Assembly (NCBI RefSeq): GCF_026341815.1 | Contig: NZ_JAPENX010000001.1 | Coordinates: 186,001 to 250,000 of the forward strand | DNA length: 64,000 bases | Origin: Streptomyces sp. NBC_00572 | Lineage (GTDB): Bacteria > Actinomycetota > Actinomycetes > Streptomycetales > Streptomycetaceae | Direction: 5' to 3' | Part shown: piece by piece, positions 1-64,000 of the stretch | Layout of the letters: every line of letters begins with the position of its first letter | Position numbering within the stretch: position 1 is the stretch's first letter | Notes under the pieces: generated by a model | Database searches by the model: none | What the model was told of the DNA's origin: nothing | The model's input: the letters and a program-made list of their open reading frames with translations, nothing else | Program-made: the position numbers and the translations under genes

Positions 1-1809
1 AGTGGCGCGGCGCTGCTCCTGGCCGGTGCGGCGGTGACGCTGTACGTGGCCCGGCGGACGCCCGCGCTCGCGGTGGCGGCCTCGGCGATCGCGGGCCTGG
101 CGACGGTGACGGCGCTGGGCGGCCTGCTGCGTTCGGCGGTCCCGACGGACTGGACGGTGCCGGCGTACGTGCTGTGCGGGCTGGCCCTGGCATCGGTGTG
201 GCGCGTGGGAGCGGCTTCGGCTTCGGCTTCGGCTTCGGGATCAGGCCACACCTCGGACTCCACCGTGTCGCGACTGCTGCCGAACGGCGCCCGGCTCGGG
301 CTGGCCGGTGCGGGGGCCGGAGTCGCCGCGCTCGGGGTCGTCTGGGCGTTGCCGCCGGTGGCGGTGGGGCTCCTGGGGCCGGTGGCCCGGACGACGGAGG
401 TCTGGTCGGGCGAGCACGCCGAACGCGCGCTGACCTCGTACCCGGGGACGGCCGTCCTGGTCCTGGCGGTGGCCGCCGCCGTCCTCGCGGCGCTCCCCCG
501 GCTGTGGGCCCGCTGCGGGGCGCTCGCCCTGGTCTGGGCGCTCCTGACCGCCCTGCCGGTCTCCCTCGGCCTGCCGTACGCGGCGACGCTCGCCCTGCAG
601 CTCCTGACGACCGCGACGGCGCTGGCGTGCGCCGTCCGCCCGGGGCCGCTGACCCGCGGCCTGCCTCGTCCCGAGGCCGGAACCGCCGGAACGGCCGACA
701 CCCCCGGGGCACCGACGGCGGAGAAGCCTGCCGCGGACGCCCCGGCCGCCGGGACGACCTCCGCCCCTTCCGCTCCGCCCTCGCCGGGCGCACCCTGGCC
801 CGGCTGGGCGCCCTCTCGGCCCCGCCCTCAGGCTCGCGCCACGGAGCCCGGGACCCTCCTCGGCCTGCTCGCGTACGCCGGCGGTCTGGCCTCGGCCCTG
901 AGCGCGGTGGCGCTCGCCCTGGACGTCCGGGGGGCCACGTTCGCCGCGCTCGGGATGATGCTCGGGCTCCTCACGGCGGTCGCCTGGCTCGGTACGGACG
1001 TGCGCCGGACGGTTTCGGCCTGCGGAGCCGTGCTCGCGGCGACGGGACTCGTGTTCGCGGTGTCCGCCGCCGGCGGGTTCGAGGACCACTGGACGGCGCT
1101 CACCCTGCTGGTCGTCCCGGCGGCCACGGCGGCCGTCGGCGCCAAGGCCCGCCCGGTGGCCCTCACTGTCGAGATCACCGGCGGGACCGTGGGACTGCTC
1201 GCCCTCGGGATCGCCGCGTCCCGGCCGGCGTTCCTGGCGCTCGCCCTGGCCCTCGGCGGGGTGATCGCGGCGGGGACGGCCGTGCGGCCCGAGCGGCGGC
1301 GGTTCGCCTCGTGGACGGCGGCGGTGCTGTTCCTGCTGGCCACCTGGGTGCGGCTCGCGGTGTGGGAGGTCACGACCCCGGAGGCGTACACGCTGCCCGT
1401 GACCGTGCCCGCCCTCGTCGTCGGGTTCCTGCGGCGGCGCCGGGACCCGGAGGCCTCGTCCTGGACGGCGTACGGCCCCGGTCTCGCGGCGACGCTCCTG
1501 CCGAGCCTCGTGGCGGCCTGGACGGACCCGGAGTGGCCGCGCCCGCTGGCGCTCGGCGTCGCGGCCCTGGCAGTGACGCTGCTCGGCGCCCGCTTCCGGC
1601 TCCAGGCGCTCCTGGTCCTCGGCGGCACGGTGCTCGCCCTGGACGGGCTGCACGAGCTGGCCCCGTACGTGGTGCAGGTGGTGGGCGCGCTGCCGCGCTG
1701 GCTGCCGCCGGCCCTGGCCGGGCTCCTGCTGCTCGCGGCGGGCGCCACGTACGAGCAGCGGCTGCGGGACGCCCGGCGCCTCAGGGACCGGGTCGCGCGG
1801 ATGCGGTGA
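1..1809 (+). CDS. Large polytopic membrane protein, 3' part only
   Basis: The reading frame is open from base 1 with no stop, so the gene begins upstream of the window. About 602 C-terminal residues are seen. They are dominated by hydrophobic Ala/Leu/Val stretches that look like more than a dozen membrane segments, interrupted near residue 220-285 by a low-complexity Ala/Pro/Gly/Thr linker. The extreme C-terminus turns basic (YEQRLRDARRLRDRVARMR), which should be cytoplasmic. Large proteins of this type are common in Streptomyces genomes and usually annotated only as integral membrane proteins. I do not recognise a transport or enzymatic motif and assign no function. A four-fold 6-bp repeat near the left end encodes an Ala-Ser run. 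Confidence 0.8.
   Translation, partial: SGAALLLAGAAVTLYVARRTPALAVAASAIAGLATVTALGGLLRSAVPTDWTVPAYVLCGLALASVWRVGAASASASASGSGHTSDSTVSRLLPNGARLGLAGAGAGVAALGVVWALPPVAVGLLGPVARTTEVWSGEHAERALTSYPGTAVLVLAVAAAVLAALPRLWARCGALALVWALLTALPVSLGLPYAATLALQLLTTATALACAVRPGPLTRGLPRPEAGTAGTADTPGAPTAEKPAADAPAAGTTSAPSAPPSPGAPWPGWAPSRPRPQARATEPGTLLGLLAYAGGLASALSAVALALDVRGATFAALGMMLGLLTAVAWLGTDVRRTVSACGAVLAATGLVFAVSAAGGFEDHWTALTLLVVPAATAAVGAKARPVALTVEITGGTVGLLALGIAASRPAFLALALALGGVIAAGTAVRPERRRFASWTAAVLFLLATWVRLAVWEVTTPEAYTLPVTVPALVVGFLRRRRDPEASSWTAYGPGLAATLLPSLVAAWTDPEWPRPLALGVAALAVTLLGARFRLQALLVLGGTVLALDGLHELAPYVVQVVGALPRWLPPALAGLLLLAAGATYEQRLRDARRLRDRVARMR
213..236 (+). repeat. Hexanucleotide tandem repeat (ggcttc)x4
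   Basis: Four perfect copies of ggcttc lie inside the membrane protein and encode alternating Ala-Ser between hydrophobic segments. The unit keeps the frame, so copy-number change would only lengthen a loop. A Ser-Gly-rich stretch follows. Confidence 0.7.
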
Positions 1810-1813
1810 AACG

Positions 1814-1851
1814 CCGAAGGCCCGGGACGGTGTTCCGTCTCGGGCCTTCGG
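1814..1851. terminator. Intrinsic terminator, probably bidirectional
   Basis: An inverted repeat with 17-bp arms (ccgaaggcccgggacgg and its complement, one mismatch) and a 4-nt loop begins 5 bp after the stop of the membrane protein gene. It also lies just beyond the 3' end of the minus-strand tRNA-Val, so it can serve both converging transcripts. As usual in Streptomyces there is no long U tract. Confidence 0.8.
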
Positions 1852-1857
1852 ACCGGG

Positions 1858-1932
1858 TGGTGGGCGATACTGGGTTCGAACCAGTGACCCCTTCGGTGTG
1901 AACGAAGTGCTCTCCCACTGAGCTAATCGCCC
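1858..1932 (-). tRNA. tRNA-Val (anticodon CAC)
   Basis: Read on the minus strand it folds into a full cloverleaf. The acceptor stem is GGGCGAT/ATCGCCC, the D arm has GCTCAGTGGGAGAGC, and the anticodon stem CTTCG/CGAAG has loop TTCACAC giving anticodon CAC (codon GUG). The T arm is CTGGTTCGAACCCAG. The CCA end is encoded (complement of 1858-1860). It differs from the three tRNA-Val(GAC) genes near 8.5 kb chiefly in the anticodon arm and outer acceptor pairs. Confidence 0.95.
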
Positions 1933-1985
1933 GGCGCACCGCAAACATTACCGCATGTCAGCGGGGCTCCCGAACCACCCGAGGG

Positions 1986-2408
1986 TCACTCGTCGATCTT
2001 CCACGGCATGACGAAGCCGAACTTCCAGAGGTAGACGCCCAGCAGTGCGGCGATGATCACCAGGCCGATGGCGGTGAGGATGATGTTCCGGCGGCGGACC
2101 TTGGGGTCGAGGGCGCGCTGGGCGGCCTCGGTGACCTTGCGCTTGGTCCAGCGGAGCACGAGCTGGGCCCAGACGAACTCGGTCGCCCAGATCGCCATGC
2201 CGCCGAAGATGACCAGCCAGCCGGGCCCCGGGAGCGGCAGCATGACCACTCCGGCGCCGACCACGGCGAGTCCCACGATGAAGACGCCGACCTGCCAGCT
2301 CAGATGCAGGCCTCGCCGGGACTTGATGAACTCCGGTGCGCGGGATCCCAGTTCGGCATCTTGGCCGTCTGCGGACTCCCCGGTGCGCTCGTCACTCTCC
2401 GCATTCAT
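1986..2408 (-). CDS. PGPGW-motif membrane protein (TIGR02611-type)
   Basis: A protein of about 140 residues with a charged N-terminus, two closely spaced hydrophobic segments (about residues 38-58 and 63-82) joined by the signature P-G-P-G-W, and a third segment near 108-128. This layout and motif match the TIGR02611/PGPGW family of actinobacterial membrane proteins, whose function is unknown. I chose the ATG at 2408. A TTG at 2417 in frame would add MGA. The gene is divergent from ssgB, with about 190 bp between the two starts. Confidence 0.8.
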   Translation of the reverse strand: MNAESDERTGESADGQDAELGSRAPEFIKSRRGLHLSWQVGVFIVGLAVVGAGVVMLPLPGPGWLVIFGGMAIWATEFVWAQLVLRWTKRKVTEAAQRALDPKVRRRNIILTAIGLVIIAALLGVYLWKFGFVMPWKIDE

Positions 2409-2598
2409 GGCTCCCAACTTACCGGACGGGGAGCCGACACCGGAATGGCGGTATTACCCCAGGTCACACGCACCCATACGAGCTACCTGAACGATCACAA
2501 AACCGACAGAGGGGTTTACAACGGCACTGGAGGTGGCATGTCGATTTCGCCGACGTGCGAATCCCCGAGCGCACACTGAGCGAAAGGCCCTGGCGCTT

Positions 2599-3012
2599 AT
2601 GAACACCACGGTCAGCTGCGAGCTGCACCTGCGCCTCGTTGTGTCGAGCGAGTCCTCACTGCCTGTACCCGCGGGCCTGCGGTATGACACGGCCGATCCC
2701 TATGCCGTGCACGCCACCTTCCACACCGGAGCCGAGGAGACGGTCGAGTGGGTCTTCGCCCGCGACCTTCTCGCCGAGGGGCTGCACCGGCCCACCGGCA
2801 CGGGCGACGTCCGCGTCTGGCCGTCCCGTAGTCACGGTCAGGGAGTCGTCTGCATCGCGTTGAGCTCTCCCGAGGGAGAAGCCCTGCTCGAGGCCCCGGC
2901 GAGGGCCTTGGAGTCGTTCCTGAAGCGGACCGACGCCGCCGTGCCACCGGGCACCGAGCACCGGCACTTCGACCTCGATACGGAGCTCTCCCACATCCTG
3001 GCCGACAGCTGA
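2599..3012 (+). CDS. ssgB: Sporulation-specific cell division protein SsgB
   Basis: A protein of 137 residues, the usual SsgB length, beginning MNTTVSCELHLRLVV and continuing with the highly conserved SsgA-like protein core (YAVHATFH, EWVFARDLL, GDVRVWPS, EALLEAPA). In Streptomyces SsgB works with SsgA to position FtsZ at future sporulation septa, acting at the inner face of the membrane in aerial hyphae. The ATG at 2599 gives the canonical N-terminus. The SD is weak (gaaagg, about 11 nt upstream). Its presence identifies the organism as a sporulating actinomycete. Regulation by developmental sigma factors is known for ssgB elsewhere, but I could not fix a promoter here. Confidence 0.96.
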   Translation: MNTTVSCELHLRLVVSSESSLPVPAGLRYDTADPYAVHATFHTGAEETVEWVFARDLLAEGLHRPTGTGDVRVWPSRSHGQGVVCIALSSPEGEALLEAPARALESFLKRTDAAVPPGTEHRHFDLDTELSHILADS

Positions 3013-3031
3013 GCCAGGCCGAGAGCCGCAC

Positions 3032-3060
3032 GGCGCCGTCCGACTCGGGGCGACGGCGCC
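3032..3060 (+). terminator. Terminator hairpin after ssgB
   Basis: Perfect 9-bp arms ggcgccgtc and gacggcgcc separated by 11 nt, starting 20 bp after the ssgB stop. Confidence 0.6.
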
Positions 3061-3203
3061 GCGCGGGCAGTCACATAGGCACGACACCGGCGCTCCCCAC
3101 CGCGCAGCCGGCGCGGTGGTGGGCGCCGTTGTCCTTTTCCCGGTCGCGCTAAAGTCAGCGCCATTCCGCGGGCGCCCGCCCGCGGCCGGCCAGGGAGCGA
3201 ATC

Positions 3204-3761
3204 GTGCTGATCCCTCACGACACCCGGATCGCCCTCGACACCGTCGTCGATCTGATGAACACCGCGCCCCAGGGCGACCGCGCCGACGAGCTCGCGGACA
3301 TCCCGGGGCTGGCGACCTTCGTCCACGCCCACAAGATCAGCGGTGTGGGCGAGCTGGGCCCCGACGACCTGCGGGCCGTGCGCGAGGTGCGCGAGAAGTT
3401 CGCGGCGGTCTTCTCGGCCCCGGAGGCCCGGATCGCGGCCCCACTGATCAACCAGCTGGTGGCGGGTGCGGGCACCACGCCCCAGCTCACCGACCACGAC
3501 GGCTACGACTGGCACGTGCACTACTTCGCGCCGGGCGCCTCGGTGGCGGACCACCTCGCGGCCGACTGCGGCATGGCGCTGGCGTTCATCGTGGTGGCGG
3601 GCGAGCAGGAGCGGCTGCGGCGCTGCGAGGCGCCGGACTGCGGCCGGGCCTTCGTCGACCTGTCCCGCAACCGCTCGCGCCGCTACTGCGACAGCCGCAC
3701 CTGCGGCAACCGGCTGCACGTGGCCGCCTACCGCGCGCGCCGCAAGGAGGCCGCGGGCTGA
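3204..3761 (+). CDS. CGNR zinc-finger protein
   Basis: A protein of 185 residues. The N-terminal two thirds resemble the stress-induced/ABATE-like domain (DTVVDLMNTAP near residue 14, ELGPDDLRAVREVREKF near 50). The C-terminus carries the CGNR zinc finger: C-E-A-P-D-C about residue 143, then CDSRTCGNRLHVAAYRAR about 163-180. CGNR proteins are treated as putative nucleic-acid-binding regulators. The start is a GTG at 3204 preceded by AGGGAG about 6 nt upstream. It stands alone downstream of ssgB, and the hairpin between them suggests its own promoter. Target unknown. Confidence 0.88.
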   Translation: MLIPHDTRIALDTVVDLMNTAPQGDRADELADIPGLATFVHAHKISGVGELGPDDLRAVREVREKFAAVFSAPEARIAAPLINQLVAGAGTTPQLTDHDGYDWHVHYFAPGASVADHLAADCGMALAFIVVAGEQERLRRCEAPDCGRAFVDLSRNRSRRYCDSRTCGNRLHVAAYRARRKEAAG

Positions 3762-3796
3762 GTCGGGGTCCGGGGCCGTAGCCGGGTTCGGGGTCG

Positions 3797-3958
3797 TCAC
3801 AGCACGAAGAGATCGTGCACCGCGGCCATGAGCAGCAGACACCCGATCACCCCGAGAAAGATCATCAGCGGGGGCTGGGAGAGCGCGAACAGACAACCGC
3901 GCGGCTCTTCGGCAGGGGCATCGGTGGCGGGGACGGTCTCCCGCGAGGTATCCAGCAT
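3797..3958 (-). CDS. Small single-span membrane protein
   Basis: A protein of 53 residues if started at the ATG at 3958 (MLDTSRET...). A longer in-frame start at 4012 exists but its N-terminus looks non-coding. The C-terminal half is one clear membrane span (PLMIFLGVIGCLLLMAAVHDLF) reaching almost to the C-terminus; the N-terminal half is acidic and probably cytoplasmic. A single Cys precedes and a second lies within the span. No recognised family. It converges on the CGNR gene with only about 35 bp between stops. Confidence 0.55.
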   Translation of the reverse strand: MLDTSRETVPATDAPAEEPRGCLFALSQPPLMIFLGVIGCLLLMAAVHDLFVL

Positions 3959-4081
3959 CTCGGGGGGATGATGGCGCACGCGGGACGCCTGAAATCCCGC
4001 AACACGCCCCACGGCAGAGGGTGTTCATCCCTTCCCGTGGATCACCCGTGGATCATGGGAAAGGGAAACCGCCAGAAGCGA

Positions 4082-4495
4082 TCAGATTCCGTGCTTCTTC
4101 AGAATCGCCTCGATGTCGCTGAAGTCGTCTCCGGGGGTCTTGCCGGCCCCCGGCTTGGCCGTCACGGCACGCGAGGGCGACGACGCCGCCGGAGCCACGG
4201 CACTCGGTTCGGCCCCGCCGGTGGTCTCCTTGCGGCCGCCGCGGCGCCGCTCGACGGCCCGGGTGGACAGGAAGAGCAGCCAGGCGACGCCGAGGACACC
4301 GAAGCCAGCCCAGGCGACCGGGCTGAACGCCGTGTCCACGATCCAGTCGACGGCACCCGTCATCACCAGACCGAGCGGCACCAGGGCGTAGGCCGCGATC
4401 CGGGCGGCGGACAGGAATCGCTTCCGGTACGCCATGATCGCGGCGATGCCCAGGCCCGCCGCGGACACCGCGGAGCAAATGGTCTCGGCGATCAT
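4082..4495 (-). CDS. Membrane protein of unknown function with acidic C-terminal tail
   Basis: A protein of 137 residues from ATG 4495, chosen because GGAGG sits 7 nt upstream. Three hydrophobic stretches (about residues 5-20, 30-50 and 55-75) are followed by a basic stop-transfer (RAVERRRGGRK), an Ala/Pro/Ser-rich linker and a conserved-looking C-terminal motif DDFSDIEAILKKHGI. A short amphipathic helix after a disordered linker suggests a protein-protein contact at the cytoplasmic side. Function unknown. It is divergent from the thioredoxin-fold gene. Confidence 0.7.
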   Translation of the reverse strand: MIAETICSAVSAAGLGIAAIMAYRKRFLSAARIAAYALVPLGLVMTGAVDWIVDTAFSPVAWAGFGVLGVAWLLFLSTRAVERRRGGRKETTGGAEPSAVAPAASSPSRAVTAKPGAGKTPGDDFSDIEAILKKHGI

Positions 4496-4667
4496 GCGGT
4501 CCTCCAGGTCCCGGGTGATAAGTCCCTTCCATCCTGCACCGCCGACGCCGTCCGGGGCCATGTCCCGGACCCGGTCTCAGGGAGATCTCCGGGTCACCCC
4601 CTCCGGATCTCCTCCCCAGGTCCCGGTGGGGAGACGCCCGCCCCTCCCCGTGAGGGAGACTGCTGTC

Positions 4668-5183
4668 ATGAGTGACTCCACCACCGCACCCGCCTCCCCC
4701 GTCGTCCTGGAGGCGTGGTTCGACCTCCAGTGCCCCGACTGCTTCCAGGCCCTCGACGACGTCCGCGCGCTCCGCGAGAAGTACGGCGACCGGCTCGACG
4801 TACAGCTGCGCCACTTCCCGCTCGCGAAGCACAAGCACGCGTACGCGGCCGCGCAGGCCGCCGAGGAGGCCGTCGAGCAGGGCAAGGGCTGGCCGTACGC
4901 GGAGGCGCTGCTCGCCAGGACCGCGGAGCTGGGCGAGCGCGGCGAGTCGGTGCTCATGGAGGTCGCCACCGAACTCGGTCTGGACGCCGAGGAGTTCGAC
5001 ACCGCTCTGATCGACGGCCGGCACCTCCTGACCGTCGACGCGGACGAGGCCGAGGGCAAGGCGATCAAGGTCACCGGCACGCCGACCTATGTCATCGGCG
5101 GCGAGCGTCTGGACGGCGGCCAGAGCCAGGACGGCCTGCGCGGGCGCATCGAGGAGATCGCCGACCGCCTCCTGAAGGCCTGA
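4668..5183 (+). CDS. DsbA-family thioredoxin-fold oxidoreductase
   Basis: A protein of 171 residues with an early beta strand ending in FDLQCPDC at about residues 18-25. This is a CxxC redox active site (C-P-D-C) in the DsbA/FrnE position. The cis-Pro loop GTPTYVIGGERLDGGQ lies near residue 143 and is diagnostic of the fold. The helical insertion between them (HFPLAKHKHAYAAAQAAEEA) matches DsbA-like proteins. No signal peptide is visible, so it is probably cytoplasmic and acts on disulfides or as a FrnE-like thiol oxidoreductase. SD GAGGGAG lies about 9 nt before ATG 4668. It is monocistronic, ending at a hairpin. Confidence 0.85.
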   Translation: MSDSTTAPASPVVLEAWFDLQCPDCFQALDDVRALREKYGDRLDVQLRHFPLAKHKHAYAAAQAAEEAVEQGKGWPYAEALLARTAELGERGESVLMEVATELGLDAEEFDTALIDGRHLLTVDADEAEGKAIKVTGTPTYVIGGERLDGGQSQDGLRGRIEEIADRLLKA

Positions 5184-5240
5184 CCGCCGGACCGCCTGCC
5201 CGACCGGGCCCGGGGCCTGATCGGCAGGACACCCCGGGCC

Positions 5241-5272
5241 GGCCTGATCCGACGGGAACTGTCGGACAGGCC
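5241..5272. terminator. Bidirectional terminator hairpin
   Basis: ggcctgatccgac pairs with gtcggacaggcc (one bulge), loop of 7 nt, lying between the converging thioredoxin-fold and GNAT genes and abutting the GNAT stop codon. Confidence 0.65.
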
Positions 5273-6112
5273 CTAACGGAGTTCCTTCGCGCTGTTGACG
5301 TAGGTCGTGCGGTAGCCCAGCGACTCGTAGAGCCGGATCGCCGGGGTGTTGCGCGCGAAGACGTGCAGTCCGAGCAGGGTCTCCCCGGTCTCCCGCGCGA
5401 CCCGCTCGGCGAGCAGCATGAGCGCCCGGCCGTAGCCATGCCCGCGATGCTCCTCGCCGACCTCGATGTCGTACACGAAGGCGGCCCACCGCCCCGGTTC
5501 CAGCTCGATCCGGCCGGTCCACAGGAAACCGGCGGGCCGTCCGTCCCGGACGACCACGTGGATCGCCGTGCCGGGGGTGGCCAGGCCCTCGGGGAGGTAC
5601 TTGGCGTGACTGCTCTCGGCCTTGGCGCGCGCCTGGTCCTCGGGGACGCCGCGGTCGATCCAGCTCTGCGCGAAGCCCTGCTTGGTCCGCGCCTCCCACG
5701 CCGCGTACTCGGTCTCGGTCATCGGCCGTACCTCGACGCCCTCCGGCAGGGCCGGCGGCTCGTCGGGCAGCTCCTTGACCATGTTCCTGCTGCGCTCGGT
5801 GTAGCCGAGCGAGCGGGCCATCCGCAGCGCCGCCTCGGCGTCGGCGGGGACCGAGATCTGCACCTCGGCGCAGCCCCAGCCCCGCAGCACCTCCTCGGAG
5901 GCGAGCGCGGCGACCGTGCCCCGACCCCGCCCGCGGTCCGGCGCGTCGACCCGGAGCCGGCCGATCACGCCGGAGGCGGCGCCGAAGCCCGGATCGGTGG
6001 AGAGGTGGACGGAGCCGACCCGGCGGCTGTTCACGCACACGTCGTAGGTGCGGGAACGGCCGCCGTCGGGCGTCTGCTGAAGCGGCTCGGCCGGCCGCAG
6101 AGTGGTGGTCAT
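5273..6112 (-). CDS. Tandem GNAT-domain acetyltransferase
   Basis: A protein of 279 residues with two GNAT-like halves. The first (about 20-130) contains RLRVDAPDRGRGRGTVAAL, an acetyl-CoA pyrophosphate loop, and ARSLGYTERSRNM. The second (about 130-279) contains YDIEVGEEHRGHGYGRALM and the typical ending NTPAIRLYESLGYRTTY. The second half has the intact RGHGYG loop and is probably the catalytic one. Substrate unknown. I chose ATG 6112 (MTTTLRPAEP); an ATG at 6148 and a GTG at 6130 are in frame but have no better SD. It is the last gene of a pabB-pabC-GNAT run with small gaps, so it is probably cotranscribed with folate genes. Confidence 0.85.
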   Translation of the reverse strand: MTTTLRPAEPLQQTPDGGRSRTYDVCVNSRRVGSVHLSTDPGFGAASGVIGRLRVDAPDRGRGRGTVAALASEEVLRGWGCAEVQISVPADAEAALRMARSLGYTERSRNMVKELPDEPPALPEGVEVRPMTETEYAAWEARTKQGFAQSWIDRGVPEDQARAKAESSHAKYLPEGLATPGTAIHVVVRDGRPAGFLWTGRIELEPGRWAAFVYDIEVGEEHRGHGYGRALMLLAERVARETGETLLGLHVFARNTPAIRLYESLGYRTTYVNSAKELR

Positions 6113-6154
6113 CAGTGGTGTTCTACCCACCCGGGGGCCGTCCGTCATCAGGTT

Positions 6155-6985
6155 TTACGGGAGGCGCGGATCCCGGTCCCGTGCGGCGTTCTCGTCGAAG
6201 ATCCGCATGGCCTTGGCGGTGACCGGGCCGGGCGCCGGCGACAACTCGCGCCCGTCGACGCGGTGCACGGCCTGGACGTCGCGGAGGGTCGAGGTCAGGA
6301 AGATCTCCTCGGCGCTCTCCAGGACGTCCAGCGGCAGGTCGGTCTCCTGCGCGCCGGTCCACTCGACGGCGAGGGCGCGGGTGATGCCGGCGAGGCAGCC
6401 GGAGGAGACGGGCGGGGTGAGGATCCGGCCGTCGACGACGACGAAGACGTTGGAGCCGGTGCCCTCGCAGAGCTGTCCGACGGTGTTGGCGAACAGCGCC
6501 TCGGTGGCCCCCTGCTCGCGCGCCCGGGCGAGGGCGACCACGTTCTCGGCGTACGAGGTGGTCTTGAGTCCGGTGAGGGCGCCGCGCTCGTTGCGGGTCC
6601 AGGGCACGGTGATCACGGCGGTGGAGTCGGCCCGGCGGCCGGTCTCCCCGAGGCCCACGACCAGGCTGGTCCCCGCGTCGCCGCGCTCCGAGCCGAGCGG
6701 GGAGAGACCGCCGGTGTACGTGATGCGGAGCCGGCCGAGCTCCATCGGGTTCGCTCCGATGACGGCGGCGCAGGCGCGACGGACCTCGTCGAGGTCCGGG
6801 TCGGGCAGGCCGAGACCGCGGGCGGAGCGGGTGAGGCGCTCCAGGTGGAGGGTGAGAGCAAACGTTTCTCCCCGCTCGACCTTGACCGTCTCGAAGATGC
6901 CGTCGCCGACGGTCAGTCCGTGGTCCAGCACGGAGACCAGGGCGGTCTCCGCGTCGTGCAGTCCGCCGTTGACCCAGAGTTTCAT
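6155..6985 (-). CDS. pabC: Aminodeoxychorismate lyase (aminotransferase class IV)
   Basis: A protein of 276 residues with the class IV PLP fold. The N-terminus MKLWVNGGL, DHGLTVGDGIFETVKV near residue 20, the PLP-lysine region GLKTTSYAENV near 138, EGTGSNVFVVV near 175 and EEIFLTSTLRDVQAV near 225 are all present. The family also holds branched-chain and D-amino acid aminotransferases. The assignment as 4-amino-4-deoxychorismate lyase (pyruvate release to give p-aminobenzoate) rests on the 4-bp ATGA overlap with pabB. Together they supply PABA for folate. Confidence 0.88.
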   Translation of the reverse strand: MKLWVNGGLHDAETALVSVLDHGLTVGDGIFETVKVERGETFALTLHLERLTRSARGLGLPDPDLDEVRRACAAVIGANPMELGRLRITYTGGLSPLGSERGDAGTSLVVGLGETGRRADSTAVITVPWTRNERGALTGLKTTSYAENVVALARAREQGATEALFANTVGQLCEGTGSNVFVVVDGRILTPPVSSGCLAGITRALAVEWTGAQETDLPLDVLESAEEIFLTSTLRDVQAVHRVDGRELSPAPGPVTAKAMRIFDENAARDRDPRLP

Positions 6986-8049
6986 CGAGAAATGGCCTTT
7001 CCACTCGCCTCAAGGGCGCCTGACTCGTAGGCGCCCGACGCTATCGCGACCAGCCGGGCCGCCTTGAGCTCGGTCTCCTGCCACTCGCGCTCCGGATCGG
7101 AACCCCAGGTGATCCCGGCGCCGGTGCCGAAGCGGAGCACGTTCTCGGGGCGGTCGATCCAGAAGGTCCGTATGCCGACGGCCAGCTCGGCGGTGTCCGC
7201 GTCGGCGTCCACCCAGCCGATGCCTCCGCAGTACGGGCCGCGGGGGGCGGTCTCCAGGGCCTCGATGATCCGCAGCGCGCTGGACTTGGGTGCTCCGGTG
7301 ACGGAGCCGGGCGGGAAGGTGGCGCCGAGCAGCTCGGGCCAGCCGGCGTCCTCGCGCAGCAGGCCGGTGACCGTGGAGACGAGGTGGACGAGGCCGGGGT
7401 GCTCCTCGAGCGCGCAGAGGGCGGGGACGGCGACGGAGCCGGTCTCGCTCACGCGTCCGAGGTCGTTGCGGACCAGGTCGACGATCATCACGTTCTCCGC
7501 GTGGTCCTTGGGAAGGAGGTCGGCGGCGGTGCGGCCGGTCCCCTTGATGGGGCCGGAGGTGATCAGGGCCCCTTCCTTGCGGAGGTAGAGCTCGGGGGAA
7601 GCGGTGGCGATCTCCACTCCGTGCGCGGGCAGGCGGATCGTTCCGGCGTACGGGGCGGGGTTGCCGCGGGCGAGGAGCGCGGTGAGGGCGTCGACGTCGG
7701 CGGCGGCCGGGTCCGGCAGCGGCGCGGTCAGCACCCGGCAGAGGTTCGCCTGATAGACCTCGCCGCGCGCGATGTGCTCGCGCACGCGCCGGACACCCGC
7801 GGTGTACGCGGCGCGGTCGAGGGAGGACGTCCAGTCACCGGCGGCGGGGCCGAGCCAGCCGCCGGGGACGGGCGAGGGGACGGGGTCGGGCCGCACGTCG
7901 CCGAAGCGCGCGCAGGTCAGACGCCCCTCGAAGTCGGCGCAGACGGCCCAGAAGCCGGCGGAGTCCAGGGCTTCGGGGTCGTGGGTGACGTCCCGGAGGT
8001 CGGTCGCGAGGAGGCCGCCGAAGCGGGCCAGCGGAGCAAGGTCGTGCAC
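6982..8049 (-). CDS. pabB: Aminodeoxychorismate synthase component I
   Basis: A protein of 355 residues, chorismate-binding enzyme family. Diagnostic motifs are GPIKGTGR (the Lys after P-I is the PabB-type residue; anthranilate synthases have P-I-A-G-T), DLVRNDLGRV, PPGSVTGAPK and GPYCGGIGW. It lacks much of the N-terminal extension of longer PabB proteins, as many actinobacterial stand-alone PabB do. It converts chorismate with ammonia from a glutaminase partner to aminodeoxychorismate. No pabA-like glutaminase is seen nearby, so that subunit must be encoded elsewhere. It is the first gene of the operon with pabC. Confidence 0.9.
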   Translation of the reverse strand: MHDLAPLARFGGLLATDLRDVTHDPEALDSAGFWAVCADFEGRLTCARFGDVRPDPVPSPVPGGWLGPAAGDWTSSLDRAAYTAGVRRVREHIARGEVYQANLCRVLTAPLPDPAAADVDALTALLARGNPAPYAGTIRLPAHGVEIATASPELYLRKEGALITSGPIKGTGRTAADLLPKDHAENVMIVDLVRNDLGRVSETGSVAVPALCALEEHPGLVHLVSTVTGLLREDAGWPELLGATFPPGSVTGAPKSSALRIIEALETAPRGPYCGGIGWVDADADTAELAVGIRTFWIDRPENVLRFGTGAGITWGSDPEREWQETELKAARLVAIASGAYESGALEASGKAISR

Positions 8050-8211
8050 GCATCGAGTCTAGGTCCGCCGGAGGGGGGACACCGGGGGCGCGTGCACGGG
8101 GGCTCCCCGCCACCTCGGGGACACGGCGAGTGAACGTGGCACGAACCCTCCGGGACGCCGCGCCGGGCGCCCGGATCGGCGCGCAGGTCAGCACGCTGCG
8201 GAAACGCGTTT

Positions 8212-8239
8212 TTGTGCTGGCCCAGGAATCCGCTAGAGT
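8212..8239 (+). promoter_or_regulatory. Candidate promoter of the tRNA cluster
   Basis: TTGTGC (8212-8217), 16 bp, TAGAGT (8234-8239). The -10 lies about 42 bp before the tRNA-Gly gene, so transcription would start some 35 bp upstream of the first tRNA. Confidence 0.55.
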
Positions 8240-8281
8240 TCAACACGTCGCCGGGACGCGCAAGCGAAACGGAAACGACAA

Positions 8282-8354
8282 GCGGACGTGGCTCAGTTGG
8301 TAGAGCATCACCTTGCCAAGGTGAGGGTCGCGAGTTCGAATCTCGTCGTCCGCT
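8282..8354 (+). tRNA. tRNA-Gly (anticodon GCC)
   Basis: Cloverleaf with acceptor GCGGACG/CGTCCGC, anticodon stem TCACC/GGTGA, loop TTGCCAA (anticodon GCC) and T arm with GTTCGAAT. CCA is not encoded. First gene of a five-tRNA run on the plus strand. Confidence 0.97.
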
Positions 8355-8393
8355 CGATGTGGGGGATCTTCCCGAACCCCTGTATTCACTCCT

Positions 8394-8464
8394 GGTGGAG
8401 TGGCCGAGAGGCGAGGCAACGGCCTGCAAAGCCGTCTACACGGGTTCAAATCCCGTCTCCACCT
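8394..8464 (+). tRNA. tRNA-Cys (anticodon GCA)
   Basis: Acceptor GGTGGAG/CTCCACC, anticodon stem ACGGC/GCCGT with loop CTGCAAA (anticodon GCA), T arm GGGTTCAAATCCC. 71 nt, no encoded CCA. Confidence 0.97.
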
Positions 8465-8468
8465 CCAA

Positions 8469-8540
8469 GCGCGATTAGCTCAGCGGGAGAGCGCTTCCCT
8501 GACACGGAAGAGGTCACTGGTTCAATCCCAGTATCGCGCA
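8469..8540 (+). tRNA. tRNA-Val (anticodon GAC), copy 1
   Basis: Acceptor GCGCGAT/ATCGCGC, anticodon stem CTTCC/GGAAG with loop CTGACAC (anticodon GAC), T loop TTCAATC. It starts only 4 bp after tRNA-Cys. No encoded CCA. Identical to the next two copies. Confidence 0.97.
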
Positions 8541-8579
8541 CGCAGAACAACCGAAGATCCGGTCCATACGGACCGTCCC

Positions 8580-8651
8580 GCGCGATTAGCTCAGCGGGAG
8601 AGCGCTTCCCTGACACGGAAGAGGTCACTGGTTCAATCCCAGTATCGCGCA
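8580..8651 (+). tRNA. tRNA-Val (anticodon GAC), copy 2
   Basis: 72 nt, identical in sequence to copy 1, separated from it by a 39-bp unrelated spacer. No encoded CCA. Confidence 0.97.
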
Positions 8652-8694
8652 CGCAGTACGCACTACCCTCGGGTAATGTTCGTGTGCACCACCC

Positions 8695-8766
8695 GCGCGA
8701 TTAGCTCAGCGGGAGAGCGCTTCCCTGACACGGAAGAGGTCACTGGTTCAATCCCAGTATCGCGCA
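8695..8766 (+). tRNA. tRNA-Val (anticodon GAC), copy 3
   Basis: Identical to copies 1 and 2 over the 72-nt tRNA. Unlike them it is followed directly by cca, so its CCA end is template-encoded. Last tRNA before the terminator. Confidence 0.97.
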
Positions 8767-8772
8767 CCACCA

Positions 8773-8810
8773 AGAAGCCCCCGGCCGCATCTCGCGGACC
8801 GGGGGCTTCT
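8773..8810 (+). terminator. Terminator of the tRNA cluster
   Basis: agaagcccccgg pairs with ccgggggcttct (12-bp perfect arms) around a 14-nt loop, starting 6 bp after the last tRNA. Confidence 0.85.
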
Positions 8811-8869
8811 CCGTACACCGGCACATGCGCCGGTTCGTACACCGGGCGGGAGACCCGGTGCACTCTCGG

Positions 8870-9163
8870 TCAGGAGGAGAAGAGCATCCGGCCGAAGCCG
8901 CGCTGGCGGTAGTGACCGCCGCCGTGGTGACCGCCGTGGTGCGGGGCGCCCCAGGCGGGAGCGGCGGGGGCGGGCTGCGCCGGGTAGGCCTGCGGGGCCG
9001 GCGGGGCGGGCGGGGCCTGCTGGACCCACTGGGACTCCAAGCGGGTCAGGGACTCCAGCTCGCCGTAGTCCAGGAATATCCCGCGGCAGCCGCTGCACTG
9101 CTCGATCTGGACGCCGTTGCGGTTGTACGTGTGCATGGCCGCATGACACTTCGGACACTGCAT
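8870..9163 (-). CDS. TFIIB-type zinc-ribbon protein
   Basis: A protein of 97 residues. The N-terminus MQCPKCHAAM...IEQCSGCRGIFLDYGELESL is a zf-TFIIB zinc ribbon with four cysteines (C3, C6, C24, C27). It is followed by an Ala/Pro-rich linker and a His/Gly-rich tail (PHHGGHHGGGHYRQRGFGRM) that could bind metal. Proteins of this shape are widespread and uncharacterised in actinobacteria. No partner gene is adjacent. The ATG at 9163 gives the conserved MQCP start. Confidence 0.85.
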   Translation of the reverse strand: MQCPKCHAAMHTYNRNGVQIEQCSGCRGIFLDYGELESLTRLESQWVQQAPPAPPAPQAYPAQPAPAAPAWGAPHHGGHHGGGHYRQRGFGRMLFSS

Positions 9164-9208
9164 GCTCGGCTCAACTCCCTGACTTCGCCGTTCGAATGGT
9201 CCTTCACC

Positions 9209-10225
9209 TTACGTGGACGCCGAAGGGGCGGAGTCGGTTCGGCGTCCGGCGATACGGGCGCAGGTGTCGATCATCACGTCCTCGACCTCGTCGAGCGGCC
9301 GGCCCTCCCCCGTCGACTTGGCGAGGGCCAGGGCCGCCGTCTGGACCGTCAGGGCGCGGGCGGGCACGTCGAGTCGGACCCACGGATCGGTGCCCACGGC
9401 CGGGCCGCCCGCCGCCACGTACGCGCCGAGGAAACGGGACCAGACCTCCGGGGGCAGGATGCCGGCGGCGAACCAGGCGGCGGGGCGGGCCAGATCCCAT
9501 GCCGGGTCCCCGAGACCCAGGTCGTCCACGTCGATGAGTCGCCAGGGGGCATCGAGCAGGGAGCCGGTGTCCCGGACCAGTTGACCGAGGTGGAAGTCGC
9601 CGTGGCAGAGGAGGCGGGTGACCTGCGCGGGGTTGCCGGGGACACGAAGTCCGGCGTCGTCGGGGACGGATCGCCACGCGGCGAGGACGGTCGCGGTGGC
9701 CGGGTGGTCCGGGGCCGTGCGGAGCATCCGGTCCACGGCGAGGGCCGCCTTGACCGGGGCCCGCATCTCCGGGAGCCGGTCCGCCAACCCGGGCGGAGGC
9801 GGGGTGCGGTGGAGGAGCGCCAGGAGCCGCGCGGCCTCCTCCCAGGGGGCGGCGTCGGGGTCCACCGGGTCGACGGGCGGGCCGTACGGCCAGAGGGTGA
9901 CGGGACGGCCGTCGAGCTCGGCGGGCACGGTCGGGGATGCCGGGAGGGGCGGGAGGAACACACCGGAGACGGCCGGGTGCGCCGCGAGGGCCAGCCGTGC
10001 GCGGTGCGCCTCGGTGTCGGTGCCGGGGGCGTGCGCCTTGGCGACCAGTCCCCCGTGGCGCACGACGGTCCCGTCGTCCCGGTCGGCGAGCACGCCGACC
10101 AGGCCACTCGCACAACGGCAAGGGGCGCCGGGGCCGTGAGCGGCGGCGTGTGCGACGGCCGCGAGTCGTGCCGGCGGGAGCTGGGCGGGGCGGTCGTCCG
10201 TGCGGGGCGGGGCGGTGGGGTCCAC
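9209..10225 (-). CDS. Aminoglycoside phosphotransferase-fold kinase
   Basis: A protein of 338 residues from the GTG at 10225; no SD is evident there, and an upstream in-frame start at 10288 would add 21 Pro-rich residues. The catalytic loop is LLCHGDFHLGQL (HGD with Gln where many APHs have Asn) and the metal loop is IDVDDLGLGDPAWDLARP. The N-lobe is reduced (DGTVVRHGGLVAKAHAP). The APH superfamily phosphorylates sugars, aminoglycosides, choline and other small molecules. The substrate cannot be told, and the gene should not be read as a resistance determinant from this fold alone. It runs divergent to nothing obvious; the next minus-strand gene upstream is separated by a hairpin. Confidence 0.8.
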   Translation of the reverse strand: MDPTAPPRTDDRPAQLPPARLAAVAHAAAHGPGAPCRCASGLVGVLADRDDGTVVRHGGLVAKAHAPGTDTEAHRARLALAAHPAVSGVFLPPLPASPTVPAELDGRPVTLWPYGPPVDPVDPDAAPWEEAARLLALLHRTPPPPGLADRLPEMRAPVKAALAVDRMLRTAPDHPATATVLAAWRSVPDDAGLRVPGNPAQVTRLLCHGDFHLGQLVRDTGSLLDAPWRLIDVDDLGLGDPAWDLARPAAWFAAGILPPEVWSRFLGAYVAAGGPAVGTDPWVRLDVPARALTVQTAALALAKSTGEGRPLDEVEDVMIDTCARIAGRRTDSAPSAST

Positions 10226-10256
10226 GCCCGGAGCGTACGGGGTGGGAACGCGCGAA

Positions 10257-10284
10257 GGCCGGTCAGCTCCCCAGCTGACCGGCC
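10257..10284 (-). terminator. Terminator hairpin
   Basis: Perfect 12-bp arms ggccggtcagct/agctgaccggcc around a cccc loop, about 90 bp downstream of the small membrane protein gene at 10374 and just upstream of the APH-fold gene. It separates the two minus-strand units. Confidence 0.75.
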
Positions 10285-10373
10285 CCACGCTGCCGTCCGC
10301 CGCACCCCCGTCCCCACGGGGTTGAAGGCCGGATGTCTCGACCCGGGCCGCTCTCCCGGGTCCGGGGCGCTTC

Positions 10374-10541
10374 TCAGCGCCCCAGCATCACGCCCACGGA
10401 CGACGCCTGTGTGGCCACCGCGTCCCAGCCGCCGAAGGCGAACAGGAGCAGGGCCGCGAGAGGGAGGACCATGGCGGTGGCCACCAAGGGGTGCCGTCGG
10501 CTCGAAGGCCGGGCGCTCGTCCGTGATGCCGTGAAAGCCAT
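10374..10541 (-). CDS. Small single-span membrane protein
   Basis: A protein of 55 residues from ATG 10541, which is preceded by AGGAGAGG at an ideal distance. The basic N-terminus (SRTSARPSSRRHP) is followed by one hydrophobic span (LVATAMVLPLAALLLFAFGGW) and a short tail ending GVMLGR. The charge pattern predicts N-in, C-out. No family recognised. The strong ribosome site is the main reason to believe it is real. Confidence 0.65.
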   Translation of the reverse strand: MAFTASRTSARPSSRRHPLVATAMVLPLAALLLFAFGGWDAVATQASSVGVMLGR

Positions 10542-11053
10542 GGTTCCTCTCCTGTCGTGAATGGCGCGGCGGGTGCTTGACCTCGGGGGACGAGTGCTGC
10601 ACCCGCCGCTTGACATCAACATTAGGGAGCGCGGAGCGGCTGGACGTCATGCCCGCGTACCGACTTACGGGCCTCCCGGAGGATGACGCCCGACCGTACG
10701 GCGTACTCCCCTGGGTGGAGACGGGGTCCCGGAACCCGGGGTCTTCCCTGAGGGGTTCCCTGAGGGCCGGCGGAGGGGCGGCCCGGACGTGACTTCGCTC
10801 ACTTCGCGGGGCGTCGCGCGAACGCCCTGGTCCCGGGGCCTCTCGGGACGCCTCCGGGACCCTCGGAGCGGGCTATCGACAGATCGTCAACTGGACTGTC
10901 GGGGTGGGTGGTTGGAAGGGCTCCACCGTGATCGTCTCCGTCGCTCGTACCCCTCAGCACTGACAATCGATCCCAGCGCGAGGGCGCGGCCTATGAGCAC
11001 CTACGGGCGCCCTTACGTAAGCTGTGCCACGTCGAACGGACGAGGGGACGGAC
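10542..11053. other. 512-bp region without a supported gene
   Basis: It separates the divergent small membrane protein and Ser/Thr kinase genes. No convincing small ORF, RNA or repeat is visible. A 10-bp perfect palindrome CTTACGTAAG at 11012-11021 lies 33 bp before the kinase start, and TAAGCT within or beside it could be a -10, so it may be an operator-promoter for the kinase. CTTGAC at 10609-10614 may belong to a promoter but has no clear partner. Confidence 0.4.
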
Positions 11054-12298
11054 ATGGCGATGATGCGGCTCCGGCGCGAGGATCCGCGGATCGTCGGGTC
11101 GTTCCGACTCCACCGCAGGCTGGGGGCCGGCGGGATGGGAGTCGTGTACCTGGGGTCCGACCGGCGCGGCCAGCGGGTCGCGCTGAAGGTGATCCGGCCC
11201 GATCTGGCCGAGGACCAGGAGTTCCGGTCCCGGTTCGCCCGCGAGGTGTCGGCCGCCCGGCGGATCCGCGGGGGCTGTACGGCCCGGCTGGTGGCCGCCG
11301 ATCTGGAGGCCGAGCGCCCCTGGTTCGCGACCCAGTACGTGCCCGGTCCCTCGCTGCACGACCGGGTCGCCGAGGAGGGCTCGCTGCGCGCCGCCGACGT
11401 GGCCTCGATCGGGGCCGCCCTCTCGGAAGGCCTCGTCGCCGTCCACGAGGCCGGGGTCGTGCACCGGGACCTCAAGCCCTCGAACATCCTGCTCTCGCCC
11501 AAGGGCCCCCGCATCATCGACTTCGGCATCGCCTGGGCCACCGGGGCCAGCACCCTGACCCATGTCGGTACGGCCGTCGGCTCGCCCGGCTTCCTCGCCC
11601 CCGAGCAGGTGCGCGGCGCCGCCGTCACCCCCGCCACCGACGTGTTCTCCCTCGGTGCCACCCTGGCGTACGCGGCCATGGCCGACTCCCCCTTCGGGCA
11701 CGGCAGTTCCGAGGTCATGCTCTACCGGGTCGTGCACGAGGAGCCGCAGCTGCACGGGGTGCCCGACGCCCTGGCGCCGCTCATCCGGGCCTGCCTGGCG
11801 AAGGACCCCGAGGACCGTCCCAGCACCCTTCAGCTGTCGATGCGGCTCAAGGAGATCGCGGCGCGCGAGGCGCAGGGGCTGCCGGTGTCGCGGCCGCCCG
11901 TACAGCGGGAACGGGCCGAGGAGCGGAACACCGTACGGCCGACCGAGCGGTACACCGAGCGGGACGTGCCCGGTCGTGGGCCCGAGCGGGGTGCGGAGCG
12001 GGGCGGTGAGCGGGGCGGTGAGCGGGGCGGTGAGCGGGGCACGGAGCGCGGCGCGGACCGCGGTACCGAGCGGGGTGCGGAGCGGGACCGTGGCGGGCGC
12101 GGGCCCGGACCGGCCTCCCGACCCTCCGGCGGGCCGCGGACCGGTGGCCGTCCGGCGACCAGGCCGGGTGCCCGCTCGACGTCGACGGGCCGCCGCCCCG
12201 CCAACCCGCGGCTGCTGCGGCAGCGGCTCTTCGTCTTCGTGGTGGTGACGCTGGTGGTCGCCCTGGGCATCGCCGCCGCCCAGGCCCTTCAGGGGTAG
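11054..12298 (+). CDS. Membrane-anchored Ser/Thr protein kinase
   Basis: A protein of 414 residues. The Hanks-type kinase domain spans about 12-275: GAGGMGVVYLG (Gly-rich loop), VALKVI (catalytic Lys), VHRDLKPSNIL (catalytic loop), IIDFGIAW (DFG) and FLAPEQV (APE-like). A hydrophilic linker follows, holding nine 4-residue repeats of type E-R-G-G/T/A, then an Arg/Pro/Ser-rich stretch. A C-terminal membrane span (LFVFVVVTLVVALGIAAAQAL) leaves almost nothing outside, so there is no PASTA or other sensor domain. The kinase must sense intracellularly or through partners. ATG 11054 follows GAGGGGACGG. Substrate unknown. Confidence 0.93.
   Translation: MAMMRLRREDPRIVGSFRLHRRLGAGGMGVVYLGSDRRGQRVALKVIRPDLAEDQEFRSRFAREVSAARRIRGGCTARLVAADLEAERPWFATQYVPGPSLHDRVAEEGSLRAADVASIGAALSEGLVAVHEAGVVHRDLKPSNILLSPKGPRIIDFGIAWATGASTLTHVGTAVGSPGFLAPEQVRGAAVTPATDVFSLGATLAYAAMADSPFGHGSSEVMLYRVVHEEPQLHGVPDALAPLIRACLAKDPEDRPSTLQLSMRLKEIAAREAQGLPVSRPPVQRERAEERNTVRPTERYTERDVPGRGPERGAERGGERGGERGGERGTERGADRGTERGAERDRGGRGPGPASRPSGGPRTGGRPATRPGARSTSTGRRPANPRLLRQRLFVFVVVTLVVALGIAAAQALQG
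11984..12091 (+). repeat. 12-bp tandem repeats in the kinase linker
   Basis: Nine consecutive 12-bp units based on gagcggggcggt, three of them identical, encode E-R-G-X repeats of the kinase juxtamembrane linker. Unit length preserves frame, so copy number may vary between strains and alter linker length. Confidence 0.85.
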
Positions 12299-12360
12299 TT
12301 CGAGCCCGGAAAGCAGTGCCGTCTGCCTGCGGGCCGGGCGGAACCTTCCCGATACGACCT
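12297..12360. repeat. 64-bp palindromic dispersed repeat, copy A
   Basis: Begins within the stop codon region of the kinase gene. It aligns without gaps to the 64 bp at 47379-47442 (51 of 64 positions identical by eye), sharing the core ccgtctgcctgcgggccggg and the outer end acgacct. The arms are less symmetric than in copy B. See findings. Confidence 0.7.
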
Positions 12361-12365
12361 GGGAC

Positions 12366-12402
12366 CCCCACCGGCACCGGGCTCGATCCGGTGCCGGTGG
12401 GG
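12366..12402. terminator. Bidirectional terminator
   Basis: Perfect 15-bp arms ccccaccggcaccgg/ccggtgccggtgggg around a 7-nt loop, between the converging kinase and TrmH-type genes. Confidence 0.88.
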
Positions 12403-12407
12403 CTCTC

Positions 12408-13226
12408 TCAGGACTCCGGGCGGCCCGTCGCCACCGCGTAGAAGGCCACCGCGGCCGCCGCGCCCACGTTCAGCGAGTCGACGCCGTGGGCCATCGGAAT
12501 CCGGACCCACTCGTCCGCGGCGCGCAGCGCCTGCGTGGACAGGCCGTCGCCCTCCGCGCCCAGCATCAGGGCCACCCGCTCCATGCGGTGCGGCGCGGCC
12601 TCGTCGATCGACATCGCCTTCTCGGCCGGCGTCAGCGCGAGGAGCTTGAAGCCCGCCTCCCGTACCGCCTCCAGGCCGCGCGGCCAGGTGTCGAGACGGG
12701 CGTACGGGACGGAGAACACCGCGCCCATCGACACCTTCACCGAGCGCCGGTACAGCGGGTCCGCGCAGTCCGGCGACAGCAGCACGGCGTCCATGCCGAG
12801 GGCCGCCGCACTGCGGAAGATCGCACCGATGTTGGTGTGGTCGTTCACCGACTCCATCACGACCACCCGGCGGGCGTCGACGAGCAGTTCGGCGGCGTCC
12901 GGGAGCGGCTTGCGCTGCATGGAGGCGAGGGCGCCCCGGTGCACGTGGTAGCCGGTGACGCGTTCCGCGAGGTCCGGCTGGATCGCGTACACCGGCGCCG
13001 GAACCTCGTCGATGACGTCCCGCATCACATCGACCCACTTGGCGGAGAGCAGCATCGACCGCATCTCGTACCCCGCCTGCCGGGCCCGGCGGATGACCTT
13101 CTCGCCCTCCGCGATGAACAGGCCCTCGGCCGGCTCCCTTCTGCGGCGGAGTTCGACATCGGTCAGACCGGTGTAGTCGCGCAGGCGCGGGTCGTCGGGG
13201 TCGTCGATCGTGATGAGTTCGGCCAC
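12408..13226 (-). CDS. TrmH (SpoU)-family RNA 2'-O-methyltransferase
   Basis: A protein of 272 residues. An N-terminal substrate-binding domain (FIAEGEKVIRRARQAG near residue 38) is followed by the SPOUT knot domain with its three motifs: motif 1 HTNIGAIFRSAAALG (about 129-143), motif 2 LMLGAEGDGLS (about 216-226) and motif 3 SLNVGAAAAVAFY (about 251-263). It should transfer a methyl group from AdoMet to a ribose 2'-OH of rRNA or tRNA; the exact nucleotide cannot be told from sequence. ATG 13226 gives the family-like MAELITIDDP start. Confidence 0.9.
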   Translation of the reverse strand: MAELITIDDPDDPRLRDYTGLTDVELRRRREPAEGLFIAEGEKVIRRARQAGYEMRSMLLSAKWVDVMRDVIDEVPAPVYAIQPDLAERVTGYHVHRGALASMQRKPLPDAAELLVDARRVVVMESVNDHTNIGAIFRSAAALGMDAVLLSPDCADPLYRRSVKVSMGAVFSVPYARLDTWPRGLEAVREAGFKLLALTPAEKAMSIDEAAPHRMERVALMLGAEGDGLSTQALRAADEWVRIPMAHGVDSLNVGAAAAVAFYAVATGRPES

Positions 13227-13311
13227 GAGGTGATACTGCCTTGTCCGGGGTGTGGTGCCAATGTGTGTGCGGCTGGGCGTCGGCCGCCGCGTCGCCCGCT
13301 CCTGAGCGGTC

Positions 13312-14565
13312 CTACCCGACCAGGCGGTCCGGGCCTTCCGTCACCACGTCGCCGATCACGATGACCGCCGGCGGGCGGACCTCCTGCGCCTTGACGGTCT
13401 CCGCGACCGTCGCCAGCGTCGCGTCCACCCGGCGCTGGGAGGCCGTCGTGCCCTCCTGGACCAGGGCGAGCGGCGTCTCCGGGTTCTTGCCGTGGGCGAT
13501 CAGCGCCTCGGCGATCTTCCCGATCTTGTCCACGCCCATCAGGATCACGAGCGTGCCGGTGAGCTTCGCGAGCGACGCCCAGTCGACCAGCGAACGCGGG
13601 TCCTCCGGGGCCACGTGCCCGCTGACCACCGTGAACTCGTGCGCCACGCCCCGGTGCGTCACCGGGATGCCCGCCGCGCCCGGGACCGAGATCGAGCTGG
13701 AGATGCCCGGCACCACCGTGCAGGCGATGCCCTCGACGGCGAGCGCCTGCGCCTCCTCCATGCCCCGGCCGAAGACGAACGGGTCGCCGCCCTTGAGCCG
13801 TACGACGGACCTGCCCGCCTTGGCGTGCTCGATCAGCGCGTTGTTGATGGCCTCCTGGGCCATGAACCGGCCGTACGGGATCTTCGCCGCGTCGATCACC
13901 TCGACGTGCGGGGGCAGCTCGTCCAGGAGGTCGCGGGGGCCGAGCCGGTCGGCGATGACCACGTCCGCCTCGGCGAGCAGCCGGCGGCCGCGCACCGTGA
14001 TCAGGTCCGGGTCGCCGGGGCCGCCGCCGACCAGGGCGACGAAGGGGGTACGCGCGCGGTGCTGCGGGGCCGCGATCGAGCCGTCCCGCAGGCCCTCGAC
14101 GATCGCGTCGCGCACGGCGGCGGAGCGGCGCGGGTCGTGGCCGGTGAGCACGGCGACGGTCACGCCCTCGCTGCGGCCGGTCGCCGGGGTCCAGGCGGTG
14201 GCCGCCTCGGCGTCGTCGGAGCGTACGCACCAGGTCCTGGTCCGCTCGGCCTCCGCGGAGGCGGCGGCGTTCGAGGCCGGGTCGGTCGTGGCGACCAGGG
14301 CGTACCAGGCGTCGGCGAGGTCACCGTCCTCGTACCGCCGCTTGGTCCAGGTGATCTCGCCGGCCTCGGCCATCGCCTCGACCGAGGGGGTCGCGGAGGG
14401 GGAGATCAGCGTGATGTCGGCGCCCGCGGCGATCAGCGCGGGGAGCCGGCGCTGGGCGACCTGGCCGCCGCCGAGGACGACTACGCGGCGGCCGGCCAGG
14501 CGCAGGCCGACGGGGTAGGCGGGGTGCGTCGTCGGCTGGGCGGTGTGATCGGCGTGCTCGGCCAT
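13312..14565 (-). CDS. cobA: Bifunctional precorrin-2 dehydrogenase / uroporphyrinogen-III C-methyltransferase
   Basis: A protein of 417 residues with a CysG-like layout. The N-terminal Met8p-type NAD domain (about 12-160) has VVVLGGGQVAQRRLPAL and the CVRSDDAEA region. The C-terminal SUMT domain (about 165-410) has FVALVGGGPGDPDLITVRG, RLKGGDPFVFGRG and CTVVPGISSSISVPGAAG. It methylates uroporphyrinogen III at C2 and C7 and can oxidise precorrin-2, feeding siroheme and cobalamin. ATG 14565 has GAGGAG 12 nt upstream. The following minus-strand genes for cobalamin support a B12 role, though siroheme for sulfite/nitrite reductase is equally served. cysG would be an alternative name. Confidence 0.9.
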   Translation of the reverse strand: MAEHADHTAQPTTHPAYPVGLRLAGRRVVVLGGGQVAQRRLPALIAAGADITLISPSATPSVEAMAEAGEITWTKRRYEDGDLADAWYALVATTDPASNAAASAEAERTRTWCVRSDDAEAATAWTPATGRSEGVTVAVLTGHDPRRSAAVRDAIVEGLRDGSIAAPQHRARTPFVALVGGGPGDPDLITVRGRRLLAEADVVIADRLGPRDLLDELPPHVEVIDAAKIPYGRFMAQEAINNALIEHAKAGRSVVRLKGGDPFVFGRGMEEAQALAVEGIACTVVPGISSSISVPGAAGIPVTHRGVAHEFTVVSGHVAPEDPRSLVDWASLAKLTGTLVILMGVDKIGKIAEALIAHGKNPETPLALVQEGTTASQRRVDATLATVAETVKAQEVRPPAVIVIGDVVTEGPDRLVG

Positions 14566-14744
14566 GGGTGAGCGGCTCCTCGGAGGGCGGGTGCTGGCCG
14601 CTGCTGCGGTGAAGCGGCTGGTGGGGCCACGATATCGGTGGCGGTGCTCCGTCACGTTGTGACGGATCTCCCGGGGGGCTGAGCCGGGTTGCTCGGTGAA
14701 GCCTCGGGGGGCTTCCCGTGGGGCCTCAGCCCGGTGGGTCCCTG

Positions 14745-14882
14745 CGTGGGGGCCGCTCCGGGACCGTGTGCGGGACTGCATGATGTACGGCGCGTGCTGG
14801 GACTTGAGTGGTGCGGGCTTCCGCTTACGCGCCACACATCACGCTTTACGTCCCGAACACGGTCCCTGCGCGTCCCCCACGT
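14745..14882. repeat. 138-bp imperfect inverted repeat downstream of the BluB-CobT gene
   Basis: The arms, about 50 nt each, are 14745-14795 and 14827-14882, with a 31-nt loop. Shared blocks in order are cgtgggggNNNNNNN, gggaccgtgtNcgggac, then (after a 4-5 nt offset) gcNtgatgtNNggcgcgt. The right arm's outer end also forms one side of the separate terminator stem at 14868-14905, so the two structures compete. It lies between the cobA start and the cobT stop. Confidence 0.75.
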
Positions 14883-14905
14883 CCGTGCGTGGGTGGGGGA
14901 CGCGC
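14868..14905 (-). terminator. Terminator of the BluB-CobT gene
   Basis: Perfect 13-bp arms gcgcgtcccccac/gtgggggacgcgc around a 12-nt loop, 8 bp beyond the minus-strand stop codon at 14913. Confidence 0.75.
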
Positions 14906-14912
14906 CCGGGTG

Positions 14913-17900
14913 CTACTTCTCGGTGACGCCCGCCGAGTCGAACGTGGCCACCTCGTGCATCGCGCGGGCCGCGCTCTGCACCAACGGGAGGGCGAGCAGG
15001 GCGCCCGTGCCCTCGCCGAGACGGAGGTCCAGGTCGACCAGGGGGCGCAGGCCCAGCTTGTTGAGCGCGGCCACGTGGCCCGGCTCGGCGCTGCGGTGAC
15101 CGGCGATGCAGGCCGCGAGCGACTCCGGTGCGATCGCGCGGGCCACCAGGGCCGCCGCGCCGGTGGACACGCCGTCGAGGATGACCGGGGTACGCAGGGA
15201 GGCCGCGCCCAGGATCAGGCCGACGAGGGCCGCGTGCTCCAGGCCGCCGATCGCCGACAGGACGCCGATCGGGTCCGCCGGGTCCGGCTTGTGCAGGTCG
15301 AGGGCGCGACGGACGACGTCCACCTTGCGGGCGTGCGTCTCGTCGTTGATGCCCGTGCCGCGGCCGGTGACCTCGGTCGGGTCGACGCCCGTGTAGACCG
15401 AGATCAGGGCGGCGGACGCGGTGGTGTTCGCGATGCCCATCTCGCCCGTGAGCAGGGCCTTGTTGCCGGCGGCGACCAGGTCCCTCGCCGTTTCGATGCC
15501 CACCTCGATCGCTGCCAGCACCTCGTCGCGGGTCATTGCGAGACCCGTGGTGAAGTCGGCGGTGCCGGGGCGGACCTTGCGGGGCAGGAGGCCCGGGGTG
15601 GCCGGGAGTTCGGAGGCCACGCCCACGTCGATGACGCAGACCTCCGCGCCCACCTGGTTGGCGAAGGCGTTGCAGACCGCTCCCCCGCCGAGGAAGTTGG
15701 CCACCATCTGGCCGGTGACCTCCTGCGGCCAGGGAGTCACGCCCTGGGCGTGGACACCGTGGTCGCCCGCGAAGATCGCGACGGCCGCCGGCTCCGGGAT
15801 CGGCGGCGGGCACACCCGGGAGAGTCCGGAGAGCTGCGCCGCGATGATCTCCAGCATGCCGAGCGCACCGGCGGGCTTGGTCATCCGCTTCTGGCGCTCC
15901 CACGCCTCGCCGAGCGCCTTGGCGTCCAGCGGGCGGATGTTGGCGATGGTCTCCTGGAGCAGGTCGTGCGGCTCCTCGCCGGGCAGGGCGCGGCGGCCGT
16001 ACGTCTCCTCGTGGACGACCCAGGCCAGCGGGCGTCGCTTGGACCAGCCCGCCTGCATCAGTTCGGGCTCCTCGGGGAACTCGTCGACGTAACCCACGCA
16101 GAGGTACGCGACCACTTCGAGGTGCTCGGGGAGGCCCAGGGTGCGGACCATCTCGCGCTCGTCGAAGAAGCTGACCCAGCCGACGCCGAGGCCCTCGGCG
16201 CGGGCGGCGAGCCAGAGGTTCTCGACGGCGAGCGCCGAGGAGTACGGGGCCATCTGCGGCTGCGTGTAGCGGCCGAGGGTGTGGCGGCCGCCGCGCGTGG
16301 GGTCGGCCGTCACGACGATGTTGACCGGGGTGTCGAGGATGGCCTCGATCTTCAGTTCCTTGAACTGCTTCGCCCGGGCCTTCGGCAGCGACTTGGCGTA
16401 GGCCTCGCGCTGTCGCTGGGCCAGCTCGTGCATCGTCTGCCGGGTCTCGGCGGAGCGGATGACGACGAAGTCCCAGGGCTGCGAGTGGCCGACGCTGGGG
16501 GCCGTGTGGGCGGCCTCCAGGACGCGGAGCAGCACCTCGTGCGGGATCGGGTCGGAGCGGAAGCCGTTGCGGATGTCGCGGCGCTCGCGCATCACGCGGA
16601 GGACGGCCTCGCGCTCGGCGTCGTCGTAGCCGGGGGCCGGGGCCGAGTTCGCGGCCTGGTCCGCGTCTTCGCCTTCGTCATCGTCTGTGGTGGCCGGGGT
16701 CGTCTCCACGTCAAGGGCGGGGGCGGCTTCCGTGGTGGCTTCGCCGTCCTGGAGCGCCTCGGGGGCGTCCGTGGGAGCGTCCGTCTGTGCGTCCGTGGAT
16801 GCGACGGGCTCTTCGGCCTCGGCCTGCTCGGTCTGCGCTGCCTCGATGCCGGGGGCCGCCTCGGCCTCCGGCGTCTGCTCGGGCAGGGCCTCGGGGGCGT
16901 CTTCCTCCGGGACGAACGGGATCTCTTCGGCGACCGCCTCCACGGGGGCCTCCTCCGGGAGCTGCTCCGTGAGGATCTGCACCTCGGGGGTCTGCACCTC
17001 GGCAGCCTGCTCCTCGGCGGCCTGACCCTCGGGGGCCTGGCCCTCGGGGGCCTGACCCTCGGGGGCCTGGCCCTCGGGGATGTGCTCCTCTGCCACGGCG
17101 GCGCCCGCGGCCGGGGCCTCGGAGGCGGCTTCGGCGGCGGGCTCCGTGGGCTCCTCCGGCTGCGGCTCGGCCACCGGGGCCTGCTCGGCTTCCGGAGTGT
17201 GTTCGGCTTCCGGAGTGTGCTCGGCCTCGGCCTCGGGTACGGCGACGGGCTCCTCCGGCTCCGCCGTCGCGGGCGCGGGGGCCTCGGCCGTCGGCTCGCC
17301 CTCGCGCGGGGCGGGGACGGTGACCTGGGCTTCGGGCGTCTCCACCGGAGCCTCGGGAGCGGGCTCCGTGACCACGACCTGGGCCTCGGGGGCCGTCTCG
17401 GGCTCGGCCGGCTCGTCCTGCTCGGGCGCGGGAGCCGCCTCGGGCGCCGGGATCGGGGCCAGGTGGGGGGTCGTCGGGACGTTGCCCTCGACCTGGACGA
17501 ACTGCCCGCTCTGCGGGACGACCGTTTCTGCGGGGAACGCGGCGGCCTGCGGGGCCACGGGCTCCTCCGGCTGCGGGGCCCACGGCTCGGCGCTCTGCGG
17601 CGCGAGCTGCTGGTCCTGCGCGATCTCGAAGTACTCGGGGCCGGTGGTCGGCGGGCCCGGATTGCGTACCGGCATCGGCACGGGGCCGGTGGCCACGAGC
17701 GATTCGGGGACGGGTGCGGGCAGCGGAGCCGGGGCGGGCGCCGCGGCGGGGCCGCGGTCGGCCAGCGAGAGCACGACGCCGCCGGCCTCGGGCACGGCCG
17801 GACCCATGTGCAGCGGGCGGCGCGCGGGCTGCGGGGCGGAGGCCGGGGCGGGCGGGGGCATCCGGACGCCGCCGAGGTCGACGGAGCCGGAGTCGCGGCC

Positions 17901-18572
17901 CGCGGCCTCGTGCGCGCCGGTGTCGAGGATGCCGGGCTCGTAGCCGTGGTCGGTGTGCGTCGCCGGCTCCTGCGGGGCCACGGGAACGCCGTGGGCGGGG
18001 GTGCCGGTGAGCTGGTCCAGGGGGACGCCGTGGGCGGGGGTGCCCGTCGGCTGGTCCACCGGGACGCCGTGCGCCGGAGTGCCGGTCGGCTGGTCCAGGG
18101 GGACGCCGTGGGCCGGGGTGCCGGTGAGCGGGACGCCGTGCGCCGGGGTGCCCAGCGGTACGCCCTGCGGCGGGGTCTGGTGCTGGGGGGCCGTGAGGAC
18201 GTCGGCGAGGGCGACGGAGTCCAGCGGTGCCGTCAGCGGGTCCGGCAGGGGGTCGGTGAGCGGGTCACTCATCGCCGGCGCCTCCTGGTGCGGGGCGGCC
18301 GCGTGCGGCGTGCCCTGGTGGGGTGCCGACTGGTTCGGGACCATGGGTGCCGCCGGCGGCGGCACGGCGACCGGCGGTGCGGGCGCGATGCCCGGCGGGT
18401 GCTCGCTCCAGGCGCCCTGGGCGCCCGGCATCAGAAGCAGGTCGTCGTCCTCGGTGGTGTGCTCGGAGGGGTCCAGGAAGGTGTACGCGCCCGGTGCGGG
18501 GATGCCCGGCTGCTCGACCATGCCTGCGTTCTCCGGCAGCCCCTCGCCCGGGACCTGGCCGGTGTCCGTCAT
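14913..18572 (-). CDS. cobT: BluB-CobT fusion with long disordered N-terminus
   Basis: A protein of 1219 residues with three regions. Residues about 1-645 are low-complexity (Pro, Ala, Glu, Gln) with tandem G-T-P-A-H-G-V-P and E-G-Q-A-P repeats and no globular signature. About 648-865 is a nitroreductase-fold BluB-like domain (RERRDIRNGF, APSVGHSQPWDFVVI, GVGWVSFFDEREM, LCVGYVDEFPEEPE). About 868-1219 is CobT (KPAGALGMLEIIAAQL, FAGDHGVHAQGVTPWP, GEMGIANTTASAAL, TGRGTGI, ending EGTGALLALPLVQSA). BluB makes 5,6-dimethylbenzimidazole from FMN; CobT activates it with nicotinate mononucleotide for the lower ligand of cobalamin. The fusion would hand the product on directly. It lies in a cobalamin gene group. 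Confidence 0.9.
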   Translation of the reverse strand: MTDTGQVPGEGLPENAGMVEQPGIPAPGAYTFLDPSEHTTEDDDLLLMPGAQGAWSEHPPGIAPAPPVAVPPPAAPMVPNQSAPHQGTPHAAAPHQEAPAMSDPLTDPLPDPLTAPLDSVALADVLTAPQHQTPPQGVPLGTPAHGVPLTGTPAHGVPLDQPTGTPAHGVPVDQPTGTPAHGVPLDQLTGTPAHGVPVAPQEPATHTDHGYEPGILDTGAHEAAGRDSGSVDLGGVRMPPPAPASAPQPARRPLHMGPAVPEAGGVVLSLADRGPAAAPAPAPLPAPVPESLVATGPVPMPVRNPGPPTTGPEYFEIAQDQQLAPQSAEPWAPQPEEPVAPQAAAFPAETVVPQSGQFVQVEGNVPTTPHLAPIPAPEAAPAPEQDEPAEPETAPEAQVVVTEPAPEAPVETPEAQVTVPAPREGEPTAEAPAPATAEPEEPVAVPEAEAEHTPEAEHTPEAEQAPVAEPQPEEPTEPAAEAASEAPAAGAAVAEEHIPEGQAPEGQAPEGQAPEGQAAEEQAAEVQTPEVQILTEQLPEEAPVEAVAEEIPFVPEEDAPEALPEQTPEAEAAPGIEAAQTEQAEAEEPVASTDAQTDAPTDAPEALQDGEATTEAAPALDVETTPATTDDDEGEDADQAANSAPAPGYDDAEREAVLRVMRERRDIRNGFRSDPIPHEVLLRVLEAAHTAPSVGHSQPWDFVVIRSAETRQTMHELAQRQREAYAKSLPKARAKQFKELKIEAILDTPVNIVVTADPTRGGRHTLGRYTQPQMAPYSSALAVENLWLAARAEGLGVGWVSFFDEREMVRTLGLPEHLEVVAYLCVGYVDEFPEEPELMQAGWSKRRPLAWVVHEETYGRRALPGEEPHDLLQETIANIRPLDAKALGEAWERQKRMTKPAGALGMLEIIAAQLSGLSRVCPPPIPEPAAVAIFAGDHGVHAQGVTPWPQEVTGQMVANFLGGGAVCNAFANQVGAEVCVIDVGVASELPATPGLLPRKVRPGTADFTTGLAMTRDEVLAAIEVGIETARDLVAAGNKALLTGEMGIANTTASAALISVYTGVDPTEVTGRGTGINDETHARKVDVVRRALDLHKPDPADPIGVLSAIGGLEHAALVGLILGAASLRTPVILDGVSTGAAALVARAIAPESLAACIAGHRSAEPGHVAALNKLGLRPLVDLDLRLGEGTGALLALPLVQSAARAMHEVATFDSAGVTEK
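16990..17085 (-). repeat. Short tandem repeats encoding E-G-Q-A-P
   Basis: About 15-bp units (gcctgaccctcgggg and variants) in the disordered part of the cobT fusion gene encode repeated E-G-Q-A-P and degenerate E-E-Q-A-A copies. Confidence 0.65.
17982..18160 (-). repeat. 39-bp tandem repeats encoding G-T-P-A-H-G-V-P-x-D-Q-x-T
   Basis: Four units begin at 17982, 18021, 18060 and 18099, followed by shortened units that begin near 18129. They encode 13-residue repeats in the disordered N-terminus of the BluB-CobT protein. The near identity between units suggests recent expansion by slippage or recombination. Confidence 0.8.
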
Positions 18573-18930
18573 GCGTACCCCTCGCCCATCGCTTGTGCTC
18601 CTTCAGACCTGCGCCCATCGACAAGAACGAGCGCGTGCGCCGCGCGGCACGAAGGACACGCGGACACCCACACATTGTCGCGGCCCCGGGCCTCCGTGGC
18701 ATGGAGATTCGCCACGGTGCGCTGTGGACTGCGCCACGTCGCGCGGTCCCCCCTTGTCGCGTACCACGTCAGCGGCGCAATGTGGCCACCAATTCAGGAC
18801 ATTGACGAACGAAGCGCCGAACATCCGGATGCGGTACAACAATCGGCCAGCCTACCTGGCCCGGCGGGCGGCCTGGTCACGGGTGGGGTGGCCCCCTGGG
18901 GCCGGTCCGACCGTGATCGGCCGGGCACCC
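18573..18930. other. 358-bp region between cobT fusion and cobL
   Basis: Upstream sequence of the fusion gene. I see no ORF with a ribosome site and none of the conserved blocks of a cobalamin riboswitch on the minus strand. A 10-bp palindrome catccggatg lies at about 18825. Base composition dips locally (gaacatccggatgcggtacaa), as is typical for a promoter region, but -35/-10 elements could not be fixed. Confidence 0.4.
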
Positions 18931-20163
18931 CTAGGCGTGGGGGGTGTCGCTCCTGCGGCCGGACAGCAGGAAGACGACCGAACGCTCGCGTTCCGACCAG
19001 TCGTCCGGGTCGAGCCCGACGGTCTGCAGGAGGAGGGTCTCGACGGTGTAGCCGCCGTCGGCGAGGGCGGTGCCGATCGCCTCGGCCTCGTCGCGGGTGG
19101 AGGCGTGGGCGACGATGCGCTCGGGACGCCGGTCGGTGCAGGCGGTGACGACGGGAACCCCGCCGGCCGCGATCCGTACGACATCGGGTTCGGGCAGGTT
19201 CTCCAGGACGTGCGGGGCCCGGCCGGGGACGGTCTGGAGGGGTACGCCGTGGCGGCGGGCGGCCTGCTCGGTGCGGGCGCAGGCGGCCGGGTCGGTGTCC
19301 ACGGCGATGACGGCGGCGCCGAAGCGGGCGGCCTCGACGGAGAAGGCGCCGCCCGCGCAGCCGATGTCCCAGACGAGGTCGCCGGTGCGGGGCCCGAGGC
19401 GGGCGAGCTGGGCGGCGCGCAGGGACGGGTCCTCGCCCGCGCCGGTCCGGGCGCCGCGCGCGGCGGGGTCGTACTCCGCCGCGGGCAGGCCCCAGCCGCG
19501 GACCGGGGGCGCCGCCGGGTCCTGGCCCATCAGCCAGGGGGCGGCGGGGGTGCCGCCCGCGGTGCCGCCGATGACGAGGACGACGTTCGGGTCGCGCCAG
19601 ACGTGGTCGGCGGCCTTGTCGGAGGTGAGGACGGAAACCTGTTCGCGGTCGGTGCCGAGTTCCTCGCAGACGACGAAGGTGCGGTGGACGCCGTCGAGGA
19701 GGAGCGCGAGTTCGGCGGGTCCGGCGCCCGGCGAGGTGAGGACGGCGACCTTGGGGTGGGCGCGGCAGACGTTGACGGCGCGGCGCAGGGTGCGCTGGTG
19801 GGCGACGACGATCCGGGCGTCCTCCCAGGGCATCCCGGCGCGGGCGAAGGCGGCGGCGACGGAGGAGACGGCGGGGACGACCTCGACTTCGAGGCCGTGC
19901 TCGGGAGCGCGCAGGGTGCGGACGACGCCGAAGAAGCCGGGGTCGCCGTCGGCGAGGACGACGGCGGTGCCGCGGTGGCCGGCGATGCGGCGGGCGGCGA
20001 GGTCGACGCTGCCGAGGCGGATGCGTTCGGCGCCGGGTGGGACCTCGGGCAGCGCCAGGTGGTGGGCGGCGCCCGCCACCAGGGTGGCGGCGGAGAGCGC
20101 GGACCGGGCCGACGCGGTGAGGGGCGAGCCGTCCCAGCCGATCACCGTGACGCGGTCGGCCAT
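18931..20163 (-). CDS. cobL: Precorrin-6Y C5,15-methyltransferase (decarboxylating)
   Basis: A protein of 410 residues fusing the CbiE and CbiT activities. The N-terminal tetrapyrrole methylase domain (about 1-205) has VTVIGWDGSPL, VLADGDPGFFGVVR and VPAVSSVAAAFARAGMPWEDA. The C-terminal class I methyltransferase domain (about 225-400) has GDLVWDIGCAGGAFSVEAARFGAAVIAVDTD and ends ERERSVVFLLSGRR. It methylates C5 and C15 and decarboxylates the C12 acetate of precorrin-6Y in the aerobic cobalamin pathway. Other pathway genes are not in the window. ATG 20163 gives the conserved MADRVTVIG start. Confidence 0.93.
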   Translation of the reverse strand: MADRVTVIGWDGSPLTASARSALSAATLVAGAAHHLALPEVPPGAERIRLGSVDLAARRIAGHRGTAVVLADGDPGFFGVVRTLRAPEHGLEVEVVPAVSSVAAAFARAGMPWEDARIVVAHQRTLRRAVNVCRAHPKVAVLTSPGAGPAELALLLDGVHRTFVVCEELGTDREQVSVLTSDKAADHVWRDPNVVLVIGGTAGGTPAAPWLMGQDPAAPPVRGWGLPAAEYDPAARGARTGAGEDPSLRAAQLARLGPRTGDLVWDIGCAGGAFSVEAARFGAAVIAVDTDPAACARTEQAARRHGVPLQTVPGRAPHVLENLPEPDVVRIAAGGVPVVTACTDRRPERIVAHASTRDEAEAIGTALADGGYTVETLLLQTVGLDPDDWSERERSVVFLLSGRRSDTPHA

Positions 20164-20230
20164 TCGTCGTCTCCTGGTGTCGTCGCAGGTCGGGGGCGTG
20201 CCGAGCGTACCCCGGGTGGCGGTCCGGGGC

Positions 20231-20866
20231 TCAGCTCCAGTCGGTGTACGAGGAGTATCCGGCCTCGGCCATCTGGTCGGCGACGCCGTCGAGGTCCTCG
20301 GGGAGGAGGCCCCAGACGATGAAGTCGGTGCGCAGATCGGTCCAGCTGCCGTCCTCGGTGCGGGTGCGGGCTATGCAGGCGTTGCGCAGGACGCCTTCGC
20401 TGATGCAGCCGATCTTCTGGGCGACCTGCTGGGAGGCGGTGTTGTCGGCGGCGGTGCGCAGTTCGAGGCGCTCGAACTTCTGGGCGCCGAAGAGCCACTG
20501 GGCGGTGGCGAGGGCGGCTTCGGAGGCGTATCCCTCGCCGCGGGCCCAGGGGGCGACGATGTAGGAGAGTTCGGTGGAGCGGACCTTCCAGTCGGTCTTG
20601 GCCAACTGGATGACGCCGACCAGGCGCTGGGTGAGGAACTCGGTGACGGCGAGGTCGATGCCCCGGCCTGCGGCGCGTTCGGTGGGCGCGTACTCGGTGA
20701 TCCAGCGGCGGGCCGCGGCCTCGGTGAAGGGCTGGGGCACCGCGGTCCAGGCGCCGACGAGTTCGTCGTTCATCATCTCGGCGAGGGCGGGGGCGTCGGC
20801 CTCTTCGAATGCGCGCAGCACCAACCGGTCCGTGTTGATGGAGATGTCCGGAAAGGTGGTAGTCAT
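20231..20866 (-). CDS. GNAT acetyltransferase (RimJ/RimL-like)
   Basis: A protein of 211 residues from ATG 20866, chosen for a GGAG 8 nt upstream; a second ATG at 20878 is in frame. RimJ/L-type hallmarks are TDRLVLRAFEEADAPAL near residue 11, ELSYIVAPWARGEGYASEAA near 100 (acetyl-CoA loop R-G-E-G-Y-A), and FERLELRTAADNTASQQVAQKIGCISEGVLRN. Members acetylate N-termini of ribosomal proteins, antibiotics or other amines; substrate unknown. It follows the met operon terminator on the same strand. Confidence 0.87.
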   Translation of the reverse strand: MTTTFPDISINTDRLVLRAFEEADAPALAEMMNDELVGAWTAVPQPFTEAAARRWITEYAPTERAAGRGIDLAVTEFLTQRLVGVIQLAKTDWKVRSTELSYIVAPWARGEGYASEAALATAQWLFGAQKFERLELRTAADNTASQQVAQKIGCISEGVLRNACIARTRTEDGSWTDLRTDFIVWGLLPEDLDGVADQMAEAGYSSYTDWS

Positions 20867-20971
20867 GCGCAGCTCCATGCCGTGGACCGTCCGAATCGAC
20901 CGTGAACGCACAGCATGCAGCATGTGGGCGCCGGTGCGCATGGCCGGGTCGGTGTCGGGTGGGGGTGTGGC

Positions 20972-21009
20972 GAAGGCCCCGCGCACCGGACGGGGTGCGG
21001 GGGGCCTTC
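20972..21009 (-). terminator. Terminator of the metNIQ operon
   Basis: gaaggccccgcgcacc pairs with ggtgcggggggccttc (one mismatch plus length difference), about 55 bp past the metQ stop. Confidence 0.75.
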
Positions 21010-21062
21010 TGCTCAAGGACTGTACGGGGGAGCCGGTCTGACGGTCCCTCGGACGCGGGAGT

Positions 21063-21920
21063 CTACTCGGCGGCGCCGAAGGCCGGGACGACCGAGCCCT
21101 TGTAGGTGTCCTCGATGTACTTCTTCACCTCGGGCGAGTTGAGGAGCTTGGCGAGCTTCTGCACGCGGGCGTCCTTCTCGTTGCCCTCCTTGACGGCGAG
21201 GAAGTTGGCGTACGGGTTGCCGTCGGCCTTCTCCAGGGCGATGGCGTCCTTCGCCGGCGAGAGCTTGGCCTCGATGGCGTAGTTGCCGTTGATGACGGCG
21301 GCGTCCACGTCGTTCAGGGCGCGGGGCACGGTGGCGGCCTCCAGCTCCTTGAACTCCAGGCCCTTCTTGTCGGTGATGTCGGAGATCTTGGCGTTGGTGC
21401 CGACGCCCGGCTTGATGGTGATCAGGCCGTTCTCGGCGAGCAGCTGGAGCGCGCGGCCGCCGTTGGTGGTGTCGTTGGGGACGGCGATGGTCTGGCCCGC
21501 CTTGATGTCCTTCACCGACTTGATGTTCTTGGAGTAGAGGCCCAGCGGCTCCAGGTGGACGTTGACCACCGGGACGATGTGGGTGCTGTTCTTCTTGTTG
21601 AAGTCGTCGAGGTACGGCTTGTGCTGGAAGAAGTTGGCGTCGACCTGGCCGGTCTCGGTGGCGGTGTTCGGCAGGACGTAGTCCGTGAACTCCTTCACCT
21701 CCAGCTTCAGGCCGGCCTTCTCGGCCAGGTTGTCCTTGACGTAGTTGAGGATGTCGGCGTGCGGCGTCGGGGACGCGGCGACGACGAGGGCCTTGGAGGC
21801 GTCTCCGGAGCCGGCCGAGTCCTTGGACCCGGGGTCCGAGGAGGTGCCGCAGGCGCTGAGGCCGAGGGCGAGGGCGGCTGCGGTGGCGATACCGGCGGTG
21901 AGCTTGATGTTCTTACGCAC
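21063..21920 (-). CDS. metQ: Methionine-binding lipoprotein MetQ
   Basis: A protein of 285 residues, NlpA/MetQ family. The lipoprotein signal KLTAGIATAAALALGLSAC has a lipobox L-S-A-C giving a lipidated Cys near residue 26. The mature part contains LVVAASPTPHADILNYVKD, ETGQVDANFFQHKPYLDDFNKK, VHLEPLGLYS, IAVPNDTTNGGRALQLL and AVINGNYAIEA, all typical of MetQ methionine-binding proteins. GTG 21920 has AGAGG about 10 nt upstream. It is the last gene of metN-metI-metQ. It sits on the outer face of the membrane and delivers Met (possibly also related thiols) to MetI. Confidence 0.94.
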   Translation of the reverse strand: MRKNIKLTAGIATAAALALGLSACGTSSDPGSKDSAGSGDASKALVVAASPTPHADILNYVKDNLAEKAGLKLEVKEFTDYVLPNTATETGQVDANFFQHKPYLDDFNKKNSTHIVPVVNVHLEPLGLYSKNIKSVKDIKAGQTIAVPNDTTNGGRALQLLAENGLITIKPGVGTNAKISDITDKKGLEFKELEAATVPRALNDVDAAVINGNYAIEAKLSPAKDAIALEKADGNPYANFLAVKEGNEKDARVQKLAKLLNSPEVKKYIEDTYKGSVVPAFGAAE

Positions 21921-22012
21921 GAAGAGTGCCTCTTTCCGGTGGAGCGGTGGTCGCCTGGACAACAAGTCCGGGCTGTTCTTCGAAGGACGAAGTCTGGGGT
22001 GGCCGGGGGGCG

Positions 22013-22681
22013 TTACGCGGTACGGCCCCGGCGGGCGAGGAGTCGTACGACTCCGTCGCCGATGAGCTGGACGACGGTCACGATCAGGACCAGGACGACC
22101 ACGGTGACGAGCATGAACGTGGTGTCGAAGCGCTGGTATCCGTAGGTGACGGCCTTGGAGCCGAGGCCCTCGCCGCCGACCGCGCCGGCCATCGCGGAGT
22201 AGCCGATGAGGACGATGACCGTGGTGGTGACGCCCGAGATCAGCGAGGGCAGGGCCTGCGGGAGCAGCACCTTGCGCACGATGGTGGGGATCCCGCCGCC
22301 CATGGCCTGGACGGCTTCGACGAGCCCGTGGTCGACCTCGCGGATCGAGGTCTCGACGAGGCGCGCGAAGAAGGGGATGGCGCCGATGGCGAGGGGCACG
22401 ATCATCGCGGTCGGGCCGATGAAGGTGCCGACGACGAGGGTGGTAAACGGGATCAGGGCGATCAGCAGGATGATGAAGGGCAGCGAACGCCCGATGTTCA
22501 CGATCGCACCGACGACCTTGTTCACCGGCAGGTTCTGCAGCAGGCCGCCCTTGTCCGTGAGAACGAGGAGGATGCCGAGCGGCAGGCCGCCGAGCACGGT
22601 GACGACGGTGGCCCAGAGGACCATGTAGAGGGTGTCGACGGTGCCCTGCTCCAGCAGTGGCTGCATCTCGGACCAGGTCAC
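22013..22681 (-). CDS. metI: Methionine ABC transporter permease MetI
   Basis: A protein of 222 residues with five hydrophobic segments. The EAA-type coupling loop is REVDHGLVEAVQAMGGGIPTIVRKVLLP at about 122-150. The typical start is WSEMQPLLEQGTVDTLYMVLWATVV. The GTG at 22681 overlaps the metN stop by 4 bp (GTGA), so translation is coupled. Confidence 0.94.
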   Translation of the reverse strand: MTWSEMQPLLEQGTVDTLYMVLWATVVTVLGGLPLGILLVLTDKGGLLQNLPVNKVVGAIVNIGRSLPFIILLIALIPFTTLVVGTFIGPTAMIVPLAIGAIPFFARLVETSIREVDHGLVEAVQAMGGGIPTIVRKVLLPQALPSLISGVTTTVIVLIGYSAMAGAVGGEGLGSKAVTYGYQRFDTTFMLVTVVVLVLIVTVVQLIGDGVVRLLARRGRTA

Positions 22682-23760
22682 TTGGCACCTTCCTTCACGA
22701 GCAGGGTCGCCGTGTCCTGGACAACCGTTTCTTCGGTAAGCGTCTCCTCGACGACCTCGACCTGGAGGCCCTGCTCGCGCAGGAAGCCGACCGGGACGAC
22801 GTTGTCCTCGTACCGCCCGGGCAGTTCGATCCGCATCCGGCCGATCTGCTTGCCGCCGACGGTGTCCATCGCCGCCCCGAGGATCGAGATGTCGATGTTG
22901 TACGTGCGGGAGAGCTGCGAGATGACGGGCTGGGTCGCGGCGTCGCCGTGGAAGGTGACGTCGACGACCGTGCGGTCGGGGCCGGTGTGGGCGCCGCTGA
23001 CCGGGAAGAGCTCGGCCGCCAGCTGGGAGCCGGGGGTGGCGAGCAGTTCGCCGACGGTGCCGGTCTCGACGACGCGGCCGTACTGCATGAGCGCGGCGGA
23101 GTCGCAGATCGTCTTCACGACGTCCATCTCGTGGGTGATGAGCAGGACGGTCAGGCCGAGCTGCTGGTTGAGGTCGCGCAGCAGCTGGAGGATGGAGCGG
23201 GTGGTCTCCGGGTCGAGGGCGCTGGTGGCCTCGTCGGAGAGCAGGACCTTGGGCTTGCCGGCGAGGGCGCGGGCGATGCCGACGCGCTGCTTCTGACCGC
23301 CGGAGAGCTGTCCGGGGTAGGACTTGGCCTTGTCGGCGAGGCCGACCAGGTCGAGGAGTTCGAGGGCGCGGCGGGAACGCTCGGCGCCCGAGACGCCCAG
23401 GATCTCCAGGGGAAGTTCGATGTTGTCCTTCACCGTGCGGGAGGACAGCAGGTTGAAGTGCTGGAAGACCATGCCGATGCTGCTGCGCGCCCGGCGCAGG
23501 TCCTTGCCCGCCCGGCGGCCCTTGCCGGCGAGTGCGGTGAGGTCGACGCCGTCGACGGTCACGGTGCCGGAGGTGGGGCGCTCCAGGAGGTTGACGCAGC
23601 GGATGAGCGAGGACTTGCCGGCGCCGCTCTGGCCGATCACGCCGAACACCTCGCCCTCGCGGACGTGGAGGTCGACACCGTCCAGAGCGGTGACCTGGCG
23701 GCCGCGCGACTCGTAGACCTTGGTCAGGCCCGAAGTGGTGATCACAGGGGTTTCCGTCAC
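22678..23760 (-). CDS. metN: Methionine ABC transporter ATPase MetN
   Basis: A protein of 360 residues from GTG 23760; a GTG at 23793 and later starts are possible and none has a good SD. Walker A is GQSGAGKSS, the signature is YPGQLSGGQKQRVGIARAL, Walker B is VLLSDEATSALD, and the switch His is LLITHEMDVV. The C-terminal region from about 275 (DRTVVDVTFHGDAATQPVISQLSRTYNIDISIL) is a NIL domain, which in MetN binds methionine and inhibits the importer when internal Met is high. So both feedback at the protein level and leader-peptide control upstream are suggested. Confidence 0.94.
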   Translation of the reverse strand: MTETPVITTSGLTKVYESRGRQVTALDGVDLHVREGEVFGVIGQSGAGKSSLIRCVNLLERPTSGTVTVDGVDLTALAGKGRRAGKDLRRARSSIGMVFQHFNLLSSRTVKDNIELPLEILGVSGAERSRRALELLDLVGLADKAKSYPGQLSGGQKQRVGIARALAGKPKVLLSDEATSALDPETTRSILQLLRDLNQQLGLTVLLITHEMDVVKTICDSAALMQYGRVVETGTVGELLATPGSQLAAELFPVSGAHTGPDRTVVDVTFHGDAATQPVISQLSRTYNIDISILGAAMDTVGGKQIGRMRIELPGRYEDNVVPVGFLREQGLQVEVVEETLTEETVVQDTATLLVKEGAK

Positions 23761-23953
23761 TGTCGAGTGCGCGACGCGGGGTCCGTCGTGCACGGGGCAT
23801 TCGTCTTCGGACAGTCAGGCGCACGGAGGCCGCTCCGGCGGGTGGCCGGGAGTCGGCGGTGCGCGGGGGCGGGCACGGTCCGCCGCCGGAAGGCGGGAGG
23901 AACGGCACGGCCGTCGGGTCTCGCTTCGGGGCGCGAAACTCAGGCGGGGGCCC

Positions 23954-24040
23954 TCAGAAGGCGCACATTCGACACATACAACGAGCACCGGGCGTGATGA
24001 TCGCCTCGGTCGCAAGGGTGCGGCTGCTCGTCGTGGTCAT
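23954..24040 (-). CDS. Putative Cys/Met-rich leader peptide of metNIQ
   Basis: A 28-codon ORF beginning MTTTSSRTLATEAIITPG and ending ARCMCRMCAF, that is three Cys and two Met codons in the last eight sense codons. It ends about 190 bp before metN on the same strand. No SD is visible before the ATG, so the message may be leaderless. Short leader peptides with a C-terminal cluster of Cys codons upstream of sulfur-metabolism genes are known in actinobacteria, where ribosome stalling controls downstream expression. The inter-region holds hairpin-forming sequence (gtttcgc/gcgagac; ccgccttccggcgg). Stalling on scarce charged tRNA-Cys or tRNA-Met is an inference. Confidence 0.65.
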   Translation of the reverse strand: MTTTSSRTLATEAIITPGARCMCRMCAF

Positions 24041-24082
24041 GTCTGCAAGTAAAGCATGCGCAGGTGCGAACGAAAGGAGGCT

Positions 24083-24097
24083 GTCCGAATAGCGGAC
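24083..24097. promoter_or_regulatory. Palindrome gtccg-N5-cggac upstream of the leader ORF
   Basis: Perfect 5-bp arms (gtccgaatagcggac), 43 bp upstream of the leader peptide ATG, in a position where a repressor could act on the met promoter. No family can be assigned. Confidence 0.3.
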
Positions 24098-24318
24098 GCC
24101 TTTGAGACGCCATGCGGACACTTCGGAGGCCGTCCTTCCGCTCTCTTTCCGCGCGTGGCCTGCGGGGACGGGCCCGGTGGATCGGTGCCCGCGCGCGGGG
24201 CGGGAGGGCTGTGCGGGGGCGGGTTGTGGCCCAGGCCACGCCCGGTGACCCGGACGTGCCGGGAGGGCGGTGGGGGGCGAGCGCATCGGGCCTTTCGGCC
24301 CGTAATACCCTCGGGCGC

Positions 24319-24681
24319 ATGCTTGACGCCCTGACGGTCGCGGTCTCCGTGGCCGCGCTCGCCCTCGCCGCCTGGTGCGGCTACGCCGCCTTCCGTGACC
24401 AGTCGACCAAGGACTGGCACTTCATCGGCATGGCCGTGGTGTCCTTCCTCGTCCTGGTCCAGCTGATCGTCGGGATCGTGCAGCTGACGCGCGGCGAGAA
24501 GGCCGAAGAGGGCGCGACGATCTTCGTCGCCTATCTGCTCGGGGCGCTGTGCGCGGTGCCCATCGCCGGGTTCATGTCGCTCGCGGAGCGCAGCCGGTGG
24601 GGTTCGGCCACGGTGGCCGCCGGTGCGGTCGTCCTGGCCGTGCTCGAAGTGCGTCTCTACGACATCTGGACGGTGGGCTGA
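24319..24681 (+). CDS. Four-span membrane protein, unknown function
   Basis: A protein of 120 residues with four hydrophobic segments (about 4-24, 34-56, 65-85, 93-112) separated by short polar loops (RDQSTKDW, TRGEKAEE, ERSRWG). No SD is visible before ATG 24319; TAATAC lies 10 nt upstream and may be a -10, pointing to a very short 5' leader. It is followed 2 bp after its stop by another membrane protein gene, so the two are probably cotranscribed. No family function known to me. Confidence 0.75.
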   Translation: MLDALTVAVSVAALALAAWCGYAAFRDQSTKDWHFIGMAVVSFLVLVQLIVGIVQLTRGEKAEEGATIFVAYLLGALCAVPIAGFMSLAERSRWGSATVAAGAVVLAVLEVRLYDIWTVG

Positions 24682-24683
24682 CC

Positions 24684-25118
24684 ATGACCGAGACGCAGGA
24701 GAAGTCAGCACAGGGCGCGAAGACCCGGCTCGTCACGGGCCCCGGCATCCTGCTCGTCTGGCTGTACGGCGTGATGTCGGTCGGCGCGGTCTCCCGCTCG
24801 ATCTACCAGATCGCCACCGAGTTCGACCGGGCGCCGCTCGCGTACGCCCTGTCGGCAGTGGCCGCCGTCGTCTACGCCTTCATCACCTACACCCTGGTGC
24901 GGGGCGGGGAGACGGCCCGCAGGGCGGCGCTGGTGTGCTGCGCCGCCGAGCTCGCGGGCGTACTGATCGTCGGGACCTGGACGCTGGTCGAGCCGTCCGC
25001 CTTCCCGGACGCGACGGTCTGGTCGGACTACGGCTACGGCTATCTCTTCATTCCGGTCCTGCTTCCGCTGACCGGCATCTGGTGGCTGCGCCGGTCGCGG
25101 ACCCTCACCGCCGCCTGA
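24684..25118 (+). CDS. Four-span membrane protein, unknown function
   Basis: A protein of 144 residues with a 15-residue polar N-terminus and four membrane segments (about 19-40, 52-70, 78-98, 115-135). There is a Tyr-rich loop (WSDYGYGYLFIPVLLPL). It begins 2 bp after the preceding membrane protein gene and converges on a GNAT gene with one base between stops. The pair may form a small membrane complex; function not known. Confidence 0.75.
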   Translation: MTETQEKSAQGAKTRLVTGPGILLVWLYGVMSVGAVSRSIYQIATEFDRAPLAYALSAVAAVVYAFITYTLVRGGETARRAALVCCAAELAGVLIVGTWTLVEPSAFPDATVWSDYGYGYLFIPVLLPLTGIWWLRRSRTLTAA

Positions 25119-25119
25119 G

Positions 25120-25617
25120 TCAGGCGGCGGCCTTCTCCAGGGTCACCAGGGTGAGCCTGGGGCCGAGCTCGCGGGTGGCGACCTGCGCGTACCCCTTGCT
25201 GCGGTAGAGGCGCAGGTTGCCCTCGCTGCGGTGGCCGGTGAAGAGCTGGAAGCGCTTGGCGGCTGGGGCGGGGAGCTGCTCGGCAGCGGCCGCGAAGTGG
25301 CGCTCGATGCCGTCGAGGAGCCGGCCGCCGAGGCCGTGCCGCTGCATGCGCGGGTGCACGATCAGCTTGGCGATCCGTACCGTGCCGTCCTCGTCGAGCC
25401 GGGCCCGTACGGAGGCGACGACCTCGTCGCCGAGCCGGGCCACCAGACCGTGCCCCTCGGCCAGTTCGGCGCGCAGGGCGTCGAGCGACTGGGTGAGCGG
25501 TTCGATGGACCAGTCCCCGTAGAGCTCCGCCTCGCTCTGGTAGCAGAGGTACTGCAGCTTCAGGATGTGCTCCGCGTCCTGCGCATCCGCCGCTGAGATG
25601 GTCACACTCAGGCCCAT
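25120..25617 (-). CDS. GNAT acetyltransferase
   Basis: A protein of 165 residues from ATG 25617, with GGGAGG 9 nt upstream. Motifs: ITISAADAQDAEHILKLQ-like N-terminus, VRIAKLIVHPRMQRHGLGGRLLDGIERHF (R-x-x-R-H-G-L-G acetyl-CoA loop) and GHRSEGNLRLYRSKGYAQV. It is a single-domain N-acetyltransferase with unknown amine substrate. Confidence 0.85.
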   Translation of the reverse strand: MGLSVTISAADAQDAEHILKLQYLCYQSEAELYGDWSIEPLTQSLDALRAELAEGHGLVARLGDEVVASVRARLDEDGTVRIAKLIVHPRMQRHGLGGRLLDGIERHFAAAAEQLPAPAAKRFQLFTGHRSEGNLRLYRSKGYAQVATRELGPRLTLVTLEKAAA

Positions 25618-25654
25618 GTGTGCACGCCTCCCGCTCATCTGGTCGATCATCGGT

Positions 25655-26278
25655 TTAACGCACCCTTCCCCGTCGGCCGGGGGCGGGAACCTCTGCAGCC
25701 AGCATTCTGCGCAAGCATCCCAGGCAACGGGAACGCATCGGCCCCAGACTGCCCTGTGAGATACCCAACTCTCCTGCGATTTCCCGGTACGTGGGGTCCT
25801 CGGGATCGAGCATCGCGGTCAGCACCCGGGGGCAGCGGCCAGGCGTCCTGGTGACGGCGGCACGCAGGGTGCGGCGGCCCTCGGCCACCATCAGCGAGTG
25901 TTCCGGGGAGCCGTGGGGCCCGGAGCCGCCCGGATCCTGGGCGGGTTCCTCCCGGTAGGGGCGCTCGCGGTCGCTGGTCCTGCGGGCCCGGCGGGCCTCC
26001 GCGCGGACGGCGCGGCGCAGCCATTCGGCGGGGCGCTCGGGGGCGGCCCCCGTCTCCTTGAGCTGCTCCAGGAGACGGAGCCAGACGGCCTGTTCCAGGT
26101 CGCCCGGGTCGACTCCGGCGGCCGGCGCCTCGGCATCCGACTCGGCGGCGAGCAGCGGGGCGAGGGCGGCGAGGAGCCCGGGGGTGGCGGTGTCGTCGAC
26201 GGCGGGGGCGGCGGTGTCGTCGATGGTCGTGGTGCCGGGGGCGGTGATGCCGCGGGTGGTGATACCGGGGGTGGTCAT
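25655..26278 (-). CDS. Sigma-70 family (ECF-like) RNA polymerase sigma factor
   Basis: A protein of 207 residues from ATG 26278. The first 45 residues are Thr/Ala-rich and disordered. Then comes a reduced sigma region 2 (GDLEQAVWLRLLEQL...PAEWLRRAVRAEARRARR) and a region 4 helix-turn-helix (MLDPEDPTYREIAGELGISQGSLGPMRSRCLGCLRRML). The region 4 wording REIAGELGISQGSLGPMRSRCL is typical of Streptomyces ECF sigma factors of the sigma-E/SigL-like group. No anti-sigma gene is adjacent. What it controls is not evident; glpQ lies upstream on the same strand, separated by a hairpin. Confidence 0.85.
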   Translation of the reverse strand: MTTPGITTRGITAPGTTTIDDTAAPAVDDTATPGLLAALAPLLAAESDAEAPAAGVDPGDLEQAVWLRLLEQLKETGAAPERPAEWLRRAVRAEARRARRTSDRERPYREEPAQDPGGSGPHGSPEHSLMVAEGRRTLRAAVTRTPGRCPRVLTAMLDPEDPTYREIAGELGISQGSLGPMRSRCLGCLRRMLAAEVPAPGRRGRVR

Positions 26279-26346
26279 GAACCGCACGATGCCGGGGCAC
26301 TCGGGTGTGGTTGCGGTACGGGGCGTAAACCACCCGGGAGGAGGTC

Positions 26347-26373
26347 GTGCGGGCCCGAACGCCGGACCCGCAC
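26347..26373 (-). terminator. Terminator after glpQ
   Basis: gtgcgggcccg pairs with cggacccgcac (one mismatch), 5-nt loop, 13 bp beyond the glpQ stop. It separates glpQ from the sigma factor gene. Confidence 0.7.
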
Positions 26374-26385
26374 GGGTGTCCGGAC

Positions 26386-27582
26386 TCAGCCGCGGGCGGT
26401 GAAGTCCGCCGCGCCCAGCAGGGCGGTGTCCGGGTTGTCGGAGAAGATGCCGTCGATCCCCGTCTCCAGGTACCGCTTCAGGGCCCCGAAGGAGTCCCCG
26501 TACGCCGTCGGGTCCGTGCCCCTGCGGAAGTCCGCGGGCAGAAAGGAGTTCTCGTTGCGGTGGGTGTACGGGTGGAGGATCAGGCCCTCCGCGTGCGCGT
26601 CGCGGACCAGGGTGGTCGGGTCGCCGAGGCGGCCGCTCGCGTCCTTGGGGATCACCAGGTCGAGGGTGGGTCCGATGCCCTTGGCGTACGAGGCGATCCA
26701 GCGCAGGCCCTTGGGCGTGACCAGGTCGGCGACCGTGCGCGGGTCCCCGGCCTGGACGAAGTCCCAGGGGCGGCTGCTCGCTCCGGAGAGCAGCACCACT
26801 CCGGGCGAGTCCACCAGCTTCGCGAGCCGCTGGATGCTGCTGGGCTCGAAGGACTGGAGGAAGACCGGGGAGTTCGCGCGGTGGCGACCGTAACGGCGCA
26901 GCAGCTTGGCGAGGCGCTCCTCCAGGCCGAGCCCGAGGGAGCGGAAGTACGTGGGGTGCTTGGTCTCGACGTGCAGCCATATCTCGCGGCCCCGGCGGCG
27001 GCCCTCCTCCTCGGCCCAGCGCAGCACCTCCTCGAAGGTGGGGATCGCCCAGCGGCCGTCGTAGAGGGTGTTCTCCTGGCGGATGGCCGGAATGCGCTCC
27101 TTGGCCCGGAGGGTCTTGAGCTCGGCGAGGGTGAAGTCCTCGGTGAACCAGCCGGTGAGGGAGACGCCGTCGACGCTCTTGGTGGTCTTCCGGGAGGCGA
27201 ACTCGGGGTGGTCGGCGACGTCGGTGGTGCCGGTGATGTCGTTCTCGTGGCGGCAGACGAGGTGCCCGTCCTTGGTGGGGACGAGGTCCTGCTCGATGAC
27301 GTGGGCGCCGAGGTCGAGGGCGTGCCGGTAGGAGCCGAGGGTGTGCTCGGGGCGGTAGCCGCTGGCACCCCGGTGGGCGATGACGGTGGGGACGGGGAGG
27401 GAGCGGTAGCCGTGGCCGTGCGCGCGGCCCGCGTCGGCGGACCGGACGTCGGCCGTCTGCGACGCGGCGGCCTCTGCCACGCCCGGGCCGGCGGCGAGGG
27501 CCGTGGAGGCGCCGAGGACGGTGGCGCCCGCCGCTCCGAGAACCGTGCGCCGGGCCGGGGTCAGGCGTTCGCCCTGGGTCAT
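26386..27582 (-). CDS. glpQ: Secreted glycerophosphodiester phosphodiesterase
   Basis: A protein of 398 residues. The Tat-like signal (PARRTVLGAAGATVLGASTALAA) predicts export. The GDPD domain carries VIAHRGASGYRPEHTLGSY near residue 66 (catalytic His-Arg and Glu), IEQDLVPTKDGHLVCRHE (metal ligands E/D and general acid His), IWLHVETKHP, and IDGIFSDNPDTAL at the end. It hydrolyses glycerophosphodiesters to glycerol-3-phosphate and an alcohol, scavenging phosphate. A candidate PHO box upstream and TAGCGT at 27631-27636 as -10 support control by PhoP, as known for glpQ1 of S. coelicolor. Confidence 0.94.
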   Translation of the reverse strand: MTQGERLTPARRTVLGAAGATVLGASTALAAGPGVAEAAASQTADVRSADAGRAHGHGYRSLPVPTVIAHRGASGYRPEHTLGSYRHALDLGAHVIEQDLVPTKDGHLVCRHENDITGTTDVADHPEFASRKTTKSVDGVSLTGWFTEDFTLAELKTLRAKERIPAIRQENTLYDGRWAIPTFEEVLRWAEEEGRRRGREIWLHVETKHPTYFRSLGLGLEERLAKLLRRYGRHRANSPVFLQSFEPSSIQRLAKLVDSPGVVLLSGASSRPWDFVQAGDPRTVADLVTPKGLRWIASYAKGIGPTLDLVIPKDASGRLGDPTTLVRDAHAEGLILHPYTHRNENSFLPADFRRGTDPTAYGDSFGALKRYLETGIDGIFSDNPDTALLGAADFTARG

Positions 27583-27673
27583 GAAGTGTCCTCCTGTGTC
27601 ATGTCCCGCACCTGTCGACGGGTGCCCCCGACGCTAGGCATCAGGGCCCTACGGGCGGCAGACCTCGGCCGAA

Positions 27674-27717
27674 CATGGCGGAAACACACGTCAACACTGT
27701 GTATCCACTCGGTGAAC
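27674..27717 (-). promoter_or_regulatory. Candidate PhoP-binding PHO box of glpQ
   Basis: On the minus strand successive 11-bp units read GTTCACCGAGT, GGATACACAGT, GTTGACGTGTG and TTTCCGCCATG. The first matches the direct-repeat unit GTTCACC exactly and the 11-bp phase is that of Streptomyces PHO boxes. It ends about 38 bp upstream of the putative -10 TAGCGT (27631-27636), a suitable place for an activator. Confidence 0.55.
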
Positions 27718-27802
27718 CCGATGTGCGCACGGCGGTGACCCGCGAGTATCGTCGCCAGCTGCACCGTCAGCTCGACTGACCCGCGTCCCACCGGAGGAAC
27801 CG

Positions 27803-28474
27803 TTGTCCCGTCTCGCGATCATCAAGGCAGTGCTCGGGCCGGTCATGCGCCTGATGTTCCGCCCCCGCGTGGAGGGCGCCGAGAACATCCCGGGGACCGG
27901 TCCCGTCATCCTCGCGGGCAACCACCTGACCTTCATCGACTCGATGATCATGCCGATCTGCCTGGACCGTCCGGTCTACTTCATCGGCAAGGACGAGTAC
28001 GTGACGGGCAAGGGCATCAAGGGCCGGGCAATGGCCTGGTTCTTCACCAGCGTCGGCATGATCCCGGTGGACCGGGACGGCGGCCGCGGCGGTGTGGCGG
28101 CCCTGATGACCGGCCGTCGGGTCCTCGAAGAGGGCAAGATCTTCTCGATCTATCCGGAGGGCACCCGCTCCCCCGACGGTCGGCTGTACCGGGGCCGTAC
28201 GGGCATCGCGCGGCTCACCCTGATGACGGGCGCGCCGGTGATCCCGTTCGCGATGATCGGCACCGACAAGATCCAGCCGGGCGGCGCGGGCTTCCCGCGT
28301 CCGGGCAAGGTGACGGTCCGCTTCGGCGAGGCGATGGAGTTCTCGCGGTACGACGGGATGGACCGCGACCGCTATGTGCTGCGGGCGGTGACGGACTCGG
28401 TGATGGCCGAGGTCATGCGGCTCTCCGGGCAGGAGTACGTGGACATGTACGCCACGAAGGCGAAGGCCGCGTAG
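27803..28474 (+). CDS. 1-acylglycerol-3-phosphate O-acyltransferase (PlsC-type)
   Basis: A protein of 223 residues with the lysophosphatidate acyltransferase signature: block 1 AGNHLTFIDS (NHx4D, about residues 36-45), block 2 GMIPVDRDGGRGG, block 3 IYPEGTRSPDG (about 112-122) and block 4 VIPFAMIG. It acylates lysophosphatidic acid with acyl-CoA or acyl-ACP at the inner membrane face. The start is the TTG at 27803, supported by GGAGG 5-6 nt upstream; no ATG or GTG fits. Adjacent, divergent glpQ also concerns glycerophospholipids, though joint regulation is not shown. Confidence 0.9.
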   Translation: MSRLAIIKAVLGPVMRLMFRPRVEGAENIPGTGPVILAGNHLTFIDSMIMPICLDRPVYFIGKDEYVTGKGIKGRAMAWFFTSVGMIPVDRDGGRGGVAALMTGRRVLEEGKIFSIYPEGTRSPDGRLYRGRTGIARLTLMTGAPVIPFAMIGTDKIQPGGAGFPRPGKVTVRFGEAMEFSRYDGMDRDRYVLRAVTDSVMAEVMRLSGQEYVDMYATKAKAA

Positions 28475-28507
28475 CCCCGCCGGGCCGGCACGGTCCCCAC
28501 GAACATC

Positions 28508-28549
28508 GACGGTGCCCCGTACAGCCGCCTGGCCGTACGGGGCACCGTC
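28508..28549. terminator. Bidirectional terminator
   Basis: Perfect 15-bp arms gacggtgccccgtac/gtacggggcaccgtc with a 12-nt loop between the converging acyltransferase and efflux pump genes. Confidence 0.88.
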
Positions 28550-28563
28550 ATGTCCGCCGGGCG

Positions 28564-30108
28564 TCAGTGCTCGACGCCGTCCTCCAGCTTCTGGCCCCTG
28601 AGCAGGAACCAGGCCGCGACCGCCGTCGCGAGGAGGACCGCCGCGCCGACGCCCGCCGCGATCCGCAGGCCGTCGACGAAGGCCTCCTGGGCGGCCGACA
28701 CCAGGGCCGTCGCCGTGTCCGGGGCGAGGGCGCCGGACGCCTCGACCGCGCCGCCGAGCGACTCGTGGGCGGCGGACGCGATGTCGGAGGGGACATCGGC
28801 CGGGGTGGCGAAGTCCCGGTAGACACCGGTGACGATCGAACCGAGGACGGCGATGCCGAGCGCGGCGCCCAGTTCGTATGCGGTCTCGGAGACCGCGGAG
28901 GCGGATCCGGCCTGTTCCTTCGGGACGCTGGAGAGGATCACGTCGGCGGTGACGGTGAAGGCGAAGCCCGCACCCACACCGACGACGAGCAGGGCCGCAC
29001 CGAGCAGCGGGTAGCCGGTGTGCTGGTCGAGCGTCGTCAGGACGGCGAGCGAGAGGCCGACCGCCGCGAGACCGCCGGCCACCACGGACCGTACGGAGAA
29101 GCGACGGGCCACCAGGCCCGCGATCAGACCGGCCGTGACCGCGCCGACCGCCGCCGGGAGTTCGGCGAGGCCGGCCTCCAGGGGCTGCCGGCCCTGGACC
29201 AGCTGGAAGAACTGGGACAGGAAGAACACCAGGCCCGAGAGGCCGAGGATGGTCAGCAGGTCGGCGAGCACGGCGCCCGAGAAGCCGCGGTGGCGGAACA
29301 GGCGCATGTCCAGGAGCGGCGCGGGCAGGGTCAGCTGCCTGCGGACGAACCAGGTCAGGGCGGCGGCTCCGAGGAGGGCGGCGACGCCCGCGTCGAGGGA
29401 GATGCCGTGCGAGGCCAGTTCCTTGATCGCGTAGACGATGCCGATCAGGCCGACGAGGGAGAGGGCGACGCTGGGCAGGTCCCAGGGGCCCGGGTCGGGG
29501 TTCTTGGACTCGGGGATCAGCTTGATGCCGACGAGGACGAGGACCGCCATGACGGGCAGGTTGATGAGGAAGACCGAGCCCCACCAGAAGTGCTCCAGGA
29601 GGAAACCGCCGACGACCGGTCCGACGGCGGCGCCGGCCGAGGCCATGGCACCCCAGATGCCGATGGCGAGGCTGCGCTCGCGCGGGTCGTGGAAGAGGTT
29701 CCGGATGAGCGCCAGGGTGGACGGCATCAGGGTCGCACCGGCGACACCGAGCAGGGCGCGGGCCACGATCATCATCTCGGGGCTGGTCGCGTAGGCGTTG
29801 AGCACGGAGACGGCGCCGAAGGCGGTGGCACCGATCAGGAGCAGCTTCTTGCGGCCGATGCGGTCGCCGAGGCTGCCCATGGAGACCAGGAGTCCGGCGA
29901 TGACGAAGGAGTAGACGTCGCCGATCCAGAGGAGCTGGGTGCCGGAGGGCTTCAGGTCCTCGGAGAGGAAGGGGGTCGCGAGGCCGAGCACCGTGGCGTC
30001 GACCGCCACGAGGAGGACGGCCAGGACGAGAACGGAGAGGGCGAGCCACCGGCCGGGGCGGCGCACGCCCTCGGTATGGCCCGCGGTCTTGAGGGTGCTG
30101 GTGGTCAC
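28564..30108 (-). CDS. MFS drug efflux transporter (DHA2, 14-span)
   Basis: A protein of 514 residues with about 14 membrane segments. Motif A is SMGSLGDRIGRKKLLLIGA near residue 58, motif B is RALLGVAGATLMPSTLALIRNLF near 115, and motif C is GAMASAGAAVGPVVGGFLLEHFWWGSVFLINLP near 150. These are the proton antiporter signatures of the QacA/EmrB-like DHA2 family. It should export hydrophobic or cationic drugs or dyes. The ATG at 30108 overlaps the tetR stop by 4 bp, so the pump is cotranscribed with its presumed repressor. Confidence 0.92.
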   Translation of the reverse strand: MTTSTLKTAGHTEGVRRPGRWLALSVLVLAVLLVAVDATVLGLATPFLSEDLKPSGTQLLWIGDVYSFVIAGLLVSMGSLGDRIGRKKLLLIGATAFGAVSVLNAYATSPEMMIVARALLGVAGATLMPSTLALIRNLFHDPRERSLAIGIWGAMASAGAAVGPVVGGFLLEHFWWGSVFLINLPVMAVLVLVGIKLIPESKNPDPGPWDLPSVALSLVGLIGIVYAIKELASHGISLDAGVAALLGAAALTWFVRRQLTLPAPLLDMRLFRHRGFSGAVLADLLTILGLSGLVFFLSQFFQLVQGRQPLEAGLAELPAAVGAVTAGLIAGLVARRFSVRSVVAGGLAAVGLSLAVLTTLDQHTGYPLLGAALLVVGVGAGFAFTVTADVILSSVPKEQAGSASAVSETAYELGAALGIAVLGSIVTGVYRDFATPADVPSDIASAAHESLGGAVEASGALAPDTATALVSAAQEAFVDGLRIAAGVGAAVLLATAVAAWFLLRGQKLEDGVEH

Positions 30109-30656
30109 TTCTCCACGCTCCTGCGCGCTCCGCCGAGCAGCAGCTCGGCGATCATGTACTGGAATTCCTTGGCGGCGACCCGGCCGTCCTGCACGGCCCA
30201 GGCGCCGGAACCGACGAGCCCGTAGAAGGCCTCGGTGAGCCAGGCGGGGGGCAGGTCGATCCGGAAGACGCCCCGCTCCTGTCCGCGCCGGAAGAGCGTG
30301 GAGACCCGGGCGTCGAGGCGGGACCAGCCCTCGTTGAGCTGGTCGCCCTCGAAGAGCTGGTTCTCGGTGTAGAGGAACGACAGCAGGGGGGCGACGTCCT
30401 CGACCTCGGCGACGAGCCGTCGTACGGCCTCGTCCTCGGGTCCTTCGTCGAGTGCGGCCCGGTCGAGGGCCGCCTCCATCTCCTGCAGCCCGAGCTCTTC
30501 GAGCGCCCGCACCAGGGCGTCCCGCCCGGCGAAGTGCCGGTGCAGCGTGGCACGGCCGATACCGGCGGACCGGGCGACCTCGTCCAACGTGGCGGTCGCC
30601 TTGCGGGAGAGCAGGGCGGCGGCTGCGTGGAGCACCTGGGTGCGATCGACTGACAT
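30105..30656 (-). CDS. TetR-family transcriptional repressor
   Basis: A protein of 183 residues from ATG 30656. The N-terminal HTH spans about 7-50: QVLHAAAALLSRKATATLDEVARSAGIGRATLHRHFAGRDALVRA. The C-terminal ligand-binding domain is of the type seen with efflux pumps (WLTEAFYGLVGSGAWAVQDGRV). It lies directly upstream of and overlaps the DHA2 pump gene. A perfect palindrome 18 bp before its start is the likely operator, giving autoregulation and drug-inducible export. Confidence 0.9.
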   Translation of the reverse strand: MSVDRTQVLHAAAALLSRKATATLDEVARSAGIGRATLHRHFAGRDALVRALEELGLQEMEAALDRAALDEGPEDEAVRRLVAEVEDVAPLLSFLYTENQLFEGDQLNEGWSRLDARVSTLFRRGQERGVFRIDLPPAWLTEAFYGLVGSGAWAVQDGRVAAKEFQYMIAELLLGGARRSVEK

Positions 30657-30673
30657 GAGACGACCATACACCG

Positions 30674-30695
30674 AATGAGACATCAATGTCTCATT
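30674..30695. promoter_or_regulatory. TetR operator (perfect palindrome)
   Basis: aatgagacat-ca-atgtctcatt: 10-bp perfect arms with a 2-bp spacer. It lies between the divergent tetR-pump operon and the HAD-like gene, 18 bp from the tetR start and 47 bp from the other, so it may control both directions. It is markedly AT-richer than its surroundings. Confidence 0.8.
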
Positions 30696-30741
30696 GGATA
30701 AATCGACGCCTCACCTTGGGCGGGGACGGAATGCTGTGAAC

Positions 30742-31251
30742 ATGACGAAGCCACTGCTGCTGATCGACGTCGACGGGCCGCTGAATCCGTACGCGGCGCA
30801 GCGCGAGCGGCGCCCGCAGGGGTACGGCACCCACCGGATGAGCCCCACGGGCTGGACGGGTGCGAAGCCCGTGCGGGTCTGGCTCAATCCGGAGCACGGG
30901 GGCGAGCTGCTCGCCCTTGCCGAGGCGTACGAGCTGGTCTGGGCGACGACCTGGAAGGGCGAGGCGAACGACTGGATCGGGCCCCACCTCGGGCTGCCCG
31001 AGCTGCCGTTCATCGACTGGCCCCGGATGCACGGAAAGGCCCCTCGCGGGACCTTCTGGAAGACGCAGTACATCCTGGAGTACGCGGCGGGGCGGCCGTT
31101 CGCCTGGGTGGACGACGACATCACGTCGTACGACCACGAGTACGTGGAGCGGAACCACCTCGCCGCCGCCCTGTTGCTGCACGTCGACCCCCGGATCGGG
31201 CTGATCCGGCCGGACTTCGACGCGCTCGCGGACTGGGCGGCGGCGCTGTGA
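30742..31251 (+). CDS. HAD-like hydrolase domain protein
   Basis: A protein of 169 residues beginning MTKPLLLIDVDGPLNPY, a HAD motif I (D-x-D-G) next to the N-terminus. ELVWATTWKGEAN near residue 65 holds a Thr-Thr in the motif II position, and FAWVDDDITSYDHEY near 125 supplies the acidic motif IV. Small Streptomyces HAD proteins of this kind have no defined substrate. ATG 30742. It is divergent from the tetR operon and shares its upstream palindrome. Confidence 0.8.
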   Translation: MTKPLLLIDVDGPLNPYAAQRERRPQGYGTHRMSPTGWTGAKPVRVWLNPEHGGELLALAEAYELVWATTWKGEANDWIGPHLGLPELPFIDWPRMHGKAPRGTFWKTQYILEYAAGRPFAWVDDDITSYDHEYVERNHLAAALLLHVDPRIGLIRPDFDALADWAAAL

Positions 31252-31270
31252 CGCTCTGAGGGGTACGGGG

Positions 31271-32710
<1,440 letters not shown>

Positions 32711-32830
32711 TCAGGAGAGTGGGGTCTACCGCCGCCTCCCGGCCCGGGCCTTGGACGGGGAAGCGGCCTGTTCAACGCGTGCGGGTCACGCCAGGTCGCG
32801 CCGGACGGCGATCACGCGCCCCTCCGGGTA

Positions 32831-32865
32831 GGCATAACTATGCAATCCTCCGTATGTTTTGTCAA
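32831..32865 (-). promoter_or_regulatory. argH promoter with overlapping ARG box
   Basis: Minus strand: -35 TTGACA (32865-32860), 17 bp, -10 CATAGT (32842-32837). The near-palindrome ATTGCATAGTTATGCC (32846-32831) covers the -10, matching the style of Streptomyces ArgR sites. Bound ArgR would block polymerase. Confidence 0.8.
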
Positions 32866-32932
32866 TGCGATGCCCGGTCACGCGCCCGATATTCAACGGC
32901 GCTCCCACCGCTCAGGATCTAGGCTCCACGCC

Positions 32933-34279
32933 ATGCCGAGCATGACCTTCGACGACGTCACCGGCCGACTCGCCCAGGCCCTCCTGGGCGCCGACGCGGG
33001 CGCGTGGGTCGACCTCGACCAGCACATCCGGGCCGACCTCCGGTGGGGCGACCGCATACCGCCGGTCCACACCTGGTTCCCCGCCGCCGTGGAGCGGGGC
33101 CTCACCGCCCCCGAGGTCGCCGTCGCCCTGTGCGGTCCCGACGGCCGGGCCCGGGAGGCCGCCCTCCCCCACGTGAGCCGCTCGCCCGAACTCCTCCCCC
33201 TGGCCGTCATCCGGTGCGCCGACTGGGCCGAGCCCGTGCGGGTACGGGCCCTCGCCGTCCTGCGCGCAGAGCTGCCGGGGCTCGCACCCGAGGCCCTCGA
33301 CCGCCTCACCGCGGTGGCTCTCCGCACCGGGGAGCGGCTGCGCGGGGGCGCCGCCAGGGAGTTGCTCACCGCGAGCCTGCGGGAGGGGCCGACGGCGGTC
33401 ACGGCCGCCCTGCTCGACAGCGGGGACCGGGCCGTGCGCCGACTCGCGCACCGGGTCGCCGTCGAACGCGGCCTCCTCTCCCCCGCCCGGCTCGCGGCGA
33501 TCGCCGCCGTCGGCCCCGACGTGGTCGTCCAGGACCTGTGTGCGAACGCCGCGCTTGCCACTGCGGGCGACTCGGTCGACGACACCGTCCTCGCCCCGCT
33601 GCTGGGTTCCCGGCTCGGCCGGGCACGGGCGGCCGGTGTCACGGCGCTGCACCGGGCCGGGCGGAGCGAGGAGTCGGAGCCGTTCCTGTACGACCGGTCC
33701 GCACTCGTGCGCGCCTGCGCACGCTGGGTCCTGCGGCAGGCGGGCACGGACCCCGTGCCGCTCTACCGGGCCGCCTGCGCGGCCGGAGACGCGGTGCCCT
33801 CCGACGCCCCGCTCGGCCTCGCCGAGTGCGGCGACCGGGCCACGGACGGCGCGGTGCTGTGGAAGCTGACGGAACACGGCCGACCCCAGGTGCGGGCGAG
33901 CGCCGTGGCGGGACTGCGCGTACTCGACGCCGTGCGGGTCGAGCGCCTCGCGCCGCTGCTGGCCGACGACTCTCCCCGGGTCGTCCGGGAGGCCGCGAGG
34001 GCACTGGCCCCCTGGGCGGACCACTTTCCGACCGACGCCCTCCGATGGCCGCCTGTCGGCTCTGCCGCCGCGCACGAGGATCACGAGAGTCGCACGAGGG
34101 ACGGCGGGCACGAGGGGGTCGACGGAACGGCACGGGACGACGAGGCCACCCCGCGCCGGGAGGCGGCCCCTCCCCCGGCCGACGCTCCCCGCCCGCCCGC
34201 GCGCGCATGGGCGCCCCGGATCCGGCAGGCACTCGGCTTCGGCCCCGGGCGCAACCACCGGAGACCGACCGGGGCTTGA
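32933..34279 (+). CDS. HEAT/PBS-lyase-like repeat protein
   Basis: A protein of 448 residues built of alpha-helical repeats of about 30 residues (for example WAEPVRVRALAVLRAELPGL, DRAVRRLAHRVAVERGLL, LGRARAAGVTALHRAGRSEES, RPQVRASAVAGLRVLDAVR, DSPRVVREAARALAPWAD). This is the pattern of HEAT-like scaffold proteins. The last 80 residues are disordered and Pro/Arg-rich. No enzymatic motif. ATG 32933 lies 7 nt after TAGGCT, so the mRNA may be leaderless. Partner unknown. Confidence 0.75.
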   Translation: MPSMTFDDVTGRLAQALLGADAGAWVDLDQHIRADLRWGDRIPPVHTWFPAAVERGLTAPEVAVALCGPDGRAREAALPHVSRSPELLPLAVIRCADWAEPVRVRALAVLRAELPGLAPEALDRLTAVALRTGERLRGGAARELLTASLREGPTAVTAALLDSGDRAVRRLAHRVAVERGLLSPARLAAIAAVGPDVVVQDLCANAALATAGDSVDDTVLAPLLGSRLGRARAAGVTALHRAGRSEESEPFLYDRSALVRACARWVLRQAGTDPVPLYRAACAAGDAVPSDAPLGLAECGDRATDGAVLWKLTEHGRPQVRASAVAGLRVLDAVRVERLAPLLADDSPRVVREAARALAPWADHFPTDALRWPPVGSAAAHEDHESRTRDGGHEGVDGTARDDEATPRREAAPPPADAPRPPARAWAPRIRQALGFGPGRNHRRPTGA

Positions 34280-34322
34280 GACGGCTGCGCCACGGGCGGG
34301 CGAAGCGAGCAGAATGCCCGTC

Positions 34323-34922
34323 ATGGGCAAGACATACGAACGTATCGACGGACGGCTCCGCGCCTTCATAGAGGCCCAGCCGGTGTACTTCACCGCGACC
34401 GCTCCCCTCTCCGGGGACGGTCACGTCAACCTCTCCCCCAAGGGCCGCCGGGGCACCCTCGTCGTCCTCGACGAACTGACCCTCGCCTACGTCGACTTCG
34501 GCGGCAGCAGTGCCGAGACGATCGCGCACCTGCGGGAGCCCGGCAACGGGCGGATCACTCTCATGTGGACGGCGTTCTCCGGGCCGCCGACCGTCGTCCG
34601 GGTGCACGGGACCGGGGAGGCCGTGTTCCGGGACGATCCGCGCTGGGCGGAGTTGTTCACCCGGTTCCCCGCCGAGGCCGTCGAGGGGCAGGGCAGCGCG
34701 CGGGCGATCGTCGTCGTGCACGCGCGCCGGGTCAGCGACGCCTGCGGGTTCGCCGTCCCGCTGATGGAGTACCAGGAGGACCGGGAGATGCACGCCGAGT
34801 ACTTCAACCGGAAGACGGACGACGAGTTCAACGCGTACTGCGAGCGCAAGGACCACATCGGGACCAGCCTCGACGGGCTCCCCGCGCTGCCGCTGCCCCT
34901 GCCGCCGCTGCCCGCCGGATAG
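34323..34922 (+). CDS. Pyridoxamine 5'-phosphate oxidase-family flavin protein
   Basis: A protein of 199 residues. The split-barrel FMN-binding pattern is visible: FTATAPLSGDGHVNLSPKGRRGTLVVLDE, LAYVDFGGSSAETIAHLREPGNGRITLMWTAF (FMN phosphate loop) and PPTVVRVHGTGEAV. The C-terminal RVSDACGFAVPLMEYQEDR is typical of the HugZ-like/PPOX class annotated as pyridoxamine phosphate oxidase-related. The reaction is unknown and many members are F420- or FMN-dependent reductases. ATG 34323 gives the family-like MGKTYE; an ATG 9 bp upstream is also in frame. Confidence 0.82.
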   Translation: MGKTYERIDGRLRAFIEAQPVYFTATAPLSGDGHVNLSPKGRRGTLVVLDELTLAYVDFGGSSAETIAHLREPGNGRITLMWTAFSGPPTVVRVHGTGEAVFRDDPRWAELFTRFPAEAVEGQGSARAIVVVHARRVSDACGFAVPLMEYQEDREMHAEYFNRKTDDEFNAYCERKDHIGTSLDGLPALPLPLPPLPAG

Positions 34923-34970
34923 CCCCGTACCGCGCGCGGTGCGCGGAGCGGTGGCCCTAATCTCGCGCCC

Positions 34971-35660
34971 ATGCGCACTCTTCTGCTGCTCGGCGCCGCC
35001 GCCGCGCTCTCCCTGGGGCCCGTGCCCGCCCCCGCACCGCTGCCCGCGCGGATGAAGGACACAGGTGGCGGCTCCCAACTGATCACCGCCGAGGCCGCGG
35101 ACGCCCGCGCCACCACGGGCACCCTGACCTGGTGGGACCGGCGCGGCAGGCGGTGGGTGAAGACCGGGTCCGCGCCCGCCAGGTTCGGGGCGAAGGGGCT
35201 CGCCGAGGGCGAACGGCGCCGGCAGGGCACGAACAGCACGCCCACCGGGCTCTACCGGCTGCCGTACGCCTTCGGGATCGAGCCCGCGCCCGCGGGGACC
35301 TCGTACCGCTACGCGCGCGTGACCGAACGGTCCTGGTGGTGCCAGGACAACGACTCCCGCGCGTACAACCGCTGGGTCGAGGGACTGCCCCGGGACTGCC
35401 GGGCCGCCGAAGCCGAGCATCTCGTCACGTACCGGCGGCAGTACGCGCACGGGCTCGTCATCGGATTCAACTACGACCGGCCGGTACGCGGGCGCGGGGC
35501 CGGCATCTTTCTGCACGTCAACGGGAGCGGGGCGACCGCCGGTTGCGTCTCCGTACCGGCGGACGCGATGCGCGCGCTGCTCGCCTGGGCCGACCCCGCG
35601 CGCCGACCGCACATCGCCGTCGGAACGCTGGGCGGTCCGACGGCGATCACGCGCTACTGA
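34971..35660 (+). CDS. Exported L,D-transpeptidase-like (YkuD fold) protein
   Basis: A protein of 229 residues. A short signal peptide (LLLLGAAAALSLGPVPAPA) is followed by a YkuD-like domain. The catalytic region reads GIFLHVNGSGATAGCVSVP: the first His is at F-L-H and the nucleophile Cys in A-G-C-V. The His of the classical S-H-G-C-x motif is replaced (T-A-G-C-V), as in a divergent actinobacterial subfamily. RRRQGTNSTPTGLYRLPYAFG is the substrate-loop region. Expected role: peptidoglycan 3-3 crosslinks or attachment at the cell surface. TAATCT 7 nt before ATG suggests a leaderless mRNA. It converges on argR with 10 bp between stops. Confidence 0.82.
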   Translation: MRTLLLLGAAAALSLGPVPAPAPLPARMKDTGGGSQLITAEAADARATTGTLTWWDRRGRRWVKTGSAPARFGAKGLAEGERRRQGTNSTPTGLYRLPYAFGIEPAPAGTSYRYARVTERSWWCQDNDSRAYNRWVEGLPRDCRAAEAEHLVTYRRQYAHGLVIGFNYDRPVRGRGAGIFLHVNGSGATAGCVSVPADAMRALLAWADPARRPHIAVGTLGGPTAITRY

Positions 35661-35670
35661 GCTCCGGGGC

Positions 35671-36201
35671 TCACTTCTGCGCCAGCTTCAGCAGGTGGTC
35701 CGCGAGTGCCTGGCCGCCCGCCGGGTCACGGCTGATGAGCAGCAGGGTGTCGTCACCCGCGATCGTGCCGAGGATCGCGCGGAGTTCGGCCTGGTCGATG
35801 GCCGACGCGAGGAACTGGGCGGCCCCCGGCGGGGTCCGCAGGACCACCAGGTTGGCGGACGCCTCCGCGGAGATCAGCAGTTCGCCGGAGAGGCGCCGCA
35901 TGCGCTCCTCCTTGGCGGATTCGCCCAACGGGGCCTGCGGGGTGCGGAATCCGCCCTCGCTCGGCACCGCGTAGATCAGCTCGCCGCCGGTGTTGCGGAT
36001 CTTCACCGCGCCCAGCTCGTCGAGGTCGCGGGAGAGCGTCGCCTGGGTGACGCTCAGCCCGTCGTCCGCGAGGAGCTTGGCGAGCTGGCTCTGCGAGCGC
36101 ACCGGCTGCCGGTTGAGGATGTCGACGATCCTGCGGTGGCGTGCGGTGCGGGTCTGCGGAACGGACGGCCCACCGTGCTCATTTTCCTGCGCGTCGGTCA
36201 T
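35671..36201 (-). CDS. argR: Arginine repressor ArgR
   Basis: A protein of 176 residues from ATG 36201, 7 bp after the argD stop. The N-terminal winged helix ([50 protein letters not shown]) and C-terminal arginine-binding hexamerisation domain ([40 protein letters not shown]) are intact. It binds ARG boxes with L-arginine as corepressor. It is the last gene of argC-J-B-D-R, so it represses its own synthesis. ARG-box-like promoters at argC, argH and argG in this window are its likely targets. Confidence 0.97.
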
Positions 36202-36208
36202 CGTCGTC

Positions 36209-37414
36209 TCATTCTCCGGTTCGTCCTTGCCCGTTCGCCACGTCGAGGACCCCGGGCAGGGCCTGGAGGAAGGCGTCCGCCTCGGCGTCGGTGAGGACCA
36301 GCGGAGGCATGATCCGTACGACATCGGGGGCGGGCGCGTTCACCAGGAGGCCGGCGTCCTGAGCCGCCTGCTGCACCTGGGGTGCGAGGGACTCCGTGAG
36401 CACGATACCCAGCAGGAGGCCCGCACCACGGACGTGGGAGACCAGCGGGTGGCCCAGACCCTCGATCCCCTGCCACAGCCGCTCCCCGACCGCCTTCACG
36501 TGGTCGAGGGCCGCGTCGGCGCCGAGGGTGTCGAGAACGGCGAGTCCGGCGGCACAGGCGACCGGGTTGCCGCCGAAGGTGGTGCCGTGGTGACCGGGCC
36601 CGAAGAGGTCCGCGGCCGGGCCGAAGGCGACGGTCGCGCCGAGCGGGAGGCCGCCGCCGAGACCCTTGGCGAGGGTGACGACATCGGGCTCGACGCCCTC
36701 GTGGGCCTGGTACTCGAACCAGTGGCCGCAGCGGCCGATGCCGGTCTGCACCTCGTCGAGGACGAGGAGGGTGCCGGTGGCGCGGGTGATCTCCCGGGCC
36801 GCCTTCAGATAGCCGACGGGCGGGACGACGACGCCGTTCTCGCCCTGGATGGGCTCGATGATCACGAGGGCGGTGTCCTCGGTGACGGCGGCGCGCAGCG
36901 CCTCCACGTCCCCGTACGGCACATGTGTCACGTCGCCGGGCAGCGGCAGGAACGGGGTCTGCTTGGCGGGCTGGCCGGTGAGCGCCAGGGAGCCCATGGT
37001 GCGGCCGTGGAAACCGCCCTGGGTGGCGACCATGTGGGAGCGGCCGGTGAGCCGGCCGATCTTGAAGGCGCCTTCGACGGCCTCGGCACCGGAGTTGCAG
37101 AAGAAGACCTTGCCGGGCCGACCGAAGAGGGCGAGGAGCTTCTCGGCGAGGGCGACGGGGGGCTCGGCGACGAAGAGGTTGGAGACGTGGCCGAGGGTCT
37201 GGATCTGCCGGGTGACGGCCTCGACGATCGCCGGGTGGCCGTGGCCGAGGGCGTTGACGGCGATGCCGCCGACGAAGTCCAGGTACTCGTTGCCGTCGGC
37301 GTCCCAGACCTTGGCGCCCTCACCGCGGACGAGGGGCAGCCTGGGGGTGCCGTAGTTGTTCATGAGGGAGCCCTGCCACCGCTGGGTCAGCTGCTCGTTG
37401 CCGGTGCCGCTCAT
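36209..37414 (-). CDS. argD: Acetylornithine aminotransferase
   Basis: A protein of 401 residues, class III aminotransferase. [44 protein letters not shown] (PLP phosphate), [18 protein letters not shown] (Asp to pyridine N) and [16 protein letters not shown] (Schiff-base Lys) are present. It transaminates N-acetylglutamate semialdehyde to N-acetylornithine. The start overlaps the argB stop by 1 bp (TGATG), indicating translational coupling. Confidence 0.97.
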
Positions 37415-38345
37415 CAGTCCCCCTGTCCGTCCGGCACGACCATCGTGCCGATGCCCTCGTCGGTGAAGATCTCCAGCAGGATCGAGTGCTGGACCCGGCC
37501 GTCGATCACGCGGGCCGTGGTGACCCCGTTCCGTACGGCGTGCAGGCAGCCCTCCATCTTGGGGACCATGCCGCTGGAGAGCTCGGGCAGCAGCTTCTCC
37601 AGCTGGCTCGCGGTGAGCCGGCTGATGACCTCGTCGCTGTGGGGCCAGTCCTCGTAGAGGCCCTCGACGTCGGTCAGGACCATCAGCGTCTCGGCGCCCA
37701 GCGCCGCAGCGAGTGCCGCAGCCGCCGTATCAGCATTGACGTTGTAGACATGTCCGTCGTCCTGGGAGCGGGCGATGGAGGAGATGACCGGGATCCGGCC
37801 GTCCTCCAGGAGCGCCTGGATGGCGCCGGTGTCGATGGCGGTGATCTCGCCGACCCGGCCGATGTCGATCTGCTCGCCGTCCACGACCGGCCGGTGGCGG
37901 GTGGCGGTGATGGTGTGGGCGTCCTCGCCGGTGAGACCGACGGCGAGCGGGCCGTGCTGGTTGAGCAGCCCGACGAGCTCGCGCTGGACCTGGCCGGCGA
38001 GGACCATCCGTACGACGTCCATGGCGTCCTCGGTGGTGACCCGCAGGCCGGCCTTGAACTCGCTGACGATGCCGTGCCGGTCGAGGGCGGCGCTGATCTG
38101 GGGGCCGCCGCCGTGCACGACGACCGGCTTGAGGCCGGCCTGGCGCAGGAAGACGACGTCCTGGGCGAACGCGGCCTTGAGGTCCTCGTCGATCATGGCG
38201 TTGCCGCCGAACTTGATGACGACGGTCTTGCCGTTGTGCCGCGTCAGCCAGGGCAGGGCCTCGATGAGGATCTGGGCCTTGGGGAGCGCGGTGTGCTTCC
38301 GGGTGGTGCTCTCGGCCGGCGTGCCCGCGGGATTCTTGGGGTCGC

Positions 38346-38349
<4 letters not shown>
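37414..38349 (-). CDS. argB: Acetylglutamate kinase
   Basis: A protein of 311 residues. [30 protein letters not shown], and [15 protein letters not shown] mark an amino acid kinase of the NAGK type. It phosphorylates N-acetylglutamate. The N-terminal extension before residue 25 could carry the arginine-feedback helix found in inhibitable NAGKs. ATG 38349 overlaps the argJ stop by 4 bp. Confidence 0.97.
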
Positions 38350-41596
<3,247 letters not shown>

Positions 41597-41604
41597 GCAC
41601 AGCC

Positions 41605-42216
41605 ATGTCCCACTCCACCGGACGCAAGGTGACCGCCAACATCGCCCTCACCCTCGACGGGCGCTACAACGGCCCCGGCGGGCCCGGCGACATCGCCGCG
41701 ATCCTCCCGTACGCGACCACCGAGGTCGCGCGGAACCACCTCACCCACATCTGGGAGAACGCGACGACCGCACTGCTCGGCCGCGTCAACGCCGAGGGAT
41801 TCCTGGGGTACTGGCCGACGGTCGCGGCGGACGAGGACGCCGACCCCCGCGATCGCGGATACGCGAAGTGGCTCGTCGACACGGAGAAGGTGGTCCTGTC
41901 GACCACCCTGACCGAGGCCCCGGCCGACAGCGCATGGGAACGCGCGCGCGTGGTGAACGCCCCCGCCGCCGACGTCGTCGCCGAGCTCAGGGCCGACGGC
42001 GAGGGCGACATCCTGGTCAACACCAGCGCGAGCGTCATCAAGGCGCTCCTCGCGGCGGATCTGCTCGACCGGCTGTACCTGCTGATCTGCCCGGAGATCG
42101 CCGGGGGCGGGCAGCGGCTGTTCGAGGACGGCCTGCCCGGCTCGCGGTGGAAGCTCACCCGCCAGGAGACCGGCGAGCTGGGCGAGACGGCCCTGATCTA
42201 CGACCGGATGCGCTGA
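41605..42216 (+). CDS. Dihydrofolate reductase-fold (RibD C-terminal-like) protein
   Basis: A protein of 203 residues. KVTANIALTLDGRYNGPGG at the start, ENATTALLGRVNAEGFLGYWPTV, KWLVDTEKVVLSTTLTEAP, DILVNTSASVIKALLAADLLDRLYLLICPEIAGGGQRLFEDG give the RibD_C/DHFR-like fold used by NADPH-dependent reductases. In this family the natural substrate is generally unknown. It follows the ArsR-SRPBCC gene by 8 bp and is probably its regulated partner. Confidence 0.85.
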   Translation: MSHSTGRKVTANIALTLDGRYNGPGGPGDIAAILPYATTEVARNHLTHIWENATTALLGRVNAEGFLGYWPTVAADEDADPRDRGYAKWLVDTEKVVLSTTLTEAPADSAWERARVVNAPAADVVAELRADGEGDILVNTSASVIKALLAADLLDRLYLLICPEIAGGGQRLFEDGLPGSRWKLTRQETGELGETALIYDRMR

Positions 42217-42361
42217 GCGCCACCACCGCGCATGCTGGCCCCAGGACCGGCAGACGCATGCACCGCGTCCACGCCGACCCTACGGCCGGCGACCGGCCCT
42301 GAGGCACGGGCCCCACGGGGTGCCGGACGAGGCGGTTCCACACTCGCCCACCGGCACCCCT

Positions 42362-43851
<1,490 letters not shown>

Positions 43852-43870
43852 CCCGCCGCTGCCGAACGCG

Positions 43871-43991
43871 GCGCTCGACACCTCCTTCGAGCGCCGTGCC
43901 CGGCACACCCCGCCGAGTGCCCTGTGCTCGACACACCCCGTCGAGCACCACGCTCGGCACCCTCCGTCGAGCGCCACGCTCGACGCCCCGG
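43871..43991 (+). repeat. Degenerate 26-28 bp tandem repeats forming hairpins
   Basis: Four and a half units start at 43871, 43898, 43924, 43952 and 43978. Each has the plan gctcga-N8-tcgagc; units 1 and 3 have perfect 8-bp arms (gcgctcga/tcgagcgc and gtgctcga/tcgagcac), the others are degenerate. The array begins 20 bp after argG and ends at its terminator. Function unknown. Confidence 0.75.
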
Positions 43992-44030
43992 AAGGCCGGC
44001 CCGACGTCCCCCGCGTCGAGCCGGCCTTTC
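43991..44030 (+). terminator. argG terminator
   Basis: aaggccggcccgacg pairs with cgtcgagccggcctt (one mismatch), followed by ttcc. About 140 bp past the argG stop, just after the tandem repeats. Confidence 0.8.
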
Positions 44031-44153
44031 CGTCGTCCCGGGCCCTTGCCTCCTCCGTACTCCGCACGGAAATAATGCGTGGGGCTCCGATTGTGGAGAC
44101 CGGATGAGCGGAACAGGGTGGAGCCGTGAACGGCCTGCCCAGGGGGGTACGGA

Positions 44154-45488
44154 ATGACAGACACGGCACCTGCGGTCGCGACAGCGGTACGGGACTGCCC
44201 CGAGTGCGGCGCCCACGTGGCGGACGGCGGGCGGTACGTCACCTGGTGTGCCGCGTGCGACTGGAACGTGGACCCCGAGGTGCGGGACGAAGAGGCGCCC
44301 GGGCGCGTCGAGCGGCTGCGGCGGCGCCTGGCCCAGCGGGACGGGGAGCAGCTCCTCGCGGAGCTCACGGAACTCGGTGAGTTCCAGGACTCCCGGGAGC
44401 TCGGGGAACCAGGCGCACACCGCCCCACGTCCCGGCGCGGGGTGGCCGGCGGCCTCGCCGTGGGGCTCGCGGTGGCGGTGCACGGTGTGACGCTCGCGCT
44501 GCTCGCGGGCGGACTGTGGCTGATCGTCGCGGGCTGGGGAGAAGGCTTCCTGCCCGCCTTCGGGGCGCTGGCGCTCGGCCTCGCCGCCGTGCTCCGGCCC
44601 CGGTTCAGCAGTCTCGCGAAGGCCGGGAAGCACCAGCCGGTCCTGCGCAGGCCGGACGCGCCCCGGCTCTTCGCCCTCCTCGACGAGGTCGCGGAGGGCG
44701 TCGGCACGACGGGGGTGGTCGCCGTGGTGATCGACGCCGACGCGAACGCGTCGGTCAGCACGTACGGCGTGCGACAGCGTCGCGTGCTCCACATCGGTCT
44801 CGGCCTGTGGCAGATCCTGACCCCGCAGGAGCGCATCGCGCTGCTCGGCCACGAGTTCGGGCACTACTCCCACGGGGACACCCGGCGTTCCCTCCTCGTC
44901 GGGAACGCGTTCCACTCCCTCGGCACCTGGCGCTACACCCTGGCCCCGCAGCAGGCCGAGAGCCTGATGGACAGTTTCGTGAACCTGGTGACCGCTCCGC
45001 CCCGGCTGCTCGTCGACGGCGTCCTCGTCCTCCTGGAGCACCTGACCCTGCGCGACTCGCAGCGCGCCGAGTACCTCGCCGACTCCGCCGCCGCGCGGGC
45101 GGCGGGCACGGAGGCGGCGGCCGGGCTCATGGACCGGCTACTGATCGCCGAAAGCGTCGCCGGCGAACTCGCCCGGGAGTCCGTGGCGGCGCGGACCCGG
45201 CTCGGCGGCGCGCGCCGCGAGGATCCGGCCGAGGGGCTGTGGGAGCGCCTCGCCGCCCATGCCGCGTCGGTGCCCGAGCACGAGTACGAGCGGCTGCGCC
45301 GGGTCGCGGAGCGGCGCGGGCACCAGGTGGACTCCACGCATCCGCCGACCCATCTCCGCCACCGGAGACTGACCCGGGGCACGCGGGTCGAGGCCGGGAT
45401 CGTCTTCGCCCCACCGAGGGCCGCGGAGGTGGACGCTGAGCTCGCCGAGGTCCGGCGCAGCGTCGCCCGGGAGCTCGTACGGGGCTGA
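44154..45488 (+). CDS. M48-family membrane metalloprotease with N-terminal zinc ribbon
   Basis: A protein of 444 residues. An N-terminal zinc ribbon (CPECGAHVADGG...CAACDW, about 14-36) precedes two membrane spans (about 100-140). The peptidase part has the zinc motif LLGHEFGHYSHGD (HExxH, near residue 235) and a downstream glutamate in RDSQRAEYLADSAAARAAG. This arrangement is that of M48/HtpX-like integral membrane proteases, with an added ribbon that is common in actinobacteria. It may degrade misfolded membrane proteins; substrate unknown. The region between spans and the zinc site faces the cytoplasm in HtpX. Confidence 0.88.
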   Translation: MTDTAPAVATAVRDCPECGAHVADGGRYVTWCAACDWNVDPEVRDEEAPGRVERLRRRLAQRDGEQLLAELTELGEFQDSRELGEPGAHRPTSRRGVAGGLAVGLAVAVHGVTLALLAGGLWLIVAGWGEGFLPAFGALALGLAAVLRPRFSSLAKAGKHQPVLRRPDAPRLFALLDEVAEGVGTTGVVAVVIDADANASVSTYGVRQRRVLHIGLGLWQILTPQERIALLGHEFGHYSHGDTRRSLLVGNAFHSLGTWRYTLAPQQAESLMDSFVNLVTAPPRLLVDGVLVLLEHLTLRDSQRAEYLADSAAARAAGTEAAAGLMDRLLIAESVAGELARESVAARTRLGGARREDPAEGLWERLAAHAASVPEHEYERLRRVAERRGHQVDSTHPPTHLRHRRLTRGTRVEAGIVFAPPRAAEVDAELAEVRRSVARELVRG

Positions 45489-45575
45489 CTCCGTCGCCGG
45501 CGGCGGCCGGTTCTGTCACATCGCGGCGGGCCCTCACGTCAAAGCGGTGACGGACCCGACGAGGAGTGAGGCGCC

Positions 45576-46421
45576 ATGCACGACGACACCTTCCAGACCG
45601 CCCTGACCGGGCGTTTCGACGTCCACGAGGAGCAGTTGCGGCATGTTGCGCTGCGGATGACGGGCTCGCCGGCCGAGGCCGAGGAGGCGCTCGCGGCGGC
45701 GCGGGCGGACCTGGGACGGGACGACGGGGCGTCGGTACGGGTCTGGCTCACCGCGCTGGTGGCGCAAGAGTGTGTGCGGGTGCTCCAGGAGCGGCAGGCG
45801 GGCGGCGGGCCCGGCCGTCGACGCGCGGCCGGAGAAGCGACCGGGGCGGGGGCCGGGGCCGGGGGCGGGCTTGAGGCCGCGTGGCTGGCGCTGTTCTTCG
45901 TACTGGAGTCCCTGGGGGTCGAGGAGCGGCTCGCCTACGTCCTGCACGACGTGTTCGGGTTGCCGCCGTACGAGACGGCGCGGATCACCGGTGGCTCCCC
46001 CGAGGAGGTGGCACGGCTCGCCCGGCGGGCCCGGGAGCGGGTCCGGGGCCAGGGGACCGCCCGTACCGAGGGGGGCGCGGGGCGGCAGCGGGCCCTGGTG
46101 GACCGCTTCCTGGCCGCCGCACGCGCGCGTGACGCCCGTGAGCTCGCGGCCGTCCTCGACCCGGACGTGATCGCTTATTCCGAGCGCGGCCCCGTGCACG
46201 GCGCCCCGGCCGTCGCCGAGGGGGCGGCCGCCTTCGCGCGATTCGCGGATGTGGCCCGGCCCGCGCTGGTCGACGGGGCCGTCGGAGCCGTCGCCTTCCT
46301 CGACGGACGGCCGGTCTCCGCCGTGGCGTTCACCCTCCGCCGGGACCGGATCGTCACCGTCTCCGTCACCACCGGGGAGGACCGGGTGCGTGCGCTGGAC
46401 CTGGCCTTTCCCGATGGGTGA
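45576..46421 (+). CDS. ECF-like sigma factor with SnoaL-like C-terminal domain
   Basis: A protein of 281 residues. Region 2 is poorly kept (VHEEQLRHVALRMTGSPAEAEEALAAARADL). Region 4 is clearer (WLALFFVLESLGVEERLAYVLHDVFGLPPYETARITGGSPEEVARLARRARERV). The last 110 residues (ALVDRFLAAARARDARELAAVLDPDVIAYSERGPVHGAPAVA) are SnoaL/NTF2-like, the layout of SigJ-type ECF factors whose C-terminal domain modulates activity. The HTH is divergent (TGGSPEEVARLARRA) and the linker Gly/Ala-rich, so function may be impaired. No carboxymuconolactone decarboxylase partner, common beside ECF41, is present. Confidence 0.78.
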   Translation: MHDDTFQTALTGRFDVHEEQLRHVALRMTGSPAEAEEALAAARADLGRDDGASVRVWLTALVAQECVRVLQERQAGGGPGRRRAAGEATGAGAGAGGGLEAAWLALFFVLESLGVEERLAYVLHDVFGLPPYETARITGGSPEEVARLARRARERVRGQGTARTEGGAGRQRALVDRFLAAARARDARELAAVLDPDVIAYSERGPVHGAPAVAEGAAAFARFADVARPALVDGAVGAVAFLDGRPVSAVAFTLRRDRIVTVSVTTGEDRVRALDLAFPDG

Positions 46422-46636
46422 CGGGGGCGGAGCCCGACTTCGGGCGGGTGGTGCGGGGGCACGGGCTGCGGCTCGGCCACTTCGCCCAGGAGCACGACAC
46501 GCTCGATCCGGGCCGCACGGTCCGGGAGAACCTCGCCGACGCGGCTCCGCACCTGACGGACGGTGAGGTACGGGCGGTGTGGAGCGAGGAGTGCCGGGGG
46601 CTCGTGAGCCTGGCCTGCCGGTCGGCCGGACCGTAG
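46418..46636 (+). pseudogene. Remnant of an ABC-F ATPase
   Basis: This short frame opens with GTG overlapping the sigma factor stop by 4 bp. Residues 13-51 (VRGHGLRLGHFAQEHDTLD, then PGRTVRENLADAAPHLTD) match by eye the segment of ABC-F proteins just before the second ABC signature, usually G-Y-x-A-Q-E-H-x-T-L-D-P. Immediately after GEVRAVWSEE the similarity stops and no Walker or LSGGE motif is present. Upstream domains are also missing. I read it as a relic of an ABC-F gene left by deletion. It could be translated as a small protein but function is unlikely. Confidence 0.65.
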
Positions 46637-46638
46637 AC

Positions 46639-46662
46639 CCTGACCCGCGCGTCGGGGTCAGG
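46639..46662 (+). terminator. Hairpin after the ABC-F remnant
   Basis: cctgaccc/gggtcagg, 8-bp perfect arms with an 8-nt loop, 3 bp past the remnant's stop. Confidence 0.55.
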
Positions 46663-46712
46663 TCCGTGGGAAGGCAGGGGGATCCCGGAGAGCCGGCGGA
46701 GGTGGCACGGCC

Positions 46713-46911
46713 CTAGGGGGTGTCTTGTCGATCAGGCCGGATCAGGGAGCGGCGTCTGGTGCATGGGGTCTCCCCAGGCCCGCAGGGGCCGAGGGGACGC
46801 ATCGCAAGGCGGAGGAGGGAGGCATGGCGGAGCCATGCCGACCGACGACAACGCGGCGAGGCGCGGTGCCAGACGTCGCGAGCCCGGCCTGATCGACAAG
46901 ACACCCCCTAG
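46713..46911. mobile_element. 199-bp MITE-like element
   Basis: Bounded by perfect 28-bp terminal inverted repeats: the left end reads ctagggggtgtcttgtcgat... (46713-46740) and the right end is its exact complement (46884-46911). The outermost ctag is itself palindromic and could be a CTAG or TA target duplication. No transposase frame is inside; apparent ORFs on both strands are mirror images made by the repeats. An inner perfect hairpin ggcatggc-gga-gccatgcc lies at 46821-46839. It ends 9 bp before the VOC protein ATG. Confidence 0.8.
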
Positions 46912-46920
46912 CCTGGAGAC

Positions 46921-47325
46921 ATGATCATCAATGCGCAGACCCATGTGCGGATCGCCCGCCCGTCACGGGACCTGGCCGCCGCCGAGCGGTTCTACGTCGA
47001 CGGGCTCGGGCTCGACGTGCAGTGGCGGACCACCGAGCGGGTGTCGGGCAAGCACGATCTGCTCATGGTCGGTCCCAAGGGCGGCGGTTGGCACTTCGAG
47101 CTGACCCGTGATCCCGAGCATCCCGTGGAGCCGGACCCGACCGTCGAGGACCTGTTCGTGGTCTATCTCGGGGCGCCCGTCGAGGAGGAGCAAGTGGAGC
47201 GGCTGCTCACCGCCGGTGGCACGCGGGTGGCGGCGCACAACCCGTACTGGGACGAGTACGGCGTGACCGTCGAGGACCCCGACGGCTATCAGCTCGTCCT
47301 GTGCTCGCGCAGCTGGGGCAGATGA
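46921..47325 (+). CDS. VOC-superfamily (glyoxalase/bleomycin resistance-like) protein
   Basis: A protein of 134 residues with one VOC module: HVRIARPSRDLAAAERFYVDGLGLDVQWR near the start and WDEYGVTVEDPDGYQLVLCSR at the end, where the second half-site Glu/His ligands would lie. The metal site cannot be confirmed. VOC proteins include glyoxalases, dioxygenases and antibiotic-binding proteins, so function is open. Its upstream region has been replaced or displaced by the MITE-like element; tggaga 4-5 nt before the ATG serves as the SD. Confidence 0.85.
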   Translation: MIINAQTHVRIARPSRDLAAAERFYVDGLGLDVQWRTTERVSGKHDLLMVGPKGGGWHFELTRDPEHPVEPDPTVEDLFVVYLGAPVEEEQVERLLTAGGTRVAAHNPYWDEYGVTVEDPDGYQLVLCSRSWGR

Positions 47326-47329
47326 CGGC

Positions 47330-47356
47330 GGGGCGCGGCCGGAAAGGCCGCGCCCC
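47330..47356. terminator. Terminator after the VOC gene
   Basis: Perfect 11-bp arms ggggcgcggcc/ggccgcgcccc with loop ggaaa, 4 bp past the stop. Confidence 0.82.
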
Positions 47357-47378
47357 GGTCCTGGGGTCCTGTGGAGCC

Positions 47379-47442
47379 AGGTCGTGTCCGGAGAGTAGCG
47401 CCGTCTGCCCGCAGGCCGGGCGGGACGCTCCGGACGCGACCT
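47379..47442. repeat. 64-bp palindromic dispersed repeat, copy B
   Basis: Outer arms aggtcgtgtccggag/ctccggacgcgacct pair over 15 bp with one mismatch and enclose a second stem (ccgtctgcc...ggccgggcgg). The same element, about 80% identical by eye, is at 12297-12360. It ends 2 bp inside the stop codon of the RlmG-like gene. Confidence 0.75.
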
Positions 47443-48604
47443 AGGCCTTCCGCACCGCGCGCAGGACGACGAACTTGGAGTCGCTCGCGACCAGTTCGCT
47501 GTTGCCGAAGATCCGGCGCAGGGTGACGTGGTAGCCGAGGTGGCGGTTGCCGATGACCCACAGTTCGCCGCCCGGCCGCAGCGCGCGCCGCGCGTCGCCG
47601 AACATGCGGCGGGCCGTGCGGTCGGTGGTGGCCTGGTGGGTGTGGAACGGCGGGTTGTTGAGGACGAGGTCCACCGAGCCGTCGGGCACGTCGGCGAGCC
47701 CGTCGCCGACGAGGAACTCGGCCTTGCGCCCGTCGCCCACGTGGGTACGGAAGTTCTCCTCGGCCGAGGCGACCGCCTGGTACGACTCGTCGGTGAAGAT
47801 CAGTTCCGCGTCGGGTTCGTGCAGCGCGATGGCGAGGCCGACCACGCCGTTGCCGCAGCCGAGGTCGGCGACGCGGACCCGGCCGATGCCGCCGGGCAGG
47901 TTCGCGAGGAGGAAGCGGGTGCCGATGTCGAGGCGGTCGGCGCAGAAGACCCCGGCGTGGTTGGTGACGGTCAGACCGGGGAGACCGGGTGCGGGGGTGT
48001 CCGCCGGAAGGTCGTACCGGTGCGGCCAGGGGTTCGGACGCGGGGTGATGGCGGGGTCGGGCGTGGTGTGGATCAGCCGCGCCTTCTTCACCGCGAGCGA
48101 GGTCCGGGTGGGCCCCAGGATCCGCTCGAAGAGCCGCAGGGTGGAGGTGTGGATCTCCTTGACCATGCCGGTGCCGACGACCACGGTCCCCTCGTGCACG
48201 GCGGGTGCGAGCCGGTGCAGCTGGTCCTCCAGGAGCGCGAGGCTCTTGGGGACGCGGACGAGGAGGACGTCGATCCGCTCGGGCGGCGGGTCCTGGGTGG
48301 TGAGGAGCCGGACGGCGTCCGGGGCGGCGCCGGCGCGCGCGAGGTTGGCCCGCGTGGCCTGGCGGCCGAGGTACGAGTCGGAGATCTGGACGAGCTCCCC
48401 GGGCACGGCGGCCTGGAGTGCGGTGACGAGGGCTCCCCAGCGGTCGCCGAGGACGGCGACGGTGCCGGACAGGTCGGTACCGCTCTCGGCCAGCTGGCCC
48501 AGGAGGTACTCGTCGGACGCGTCCCAGGCGCGCAGCTGATCGCGCGGGTCCTCGGGATGGCGGGTCAGCGTGAAGGCGCCCCATGACGTGGTCAAACGGT
48601 TCAT
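47441..48604 (-). CDS. RlmG/RsmC-like class I RNA methyltransferase
   Basis: A protein of 387 residues with the two-domain layout of RlmG. The N-terminal half is a degenerate methyltransferase-like domain (VAVLGDRWGALVTALQAA, DVLLVRVPKSLALLEDQL). The C-terminal half is catalytic: RVRVADLGCGNGVVGLAIAL (AdoMet loop, near 240) and VDLVLNNPPFHTHQATTD (N-P-P-F motif of exocyclic amino N-methyltransferases, near 300). RlmG forms m2G in 23S rRNA helix 68 region in E. coli; the same target here is an inference. ATG 48604. Confidence 0.87.
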   Translation of the reverse strand: MNRLTTSWGAFTLTRHPEDPRDQLRAWDASDEYLLGQLAESGTDLSGTVAVLGDRWGALVTALQAAVPGELVQISDSYLGRQATRANLARAGAAPDAVRLLTTQDPPPERIDVLLVRVPKSLALLEDQLHRLAPAVHEGTVVVGTGMVKEIHTSTLRLFERILGPTRTSLAVKKARLIHTTPDPAITPRPNPWPHRYDLPADTPAPGLPGLTVTNHAGVFCADRLDIGTRFLLANLPGGIGRVRVADLGCGNGVVGLAIALHEPDAELIFTDESYQAVASAEENFRTHVGDGRKAEFLVGDGLADVPDGSVDLVLNNPPFHTHQATTDRTARRMFGDARRALRPGGELWVIGNRHLGYHVTLRRIFGNSELVASDSKFVVLRAVRKA

Positions 48605-48745
48605 CGTGCCCTCAGGCTAGCCGGTCCCGGCCACTCTCTCCCCCCGCGACGTGCTCGTCGGCGGCCGCGTCGGCGCCCTCGTGGAGCGCGACGGAGAGGT
48701 TCCGGGCGTGTCCGGGGTCGCGTCGGGGCCGCGGTGGCGGACGGT

Positions 48746-49321
48746 TCAGCGCAGGGCCGCGTCGAGCTGGAGGTGCCAGAGGCCGGGGCGGCCGGTGAGG
48801 GTGACGGTGGAGAGGGGGCGGACGTCGACGTTCCAGTACGTGGCGGGCGGCGCCTTCAGGGCGTACACGAGGGCGGCCCGTACGACGGAGGGTTCGGCGA
48901 CGGCGACGATGGCGCCGTCGTCGGCGGGGCGGGTGTCGAGCCAGTTCCCTATTCGGGTGATGAAGGCGAGGAGCGGTTCGCCGCCGTGCGGGGCGGTGCG
49001 GGCGTCGGTGAGCCAGGCGTCGACGGCGGCCGGTTCGAGGGCGGCGACCTCGGCGAGGGTCAGGCCTCGCCAGCGGCCCATGTCGCAGTCTCGGAGGGCG
49101 GGCTGGGCGAGGGGCGCGTAGCCGAGGGCGGTGCCGGTGGCGCGGCTGCGCGGGGTCGGGGAGCAGTAGCGGAGTTCGGCCGCGCCGAGCGGGATGAGCG
49201 CGGGCGCGGCCTGCTGCACCTCGTACCAGCCGGCCTCGTCCAGTGGCCGGTCGTCGTCGAAGCGTTCGGCGAGCAGGGAGGAGCTGCGTGCCGCCGTGAC
49301 GAGCGTCACCCGAAGACTCAT
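48746..49321 (-). CDS. Histidine phosphatase-like protein with degenerate active site
   Basis: A protein of 191 residues from ATG 49321. The fold is that of the phosphoglycerate mutase/histidine phosphatase superfamily (PLDEAGWYEVQQAAPALIPLGAAELRYCSPTPRSRATGTALG, DCDMGRWRGLTLAEV, GGEPLLAFITRIGNWLD, IVAVAEPSVVRAALVYAL). The N-terminal R-H-G catalytic motif is replaced: the strand reads VTLVTAARSSSLL. The second catalytic His, usually in V-S-H-G, reads V-A-E-P. Both key His are absent, so catalysis by the usual route is unlikely. It may be a binding or scaffolding protein. In some actinobacteria similar degenerate members accompany cobalamin or transport genes; not here. Confidence 0.8.
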   Translation of the reverse strand: MSLRVTLVTAARSSSLLAERFDDDRPLDEAGWYEVQQAAPALIPLGAAELRYCSPTPRSRATGTALGYAPLAQPALRDCDMGRWRGLTLAEVAALEPAAVDAWLTDARTAPHGGEPLLAFITRIGNWLDTRPADDGAIVAVAEPSVVRAALVYALKAPPATYWNVDVRPLSTVTLTGRPGLWHLQLDAALR

Positions 49322-49390
49322 GGGCGCGATCGTGAGGCCGAAGGCTCCGCAGGTCAAGGGGTCATTCCCCGGGGCGGGAGGGGCTCCGGT

Positions 49391-49843
49391 TCACTGCTGC
49401 CCGAGAGCCATCCACTTGTCCGGATTCTGGAGTGGCGTGAAACCGACCTTCTCGTACACACCGTGCGCGTCGGCGGTCGCGAGCATGATGCGGCGCAGTC
49501 CGTACGGGGCGAGGTGGTCGCGAACGGCGGTGACGAGCGCGGTGCCGAGGCCGGTGCCACGGGCCGGGCGGTCGACGTAGACGTCGCAGAGCCAGGCGAA
49601 GGTGGCGTAGTCGGTGACGACGCGCGCGTAGGCGGCCATCTCGCCGGTCTCACGGTCGTAGGCACCGAGGTTGAGCGACCCGGCGATGGCCAGGTCCTGC
49701 TTCTCCCGAGGTCGGCCGTGGGCCCAGTAGGAGTCCGTGGACAGCCAGTGGTGCACACGGGCGGTGTCGATCCGCGCGGGGTCGGCTGAGATCTCGTACG
49801 TCCCGTGCATGACGGGGTGGTCCGCGGGCGCGCTGTCGCTCAT
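49391..49843 (-). CDS. GNAT acetyltransferase
   Basis: A protein of 150 residues. YEISADPARIDTARVHHWLSTDSYWAHGR at the N-terminus is typical of the YjdJ/arginine-like GNAT subgroup. CDVYVDRPARGTGLGTALVTAV supplies the acetyl-CoA loop R-G-T-G-L-G, and IMLATADAHGVYEKVGFTPL completes the fold. ATG 49843. Substrate unknown. Confidence 0.87.
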   Translation of the reverse strand: MSDSAPADHPVMHGTYEISADPARIDTARVHHWLSTDSYWAHGRPREKQDLAIAGSLNLGAYDRETGEMAAYARVVTDYATFAWLCDVYVDRPARGTGLGTALVTAVRDHLAPYGLRRIMLATADAHGVYEKVGFTPLQNPDKWMALGQQ

Positions 49844-49956
49844 GACTGAAGCGTTCCAGTGACTCCGGGGCTTGTCAGGTGAATTTGCCGGGGGCCGGGA
49901 GCCCGGCAAGGCCGGGCGGGGACGGGCGAGGTCGCCGCGCGGCCCGCCCCGGCCGC

Positions 49957-51393
49957 TCAGGCGGTGAGCTCGTCGACCGCCGCCCGCAGGCGGCGCACGC
50001 CCTCCGCGATCTCGGTGGGGCCCGCGACACCCGCGAAACTCAGCCGGATGTGCCCGGCAGGCGGTTCCGCGCAGAAGTACGGGCGGCCGGGGGCCGCGGC
50101 CACGCCGGTCCTCAGGGCGGTGGCGAGGAGGGCCGGCTCGGGGACGTCGTCGGGGAGGCGCGGCCAGAGGTGGTAGCCGCCGTAGGGAATGTGCGGCAGG
50201 GCGAACATGGGGAGCTGGTGGGCGACCGCGCCGGCCAGCACGTCGCGGCGGCTCTTGAGCTCCTGGGCGACGGCCCGCAGATGGCGGTGCCAGGCGGGCG
50301 AGCCGACGAGTTCGAGGGCGGCCTCCTGGAGCGGCCGCGGGACGAAGAAGCTGTCGACGACCTGGATGGCGCGGAGCCGTTCCAGGACGGGGCCGCGGGC
50401 GGCGAGGGCGCCGACCCGCAGGTTGGGCGAGGTGGCCTTGGTGAGCGAGCAGACGTGGACGACGACGCCGTCGGGGTCCTCGGCGGCGAGCGGGGCGGGC
50501 AGCGGCGGCGCGTCCTCGTGGACGAGACGGCGGGCGAAGTCGTCCTCGACGACGAAGGCTCCGGCGGCCCGGGCGATACGGACGACCTCAAGGCGCCGCT
50601 CGGGGGCGAGCACCGCGCCCGTCGGGTTCTGGAAGAGCGGCTGGCAGACGAAGACCCGGGCGCCGGTGGCTCGGAACGCGGCCTCCAGGAGTTCGGGGCG
50701 GACTCCGTCGGCGTCGACGGGTACGGGGACGGGGCGCAGTCCGGCGGCGCGGGCGACGGCGAGCATGCCCGGGTAGGTGGGCGACTCGACGAGGACCGGG
50801 GTGCCGGGCGGGGCGAGGGCGCGCAGGGCGGTGGTGATGGCGGACTGTCCGCCGGCGGTGATGAGGAGGTCGGCGGCCGTGACGCTGCCGCCGATCTCGC
50901 GGGCGAACCACTCGCGCAGTTCGGGCAGGCCGTCGGTGGGCGGCCTGCCCCAGGCGCCGGGGCGGCGTCCCGCTCGGGCGAGGGCGTCGGCGAGGGCCCG
51001 CTCGGGCTGGAGGGAAGGGTGGAGGTAGCCGCCGTTGAACTCGATCACGCCGGGCGGGGGCGTGGCCAGGGTGGCGAGGACGCCGGAGGCGTCGACGGCC
51101 CGGGGAACGAGTTCGGTGGCCGTGTCGGCGCTGAGGGCGACCTCCTGCCAGGAGGTGTCGCCCACGACGGGGGTGGCGGCGCGGGGCTCGGCACGGAAGG
51201 CACCGGCGCCGGGGCGGGTGACGACGAGCCCCTCGGCGGCGAGCTGCGCGAGGGCCCGGGTGACGGTCACCGGGGAGACCCGATAGCGCTCGACGAGTGC
51301 GCGACTCGACGGCAGCTTTCCACCGGGAGAGTAGCGGTTGAGTTCCGCCCTCAATGAATGCGCCAGTTCCGCGACACTGCTACGCTCGATCAT
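49957..51393 (-). CDS. MocR/PdxR-type GntR-aminotransferase regulator
   Basis: A protein of 478 residues. The N-terminal GntR winged helix (about 1-70: GGKLPSSRALVERYRVSPVTVTRALAQLAAEGLVVTRPGAGAF) is fused to a fold-type I aminotransferase domain (about 110-478). The PLP-lysine motif is VCSLTKATSPNLRVG, the Asp region reads VVEDDFARRL, and the C-terminal Arg is HIRLSFAG. MocR proteins sense PLP or amino-containing ligands. Its ATG at 51393 overlaps the ATG of the divergent EamA exporter, so it very probably regulates that gene. Confidence 0.92.
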   Translation of the reverse strand: MIERSSVAELAHSLRAELNRYSPGGKLPSSRALVERYRVSPVTVTRALAQLAAEGLVVTRPGAGAFRAEPRAATPVVGDTSWQEVALSADTATELVPRAVDASGVLATLATPPPGVIEFNGGYLHPSLQPERALADALARAGRRPGAWGRPPTDGLPELREWFAREIGGSVTAADLLITAGGQSAITTALRALAPPGTPVLVESPTYPGMLAVARAAGLRPVPVPVDADGVRPELLEAAFRATGARVFVCQPLFQNPTGAVLAPERRLEVVRIARAAGAFVVEDDFARRLVHEDAPPLPAPLAAEDPDGVVVHVCSLTKATSPNLRVGALAARGPVLERLRAIQVVDSFFVPRPLQEAALELVGSPAWHRHLRAVAQELKSRRDVLAGAVAHQLPMFALPHIPYGGYHLWPRLPDDVPEPALLATALRTGVAAAPGRPYFCAEPPAGHIRLSFAGVAGPTEIAEGVRRLRAAVDELTA

Positions 51394-51407
51394 GAGAGCA
51401 CAGGATA
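51381..51407. promoter_or_regulatory. Overlapping divergent leaderless promoters
   Basis: On the plus strand TACGCT (51381-51386) lies 5 nt before the exporter ATG at 51392. On the minus strand TATCCT (51407-51402) lies 8 nt before the MocR ATG at 51393. Both would give mRNAs starting at or next to the initiation codon. The nearby TAGCGCTA palindrome and two GATAGCG copies (51405, 51427) are candidate MocR contacts. Confidence 0.6.
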
Positions 51408-52417
51408 GCGCTACTGCCGCCATGACGATAGCGGTCACCGCGACGGACGGAAGCACCGCCGGTGATGGCGGAGGCGCCCGCACGGCAGGCACCGGCAGCT
51501 CCGCGGCGAGCACCCCCGCCGGGACCGCCCCGGCCGCCCCCGCCGACAGCCGTACCGACCCGCTCCCCCGGGGCACCCTGCTCGCCGTCCTCGGCGTGGT
51601 CTCCTTCTCGCTCACGTTCCCGTCGACCGCCTGGGGCCTGGAGAGTTTCGGCCCCTGGTCCCTCGTGGCCGTGCGTTCCACGCTCGCCGCCCTCATCGCG
51701 GGCGCGTTCCTCCTCGTCGGCCGGGTGCCGCTGCCGGAGCGGCGCCACTGGGCGGGCCTGGCCGTGGTCGCGGGCGGTGTCGTCATCGGCTTCCCGCTCC
51801 TGACGACCCTGGCCCTGCAGACCTCCACCACCTCGCACGCCGCCGTCGTCGTCGGTCTGCTGCCGCTCACCACGGCGACCTTCGCCGCCCTGCGGACCAA
51901 GCGCCGGCCGTCCCGCACCTTCTGGTTCGCGGCCGTGTCGGGTGCCGTCGTCGTGCTCGCCTTCACCGTCCAGCAGAGCGGCGGGGCCGTGTCGCAGGGC
52001 GATCTGTACCTCTTCGGCGCGCTCCTCGTGTGCGCGGCCGGATACACCGAGGGCGGCCGTCTCGCCCGGCTCATGCCGGGCTGGCACGTCATCGGCTGGG
52101 CTCTGATCCTCTGCCTGCCGCTGATGGTGGTCGGATCGGTCGTGGCACTGTCCGTGGAGCCGGTCAGCCTGAACGCCCACGGCGTGATCGGCCTGGTCTG
52201 GGTGGCGGCCGGCTCCACCTTCTTCGGCCTGTACGTCTGGTACCGGGGCATGGCCTCCATCGGCATCCCCAAGGCGAGCCAGCTCCAGCTCGCGCAGCCG
52301 CTCCTCACCCTGTTCTGGTCGGTGGTCCTGCTCGGCGAGACCCTGCCGCTGGCGGCCCCGATCGCGGCGGTGGCGGTGCTCGTCTGCATCGCGGTGACCC
52401 AGCGGGCGAAGAGCTGA
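51392..52417 (+). CDS. EamA-family (DMT) transporter
   Basis: A protein of 341 residues from ATG 51392 (an ATG at 51422 is the alternative). A 50-residue Thr/Ala/Gly-rich N-terminus is followed by about ten membrane spans in two EamA repeats. The first is GTLLAVLGVVSFSLTFPSTAWGLESFGPWSLVAVRSTLAALIAG; the second starts near GDLYLFGALLVCAAGYTEGG and ends QLQLAQPLLTLFWSVVLLGETLPL. Such proteins export amino acids or metabolites. Divergence from a MocR regulator suggests an amino acid or vitamin B6-related substrate, which is inference. Confidence 0.9.
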   Translation: MRAQDSATAAMTIAVTATDGSTAGDGGGARTAGTGSSAASTPAGTAPAAPADSRTDPLPRGTLLAVLGVVSFSLTFPSTAWGLESFGPWSLVAVRSTLAALIAGAFLLVGRVPLPERRHWAGLAVVAGGVVIGFPLLTTLALQTSTTSHAAVVVGLLPLTTATFAALRTKRRPSRTFWFAAVSGAVVVLAFTVQQSGGAVSQGDLYLFGALLVCAAGYTEGGRLARLMPGWHVIGWALILCLPLMVVGSVVALSVEPVSLNAHGVIGLVWVAAGSTFFGLYVWYRGMASIGIPKASQLQLAQPLLTLFWSVVLLGETLPLAAPIAAVAVLVCIAVTQRAKS

Positions 52418-52545
52418 CCCGGGGAGTCGACGGGCCGACCCGGGAAGACGGGGGGGGCTGACGCGACGGATCGGGGTGACTCACGTCACAATGGCAGACA
52501 TAGACCCCGAACAGCACATGCCGGGTCGCGAGGAGGTCACCCCCC

Positions 52546-52749
52546 ATGCAGGCGAACGTGGGCGACAAACTGCTGGTGCACGGCCGGACCGTCGGTCACC
52601 ACGACCGTACGGCCGAGGTCCTTCAGGTACTGGGGGAGAACGGCACGCCCCCGTACCGCGTGAAGTTCGACGACGACGGTCACGAGGCCCTGATGTCACC
52701 GGGCCCCGACACCGTCGTACGCCATCACCCCGAGGCAGGCGCGAGCTGA
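52546..52749 (+). CDS. DUF1918 protein
   Basis: A protein of 67 residues: MQANVGDKLLVHGRTVGHHDRTAEVLQV...GTPPYRVKFDDDGHEALMSPGPDTVVRHH. This matches the small beta-barrel DUF1918 family of actinobacteria, function unknown. GAGGAGG about 9 nt before ATG 52546 gives a strong ribosome site. The gene ends 13 bp before the stop of the converging glycosidase gene. Confidence 0.9.
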   Translation: MQANVGDKLLVHGRTVGHHDRTAEVLQVLGENGTPPYRVKFDDDGHEALMSPGPDTVVRHHPEAGAS

Positions 52750-52762
52750 GCCCCTCCCCAGG

Positions 52763-54043
52763 TCAGCCCTGTCCCGGCGGCCGGACCCGGGTCGGGTAGT
52801 GATCGGCCACCACGGTGGTCATCGCCCCGATCGGGTCCGCCGCGACCTCCTTCGCGGAGAAGTAGCAGTGACCGCCGACGGCCCGGTAGCCGGCGGCCAG
52901 CTCCAGGTGCCGTGACAGCTCCTTCGGGTCCTGCCAGGCCGCGGGCTGGGCGGGATCACCCGCCTTGTAGAGGGCCTCGCCGATGTAGAGGCCGACGCCG
53001 GTTCCCCGGACCACCGCGTCCCACCAGGGCAGCAGCTTGGCGTAGTCGGCGGCGGGCAGGCCGATGTTCCAGTACAGCTGCGGTACGACGTAGTCGATCC
53101 AGCCCTCCCGGATCCATTTCCGGGTGTCGGCGTACAGGTCGTCGTAGGTCTGGACACCCGCGCGGGTGTCCGAGCCCTCCGGGTCGGTGGCGATGTTCCG
53201 CCAGACCCCGAAGGGGCTCACCCCGAAGGCCACGTGCGGCTTGAGTGCCTTGATCCGGGCCGCGGTCCCGGAGACCAGCAGATCGGTGTTGTTCCGCCGC
53301 CAGGACGCCTTGTCGGGGAAGTCCCCGCCGTACCGCGCGTACGCCTCGTCGTCGGCGAAGACCTGCCCGGCCACCGGGTACGGGTAGAAGTAGTCGTCCC
53401 AGTGCACGGCGTCGATGTCGTAGCGCCGCAGCGCGTCGAGCATCGCGTCCTGGACGAACGTCCGGACTTCCGGCAGCCCGGGGTTGTAGTAGAGCTTCCC
53501 GCCGTAGGGCAGCACCCACTCGGGGTGGACCCGGGCCGGATGGCCGGCGACGAGCCGGGTCGGGTCCGTGTGATTCGCCACTCGGTACGGGTTGAACCAG
53601 GCGTGCAGTTCGAGGCCCCGCGCATGGGCCTCCTCGACGGCCGTGCCCAGCGGGTCCCAGCCGGGATCGCGGCCCTGCGTCCCCGTGAGGTACTGCGCCC
53701 ACGGCTCGTACGGCGAGGGCCAGAGCGCGTCGGCGGTAGGCCGGACCTGGAGGACCACGACGTTGAGCCGACGCTCGACGGCGGTGTCCAGGTGGGCGAC
53801 GAGCTCGGCGCGCTGCTCCTCGGCGGTCAGGCCGGGACGGGAGGGCCAGTCTCGGTTGGCGACCGTGGCGATCCACATCCCCCGGAACGCGCACCGGGGA
53901 CGCGGTCGCCTCGGCGCCTGGGCGTCCCGCGCCTCCGGTACGGCTGCGGCCGTACCGCCGCCCGTCACCGCTCCCCCGCCCGTCACCGCGAGCGCCGCCC
54001 CGGCCGCCCCCGTCACGAATCCTCTTCTGCCGATAGGCCGCAC
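52763..54043 (-). CDS. Exported GHL10-type (DUF187) glycoside hydrolase-like protein
   Basis: A protein of 426 residues from GTG 54043 (GGGAGG 8 nt upstream). The twin-arginine-like signal is GRRGFVTGAAGAALAVTGGG. The TIM-barrel GHL10 domain runs from FRGMWIATVANRDWPS through VVVLQVRPTADALWPSPYEPWAQYLTG, LELHAWFNPYRVA, DIDAVHWDDYFYPYP and IDYVVPQLYWNIGL. The Asp-Asp of HWDDYF is a probable acid-base region. Homologues are linked to peptidoglycan or polysaccharide cleavage; substrate not established. Confidence 0.88.
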   Translation of the reverse strand: MRPIGRRGFVTGAAGAALAVTGGGAVTGGGTAAAVPEARDAQAPRRPRPRCAFRGMWIATVANRDWPSRPGLTAEEQRAELVAHLDTAVERRLNVVVLQVRPTADALWPSPYEPWAQYLTGTQGRDPGWDPLGTAVEEAHARGLELHAWFNPYRVANHTDPTRLVAGHPARVHPEWVLPYGGKLYYNPGLPEVRTFVQDAMLDALRRYDIDAVHWDDYFYPYPVAGQVFADDEAYARYGGDFPDKASWRRNNTDLLVSGTAARIKALKPHVAFGVSPFGVWRNIATDPEGSDTRAGVQTYDDLYADTRKWIREGWIDYVVPQLYWNIGLPAADYAKLLPWWDAVVRGTGVGLYIGEALYKAGDPAQPAAWQDPKELSRHLELAAGYRAVGGHCYFSAKEVAADPIGAMTTVVADHYPTRVRPPGQG

Positions 54044-54202
54044 TTGTACCCCTCCCGTGTCGGATACGTCACACGCACCCGGACAGCATGCCCGCCCCGG
54101 ACGATCGATCATCGGTTAATGAGCGGTAACGTCGTGGGGTCGAGGCGGACGCACCGGAATCACACGGAGGCCCCGCCGCCAGAGAAGAGCGAAAGGCACG
54201 AG

Positions 54203-55075
54203 GTGACGGACTCCATGGCCGACATTGAGCGCGTCGGAGTGGTGGGCTGCGGCCAGATGGGCGCGGGCATCGCAGAGGTGTGTGCCCGGAGCGGCCTTGA
54301 GGTGAAGGTCGCCGAGACCACCGGCGAGGCGCTGGAGATCGGCCGCACACGGCTCTACAACTCGCTGGCGAAGGCCGCCGAACGCGGCAAGATCAGCGAG
54401 GAGGAGCGGGACGCGACGCTCGCCCGCCTCAGCTTCACCACCGACCTGGGCGAGTTCGCCGACCGCGACCTCGTCATCGAGGCGGTCGTGGAGAACGAGC
54501 AGGTCAAGACCGAGATCTTCCAGATCCTCGACCAGGTGATGACCCGGCCGGACGCCATCCTGGCCTCGAACACCTCCTCCATCCCGCTGGTGAAGCTGGC
54601 CGTGGCGACCTCCCGCCCCGACCACGTCATCGGCATCCACTTCTTCAACCCGGCCCCGGTGCAGAAGCTCGTCGAGCTGATCCCGGCCCTCACCACCTCC
54701 GAGGGCACGATCAGCCGCGCCCAGGCCTTCGCCGAGAAGGCCCTCGGCAAGCACGCGATCCGCGCGCAGGACCGCTCCGGCTTCGTGGTCAACGCCCTGC
54801 TCGTGCCGTATCTGCTCTCCGCGATCCGGATGTTCGAGTCGGGCATCGCGAGCCGCGACGACATCGACAACGGCATGGAGTTCGGCTGCGCCCACCCGAT
54901 GGGCCCTCTGAAGCTCTCGGACCTGATCGGTCTGGACACGATCGCCTCGATCGCCGACTCGATGTACGCCGAGTTCAAGGAGCCGCTGTACGCCGCTCCC
55001 CCGCTGCTCCAGCGCATGGTGGACGCGGGCCGGCTCGGCCGGAAGACGGGCTCGGGCTTCTACCCGTACGCCTGA
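54203..55075 (+). CDS. 3-hydroxybutyryl-CoA dehydrogenase
   Basis: A protein of 290 residues from GTG 54203 (AAAGG 6 nt upstream); ATG 54215 is an alternative that keeps the fold. The NAD loop is VGVVGCGQMGAGIAEV. Catalytic and substrate motifs are ASNTSSIPL, GIHFFNPAPVQKLVELI (catalytic His), RSGFVVNALLVPYL and HPMGPLKLSDLIGLD. It oxidises (S)-3-hydroxybutyryl-CoA in beta-oxidation or butyryl-CoA metabolism, and supplies ethylmalonyl-CoA pathway intermediates in streptomycetes. It stands alone with a terminator. Confidence 0.93.
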   Translation: MTDSMADIERVGVVGCGQMGAGIAEVCARSGLEVKVAETTGEALEIGRTRLYNSLAKAAERGKISEEERDATLARLSFTTDLGEFADRDLVIEAVVENEQVKTEIFQILDQVMTRPDAILASNTSSIPLVKLAVATSRPDHVIGIHFFNPAPVQKLVELIPALTTSEGTISRAQAFAEKALGKHAIRAQDRSGFVVNALLVPYLLSAIRMFESGIASRDDIDNGMEFGCAHPMGPLKLSDLIGLDTIASIADSMYAEFKEPLYAAPPLLQRMVDAGRLGRKTGSGFYPYA

Positions 55076-55088
55076 TCTCCCCAGGACC

Positions 55089-55128
55089 CCGGACGGCCCG
55101 TACACACGCACAGGTACGGGCCGTCCGG
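55089..55128. terminator. Bidirectional terminator
   Basis: Perfect 15-bp arms ccggacggcccgtac/gtacgggccgtccgg, 10-nt loop, between the converging dehydrogenase and NUDIX genes. Confidence 0.88.
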
Positions 55129-55147
55129 CATGTCCGCGGCCAGGAGG

Positions 55148-55744
55148 TCAGCCCAGCCGCAGATGGTGGAGCATCAGCAGCCCGGCGGCCATGTTGGCGG
55201 CCGGGATCTCGCCCCGGGCGATCATGTCGGGGACCTGTTTCAGCGGCACCCAGGCCCGCCGTGAGGACTCGAAGGCGTCCTCGGGCGGTCCGGTGTACGT
55301 GGCCTGCTCGGCCCAGTAGAGGTGGTGGCGGGCGTCGGTGAGGCCGTTGGACGGCTCGACGGTGAGGAGATGGCGCAGCGGCCCCGGCCGCCAGCCGGTC
55401 TCCTCCTCCATCTCGCGGGCGGCGGCGGCCTCGATGTCCTCGCCGTCCTCGACGACACCGGCGGCCAGTTCCCAGCCCCAGCTGTCGGTGATGAAGCGAT
55501 GGCGCCAGAGCATCAGGACTTCGTCGGCCTCGTTGAGGGCGGTCGCGACGGCGACCGGACGGAGCCGGATCAGATAGTGGTCGAGGTGGCGGCCGTCCGG
55601 GAGTTCGACGTCCGCGAGGTTCACCCGGAACCAGCGATTCTCATAGACAGAGCGTTCGCTCAGTTTCGTCCACTGCACGTTCTTGCCACCTTCCGACTGG
55701 TCGGTGCTTGTTTGGTGGCAATATCGCAGCAGTTCGATGCTCAC
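55148..55744 (-). CDS. NUDIX hydrolase
   Basis: A protein of 198 residues. The NUDIX box is GVVEDGEDIEAAAAREMEEETGW (about 94-116), matching Gx5Ex7REUxEExGU. The flanks resemble ADP-ribose pyrophosphatase-like members (YENRWFRVNLADVELPDGRHLDHYLIRLRPVAV, LLTVEPSNGLTDARHHLYWAE). I start it at GTG 55744, which overlaps the stop of the NsdA-like gene by 4 bp (GTGA). A GTG at 55678 with GGAAGG upstream is an alternative. Coupling to a developmental regulator suggests that its nucleotide substrate may have a signalling role, but this is inference. Confidence 0.88.
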   Translation of the reverse strand: MSIELLRYCHQTSTDQSEGGKNVQWTKLSERSVYENRWFRVNLADVELPDGRHLDHYLIRLRPVAVATALNEADEVLMLWRHRFITDSWGWELAAGVVEDGEDIEAAAAREMEEETGWRPGPLRHLLTVEPSNGLTDARHHLYWAEQATYTGPPEDAFESSRRAWVPLKQVPDMIARGEIPAANMAAGLLMLHHLRLG

Positions 55745-57081
55745 AGGGGAACGCGTAGCGCCCCGTCAATAAGAGCCGCCGCCTCCCGGGCATCACCTCC
55801 ACCGCTCGCGAGGAGGTGCTCCCGCACCTGCCGCAGCCGGTCCCGCAGCCGCCGCGACTCCATCCCCCGCGCCCGCTCGGTCATCTCGACGGCCGTACGC
55901 GCCGCCCCGTCCACCTCCCCCCGCCGCAGCTCGATCTGACACAGCATGGCGAGCCGGTGCACCCGGCCCCGGTCGTGCGAGGGCGTCCCGACCGCCATCG
56001 ACGCGTGCTCATGGGCGGCGGCGAGATCACCCAGACTGAGCAAGGCCTCGGCGACCTGGACGTTGACGAGCCCCGGCTGGACGTAGCCCGTCTCCGCCGG
56101 TTCGTCCCCCGGGCTGATCCGCTCCGCCGCGTTCTCGGCCCGCCGGATACAGGCCAACGCGGCCGCCCCGTCGCCCAGATGCGCGTACGCCTTCGCCTGC
56201 ATCGCCGTCAGATCGGCGGCGAGCGCCGGAGTGATCTGCCGTCCGGCCGCCCGCAGCGCCGCCTCCGCGAACGCCACCGCCTGCCGGTACTCCCCCATGA
56301 ACAGCGACTGGTTGACGAGGAGCGCGATCACATAGGCGCCGAGCCCCCGGTCCCCGCTCGCCTTCGCGAGCCGCAGCGCCTGGTGGAAATAGCGCTGGGC
56401 GAGACCGTGCGCATCGGCGTCGTACGCGCAGATGCCGGCCACCGCCACCAGTCCGCCGGTGGCCCGGTGCAGCCGCCGGCCGAGGGCATCGCTGTACGAG
56501 CCCCGCAGCAGCGGCGCGGTCTCGGTGGTGAGGAAGCCGACGATCCGGGCGCGGGTCGCGATGCCCCCGGCCTTGCGGTACATCTGCTCGTAGTGCGAAC
56601 GAGCGGCGCTCAGCACGCTGATGTCGGCGGCGGAGACCGTCGTCCGGCCCGCGCGGGAGACGTCCACGTCCTCCGGCGGGTTCTCCCACTCCCACACTGG
56701 CATCACCGCCGGGGTCCCGGTCACGGCGGGAGCGGCCACTATGTGCGGCCGCTGCTGCTCGTCGGAGCGCCACAGGGCGGCCGCCCGCTCCACGAACCCG
56801 CAGAGCGGCGAACCGACCGCGAGGACGGGCCCGTCCGGCATCCCGAAGCCGATGTCGTCCAGGGTCACCTGCCGGTGCAGCCGCGCGGCGAGCACCTCGC
56901 AGATCAGGTCGGGCACCTGGCCGCGCGGCCGCTGGCCCTTCAACCAGCGGGCCACGGCGGTGTGTTCGTAGCGCAGGGTGAGACCCCTGGTCCGGCCCGC
57001 CCGGTTCACATGGGCGGCAAGGCCGGCGTTCGAGACACCCGCTTCGTCGAGCAGGGCGTCGAGCAAGGTGTTGGGCTGCAT
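55741..57081 (-). CDS. NsdA-like HTH-TPR developmental regulator
   Basis: A protein of 446 residues. The N-terminus (MQPNTLLDALLDEAGVSNAGLAAHVNRAGRTRGLTLRYEHTAVARWLKGQRPRG) is a divergent Xre-like helix-turn-helix. The middle and C-terminus are tetratricopeptide-type helices (GLAQRYFHQALRLAKASGDRGLGAYVIALLVNQSLFMGEYRQAVAFAEAAL, LSLGDLAAAHEHASMAVG). This is the build of Streptomyces NsdA/NsdB and related regulators, some of which delay sporulation and antibiotic production. TACGCT at 57124-57119 is a candidate -10, 38 bp upstream. The NUDIX gene overlaps its stop. Confidence 0.85.
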   Translation of the reverse strand: MQPNTLLDALLDEAGVSNAGLAAHVNRAGRTRGLTLRYEHTAVARWLKGQRPRGQVPDLICEVLAARLHRQVTLDDIGFGMPDGPVLAVGSPLCGFVERAAALWRSDEQQRPHIVAAPAVTGTPAVMPVWEWENPPEDVDVSRAGRTTVSAADISVLSAARSHYEQMYRKAGGIATRARIVGFLTTETAPLLRGSYSDALGRRLHRATGGLVAVAGICAYDADAHGLAQRYFHQALRLAKASGDRGLGAYVIALLVNQSLFMGEYRQAVAFAEAALRAAGRQITPALAADLTAMQAKAYAHLGDGAAALACIRRAENAAERISPGDEPAETGYVQPGLVNVQVAEALLSLGDLAAAHEHASMAVGTPSHDRGRVHRLAMLCQIELRRGEVDGAARTAVEMTERARGMESRRLRDRLRQVREHLLASGGGDAREAAALIDGALRVPL

Positions 57082-57116
57082 GACCGCTCCGGTCGCTCGG
57101 CTCGAGCTCGGTGAAC

Positions 57117-57308
57117 TCAGCGTAGCGGTGGCCGATTTCGTACGGGCCGAACCACTGCGGAGAACCCCCTTCGGGTCAACCCCCGCACGACGGCGCCGGC
57201 CAGGAACGGGACGATTTCGCACGGGGTGTGAATGAAGTACTCGTTCTCCCGGTCCGCGTACTCTGCCGTGCTCGTCCCCGTACCGCTTGACTGTGCTTCT
57301 CGCCGCAA
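57117..57308 (-). CDS. Candidate small ORF upstream of the NsdA-like gene
   Basis: A 63-codon frame whose only in-frame start in this stretch is a TTG at 57308. The middle part reads TSTAEYADRENEYFIHTPCE and then IVPFLAGAVVRG, with the GC-rich third positions expected of coding Streptomyces DNA and a clear mix of acidic and hydrophobic residues. No SD is seen. It ends 36 bp before the regulator's ATG. No homolog known to me; it may instead be promoter DNA. The rest of 57082-57432 holds no other feature. Confidence 0.25.
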   Translation of the reverse strand: MRREAQSSGTGTSTAEYADRENEYFIHTPCEIVPFLAGAVVRGLTRRGFSAVVRPVRNRPPLR

Positions 57309-57432
57309 GGCGACGACCGGGCCGCCGGCTCCCCCCTCAAACAGTGCGGCCGCCCGGTCAGCGTCGCCCGCCCCGCTGATCTGCCCGACACTCCGTGGCG
57401 GGGCGGGCGACGCCGGCCCCGACCTCCTCCGC

Positions 57433-58500
57433 TCAACAGTGGGAGGAGGGGGCGGGCCGGGGGCGGCGCAGCCCGGGTTCGGCGGGCTGCGCCGGCACCC
57501 GGACACGGTCGTTGCGTACGACCAGCAGCGCGACGTCGTCGCCGAGCCGGCCGCCCGTGTGGTGCAGCAGAGCGGTGTGCACCCGGCGGACCAGCGCGGC
57601 GGGCGCCTCTCCGGACATCCCGGCCAGCGCGGTGTCGAGCGCGAAGAACCGGCCACGGTGGTCGCGGGCCTCCTCCGCGCCGTCGGTGTGCAGGACGAGG
57701 GTCTCGCCGGGCATCAGCCAGGCCGCGGTGTACGGCGCGAGGACGCCGGGCAGCGGCAGGACGCCCAGCGGGGGCAGCGGATCGCCGACCGGGAGCCGTT
57801 CCACCGTCCGCCCGAGCCGGTACGGGCCGGGGTGGCCGCAGTTGAGCACGGAGAGCCGCCCGTCCGACCGGACTTCCAGGAGCAGCAGGGTCACGAACTC
57901 CTCCGCCGCGGGATGCGCGGGCTCCACCCCCGACCTCGCCGGGTGCTCGTCCCGCGCCCGCTCCCGCAGATGCCGCTCCAGCGCCCGCTCGAGACGCCGC
58001 AGCACCCCACCGAGTTCGGCCTCGTCGTGGGCGGCCTCGCGAAAGCTCCCCAGCACGGCGACCACCGCACCGAGGGCGGCGAGACCGTGCCCCCGGACGT
58101 CCCCGATGACGATCCGCACACCGTAGGGGGTGGCCACCGCCTCGTACAGATCCCCGCCGACGGAAGCGCCCCGGGAGGCGGACAACTGCCCGGCGGCCAG
58201 CGCGAGTCCGTCGAGGCGGGCGGGCGGCGGGCGCAGCAGCACCTGCTGGGTGGCGTCCGCGACGGCCCGCACGGCCGCCAGCTCCCGCGCGAACCCGCGC
58301 CGCAGACCGAGCACGAGACCGGTCCCGACGGTGAGGAAGACGACACTCGTGGCGATCCTCATGGGCAGCCCCGGCTGCCGGGCCAGCGGACAGCCGAACT
58401 TCCACGCCACGGCCACCGCACCCCACACGGTGGGAAGAGCCAGCGGGCCCAGCCGGCGGAGCCGGGAGCCATCGGAGACGAACGACCTCGTACGGATCAT
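57433..58500 (-). CDS. Membrane-anchored PP2C/SpoIIE-type phosphatase
   Basis: A protein of 355 residues from ATG 58500 (GGAAGGG 7 nt upstream). One or two membrane spans (about 18-36 and 48-66) are followed by a short helix and the PP2C-like domain from about 85: GASVGGDLYEAVATPYGVRIVIGDVRGHGLAALGAV holds the first metal-binding Asp pair, HTDGAEEARDHRG and GGRLGDDVALLVV the later ones. SpoIIE-type phosphatases act on anti-anti-sigma factors or other phosphoproteins. No GAF, PAS or kinase domain is attached and no anti-sigma partner is adjacent. Confidence 0.9.
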   Translation of the reverse strand: MIRTRSFVSDGSRLRRLGPLALPTVWGAVAVAWKFGCPLARQPGLPMRIATSVVFLTVGTGLVLGLRRGFARELAAVRAVADATQQVLLRPPPARLDGLALAAGQLSASRGASVGGDLYEAVATPYGVRIVIGDVRGHGLAALGAVVAVLGSFREAAHDEAELGGVLRRLERALERHLRERARDEHPARSGVEPAHPAAEEFVTLLLLEVRSDGRLSVLNCGHPGPYRLGRTVERLPVGDPLPPLGVLPLPGVLAPYTAAWLMPGETLVLHTDGAEEARDHRGRFFALDTALAGMSGEAPAALVRRVHTALLHHTGGRLGDDVALLVVRNDRVRVPAQPAEPGLRRPRPAPSSHC

Positions 58501-58839
58501 GCACGGCCCTTCCCGAGCCCCGACAGCGCCCGAAGGCCCTGCGGCACACAGGTCCGCCCCTGCGGCCGCGTCGATTCTGCCGACCGGGCACCCCGCCGGG
58601 GAACACCCCCGGACGATCTCACCCGAAGGAGTGAGCACCCCCCACGCGCCGCCCTCCGCCAGGGCTCCGCCACGCGCACGCGTGGTCGGGCCCCGAGCGG
58701 ACGACCGACCATGACAGGGGGTCGGCGTCTGCGACCGGCCGCGCGACCTGGTGCGCGAGCGTGCGGCGGAAGGCCGGCTCGGCCATCTCGATTCTGTTCG
58801 TCGGACACCGGATGTCCGCCTGATCGGCTCCGGAACGGC
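58501..58839. other. 339-bp region without a gene
   Basis: Lies between the phosphatase start and the pheT terminator. No convincing ORF. ggaca-ccgga-tgtcc near 58803 is a small perfect hairpin and the region upstream of the phosphatase is Pro-codon-like GC-rich DNA. Nothing else seen. Confidence 0.4.
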
Positions 58840-58876
58840 GGAGGGCCGCCCCGGGGAATCCCCGGGGCGGCCCTCC
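58840..58876 (-). terminator. pheST operon terminator
   Basis: Perfect 17-bp arms ggagggccgccccgggg/ccccggggcggccctcc with a 3-nt loop, 24 bp past the pheT stop. The strongest hairpin in the window. Confidence 0.92.
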
Positions 58877-58899
58877 TGGTGCTGTTTCCGCTACGGCGC

Positions 58900-61428
58900 T
58901 CAGGCGCCGCGCAGGACGGCGCCCGTGCGCTCGGACGCCAGGGCCACGGCCGCGTCGCGGGCCGCGGTGGCCTCGTCGACGGTGAGCGTGCGGTCCTCGG
59001 CGCGGAACTTCAGCGCGTACGCCAGGGACTTGGTGCCCTCGTCGAGCTGGTCGCCGGTGTAGACGTCGAACAGCCGGATGGACTCCAGGAGTTCACCCGC
59101 GCCCTCGGCGAGGGCGGCCTCGACCTCGGCGGCCGGGACGTCGTCCGCGACGACCAGGGCGACGTCCTGGGTGGCGACCGGGAAGGAGGAGATACGGGGG
59201 GCCTTGAGCGGGCCCTCGTTCGCCTTCTCCAGGAGGTCCAGGTCGATCTCCATCGCGCAGGCGCGGGCCGGCAGGCCGAACGCCTTCACCACGCGCGGGT
59301 GGAGCTCGCCGGCGTGGCCGACGAGGACCTTCTCGCCGTCCACCTCGACGTGGAACGCGGCGCAGCGGCCCGGGTGCCACGGGGCGTGCTGGTCGGCGCT
59401 GATGATCAGCTCGACGCCCGCCTCGGCGGCCACGGTCCGACCGGCCTCGACCGCGTCCGCCCAGTCGGACGGACGGCCCTTGCCCCACCAGCCGGCCTGC
59501 TCGCGCGCACCGGCGAGGACGACGGCGGCGCGGCGCGGCTGCGCGGGCAGCGCGGCGTTGACCTCGGCGATCTCGGCGTCGCTGGGGCGGCGGTCGACGG
59601 GCAGCCGGACGGCGACGCCGGGCTGTCCCTCCGGCCGGAAGACCAGACCGGTCTCGAAGAGCGCCAGGTCGTGGCTGCCGCGGCTGTCGTTCCGGCGGAG
59701 CGCACCGAGCAGGCCCGGGAGCAGCGTCGTACGGAGCGCGGGCTCCTCGTCCGAGAGCGGGTTGACCAGCTTCACGAGCCGACGACGGGCGTCGTCCGCG
59801 TCGAGACCGAGGTTGTCGAGGGCCTGCTCGCCGATGAACGGGTAGTTCAGTGCCTCGACGTAGCCGGCGCCGGCCAGCGCGCGGCCCACCCGGCGGTGGA
59901 CGCGCTGGCGCTCGGTGAGCCCGCGGCCGGCCGGGGGCTTGGGCAGCGTGGAGGGCAGGTTCTCGTAGCCCTCCAGCCGGATGACCTCTTCGGCGAGGTC
60001 GTTCGGCTCGTTGAGGTCGGGGCGCCACGAGGGCACGGTGACGACGAGCTCGTCCTGGCCGTAGACGTCGCAGCCGACCTCCTGGAGGCGGCGGACGACG
60101 GTCTCGCGGCCGTAGTCGACGCCCGCGACCTTGTCCGGGTGGTTCGCCGGCATGGTGATCGTGCGCGGCGCGGACGGGGCGCTGATCTCGGTGACGCCGG
60201 CCTCTGCCGTGCCGCCCGCGAGCAGCACGAGCAGGTCGACGCAGCGCTGCGCGGCGGCCGCGGCGGCCTGCGGGTCGACGCCGCGCTCGAAGCGCTTGGA
60301 CGCCTCGGAGGACAGCTTGTGGCGGCGCGCGGTGCGGGCGATCGAGATCGCGTCGAAGTGCGCGGCCTCGATGACGACCTCGGAGCTGCCGGTGACGATC
60401 CCGGTCTCCGGGTCGGTCTCCGGGTCGGAGATCTCCGTGTTGGCACCGCCCATGACGCCCGCGATGCCGATCGGACCGCGGTTGTCGGTGATGACGAGGT
60501 CGGCGGCGTCCAGGACGCGCACGGTGCCGTCGAGGGTGGTGATCTTCTCGCCCGCCTCGGCACGACGGACCCCGATCGGGCCGTCGAGACGGCTGCGGTC
60601 GTAGGCGTGGATCGGCTGACCGAGCTCCAGCATCACGTAGTTGGTGACGTCGACGGCCAGCGAGATCGGACGCATGCCGGCCTTCTGGAGGCGGCGGCGC
60701 AGCCAGATCGGGGACCGGGCCTCGGGCTGCAGACCGACGACCGTACGCGCGGTGAAGCGGTCGCAGCCGATCGGGTCGGTGACCCGGACCGGGTAGCCGT
60801 AGGAGTTCGGCGCGGGCACGTCGAGGAGCGCCGGGTCGCGCAGCGGCAGGCCGTACGCGGTGGCGGTCTCGCGGGCGACGCCGCGCATCGAGAGGCAGTA
60901 GCCGCGGTCCGGGGTGACGGCGATGTCGAGGACCTCGTCGTACAGCTCCAGGAGCTTCGTGGCGTCGATGCCGATCTCGAGCTCGGGCGGCAGCACGATG
61001 ATGCCGTGCGTGCCGTCGTCGCCCATGCCGAGCTCGTCGCCGGAGCAGATCATGCCCCGGGAGACCCGGCCGTACGTCTTGCGCTCGGCGATCCGGAAGT
61101 CACCGGGGAGGACGGCGCCGGGCAGGGCCACGACGACCTTGTCGCCGACGGCGAAGTTCCGGGCGCCGCAGATGATCTCCTGGGGCTCGCCGGTGCCGTT
61201 GGCCTGGCCGACGTCGACGGTGCAGAAGCGGATGGGCTTCTTGAACTCCGTCAGTTCCTCGATGGTGAGGACCTTGCCGACCACCAGCGGGCCGGTCAGG
61301 CCGGCGCCGAGCTGCTCGACGGTCTCGACCTCGAGGCCTGCCGAAATGAGCTTGGCCTGGACGTCGCGGCCGGTCTCCGTCGCCGGCAGGTCGACGTACT
61401 CCCGCAGCCAAGAAAGCGGGACCCGCAT
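58900..61428 (-). CDS. pheT: Phenylalanyl-tRNA synthetase beta subunit
   Basis: A protein of 842 residues with all domains. The tRNA-binding EMAP-like domain (about 40-150, [26 protein letters not shown]), B3/B4 editing domain ([17 protein letters not shown], ... [15 protein letters not shown]), B5 (about 410-480), the synthetase-like core and the C-terminal anticodon-binding FDX-ACB domain ([26 protein letters not shown]) are all in order. It pairs with PheS as (alpha-beta)2 to charge tRNA-Phe. The ATG overlaps the pheS stop by 1 bp. Confidence 0.98.
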
Positions 61429-62555
61429 CAGATCTCCATCCCGAACGGCCGGGTGAACCGGACGTCACCCTCGACCATGTTTCGCATGTCGTCGACGTTG
61501 TGGCGGAACATCAGCATCCGCTCGATGCCGAACCCGAAGGCGAATCCGCTGTACTTCTCGGGGTCCACACCGCAGGCGACGAGCACCTTCGGGTTGACCA
61601 TGCCGCAGCCGCCCAGCTCGATCCAGCCCTCGCTGCCGCAGGTGCGGCAGGGGCGGTCCGGGTTGCCGACGGACTCGCCGCGACAGACGTAGCAGAGCAT
61701 GTCCATCTCGGCGGACGGCTCGGTGAACGGGAAGAAGTTCGGGCGCAGCCGGGTCTTCATGTCCGGGCCGAAGAGCGCCTGGACCATGTGGTCCAGGGTG
61801 CCCTTGAGGTCGGCCATGGTCAGGCCCTCGTCGACGGCGAGCAGCTCGATCTGGTGGAAGACCGGGGTGTGCGTGGCGTCGAGCTCGTCGGTGCGGTAGA
61901 CGCGGCCGGGGCACACGACGTAGACCGGGGGCTCCCGGTCGATGAGCGTGCGGGCCTGGACCGGCGAGGTGTGCGTACGCAGCACGACACCGGACTCGTC
62001 GCCCGTGGTGCCTTCCGGCCCCTCGACGAAGAAGGTGTCCTGCATCTGGCGCGCCGGGTGGTCCGGGACGAAGTTGAGGGCGTCGAAGTTGAACCACTCC
62101 GCCTCGACCTCGGGGCCCTCGGCGACCTCGTACCCCATGGAGACGAACACGTCGGAGACGCGCTCCATGAGCGTGGTCAGCGGGTGCCGGGCGCCGGCCG
62201 GGACGCGGTCGTACGGCAGGGTGACGTCGACGGCCTCCTCGACGAGGACGCGCGCGTCACGCTCGGCCTCCAGCTCCGTCTGGCGGGCGGCGAGCGCCTT
62301 GGAGACGATGCCGCGGGCCTGGCCCACGATCTTTCCGGCGGCGGCCTTGGCCTGCGGGGGCAGGGCACCGATCTCCCGGTTGGCGAGCGCCAGCGGCGAG
62401 GTGCCACCGGTGTGCGCGGTCTTCGCGTGTGCGAGCGCGTCGAGGTCGCCCGCGGCGGCGAAGGCGGCGAGCGCCTCGTCCCGCATGCGCTCGATCTCTT
62501 CCGGTTTCAGTGCCTCGACCTCAACCGGGTCGTACGACTTATTGGGTGCGGACAT
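61428..62555 (-). CDS. pheS: Phenylalanyl-tRNA synthetase alpha subunit
   Basis: A protein of 375 residues. The N-terminal coiled coil (about 10-95) is followed by the class II catalytic core: [59 protein letters not shown] (motif 2 region), [22 protein letters not shown], and [21 protein letters not shown] (motif 3). It is first in the pheST operon. A -10 TAGACT lies about 75 bp upstream at 62634-62629. No leader peptide with Phe codons or T-box element was recognised. Confidence 0.98.
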
Positions 62556-62628
62556 CTCTTCCCGTGCTTCCGTTGGCTTGGCTGGGCGGCCCCGCTCGAC
62601 GTCAAGGGCGCAAACGTGCCAAAGGACG

Positions 62629-62634
62629 AGTCTA
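62629..62634 (-). promoter_or_regulatory. Candidate -10 of pheST
   Basis: TAGACT on the minus strand, about 75 bp before the pheS ATG. No convincing -35 is seen; the upstream sequence is C-rich. Confidence 0.45.
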
Positions 62635-62732
62635 ACGGGGTGGGGGGATGCGAATGAGCCCGTGGGCAGGCCGGGCGGCCTCAGATCTCGCCTGATCCTG
62701 TCGGATTCCTCTCGGATTCCTGCTGGATCTCG

Positions 62733-63947
62733 TCAGATGAGATGGGCCGGGGTGCCGACGGGCAGGATAAATCGGAACTCGGCCCCGCCTCGGGGGCCCC
62801 TTCCGACGGTGATGGTTCCGCCGTGGGCCTCGACGACGCCCTTGACGATGTAGAGGCCGAGTCCGGTGCCGCCGCGCTTGCTGCCCCGCCAGAAGCGGGT
62901 GAAGACGCGGCTCATCGACTCCTCGGGGATGCCGGGGCCCTCGTCGCTCACGGTGACCTCCGTCCCCTCTTCGCCGTCGTCGCCCGTCCGGGCGGGTGCC
63001 ACCTCGATGGTGACGGTTCCGTCCCCGTGGCGCACCGCATTTTCGAGCAGGTTCCCGAGGATCTGGTCGATCTTGTCGGGGTCGGCCCAGAGCGCGGGCA
63101 GCTGGGGCCTGATCCGTACGAAGAAGCGGTCAGGGGACTGGCCGCCGGTGGTGTGCACCTGGACGTGCCGGCCGATGGCGGCGGCGATGTCGACGGGCTG
63201 GCGGCGCACTTCGAGCCGGCCGGAGTCGATCCGGGAGATGTCGAGGAGTTCGGCGATGAGCCGCTTGATGCGGCCCGCGTCGGCGTCGACGGTCTCCAGC
63301 ATCAGCCGCTTCTGCTCGTCGTTGAACCGCTCCCATTTGGCGAGGAGGGTGGCGGTGAAGCCCTTGACGGAGGTGAGCGGGGAGCGTAGTTCGTGGGCGA
63401 CGGTGGCGATGAGTTCGGCGTGGCTGCGCTCGGTGCGGCGGCGGGCCTCGGTGCCGCGCAGGCTGACCACGACCCGGCGGACCGGTCCGGTGGGGCGCTC
63501 GCGGACGTACCGGGCGGAGACGAGGACCTCACGGCCGCCGGGCAGCAGCAGATTGCGCTCGGGCTGGCCGCGGCGGGTGGCGAGTCCGCCGTACGGGTCG
63601 GTCAGGGCCCACCAGCGGCTTCCCTTGAGGTCTTCCAGGGGCAGTGCCTGGTCGAGGGGGAGGCCGAGGGCCCGGTCGCCGGGGACGGCGGTGATACGGC
63701 TGGCGGCGGCGTTGAAGCAGACGACCCGGCCGGTCTCGTCGGCGACGACGAGACCGTCGGGGAGGTCGTCGGGATGGACCCCGGCGAAAGCGTCGGACGC
63801 GGTGGACGCGTCGGAATCCTTGACCCCGTCGGAGTCGGTGGCCCCGTCCGCGCCCGGCGATTCCTGTGCGCCCGGGTCCGGCGGCGGCTCCGGGGCGTGC
63901 GGCGCGGCGCTCCGTGCCTGTGCGGGACTGTCCGTGCCGACCGTCAT
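62733..63947 (-). CDS. PAS-domain sensor histidine kinase
   Basis: A protein of 404 residues. After 55 disordered residues rich in Pro/Asp/Ser comes a PAS domain (about 60-165: DLPDGLVVADETGRVVCFNAAASRI). HisKA follows with H-box AELIATVAHELRSPLTSVKGF (about 180-200). HATPase motifs are NLLENAVRHG (N), VSDEGPGIPEES (G1), FTRFWRGSKRGGTGLGLYIVKGVVEAHGG (F and G2). No membrane span is found, so it is a cytoplasmic kinase sensing an internal signal. No response regulator is within the window; one could lie beyond 64000. ATG 63947. Confidence 0.93.
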   Translation of the reverse strand: MTVGTDSPAQARSAAPHAPEPPPDPGAQESPGADGATDSDGVKDSDASTASDAFAGVHPDDLPDGLVVADETGRVVCFNAAASRITAVPGDRALGLPLDQALPLEDLKGSRWWALTDPYGGLATRRGQPERNLLLPGGREVLVSARYVRERPTGPVRRVVVSLRGTEARRRTERSHAELIATVAHELRSPLTSVKGFTATLLAKWERFNDEQKRLMLETVDADAGRIKRLIAELLDISRIDSGRLEVRRQPVDIAAAIGRHVQVHTTGGQSPDRFFVRIRPQLPALWADPDKIDQILGNLLENAVRHGDGTVTIEVAPARTGDDGEEGTEVTVSDEGPGIPEESMSRVFTRFWRGSKRGGTGLGLYIVKGVVEAHGGTITVGRGPRGGAEFRFILPVGTPAHLI

Positions 63948-64000
63948 CCCCGTACCCCACCCCTCCGTGTAGCGCAGTGGGCCCCCGAGTGCGTCACTCT

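Follow-up and report, generated by a model that had tools for sequence, protein, structure and literature searches.

The metNIQ operon for methionine import in Streptomyces sp. NBC_00572 is preceded by a small ORF with a cluster of Cys and Met codons at its end, and this Cys/Met-rich leader, as judged from the sequence, probably tunes methionine import by the ease of decoding its codons. We lean toward the reading that the leader peptide, translated from a leaderless mRNA, would control metNIQ through the progress of ribosomes over the mixed Cys/Met codons near the stop codon. With charged Cys-tRNA or Met-tRNA in short supply, the ribosome would slow or stall at codons 21–26, and the downstream mRNA would be held in a form that permits metNIQ expression; when Cys and Met are both plentiful, ribosomes would clear the ORF and metNIQ expression would drop. 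Codons 21–26 are the putative sensor, and the supply of charged tRNA would be the signal by analogy with known leader peptides. All positions given below refer to the window, the whole 64,000-nucleotide stretch of DNA that was analysed.

The leader ORF and its conservation within Streptomyces

The leader ORF (metL), MTTTSSRTLATEAIITPGARCMCRMCAF, occupies 28 codons at 23954..24040 on the minus strand, from ATG at 24040 to TGA at 23956-23954, as defined by the sequence and the genus alignment. Its Cys codons are 21, 23 and 26 and its Met codons are 22 and 25, in agreement with the first-pass annotation of this DNA, which had described a 28-codon ORF with three Cys and two Met among its last eight sense codons. 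The proposed sensor segment, Cys-Met-Cys-Arg(CGA)-Met-Cys at codons 21-26, lies at 23963..23980 (minus strand) and is based on the genus alignment, the cross-family comparison and CGA codon counts. No second small ORF with at least four Cys plus Met among its last eight codons was found in the whole window, and 100 window-wide dinucleotide shuffles yielded on average 0.00 small ORFs with a tail of at least five Cys plus Met and 0.01 with at least four, the leader's own Cys/Met tail being matched in 0/100. A cluster of five tRNA genes was observed at 8282-8766 on the plus strand of the window.

The operon downstream, also on the minus strand, consists of metN, encoding an ABC ATPase with NIL domain (22678..23745; Pfam PF00005, ABC_tran, and PF09383), metI, encoding the permease (22013..22690; PF00528), and metQ, encoding an NlpA-type lipoprotein (21063..21950; PF03180), the starts of metI and metQ being approximate. 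The metN Shine-Dalgarno core, GGAA, was located from the sequence at 23752..23755 (minus strand). The gap between the leader ORF and metN is 208 nt with GTG 23745 as the start and about 193 nt with GTG 23760, the latter matching the spacing of about 190 bp given earlier.

A −10 hexamer, TTTACT, is positioned 7 nt 5′ of the leader ATG (24048..24053, minus strand). In all 110 aligned relatives such a hexamer is located 6–7 nt 5′ of the ATG (TTTACT in 106, TTTAAT in two, TTAACT in two), and the leader ORF is therefore considered leaderless. For the S. lividans orthologue, RNA-seq places the beginning of transcription at the leader ATG itself (PMC8079986) and not downstream of the leader, the position that would have spoken against the initial reading. 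Further upstream, an inverted repeat, GTCCG-N5-CGGAC, is located 43–57 nt 5′ of the ATG (24083..24097, minus strand); it is the sole copy in the window, and 69 of the 110 relatives carry it exactly, usually at −56 to −58. On this sequence evidence it is a possible operator for some regulator. NdgR was considered as the protein at this repeat and rejected, as the published NdgR motif resembles the repeat but differs at the inner bases, and the main text of PMC4340878 does not mention metN.

Of the 121 same-genus genomes, 115 yielded MetN; the upstream sides were taken for 114, of which two were cut by contig ends. A recognisable leader was present ahead of metN in 112 of the 112 same-genus genomes with enough upstream sequence, including one version of 37 codons (L105). 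The 110 aligned leaders range from 28 to 36 codons, and the changes in length are of whole codons, mostly between codons 21 and 24. Cys21 is kept in 103 and Cys23 in 105 of the 110, and Cys26 in 81 (Arg in 27, His in two); Met22 is kept in 92, the other 18 having L, R, T, P, S or V; Met25 and Arg24 are each kept in 109, Arg24 being encoded by CGA every time; and the final residue varies. At least two Cys and at least one Met fall within the final 12 codons of 107 of the 110 leaders, so that the loss of frame or of C-terminal Cys/Met codons in relatives, named at the outset as a ground for abandoning the proposal, was not observed. The richest small-ORF tail within 600 nt upstream was scored against dinucleotide shuffles for a set of 37 of the 110 Streptomyces upstream regions, and over this set the Cys+Met pair ranked first (z 28.8). 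Upstream of three MetN-like paralogues of about 50% identity (L115, L116 and L117, the second copies in genomes G096, G051 and G042), a Cys-rich small ORF was not found.

Cys/Met leaders of other families and the Arg(CGA)-Met-Cys core

A covariance model of the leader, applied with strict filters, matched 29 of 296 class-wide genomes, of which 28 belong to the same genus and one (G521) to the family f19; this last match (E 1.4e-8) is likewise located upstream of metN. MetN was found in 71 of the 101 genomes of the order to which G521 belongs, and 70 upstream regions, referred to as the f19 set, were analysed by the same enrichment test. Cys+Met was the first of the 190 residue pairs (z 19.8), with the antisense strand giving z −0.4 and rank 128, and among single residues Met (z 12.7) and Cys (z 9.9) were followed by Lys (4.5). 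Enrichment at p ≤ 0.02 was detected in 30 of the 70 regions, spread over 15 of 22 genera; the 40 regions without a significant Cys/Met leader include 22 of the 25 from the largest genus, g39, of which three were significant. In the family f3, a Cys/Met-rich leader, for example MIDTQSSRTSAATKAPRMMCGCMPSCRMCSC, follows a TATAGT box at all seven MetN genes (14 genomes), and Met is frequent in these leaders. The mixed Cys/Met content described initially for this DNA thus recurs in small ORFs before metN of two further families, f19 and f3. For 19 metN-like genes of other families, Cys/Met was not enriched (z 1.4, rank 40).

The RNA motifs that follow the stop codon in Streptomyces, GAGGGCCC or CCCCGAAGCG, were found in six of the 30 significant f19 leaders, all from the genera g107 and g124, and were absent from the other 24, which represent 13 genera. 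The codon content is therefore the feature shared among these leaders, and it favours, at the level of sequence comparison, ribosome-based sensing of Cys and Met; as these codons persist where the RNA fold does not, decoding of Cys and Met is the most likely common function. Multi-Met tails such as CCRMRMGRMPAR were observed ahead of metN in three loci of the f19 genus g84 (L223, L237 and L238), and this genus is perhaps the best place for testing Met sensing.

The end Cys-Arg-(Arg)-Met-Cys-x-x-stop is common to the genus, to six of the seven f3 leaders, the odd one having Tyr in place of the last core Cys, and to the f19 genera g107 and g124. A rare-codon core, CGA-AUG, also recurs. Across the 110 Streptomyces leaders, CGA encodes 109 of the 117 Arg residues that precede Met and 0 of the 285 other Arg residues; for the 30 f19 leaders with significant enrichment, the corresponding counts are 13 of 35 and 7 of 164 (Fisher p 6e-7). 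Several f19 leaders are Cys/Met-rich and yet lack the Cys-Arg-Met-Cys motif.

Tentatively, and with less than even confidence, we propose a dual-input translational sensor, in which one peptide would read both Cys and Met, slow decoding of CGA would pace the ribosome before the last Met-Cys, the sensor codons would be kept in three families, and the RNA output would be lineage-specific. If instead Cys alone were sensed, the Met codons would be incidental and the leader would be the counterpart in Streptomyces of the polycysteine leaderless ORFs known from mycobacteria. This explanation, which we consider unlikely, draws on the replacement of Met22 in 18 of 110 leaders against the retention of Cys21 and Cys23, and on the up-regulation of metNIQ alongside cysteine genes (PMC4991794). 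The same observation is also compatible with the preferred reading: in the S. coelicolor RNA-seq table of that paper, metN, metI and metQ are up 5.2-, 3.5- and 2.3-fold and cysM and cysA are also listed as up-regulated, a rise that fits a shared sulfur signal, with or without a part for the leader. The Cys-only explanation is difficult to reconcile, however, with the retention of Met25 in all but one leader, even if conservation at the RNA level also touches its neighbourhood, with the enrichment of Met by itself in f19 and its frequency in f3 leaders, and with the presence of Arg or His in place of Cys26 in 29 of 110 leaders.

The recurrence of the same end in the genus, f3 and the two f19 genera, together with the CGA bias of the Arg before Met, could also mark a sequence-specific arrest peptide, in which a small molecule, a metal or the redox state, and not empty tRNAs, would make the ribosome stall at the Arg-Met-Cys end with its slow CGA. 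A plain sensor of tRNA charging would not require a core as strict as Arg(CGA)-Met-Cys, and this is a point against charged-tRNA sensing as the explanation. Such an arrest peptide nevertheless appears improbable, since 29 of the 110 Streptomyces leaders have Arg or His instead of Cys26 and the peptide ends in a variable residue, and since the motif is missing from several Cys/Met-rich f19 leaders and has lost its last core Cys to Tyr in one f3 leader.

RNA structure of the leader and the candidate output step

Comparison of relatives predicts a three-way junction within the ORF (23978..24034, minus strand), composed of the stems P1 (codons 3-5/19-21), P1a (7/10) and P1b (11-13/16-18), a hairpin P2 3′ of the stop codon with the conserved loop GCCCCGAA (23920..23937, minus strand), found also in the f19 genera g107 and g124, and a hairpin P3 just 5′ of the metN ribosome-binding site (23767..23793, minus strand). 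In 38 diverse sequences, 95.8% of the cells of the junction and P2 pair, and both-side changes are present in seven of 25 pairs, against a shuffle mean of 1.8 (0/500 shuffles reach seven) and one to five for slid versions. For P3, 86.0% of cells pair and five of eight pairs are changed on both sides, against a shuffled mean of 2.5 (12/500 reach it); the slid control at −3 gave more both-side cells (15 vs 13) but paired in only 32.7%. P2 after the stop and P3 before the Shine-Dalgarno sequence thus give comparative support to the earlier statement that at least two hairpins could form between the ORF and metN. RNAalifold recovered P1a, P1b and P2 from the 38-sequence alignment; in place of P1 it gave a pairing of codons 19-20 with bases after the stop, and since this alternative was returned and P1 was not, the two predicted pairings may compete. 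A whole-leader mutual-information scan was rejected as stem support, because few of its top pairs fall in the named stems and many link unrelated places. At the stop codon, the sequence GAGGGCCCC (window 23947-23955 and relatives) is near-invariant with either TGA or TAG as the stop, and its GGGC could pair with the GCCC of the P2 loop as a candidate pseudoknot.

In the genus alignment, the wobble bases of the ORF are nearly invariant over much of its length, and T-ending codons (GGT, GCT, CGT, TGT) occur that are unexpected at such a high genomic GC. Because the stems P1 to P1b covary within the ORF, part of what is conserved in the peptide, mainly TTS and ATEA to TPGARC, can be attributed to the predicted RNA stems, and codons 22–27 lie outside them. 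The first-pass reading is thus partly supported: the ORF, the hairpins and the mixed Cys/Met content stand, as does conservation in relatives, which that annotation had put forward as a check. Much of the conservation of the N-terminal part, however, belongs to the RNA stems, the element had already been published as metL (see below), and the proposed regulatory step may be either transcriptional or translational. That the junction and P2 with its near-invariant loop form an aptamer, the ORF being a mere carrier, is likewise considered improbable: the near-invariant wobble bases and the stems changed on both sides accord with such an RNA-based switch, but no Rfam match was obtained, 24 of the 30 significant f19 leaders keep the Cys/Met codons without the RNA motifs, and the insertions within the ORF are of whole codons. 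In the search of Rfam families, SAM and other riboswitches included, none was above threshold between the ORF and metN. A search of this genome for additional copies of the RNA element gave no convincing hit, the next best having E 4.9.

With regard to the output of the preferred decoding mechanism, our guess for Streptomyces is that sensor codons, once freed, would cover the metN ribosome-binding region through a pairing designated P4. Its candidate partner for leader codons 23-24 is UCGACA in the flank of the Shine-Dalgarno sequence (23761..23766, minus strand), as suggested by the genus comparison and pairing predictions. The sequence UGUCGA is present within the last 10 codons of 97 of 110 leaders, and 96 of 110 have UCGACA just 5′ of the Shine-Dalgarno sequence; UCGACA was found anywhere in only seven of the 70 f19 upstream regions and in none from g107 or g124. 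The best predicted partner of the Shine-Dalgarno flank is the leader segment that begins 33 nt ahead of the stop codon's end (mean duplex energy −21.5 kcal/mol; other segments, −11.7 to −19.5), and relative to shuffles the pairing of codons 20–28 with the flank scored a mean z of −1.65 (n=55). UGUCGA pairs with UCGACA at a mean probability of 0.49 over the 24 genomes, out of 32, in which both sides were found; in the genome of the window itself, the flank pairs at 0.37 with the leader vs 0.55 with another stretch. No clear compensatory changes were detected in P4, and one-sided breaks occur in several relatives. When a ribosome footprint was masked along the leader in 32 genomes, the opening energy of the Shine-Dalgarno core shifted on average by at most about 0.25 kcal/mol; for the wider initiation region, the effect was only 0.4–0.7 kcal/mol with the A site on codons 21–25, a value of 0.5 was likewise obtained with it on the stop codon, and the window's own genome showed no relief. 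These predictions altogether hint, weakly, at P4 pairing to the metN ribosome-binding site as the output step.

No intrinsic terminator was detected on the minus strand between 23600 and 24400, the two terminator-like sites there being both on the plus strand and upstream of the leader; a terminator with a U-run between leader and gene, as in a classical transcription attenuator, was thus not found. C predominates over G in the leader–metN spacer (on average 0.47 and 0.29 across 32 genomes), which is suggestive of compatibility with Rho-dependent termination, and for this reason termination by Rho within the spacer is kept as the alternative guess for the output.

Relation to known leaders and meaning for sulfur control

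The leader element itself is already known for one species: S. lividans TK24 metL (SLIV_29928), MSTTSDRTPATEATTTPGARCMCRRMCAF, is described as a leaderless metNIQ leader with several hairpins and without a typical Rho-independent terminator, dependent on methionine/threonine and containing several methionines and threonines (PMC8079986). The leader in the window is orthologous, leaderless, located directly upstream of metNIQ and of the same kind of peptide, and one relative (L022) has a peptide identical to the published one. The account of S. lividans metL in PMC8079986 centres on Met and Thr, whereas the Cys codons, the conservation, the RNA covariation and the other families come from the present analysis.

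A second related group is the polycysteine leaderless short ORFs of mycobacteria, reportedly described by Canestrari et al. in 2020. They share with the Streptomyces leader the leaderless start, the Cys codons, the location ahead of sulfur genes and the action through ribosome speed or stalling that is proposed for the leader here (PMC9031893, PMC13236596, PMC9094748), the leaderless start being indicated here by the 110 hexamers and by the published S. lividans start (PMC8079986). The Streptomyces leader differs from them in its mixture of Cys and Met, in preceding a methionine-importer operon, and in that the ORF itself is predicted to form conserved stems. The mycobacterial type is further marked by leader RNA that covers the downstream ribosome-binding site until a ribosome stalls, for which P4 would be the weakly predicted counterpart, and by a response of expression to the supply of cysteine. 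Here and in the alignment consensus the order of residues is CMCRMC and not a contiguous run of Cys codons; by analogy, the leader may operate in the manner of the leaderless Cys attenuators of mycobacteria, yet with Met and Arg codons set between its Cys codons it is not a plain member of that type. Candidate Cys leaders were also proposed for the cys operons of Mycobacterium and P. acnes and for cbs of B. longum, with Rho suggested (PMC1262725), and these share with the present leader a short ORF, Cys codons near the stop and the absence of an obvious intrinsic terminator. Ahead of the methionine operons of actinobacteria, the same survey reported no conserved RNA structure for regulation. 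Among the matches listed from openly licensed papers, none beyond PMC8079986 concerned metL and none a mixed Cys/Met leader. As far as these searches show, the Cys half, the covariation and the mixed Cys/Met small ORFs before metN in three families are new within the searched literature.

The comparative data separate the codons held by RNA structure from the likely sensor codons, and thereby name the candidates. A leader peptide that senses amino acids normally monitors a single amino acid or a single pathway. If the proposed control is true, a leader for both sulfur amino acids would tie methionine import to the Cys/Met pool, and, should the dual-input reading hold, Met codons would here be put to use in a leader-peptide attenuator. 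Ribosome-based control of sulfur genes would then extend from mycobacteria to Streptomyces and other actinobacteria.
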